This document shows, piece after piece, positions 1-12,591 of a stretch of 12,591 bases of DNA (position 1 is its first letter; each line of letters opens with the position of its first letter). Under the pieces are notes generated by a model. That model saw only the letters and a program-made list of their open reading frames with translations. It was not told the DNA's origin and did not search any database. The translations under genes were made by a program, and so were the position numbers. Source of the DNA: an uncultured Ventosimonas sp. (GTDB lineage Bacteria > Pseudomonadota > Gammaproteobacteria > Pseudomonadales > Pseudomonadaceae). The DNA lies in assembly GCA_945283395.1 (NCBI GenBank), contig CALYQH010000012.1, positions 1 through 12,591 on the forward strand, given 5' to 3'.

Positions 1-410
1 AGGGTTTGTTAACTAAACATAGTAACAAGCCAAGGGTTATTTATAATATCAGTGATGGGCAGGAGTTTATTATTTCTCAGGAGTTAGGTAAGGAGTCTTT
101 GTCTTGTTCGTTAGATTTAGGAGGGCTAGCAAGGGCTGCTTTTGTCTTACGTAAGGCATTGGAGAATAAGGCTGATTTAGTGGTGGTTAATAGATTTGGT
201 ACGGCCGAAGCTGAGGGTAAAGGTTTTATAGCTGAATTATTAGCTTTAATAAGTGAGGATATTGCGGTGGTTACCTTAACCCATGTTAACTATTTAGCTG
301 CTTGGCGTGAGTTTACTGGTGGCTTAGCGGTTGAATTGGCTCCTACGAAAGAGGCTCTGCATAACTGGTTTAATACAGTAAAAATAAAGGCTGATAGTTG
401 TTTACACTAG
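1..410 (+). CDS. DUF2478 family protein, C-terminal part (5' end outside window)
   Basis: The frame is open from the first bases of the window to the TAG at 408-410. A TTG at position 6 could start a 134-residue protein, but residues that fit the family continue upstream of it, so I read this as a gene cut by the window edge. Visible family-like stretches are GQEFIISQELG, ADLVVVNRFGTAEAEGKG and the end motif YLAAWREFTGGLAVEL. DUF2478 proteins are small, P-loop-NTPase-like proteins of unproven function that are often found near molybdate transport or molybdenum cofactor genes. The N-terminal nucleotide-binding loop would lie outside the window, so catalytic competence cannot be judged. The visible part has no internal stop, unlike the decayed genes that follow. 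Family assignment is from recognised motifs; function is unknown. Confidence 0.8.
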   Translation, partial: GLLTKHSNKPRVIYNISDGQEFIISQELGKESLSCSLDLGGLARAAFVLRKALENKADLVVVNRFGTAEAEGKGFIAELLALISEDIAVVTLTHVNYLAAWREFTGGLAVELAPTKEALHNWFNTVKIKADSCLH

Positions 411-448
411 GTACTATTATTAGCTGGTAATCTAGTGAAAGGTTTTTT
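406..448 (+). terminator. Possible weak intrinsic terminator after the DUF2478 gene
   Basis: ACTAG (406-410, including the stop codon) pairs with CTAGT (432-436). Inside it ATTA (419-422) pairs with TAAT (428-431). A run of six T follows at 443-448. The stem is short, AT-rich and interrupted, and the T run is separated from it by six bases, so this is only a weak candidate. Confidence 0.25.
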
Positions 449-554
449 GATAAGTAATAATAACTATTCTAAAGACTAATAAGAAAACAAAAGTTTCCTT
501 TTTGAGGATAAATGATATGATTAATGGTGAGCTTTACAAATAAAAAGAACTCTT

Positions 555-968
555 ATGATTAGTATCCCATTTTATCTAATCGACTCAATCAGAACTAATA
601 ATTTTAATGATCCGAATATGCTAGAAAGAATACAGAATCTTTGATCGCAGTCTCTTAATAAACTAGCTGGTTACTAGGATAATATTTTTGCTATTTATCA
701 TAAATACGTAAGTGATTACAAAGGAGATTATACATTATCAATAGCAACAGATAGCTTATATTTCAAAGAGTCTTCTGGGCCAATAATATCAACAGAGGCT
801 TATGCTATTTTTAAGGTAAAAGATAATTTACGAGAAAATATTGTTGGGCAATGGCAGAGTATCTGGAAACTTGAAGATGAGAAAAAATTCATCGTGCCTA
901 TCGGCTAGATATTTGAAAAATATGCAGCTAATGGTGAAATTGAAATTTTTACTAGCGTGGTTAAGTGA
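555..968 (+). pseudogene. GyrI-like / AraC-type effector-binding domain protein, three nonsense codons
   Basis: One reading frame runs from ATG 555 to TGA 966-968 (137 sense positions) and reads as a small stand-alone effector-binding protein of the GyrI-like / Cass2 type. These bind small hydrophobic or cationic ligands and occur alone or fused to AraC/MerR regulators. Recognisable stretches are SIRTNNFNDPNMLERIQNL near the start, IYHKYVSDYKGDY in the middle, and FEKYAANGEIEIFTSV at the end; the length is normal. The frame is broken by TGA at 642-644, where the family usually has Trp, TAG at 675-677 and TAG at 906-908. There is no frameshift. A TGA at 528-530 closes the frame upstream, so no fused DNA-binding domain is present. 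Each stop is one point change from a plausible sense codon. I read it as a recently inactivated gene. Confidence 0.75.
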
Positions 969-1115
969 GCTTCCCTAATTTAGAATAATAGTTGTTTTAA
1001 GAAATTTATTATTTTTATCATGTTATATGACAACTGATAATTAATATTTAGCTAGATCTAGTTGCCAAGGATTAAAGCTTTTATAAGATTGGGTTAATTA
1101 GTAGTAGTCAAGTCA
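969..1115. other. Intergenic DNA with no recognisable gene
   Basis: This AT-rich stretch between the two decayed genes shows stops in every frame and no convincing protein, RNA or promoter signal. On the minus strand it would hold the missing downstream half of the ABC ATPase (Walker B, switch His), but I cannot recognise those motifs. Confidence 0.5.
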
Positions 1116-1535
1116 AATATTGGTATAAATATAGCGCCCAGTATAGTTTTGATATCTTAGCAGTTCGATACTCAATATGGCTCAGCAGTTTAAAGCTATT
1201 TTTATAGCTTGACCATATCAATTGAGAAGGGCTGTTCTCCAAATGAGCACCGCTTGTTCAATGCTATAAGTGAAAATCCTGCTATGGGCTAGTGAAATAT
1301 AGTCGATAAATTGTGCTAATTCTTTACGTGTCTATGGTGATAGTGGTTTGTTATTAACAATAATAGTACCTGTTAACATAGCTATTACACCTAAAATGCT
1401 TTTTAACAAGCTAGTTTTGCTACTAGCATTAGCGTCAAGTAATGAGGTTATTTATTCGGCTTGAAAATCAATAGTGTGATTGTTACCCATAATTTTTTTA
1501 CCATTTACATTATCAACTATTACTAGCTTTAAATT
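1116..1535 (-). pseudogene. Decayed ABC transporter ATPase of the FecE/FepC/MolC type
   Basis: The minus strand carries, in a single frame, an eroded N-terminal half of an ABC ATPase of the iron-siderophore/cobalamin/molybdate import class. The Walker A region (1410-1436) reads DANASSKTS where GxNGxGKTT is expected; it keeps the Lys but has lost all its glycines, mostly explicable by single-base changes. It is followed by LLKSILGVI, LTGTIIVNNKPLS, TRKELAQFIDYISLAHS (Q-loop Gln replaced by Leu) and IFTYSIEQAVLIWRTA, the usual 'F-Y-T/S-V-x-x-x-V-L-M-G-R' segment of this class. In-frame stops lie at 1452-1454, 1332-1334, 1218-1220, 1182-1184 and 1113-1115. Similarity fades at YQNYTGR (about 1136-1156), where the ABC signature LSGG should begin; Walker B was not found. 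This is a dead gene. The substrate cannot be assigned. Confidence 0.65.
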
Positions 1536-1573
1536 ATTATATTGTTGTTTGGTGTTATCTCAACACCTTAACT

Positions 1574-1594
1574 AAAACTCGGAAAATGAGTTTT
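1574..1594 (-). terminator. Perfect 7-bp hairpin downstream of xerC, possible terminator
   Basis: AAAACTC (1574-1580) and GAGTTTT (1588-1594) form a perfect inverted repeat around a seven-base loop, about 60 bases beyond the xerC stop codon. The A/T ends could give a short U tract in either direction. It is the only clear hairpin in the xerC downstream region, but the stem is weak and the U tract short. Confidence 0.35.
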
Positions 1595-1655
1595 GCATTG
1601 TTTAAATAGCGTTATCATTAGCTGATATGAGTTAGATTTATAGAGATAGCATTAT

Positions 1656-2570
1656 TTATGATTTATGTCTATCTTTTTTATGATGGGCCCTTGGATGAGC
1701 TTGATCGTATACATTAGCTAAATGTTGAAAATCTAAGTGAGTATAAATTTGAGTAGTAGATATATCTGCATGGCCTAATAGTTCTTGAACTGCTCTTAAA
1801 TCTTGGGAGGATTCCAGTAGATGGCTAGCGAAGCTATGGCGCAACATGTGGGGATGTAAATGTTGACCTAAATTAGTCGCTCCTGCTTGTTGTACTCTGA
1901 GCTCTATAGCTCTAGGGGTTAGTTTAGTTCCTCGTTGGCTAATAAAAACTGTTGTATCCTTAGGGTTAGCTTGTGCTCTAAGCGATAACCACGGTTGTAA
2001 AGCTTGTTTTGCTTTCTGTCCTATGGGGACTTGTCTTACTTTATTGCCTTTACCTAGTACTCTTACCGTGCTATTGTTTAGGTTCAAATCAGTGAGAGTT
2101 AAATTAACCAATTCAGAGAGCCGTAACCCAGAAGAATAGAAAAGCTCAAGGATGGCATGATCTCGGCAATTGATGAAATCGTTATCACTACTACTATGAG
2201 TAGGAATATCCAGTAGTTGTTGTGTTCTATCTATATCCAATAACTTAGGTAAGCGTTTCTCTGCTTTGGGAGGAGTAATGCCGGTGCTTGGGTCTTTTGA
2301 ACAGAGGTTTTCTTTTATTAAATAACGATAAAGACCTCTTAAAGAGGATAAAAGCCGCGCTAAACTTCGAGCAGACAAACCTTGCTTATGTAAGCATGCA
2401 ATAAAAGTTCTAAGTTGTTGTGTAGTAAGTTCTGACCAGTCTAAAACGCCTATTGGGCCACAAAGTGCTATTATTTTCTGAATATCGCGCTGATAGCTGG
2501 CTAAGGTATTAGTTGAAACTTGACGCTCTATTGCTAGGTATTGTAAATAGTCAGTTAAGGCAATTTGCAT
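1656..2570 (-). CDS. xerC: Tyrosine recombinase XerC
   Basis: XerC is the site-specific recombinase that, with XerD and under FtsK control, resolves chromosome dimers at dif. At 304 residues the length is normal. The N-terminal SAM-like core-binding domain covers about residues 1-90 and the catalytic domain about 110-285. All active-site residues are visible: Arg150 (GLRLSEL), Lys174 (GKGNK), His241 and Arg244 ([14 protein letters not shown]), His267 (LLGHADI) and the nucleophile Tyr276 (TQIYTHLD). It is the last gene of the lptM-lysA-dapF-DUF484-xerC operon, starting seven bases after the DUF484 stop, as in Pseudomonas. That context favours XerC over XerD or an integrase. The tail is basic and His-rich ([10 protein letters not shown]). 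Nothing suggests damage. Confidence 0.95.
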
Positions 2571-2577
2571 AATTTAC

Positions 2578-3252
2578 CTAGCTAAGACGAGGAATGATAC
2601 GGCATAAAATATCACTAATTTGTCGCAAAAAAAGCGTGCCAGTTTCTCGCTGGTAACGGTTTGGGTCAGTGCTGCCAAGCGCCAATAAGCCAATTAAATG
2701 ACTGTTTCGTAGTGGCACTATGGCGGTAGAAGTAATATTGTGATTTTGGCCAAATAAAAATTCTAGTACAGCTTCTCTAAATTGCCCGGTCGTGATTTTG
2801 TCTGAGTTAAGTAAACTACCAAGCTTAGTTTGAGCCTCTTCAAGCTTGCATGTATGGCCTGCTGTTATAGGGGTATCAAATAACAGAAAAGCTACTTTAT
2901 CTACTTTAAAATCGCGTCTTAGGGAGTCATCCAACGTCATGACTAAATGTTCTAAATCTTGTGCTTCTAATAGTTCAAGTACCAGTCGGCGGGTTTTTTC
3001 AAATAGTCTATCATTTTCTCTAGCTATCTCTATTAATTGGGTAAGCTGTTGTTGGAGATCATTATTACGTGTTCTTAGTCGATTTAATTGATATTCAATG
3101 AGAGAGATAGCTTTACCAGATTCATGAGGGATTTTTAAAGTTAGAAGTAGCTCATTATTATTAATAAAAAAATTAGGATATTGCTTTAAATATTGAGCAA
3201 CCAACTCAGCATCGAGATTAATGGTGAGATTACTAGAAGTAGATTGAGTCAT
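2578..3252 (-). CDS. DUF484 family protein (GAF-like domain)
   Basis: This 224-residue protein belongs to the DUF484 family, which sits between dapF and xerC in many gammaproteobacteria. It has the typical N-terminal motif [15 protein letters not shown] (residues 18-32), a heptad-rich helix likely to form a coiled coil (about 50-100, rich in Leu, Gln, Arg and Glu), and a C-terminal GAF-like alpha/beta domain (about 100-224) with the conserved ending [15 protein letters not shown]. Its molecular role is not established; GAF-type domains usually bind small ligands or mediate dimers. The start ATG overlaps the dapF stop in an ATGA arrangement, implying translational coupling. There is no signal peptide, so it should be cytoplasmic. 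Confidence 0.9.
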
Positions 3253-4079
3253 AATTGTATTTTTCCTTCATAAACAGTGACAGCGTTACCTGTCATAAAC
3301 ACAGGGCTATCATTTTTATCCCATTCTATGGTTAAAGTTCCACCTGCTAATTTAATATTTATAGGGGAATCCATCCAATTATTTTGAATGGCAGTTACTG
3401 CGGCGGCACAAGCACCGGTGCCACAGGCTTGGGTTTCACCAGCTCCGCGCTCCCAAACTCTTAATTTTGCATGATGCCTATCTAGTACTTCTAAGAAACC
3501 AACATTAACTTTATTAGGAAATAGTGGATGATGTTCTATTTTGGGGCCTAAAGTGGTCACTGGAGCTAGTTCAAGATTTTCTGCTCGTAAAACTGCGTGC
3601 GGATTACCCATAGATACTGCTGAAAATTCAATAGACTGCTGCTCAACAAACAGCGTATAACTAGTAGCTTGTTGTTGTACCTTAAGGGGAATTTCAGTAG
3701 GCTGCAAACGTGGCTTTCCCATGTTCACCCTTATTTGATTATTAGTTAGGACATGAAGTTCGATAATACCGCTAGCTGTTTCGACAATAATATGTTTTTT
3801 TGAGGTGAGACGTTTATCTCGAACAAATTTCGCAAAACATCGGGCACCATTACCACACTGTTCTACCTCTGAGCCATCGGCATTAAAAATTCTATAGCTA
3901 AAGTCAATATCCGGATGGCTAGGAGGGGCAATAATAAGTAGTTGGTCAAAGCCTATACCTGTATGTCTGTCACTCCATTTTCTAACACGATCAGAGGTAA
4001 TGGTGATATTTTGGGTCACCGAATCTATGACCATAAAATCATTACCTAACCCGTGCATTTTTGTAAAATGTAGCAACAT
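3249..4079 (-). CDS. dapF: Diaminopimelate epimerase DapF
   Basis: DapF converts LL-diaminopimelate to meso-diaminopimelate, the direct precursor of lysine and a component of peptidoglycan. I place the start at ATG 4079, giving 276 residues beginning [15 protein letters not shown], the usual family start; the frame is open to 4118 but the extra 13 codons overlap lysA and are not family-like. The two catalytic cysteines are present: Cys75 in EQCGNGARC and Cys219 in [10 protein letters not shown]. Substrate-binding motifs FNADGSE (65-71), GNPHAV (158-163) and WERGAGET (209-216) are intact. The start follows the lysA stop by four bases, with a purine-rich AAGAGA in the end of lysA as ribosome binding site. 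The stop overlaps the DUF484 start. Confidence 0.96.
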
Positions 4080-4083
4080 GCTT

Positions 4084-5337
4084 TTATCTCTTCGTGGGTA
4101 ATAGTTGTTCGTTAGCATAGAGTGACGTTAACGTTTCGCGTTGCCTTACCAAAAAAGCTTCATGGCCATCGACCATAACCTCAGCTGCTCGGCCACGACT
4201 ATTATAATTAGAACTCATTGCAAAGCCATAAGCGCCTGCTGAGCAAATAGCTAGGAGATCTCCTTCGTTAATGGAAAGTGCTCGATTTTTGCCAAGAAAG
4301 TCACTCGTTTCACAGACTGGCCCAACTACATCATAAAGTATAGTTGGTGCTTGTTGCGTTATGACCGGTTTTATGTCCATCCATGCTTCATATAAGGCGG
4401 GGCGGATAAGATCGTTCATGGCTGCATCGACAATTGCAAAATTTTTATGAGTAGTATGTTTGAGGTATTCAACTTGAGTAATTAATACTCCTGCATTAGC
4501 TACAATATAGCGGCCTGGTTCAAAAATAATAGCTAATTTTCGATTTGCTAAACGATCTCTTACGGCTTTTATATAGTCACTTGCTAAAGGGGGGTGTTCA
4601 TCACTATAACAGACGCCCAGACCACCTCCTAAATCGAGGTGTTCAATCTGAATACCTTTACTTGCTAGTTTATCAGTCAGATGTAATAATCTGTCCAAAG
4701 CGTCTAAGAAAGGTTCAAGAGAAGTCAGTTGCGAACCTATATGACAATCAATGCCTTTAATTTGTAAATTTTTATGAGTTGCCGCGGCTTGATATATTTG
4801 CTCAGCTTCATTTATATCAATACCAAACTTATTTTCTTTTAAGCCAGTTGAAATATAAGGATGAGTTTGAGCATCTACATCAGGATTAATTCTTAGTGAA
4901 ATAGGGGCGATTTTCCCCATACCAGTAGCTATTTTTTGAATTCTTGCTAGTTCATTAGTTGATTCTATATTAAAACAGTAAACGCCTACTTCTAATGCTC
5001 TTCGGATATCATCAATGGTTTTCCCCACCCCAGAAAAAACTATCTTGTCAGCCTTACCGCCCGCTGCTAACACGCGTTCTAATTCACCTCTAGAGACAAT
5101 ATCAAAGCCAGCACCTAATGTTGCTAATACATTGAGTACGGCTATATTAGAGTTTGCTTTAACAGCAAAACAGACTAGATGTTCTGTACCTTCTAATGCT
5201 TGCTTATAGTTATTGAATTGTTGTGCTATATAATTTTTTGAATAAACATAGGTGGGGGTCCCAAATTCTTTCGCAATATTAACTAAAGGCACTTGCTCGG
5301 CATACATTTGGCCATTTTTATAAGCAAAAGCTTGCAT
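4084..5337 (-). CDS. lysA: Diaminopimelate decarboxylase LysA
   Basis: LysA is the PLP-dependent, fold-III enzyme that decarboxylates meso-diaminopimelate to L-lysine, the last step of lysine synthesis. The 417-residue length is normal. Visible motifs are the PLP lysine Lys60 in CFAVKAN, the HIGSQ segment (199-203), the phosphate-binding GGGLG (237-241), EPGR (273-276) and the cross-subunit active-site cysteine Cys342 in CETSDFL, followed by the C-terminal [14 protein letters not shown]. Its ATG shares one base with the lptM stop codon (TAATG), so translation is probably coupled. Its product pathway joins directly with dapF immediately downstream. All key residues are kept. Confidence 0.96.
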
Positions 5338-5567
5338 TATTTGTTGTCCCCCTCAGCTTCATTAGGCGAAGTTGTGTTTTCAGTAGCAGGTTGTTCTTTA
5401 GTAGTTATAGGTTGAGTTTTATTGTTTACTTCGGCAGGGTTAGATTCTGCTTCAATTTTAGGCGGAGATTGCTTTTCTGGTAAATAAAGGGCTCCTTTTT
5501 GGCCGCAGCCCAATAATACAAACATAAAAGCAGCTAAAATTAGCATGGGTAAACAAAATATTTTCAT
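5337..5567 (-). CDS. lptM: LptM/YifL-type small lipoprotein
   Basis: A 76-residue lipoprotein starts at ATG 5567 (MKIFCLPMLIL). The frame also has a TTG at 5579, but that would leave almost no leader behind the promoter at 5588-5616. A hydrophobic signal segment (residues 5-19) ends in the lipobox LLGC with lipidated Cys21, followed by the family signature GCGQKGALYLP. The rest is low-complexity, rich in Pro, Glu, Asn and Thr. LptM (formerly YifL or LppL) is known in E. coli as a lipoprotein that helps the outer-membrane LptD/E LPS translocon mature. The position upstream of lysA-dapF and divergent from cyaY is the conserved one. Mature residues after Cys lack Asp at +2, consistent with outer-membrane sorting. 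Confidence 0.88.
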   Translation of the reverse strand: MKIFCLPMLILAAFMFVLLGCGQKGALYLPEKQSPPKIEAESNPAEVNNKTQPITTKEQPATENTTSPNEAEGDNK

Positions 5568-5587
5568 GATTTTATCCAATTAAACCT

Positions 5588-5616
5588 TTTATACTATATA
5601 GAAGTATACCGAGCAA
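5588..5616 (-). promoter_or_regulatory. Predicted sigma-70 promoter for the lptM-lysA-dapF-DUF484-xerC operon
   Basis: On the minus strand, a -35 box TTGCTC (5616-5611) and a -10 box TATAAA (5593-5588) are separated by 17 bases. Transcription would start near 5581, about 15 bases before the lptM ATG at 5567. The short leader supports that start over the upstream TTG. Confidence 0.5.
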
Positions 5617-5631
5617 TGAGTGGCTTGACTA

Positions 5632-5660
5632 TTGGTTGTATAATTTTCCTTTAATATAAT
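5632..5660 (+). promoter_or_regulatory. Predicted sigma-70 promoter for cyaY
   Basis: A -35 box TTGGTT (5632-5637) and a perfect -10 box TATAAT (5655-5660) are separated by 17 bases. The cyaY ATG lies 26 bases downstream of the -10 box, preceded by the ribosome binding site GAGGAAA. The promoter is back to back with the one for lptM. Confidence 0.6.
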
Positions 5661-5686
5661 GGTAAGATAATTTCTGAGGAAAGCAA

Positions 5687-6013
5687 ATGAAAGCATTGAG
5701 TGAACAACAGTATCAGCTACTGGTTGATAAATTACAAGATCATCTAGAGGCTCTGTTAGAGAATACTGATCTTGATTTGGATATAGATAATTCAGGAGGT
5801 ATATTAACTGTTCATTTTGTTAATGGTAGTCAGATTATCATTAGTAGGCAACCCGCTTTAAAACAAGTATGGCTTGCTGCTAAATCAGGTGGTTATCATC
5901 TAGATTATGATGATAAAGGTCAGCAATGGTTATTAGTATCGACTAATGAGACATTAGAACAATTATTAACTAGGGTTATTAAAGAGCAAACAGGTCAATT
6001 AATAGTTATTTAG
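5687..6013 (+). CDS. cyaY: Iron-sulfur cluster assembly protein CyaY (bacterial frataxin)
   Basis: CyaY is the bacterial frataxin, a cytoplasmic iron-binding protein that interacts with the desulfurase IscS and tunes Fe-S cluster assembly. At 108 residues the length is typical. The first helix (about residues 5-33) ends in an acidic cluster, NTDLDLDID, the expected iron- and IscS-binding surface. It is followed by the beta-sheet strands ILTVHFVNGSQIIISRQ, then KQVWLAAKSGGYHLDY with the conserved Q-V-W-L-A motif, and the final helix. The start is supported by GAGGAAA eight bases upstream. It is divergent from lptM as in Pseudomonas and is probably a single-gene unit. Confidence 0.94.
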   Translation: MKALSEQQYQLLVDKLQDHLEALLENTDLDLDIDNSGGILTVHFVNGSQIIISRQPALKQVWLAAKSGGYHLDYDDKGQQWLLVSTNETLEQLLTRVIKEQTGQLIVI

Positions 6014-6076
6014 TAACACTTTAATGATCCTGAAGAAATTATTATGATTTAAATTCATGTATTTAATTTAAAATGA

Positions 6077-6097
6077 ATAGATAATAAAGCTATCTAT
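6077..6097. repeat. Perfect 7-bp inverted repeat between cyaY and gcvT
   Basis: ATAGATA (6077-6083) and TATCTAT (6091-6097) are perfect complements around a seven-base loop ATAAAGC. It lies in the 124-base AT-rich gap between cyaY and gcvT, 40 bases before the gcvT start. It could be a weak hairpin or an operator. The gap shows no glycine riboswitch core. Confidence 0.4.
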
Positions 6098-6137
6098 AAA
6101 ATAGTTTAATAAACCTAATTTAACTGAAGGAGCGATT

Positions 6138-7220
6138 ATGGGACTACGTACCCCCTTGTACGAGCAACATTTGGCTCTTGGCGCAGAAATGTCAGAAGTT
6201 AATGGATGGGAATTGCCTTTACACTATGGATCACAAGTAGAGGAACATTGTCAAGTCAGAAAAGATTGCGGGGTGTTTGACGTGTCTTTTATGACGGTGG
6301 TAGATGTATTGGGAGAACAGGCTAAAGCATACTTACACTATTTATTGGCTAATGATGTAGAACTTTTACATGGCAATGGTAGTGGACTTTACAGTGTGAT
6401 GTTAAATGAGCAGGCAGGAATCATTGATGATGCGCTCATTTATTTAATGCCTGATGGCTATCGCCTTATGTTTAATACAGGTTTTACTGATCGAATTATT
6501 GGCTGGATGAAGCTTAATAAAGGAATTTTTAAGGTAACTATCAAGCCTCAACAAGATATAGCTATTCTTTCTATTCAAGGGCCTAATGCGGTCAGTAAAT
6601 TAGTTAAATTGTTAGATCAACAGTATGTTGCGCAATTGGAAAAATTACAGCCACTTTATAGTTGTTTAGTAGGAGGTTGGTTTATTTCGCGCACTGGATA
6701 TACCGGTGAAGATGGGGTTGAGATAATATTACCAAAAGCAGAGGCTGAGCATTTATGGTTAGAACTAGTAGGTGCAGGCATTATGCCGATAGGTATGAGA
6801 GCAAGAGACACCTTAAGATTAGAGGCTGGTTATAGCTTGTATGGACAGGATATGAACGAGGATATTTCACCTTTATCTTGTAATATGGATTGGACCGTAG
6901 CATGGATTCCTGAAGATAGAAATTTTATAGGGCGTGAAGCTTTAGACAAAAAGCGCCAAAACGGTATTTGTAATAAGCTAATTGGGTTAGTTTCGGAGGA
7001 GCGTGGAACACTGCATAATGGTCAGTTAGTGAGAATTGAAGGAAAAGAAGAGGGAGTTATTACGAGCACTAACTTTTCTCCTACGTTAGGTAAATGTATA
7101 GCATTAGCTAGAGTTCCTGTAAAAACTGGCTCAAGGGCTGAGGTCGAAATAAAAGGCAAATGGTATCCGGTGCGCATAGTATCACCTCGGTTTGTATGGC
7201 ATGGTGAGATTTTAATTTAA
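6138..7220 (+). CDS. gcvT: Aminomethyltransferase GcvT (glycine cleavage T-protein)
   Basis: GcvT takes the aminomethyl group from the lipoyl arm of GcvH, releases ammonia and forms 5,10-methylene-tetrahydrofolate. The 360-residue protein has the expected start MGLRTPLYEQHLALGA, LPLHYGSQVEEH (26-37), the Asp pair IIDD (95-98), IQGPN (146-150), RTGYTGEDGVEI (185-196), RARDTLRLEAG (221-231) and LYGQDMNEDISPL (234-246). The start is supported by AAGGAG just upstream. Compared with the family as I recall it, several N-terminal positions are changed: FxGW is VNGW, DVSHM is DVSFM (Phe51 for His), and the usual VVNSATREKD-like stretch reads MFNTGFTDRI. The gene is otherwise complete and is followed after 24 bases by gcvH, so the two are probably cotranscribed. 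gcvP is not present here. Confidence 0.93.
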   Translation: MGLRTPLYEQHLALGAEMSEVNGWELPLHYGSQVEEHCQVRKDCGVFDVSFMTVVDVLGEQAKAYLHYLLANDVELLHGNGSGLYSVMLNEQAGIIDDALIYLMPDGYRLMFNTGFTDRIIGWMKLNKGIFKVTIKPQQDIAILSIQGPNAVSKLVKLLDQQYVAQLEKLQPLYSCLVGGWFISRTGYTGEDGVEIILPKAEAEHLWLELVGAGIMPIGMRARDTLRLEAGYSLYGQDMNEDISPLSCNMDWTVAWIPEDRNFIGREALDKKRQNGICNKLIGLVSEERGTLHNGQLVRIEGKEEGVITSTNFSPTLGKCIALARVPVKTGSRAEVEIKGKWYPVRIVSPRFVWHGEILI

Positions 7221-7244
7221 GAAAGATATTGGAGTAATTAATAA

Positions 7245-7628
7245 ATGAGCAATATTCCCCAAGAGTTACGTTATACCAGTAGCCATTCATGGGTTCAACA
7301 GCAAGCTGATGGTAGCTTAAAGGTAGGTATTACCGATTTTGCCCAAAATGCACTGGGGGATATAGTTTTTGTTCAGCTACCTGATGTAGGAGAGAACTAC
7401 CAATTAGATCAGCAGATAGGGTTAGTAGAATCGGTAAAAACGGGCTCAGATATCTATGCACCTATCACAGGGGAGGTACTGGCTATTAACCAAGCAATTA
7501 GTGATAATCCTGAGCTAATTAACGATAATCCTTATCAGGCATGGCTTTATATAATAATGCCAGAAGCTAATTTAGAAACCAACAGTTTATTAACAGCAGA
7601 TAATTATCATAATTTAATTAATGAATGA
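7245..7628 (+). CDS. gcvH: Glycine cleavage system H protein GcvH
   Basis: GcvH is the lipoylated carrier that shuttles the aminomethyl intermediate between GcvP, GcvT and the dihydrolipoamide dehydrogenase. The 127-residue length is normal. Family features are the start ELRYTSSHSWV, GITDFAQNALGDIVFVQLP (28-46) and the lipoylation site Lys65 in LVESVKTGSDIYAPITGE. The conserved ISDNPELINDNPY segment follows at about 85-97. A GGAG sequence about ten bases before the ATG serves as ribosome binding site. It follows gcvT closely and is followed by a hairpin that may end the unit. All key residues are kept, so it should be functional if gcvP and a lipoyl ligase exist elsewhere. Confidence 0.95.
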   Translation: MSNIPQELRYTSSHSWVQQQADGSLKVGITDFAQNALGDIVFVQLPDVGENYQLDQQIGLVESVKTGSDIYAPITGEVLAINQAISDNPELINDNPYQAWLYIIMPEANLETNSLLTADNYHNLINE

Positions 7629-7647
7629 TTAATAAGCCATTATTTTA

Positions 7648-7674
7648 AAAATGCCTATTAAATACAGGTATTTT
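7648..7674 (+). terminator. Hairpin after gcvH, probable intrinsic terminator
   Basis: AAAATGCCT (7648-7656) pairs with AGGTATTTT (7666-7674), nine pairs with one G-T wobble, around a nine-base loop. It ends in TTTT, and a second TTTTT run comes at 7683-7687. It lies 20 bases after the gcvH stop and just upstream of the gyrA promoter, a sensible place for a terminator. Confidence 0.5.
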
Positions 7675-7708
7675 CATTGGGGTTTTTACAGTTTATTTGA
7701 TGGTTTTA

Positions 7709-7717
7709 TGCTATAAT
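7709..7717 (+). promoter_or_regulatory. Extended -10 promoter for gyrA
   Basis: TGCTATAAT (7709-7717) is a perfect extended -10 element. No good -35 box lies at the right spacing; the nearest 17-base option is CAGTTT-like around 7690. Transcription would start near 7724, leaving a leader of about 40 bases before ATG 7764. A TACAG-6-CTGTA inverted repeat (7719-7734) overlaps the predicted start. Confidence 0.6.
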
Positions 7718-7718
7718 C

Positions 7719-7734
7719 TACAGCTTAATCTGTA
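7719..7734. repeat. Inverted repeat TACAG-CTTAAT-CTGTA at the gyrA transcription start
   Basis: TACAG (7719-7723) and CTGTA (7730-7734) are perfect complements separated by six bases. The repeat starts two bases after the -10 box, so a bound protein there would block transcription, and in RNA it could form only a very short stem. It may be chance. Confidence 0.3.
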
Positions 7735-7763
7735 ACTGTCTACACACAAGGAACAGGCTTCTT

Positions 7764-7841
7764 ATGGGCAATGACATCGCCAGAGAAATTCTCCCCGTCA
7801 AAATTGAAGATGAAATTTAAAAATCGTATTTAGACTATGCT
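7764..7841 (+). other. gyrA: Conserved gyrA N-terminal codons interrupted by in-frame TAA
   Basis: ATG 7764 has a good ribosome binding site (AAGGAA, 7747-7753) and opens codons reading GNDIAREILPVKIEDEI, then TAA at 7818-7820 (codon 19), then KSYLDYA running in frame into the Met at 7842. In E. coli and Pseudomonas GyrA the same stretch reads through (for example [15 protein letters not shown]), with Lys or a similar residue where the TAA lies. One A-to-T change in a Lys codon would explain it. The translated part before the stop is an 18-codon open frame ending 21 bases before ATG 7842. This is seen directly in the sequence; whether it is real or an error cannot be told here. Confidence 0.85.
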
Positions 7842-10457
7842 ATGAGTGTTATTGTCGGGCGAGCTTTGCCTGATGTGCGCGACGGCCTAAAGCCTGTGCA
7901 CAGGCGTGTCTTGTATGCTATGAATGATACGGGTAATGCGTGGAATAAGGCCTATATGAAATCGGCTCGTATCGTAGGCGATGTCATAGGTAGATATCAT
8001 CCTCATGGCGATTCAGCGGTTTACGATACTATTGTGCGGATGGCCCAGCCTTTTTCAATGCGCTATATGCTGGTTGATGGTCAAGGCAACTTCGGCTCTG
8101 TAGATGGTGACTCAGCAGCAGCCATGCGTTATACCGAAATTCGCATGCAAAAGCTCACCCACGAAATGTTAGCAGATTTAGATAAAGAAACCGTTGATTG
8201 GGTGGATAATTATGATGGTTCTTTAAAAATTCCTGCGGTACTACCTACTAAAATTCCAGCTTTACTGGTTAATGGTTCAAGTGGTATTGCGGTGGGTATG
8301 GCGACCAATATTCCGCCCCATAATTTAACCGAAGTTATTAATGGTTGTTTAGCATTAATAGAAGATGAAACACTTTCTATTGATCAATTAATGGAGTATA
8401 TCCCCGGCCCTGATTTCCCTACCGCAGGTATTATTAATGGTCGTGCTGGTATTATCGAGGCTTATAAAACTGGACGTGGCCGCTTATATATAAGGGCTAG
8501 AACTCATATTGAAGCAATTGATAATGGTCGTGAACAAATTGTTGTCACTGAATTACCTTATCAAGTTAATAAAGCGCGCTTAATAGAAAAAATTGCTGAG
8601 CTAGTTAAAGAGAAAAAAGTTGAAGGGATTAGTGAATTAAGGGATGAATCCGATAAAGAAGGGATGCGCATGGTGATTGAATTGCGTAGAGGTGAGATCC
8701 CTGAAGTAGTGATTAATAATCTTTATGCACAAACTCAATTACAGAGTGTATTTGGAATCAATAATGTTGCTTTAGTAGATGGTCAGCCTAAATTATTAAA
8801 CTTAAAAGAAATGTTAGAGGCGTTTGTACGTCATCGCCGTGAAGTAGTGACTCGTCGCACTATCTTTGAATTACTTAAAGCGCGCGAGCGTGGACATATA
8901 ATTGAAGGTTTAGCTGTTGCACTGGCTAATATTGATCCTATTATTGAATTAATTAAAAAGTCTTCAACGCCTCTTGAGGCTAAAGATAAGCTATTGGCTA
9001 AAGCTTGGGAAGCAGGGCCTATACAAGCAATGATTGAAAAAACAGGCGCAGAGAGTTGCCGCCCTGATGACTTAGAGGAGCAATATGGTCTTAAGGATGG
9101 TAAATATTATTTATCGCCAATACAAGCACAGGCCATATTAGATTTACGGTTACACCGTTTAACTGGCTTAGAGCATGAAAAATTAATAGAAGAATATCAA
9201 CAAATCTTAGATCAAATAGCTGAGCTTATTCGTATTTTGACTATCCCTGAGCATTTGATGGAAATTATTCGTGATGAATTAATAAAAATTCGTGATGAGT
9301 TTGGTGATGAGCGTTATTCTGAAATCGTTGTTTCACAAATGGATTTAACAAAAGCTGATTTAATACCAGAAGAAGAACGGGTAGTCACTTTATCTTATGG
9401 TGGTTATGCTAAATCTCAACCGTTAGCTGCTTACCAAGCACAACGTCGAGGTGGTAAAGGTAAATCGGCAACGGGAATAAAGGACGAGGATTATATTGCT
9501 CATCTGTTAGTAGCTAATAGTCATGCAACGCTCCTATTATTTTCTAGCAAAGGTAAGGTTTATTCGTTACGTACCTTTGAAATTCCTGAAGCTTCTCGCG
9601 CAGCTCGTGGTCGTCCATTAGTTAATATTATTCCCTTGGATGAAGGTGAAACTATTACCACTATGCTGCCAGTGGATGAGTTTGCTGAGGGGCGTTATAT
9701 CTTTATGGCTACGGCCAATGGCACTGTCAAAAAGACCCCATTAGAGCAATTTAGTAAAGTACGTAAAAATGGTTTAATTGCATTAACTCTCAAAGAAGGT
9801 GATATGCTTATCTCTGCTGCTATTACTGATGGTAATAGTGAAGTAATGCTATTTACTGATGAGGGAAAAGTAGTAAGGTTTGAAGAAAGCAAAGTTCGTG
9901 AAATGGGACGAACTGCTAAAGGTGTACGCGGTATTAGATTACCTAAAGAAGGCGAAGTAGATACAGGCGAAGACGAAACGACACCGGTCATGGAAGATGA
10001 AAATGAAGAAGATACAAGTTTAGAAAATTTTAGCAGTCATGTGATTGCCATGATTATTCCAGAACCTAATGCCTATATATTAACAGCCTCTGCAAGAGGT
10101 TATGGTAAGCGTACAGCAATTGATCAATATCCGTTACGTGGTCGAGGTGGCAAAGGGGTTATTTCTATGATTACTAGCGAACGTAATGGTAAGATAGTGG
10201 GAGCTGTACAGGTACAGGATGGAGAAGAAATTATGCTGATTTCTGATCTAGGAACATTAGTACGCACTCGTGTTGATGAAATTCGCCCAATGGGTCGTAA
10301 TACTCAAGGTGTGATGTTAATCAGACTTTCTAACAATGAAACCTTAGTTGGTCTTGAGCGTGTTCAGGAACCATCAGCAATGGAACATGATGGACTTGAT
10401 GATACCCCACTTGAAAATAACGCAATTAATGATGAGGAAAAATCAACTCTTCAATAA
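7842..10457 (+). CDS. gyrA: DNA gyrase subunit A (open from internal Met; N-terminal arm cut off by a stop)
   Basis: GyrA is the DNA-cleaving subunit of gyrase, which with GyrB introduces negative supercoils. The open frame gives 871 residues; with the interrupted N-terminus the family length would be 897. The first residue here matches E. coli Met26. The winged-helix cleavage domain holds the catalytic Tyr97 ([10 protein letters not shown]. coli Tyr122). The quinolone region reads [10 protein letters not shown] with Ser58 and Asp62 (E. coli 83 and 87), the wild-type, sensitive state. The GyrA box QRRGGKG is at 534-540, followed by the beta-pinwheel domain and an acidic tail. A 32-residue acidic insert lies at 702-733. 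ATG 7842 has no visible ribosome binding site, so translation may depend on reinitiation or on readthrough from 7764. It is followed by serC after 49 bases with no terminator seen. Confidence 0.93.
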
Positions 10458-10506
10458 TGATAGCTATGCTAAATTAGTAAAAAAGTAACTAGATGAGTGT
10501 AAGAGC

Positions 10507-11592
10507 ATGACCAAGCGTAATTTTAATTTTGCAGCAGGACCTGCTGCATTACCTACCTCAGTATTAGAACAAGCTCAAGCTGAGTTATTAGATTGGCATG
10601 GCAAGGGAATGTCAATCATGGAAATAAGTCACCGTAGTGCTGACTATATAGAGGTAGCCAAGCAAGCAGAACAAGATTTGCGTGATTTATTACTTATTCC
10701 TAGTAATTATAAGGTATTATTTTTACAAGGTGGAGCTAGTCAACAATTTGCGCAAATCCCTTTAAATTTATTGGCAGAAAAGCAACAAGCTGATTATATA
10801 GATACGGGCATTTGGTCTCGTAAAGCCATTGATGAAGCTAAAAAAATTGCTAACATCCATGTGGCTGCTTCTGGGAAAGCCTATGACTACTTTGCCATAC
10901 CTACGCAAGATGAGTGGCAACTTTCTAAAGGGGCTGCTTATGTACATTATACAAGTAATGAAACTATTGGTGGCGTGCAATTTGATTGGCTTCCAGCCGT
11001 AGCAGACGTGCCTTTAGTGGTTGATGCCTCTTCTGATATTCTTTCTCGACCATTGGATGTGTCAAAATACGGCGTTATATACGCAGGAGCGCAAAAAAAC
11101 ATTGGCCCTAGTGGGTTAGTTGTTGTTATTATTCGTGAAGATTTATTAGGTAAAGCTCGTACTAGCTGTCCTACTATGTTGAATTATCAAGTAGCTGCTG
11201 AGCATGACTCTATGTTTAATACGCCGCCAACGTTTGCTTGGTATTTTGCGGGATTAATATTTAAATGGCTCAAACAACAAGGTGGTTTAGAGGCTATTAA
11301 AAAAATTAATGAAGAAAAGAAAAACGTACTTTATACCTATATAGATAGTACCGAGTTTTATATTAATCCTATCAATCCTGCAAACCGTTCGTGGATGAAT
11401 GTGCCTTTTAGGCTGATAGATGAGAAGTTAGATAAAATTTTCTTAGCCAAAGCTGAGGCTAATGGCTTGTTTAATTTAAAGGGCCATCGCAGCGTGGGTG
11501 GAATGCGTGCTTCTATTTATAATGCTGTTACTTTGGAAGCGGTTAAAGCCTTGGTTGATTTCATGAAAACTTTTGCAAAGGAGCATGGCTAG
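10507..11592 (+). CDS. serC: Phosphoserine aminotransferase SerC
   Basis: SerC is a PLP enzyme that makes O-phospho-L-serine from 3-phosphohydroxypyruvate and glutamate in serine synthesis; it also serves the 4-hydroxythreonine-phosphate step of pyridoxal-phosphate synthesis in many gammaproteobacteria. The 361-residue length is normal. Motifs are NFAAGPAALP (7-16), HRSADYIEV (42-50), LFLQGGASQQFAQIPLNL (71-88), TSNETIGGVQF (149-159), DASSDILSRP (173-182) and the PLP lysine Lys197 in YAGAQKNIGPSGL. The C-terminal GHRSVGGMRASIYNA substrate-binding segment is intact. A modest AAGAG lies just before the start. The gene sits between gyrA and pheA as in Pseudomonas, with only two bases before pheA. 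Confidence 0.96.
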   Translation: MTKRNFNFAAGPAALPTSVLEQAQAELLDWHGKGMSIMEISHRSADYIEVAKQAEQDLRDLLLIPSNYKVLFLQGGASQQFAQIPLNLLAEKQQADYIDTGIWSRKAIDEAKKIANIHVAASGKAYDYFAIPTQDEWQLSKGAAYVHYTSNETIGGVQFDWLPAVADVPLVVDASSDILSRPLDVSKYGVIYAGAQKNIGPSGLVVVIIREDLLGKARTSCPTMLNYQVAAEHDSMFNTPPTFAWYFAGLIFKWLKQQGGLEAIKKINEEKKNVLYTYIDSTEFYINPINPANRSWMNVPFRLIDEKLDKIFLAKAEANGLFNLKGHRSVGGMRASIYNAVTLEAVKALVDFMKTFAKEHG

Positions 11593-11594
11593 GC

Positions 11595-12591
11595 ATGTCA
11601 GTTGACCAAGAGTTAGAGGCACTGCGAGCTCGGATTAATAGCTTAGATGGCAGAATTCTTGAGCTTATTTCAGAACGGGCACTCTGCGCTCAAGAGGTAG
11701 GCCGAGTAAAAAGTGTTAATTTAAAAAAGGGTGAAAAACCTGTTTTTTATCGTCCCGAAAGAGAAGCCTTCGTGTTGAAAAATATCATGGAGCACAATAA
11801 GGGGCCTCTAAATGATGAAGAAGTGGCTCGTTTGTTTCGGGAAATCATGTCTACTTGCTTAGCACTAGAGCAACCATTAAAAGTGGCTTATTTGGGACCT
11901 GAAGGGACTTTTACTCAAGCAGCAGCTATTAAACATTTTGGCCATTCTGTGATTAGTTCGCCGATGGCAGCTATTGATGAAGTGTTTAGAGAAGTTGCCG
12001 CAGGGGCTATGAATTTTGGTGTAGTCCCCGTCGAAAATTCTACCGAAGGGGCTGTTAACCATACTCTAGATAGTTTCTTAGAGCATGATTTACTGATTTG
12101 TGGTGAGGTGGAATTACGTATTCATCACCATTTGTTAATAGGTGAAAATACTAAAAAAGGACATATCACCCGCGTTTATTCGCATGGTCAATCGTTAGCG
12201 CAGTGCCGTAAATGGTTGGATGCTCATTACCCTAGCGTAGAACGAATTGCCGTTTCAAGTAATGCCGAAGCGGCGAAAAGGGTTAAAAGCGAATGGAATA
12301 GTGCAGCTATTGCAGGAGATATGGCTGCTGAACTTTATGATTTAACTATCTTAGATGAGAAAATTGAAGATAGACCTGATAACTCTACTCGGTTCTTCAT
12401 TATAGGAAATCAAGAAGTACCGCCTACAGGTGACGATAAAACCTCTATTATAGTCTCTATTCAAAATAAGCCGGGTATCTTATATGAATTATTAGAACCA
12501 TTTAGAAAAAATGGAATTGATTTAACTCGTATTGAAACTAGACCTGCCCGTAGCTGTAAATGGAACTATGTGTTCTTTCTGGATTTTAAGG
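11595..12591 (+). CDS. pheA: Bifunctional chorismate mutase/prephenate dehydratase PheA (3' end outside window)
   Basis: An uninterrupted frame runs from ATG 11595 to the window edge (332 codons). PheA converts chorismate to prephenate and then to phenylpyruvate for phenylalanine synthesis. Residues 1-90 are an AroQ-type chorismate mutase with Arg11, Arg28 and Lys39 in the expected places. Residues 96-272 are prephenate dehydratase, with YLGPEGTFTQAA (99-110), VPVENSTEGAVNHT (144-157) and the catalytic-site NSTRF (263-267). From about 283 an ACT regulatory domain begins, with NKPGILYELLEPF and IETRP, corresponding to the GALV and ESRP phenylalanine-binding motifs; feedback inhibition is therefore likely. 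The Ala of the first motif is Ile here. The start is supported by AAGGAG (11578-11583) inside the end of serC. Only the last few dozen residues should be missing. Confidence 0.96.
   Translation, partial: MSVDQELEALRARINSLDGRILELISERALCAQEVGRVKSVNLKKGEKPVFYRPEREAFVLKNIMEHNKGPLNDEEVARLFREIMSTCLALEQPLKVAYLGPEGTFTQAAAIKHFGHSVISSPMAAIDEVFREVAAGAMNFGVVPVENSTEGAVNHTLDSFLEHDLLICGEVELRIHHHLLIGENTKKGHITRVYSHGQSLAQCRKWLDAHYPSVERIAVSSNAEAAKRVKSEWNSAAIAGDMAAELYDLTILDEKIEDRPDNSTRFFIIGNQEVPPTGDDKTSIIVSIQNKPGILYELLEPFRKNGIDLTRIETRPARSCKWNYVFFLDFK

Follow-up and report, generated by a model that had tools for sequence, protein, structure and literature searches.

An in-frame TAA at codon 19 of gyrA in an Entomomonas-like draft genome: a correct observation of what is most likely not a biological feature

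How can gyrA, an essential gene, carry an in-frame stop at codon 19? The question is raised by a draft genome (1,852,239 bases spread over 358 contigs; completeness 77.9%) of an Entomomonas-like bacterium of the Pseudomonadaceae. The window, that is, the whole stretch of 12,591 nucleotides analyzed here, is contig 12 of this draft. Reading gyrA from the ATG at 7764 gives 18 residues, a TAA and then gyrase sequence again in the same frame, just as the initial annotation described (Table 1). That the frame is shared on both sides of the stop is not due to chance, because 25 or 26 residues, the N-terminal arm, precede the conserved Met in all 120 homologues listed among 8000 scored. In this assembly, the arm is not continuous with the cleavage domain, being interrupted by the TAA. 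Four explanations had been offered: a sequencing or assembly error, readthrough of the TAA, reinitiation at 7842, and a gyrase that truly lacks the arm.

Table 1. Location of the gyrA features in the window and of the lesions in three other genes of the same draft
Feature	Location	Strand	Basis or description
Shine-Dalgarno-like AAGGA before ATG 7764	7748..7752	+	sequence; predicted pairing energy -5.1 kcal/mol
Start of N-terminal arm, gyrA codons 1-18	7764..7817	+	residues identical to the first 18 of P0001
In-frame TAA at gyrA codon 19; consensus error most likely	7818..7820	+	sense codon in P0001; 109 other loci stop-free in the 12 codons before Met
KSYLDYA, seven final arm codons from TAA to Met 7842	7821..7841	+	sequence
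Open remainder of gyrA, 871 codons plus stop, beginning at conserved internal Met	7842..10457	+	ORF listing; NCBIfam TIGR01063
acnB	L116 (G000 contig 6), gene 4672-7266, codons 521-613	minus	stop and ten missense changes in 93 codons
iscS	L115 (G000 contig 5), near 4161	minus	55-bp frameshifting deletion
cbiD	L242 (G000 contig 53), 3886-3888	plus	in-frame TAA, codon 331

The longest gyrA open reading frame with a start codon in the window is that of 871 amino acids at 7842-10457. It scored 1167.1 bits against the curated GyrA model TIGR01063 (cut-off 877) and 1177.3 bits against NF004043 (cut-off 902). The tyrosine of the RYTEI motif, which we take to be the catalytic residue, is present as Y97 of this frame and is invariant in 27 aligned rows. 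The motif QRRGGKG, named as the GyrA-box in PMC6821735, occupies residues 534-540 and is invariant in the same rows. The 871 intact codons had been thought to indicate selection on a truncated product; this does not follow, since the codons would be equally undamaged after a very recent mutation or in the case of an error. A second gyrA was sought, as had been suggested, and only one GyrA/ParC-family match was found in the 77.9% complete genome. No ParC-like match accompanied it, whereas a second, ParC-like locus was present in every one of the 36 further genomes searched; as the draft is incomplete, this absence is unsurprising, and the ParC-like gene is probably missing for that reason.

The neighborhood of gyrA looks normal. 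Neighboring genes in the window include cyaY, gcvT, gcvH and pheA, identified by NCBIfam, and, judged by translation, what are presumably xerC, dapF, lysA and serC. From 1675 to its end the window aligns with two congeners, the DNA being 74% identical. A separate region of about 1.2 kb (411-1655) contains no ORF of at least 60 amino acids, and nothing in it matched any of 870 ORFs from the finished congener G002; it is possibly a decayed gene.

Start signals were compared at the two candidate initiation codons. At ATG 7764, the ribosome-binding site is normal and common to three aligned congeners, in which AAGGAACAGGCTT through ATGGGCA is conserved, with a single base differing in L004. The 16S tail is predicted to pair there with -5.1 kcal/mol, the median for 102 gene starts in this draft being -4.6. 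The good site that the initial annotation reported is thus present, although its position at 7747-7753 was one base off, AAGGA lying at 7748-7752. It was right that no such site precedes ATG 7842: predicted pairing there is +0.2 kcal/mol, and only 3% of the 102 starts are as weak or weaker. The same holds for 13% of 1147 internal ATG codons. In the KSYLDYA stretch between the stop and Met 7842, no in-frame ATG, GTG or TTG was seen.

The most informative relative is the protein P0001, which is identical to the window ORF at 865 of 871 residues and has the full length of 897 amino acids. Since the next protein is only 89% identical, P0001 in all likelihood belongs to the same species as the window. 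It stands for a cluster listed with 21 member sequences and two contigs, of which one representative protein was compared. It lies on another contig (the longest has 25,812 bases, against 12,591 for the window), its first 18 residues are those of the window, and its codon 19 is a sense codon. The initial annotation had proposed a comparison of gyrA starts in relatives and held that a sense codon at this position would make the stop an error or a private mutation; the comparison with P0001 leads to just this alternative.

Other relatives agree. The 26 proteins nearest to the window GyrA are 894-897 amino acids long. Among 110 loci read on both strands, which include the window's own copy and count some genomes twice, none of the 109 others had a stop in the 12 codons upstream of the conserved Met, and the equivalent of Met 7842 was a conserved internal residue in all 110. 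GyrA of Entomomonas (P0004 from E. asaccharolytica, P0005 from Entomomonas sp. E2T0 and P0014 from E. moraniae) is the same gene, 87-88% identical over the 871-residue part; the start region is alike in the three congeners aligned, and the difference is the codon-19 stop, found in the window only. A cluster of changed codons around the stop, seen in comparison with Pseudomonas and one congener, was considered and rejected. P0001 and P0002 share those flanking residues, so only codon 19 is private.

The rest of the window gene was searched for private missense changes. One was found at residue 345, where all 120 listed homologues have Arg; both this change and the codon-19 stop were transversions, as inferred from the draft codon and the residue of the sister protein. 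Two further private changes, at residues 825 and 828, were transitions by the same inference and fall at sites that are variable in the wider family. In the 27-row alignment, the window had three private missense changes at columns where the other 26 rows do not vary, and other rows had 0 to 6; in the 121-row alignment, the window had one at columns invariant in the other 120 rows, and another row had seven. The private missense count of the window gyrA is not an outlier.

The occurrence of broken genes was then assessed across the draft. We compared 870 ORFs, taken from 1.2 of the 3.2 Mb of G002, with 61 of the 358 draft contigs (641 kb), the first two of these contigs being covered to 20,000 bases only. 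From 167 matched genes, 155 orthologues covered over at least 80% of their length were kept; the 12 dropped for lower coverage included none clear of a contig end. Neither stop nor split was found in 149 of the 155. Of the other six, one was split and five had a stop, in two cases at the last codons, leaving gyrA, acnB, cbiD and iscS, all named by NCBIfam via their G002 copies. As a control, 400 kb of the finished congener G003 yielded a stop in four of 236 orthologues; three of these stops fell in codons 1-38, counted from a start that had been picked mechanically, and the fourth was at the next-to-last codon. By this measure, the gyrA stop alone would not stand out; what sets it apart is P0001 together with the conserved arm. 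Lesions inside genes and far from both ends numbered three of 155 in the draft versus none of 236 in G003, small numbers in both cases. An assembly ridden with errors throughout was not supported, given the 149 orthologues with neither lesion. General genome decay was not supported either, as coding density was 0.865 over 60 contigs of the draft, compared with 0.880 in G002 and 0.869 in G003. The draft is mostly reliable, but not everywhere.

The clearest of the other lesions is in acnB, whose internal stop is a TGA at codon 561. Within codons 521-613, 11 codons differ from the sister protein P0122, and all 11 changes are transversions when inferred from the draft codon and the residue in P0122. 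The 17 same-species proteins compared, each of 865 amino acids, show no variation at ten of these sites (P0139, with 857 amino acids, was excluded for its length), and the patch residues of the draft are also unlike those of ten other Entomomonas-like proteins. All private acnB changes of the draft lie in this patch. Outside it, only two differences from P0122 were found, both transitions and both present in other members of the species. Private changes in the other 17 sequences ranged from 0 to 4 each, with none in 12 of them. Because natural variation in a conserved enzyme is rarely so dense, codons 521-613 look like a stretch of bad consensus. In iscS, no private missense change was found around the deletion; its open piece has ten counterparts with 99-100% identity, all of them full-length proteins of 404 amino acids that keep the 55 bp. 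The deletion may be an error or may be real. In cbiD, the sequence beyond the TAA can be aligned to its end with the G002 copy.

Taken against this background, the codon-19 TAA is probably a consensus error in a fragmented draft genome, and of the four explanations offered it is the possibility of a sequencing or assembly error that gained support. A one-base error in the consensus would produce the TAA at 7818-7820; the gyrA of the living cells would in that case be an ordinary full-length gene, with 897 codons and translation from ATG 7764, and reads at this position would be expected not to support TAA. This reading is backed by P0001 and the other relatives without the stop, by other private lesions in the same draft and by one dense, error-like patch among them. 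Like the 11 changed codons of that patch, the gyrA stop and the change at residue 345 are transversions by comparison with a sister protein. Like the lesions in acnB and iscS, the gyrA stop is a private lesion in a conserved gene of which near-identical copies are intact. It differs from them in form, being an isolated stop rather than a dense patch or a 55-bp deletion, and its isolation counts against an error. So do the lack of private missense changes in iscS, the ordinary missense count of gyrA and the soundness of most of the draft. With the stops of the G003 control, these points leave some probability to a real private mutation.

Such a mutation would be recent and deleterious, whether a true nonsense change of the strain sampled or a minority variant chosen by the assembler; weak restart at Met 7842 might partly rescue it. 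We consider it unlikely, but it is the alternative to be taken most seriously. Apart from the one change that makes the stop, the gene is intact, and the three private missense changes at columns without variation among the other 26 nearest rows might be expected in a damaged lineage. Restart downstream of early stops is a known phenomenon, described in PMC4648390 for a eukaryotic expression system. However, gyrA is essential and the draft yielded no second copy, there is no ribosome-binding site at Met 7842, other draft genes contain error-like lesions, and the coding density matches that of congeners, which argues against general decay.

A real stop that is tolerated is very improbable. In this case, an 18-codon leader would be followed by reinitiation at Met 7842, giving an armless GyrA and tying the level of gyrase to termination. 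An in-frame ATG does lie 21 bases downstream of the stop, with the frame open from there on. The arrangement resembles reinitiation after an early stop as a general phenomenon (PMC4648390), with a stop in the first codons and a downstream in-frame start, but differs from it in that the restart has no ribosome-binding site and is not conserved. Features expected of a regulatory leader were not observed: the stop has no counterpart in the 12 codons before the Met at the 109 other loci, nor in P0001, no ribosome-binding site precedes the restart codon, and Met 7842, conserved as an internal residue, is not a start that evolved here. Function of the arm also speaks against its loss. In the E. coli structure, as presented in PMC6821735, the TOPRIM insertion of GyrB pivots around the GyrA arm, which takes part in gate movement of the enzyme. 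This agrees with the earlier statement that the arm packs against GyrB. (The arm referred to in PMC9886550 is part of a drug, not of GyrA.) Coupling of gyrase level to termination by reinitiation at 7842 and a gyrase truly without its arm were therefore left without positive support: no relative has the stop, the restart has no binding site and the arm is present in every homologue listed.

Readthrough of the TAA or its reassignment as a sense codon fits the frame being open on either side but can be practically dismissed, since TAA is an ordinary terminator here (69 of 135 draft genes, with TAG in 37 and TGA in 29), the draft's internal stops differ in codon (TAA in gyrA and cbiD, TGA in acnB), no relative has the stop, and no suppressor tRNA was listed among the only five tRNAs found in 60 draft contigs and the window of this incomplete genome.

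The in-frame stop was observed correctly, and most likely it is not biological. When an essential gene in a draft genome contains a stop, comparison with near-identical copies should come first, and the same caution is due for acnB, iscS and perhaps cbiD of this draft. We see scarcely any prospect that the TAA is genuinely present in a living Entomomonas strain, with restart at Met 7842 yielding an armless GyrA. If this were true, the N-terminal arm of gyrase would be dispensable in nature and the level of gyrase would be tied to termination at codon 19; a real stop would offer a natural test of gyrase function without the arm.
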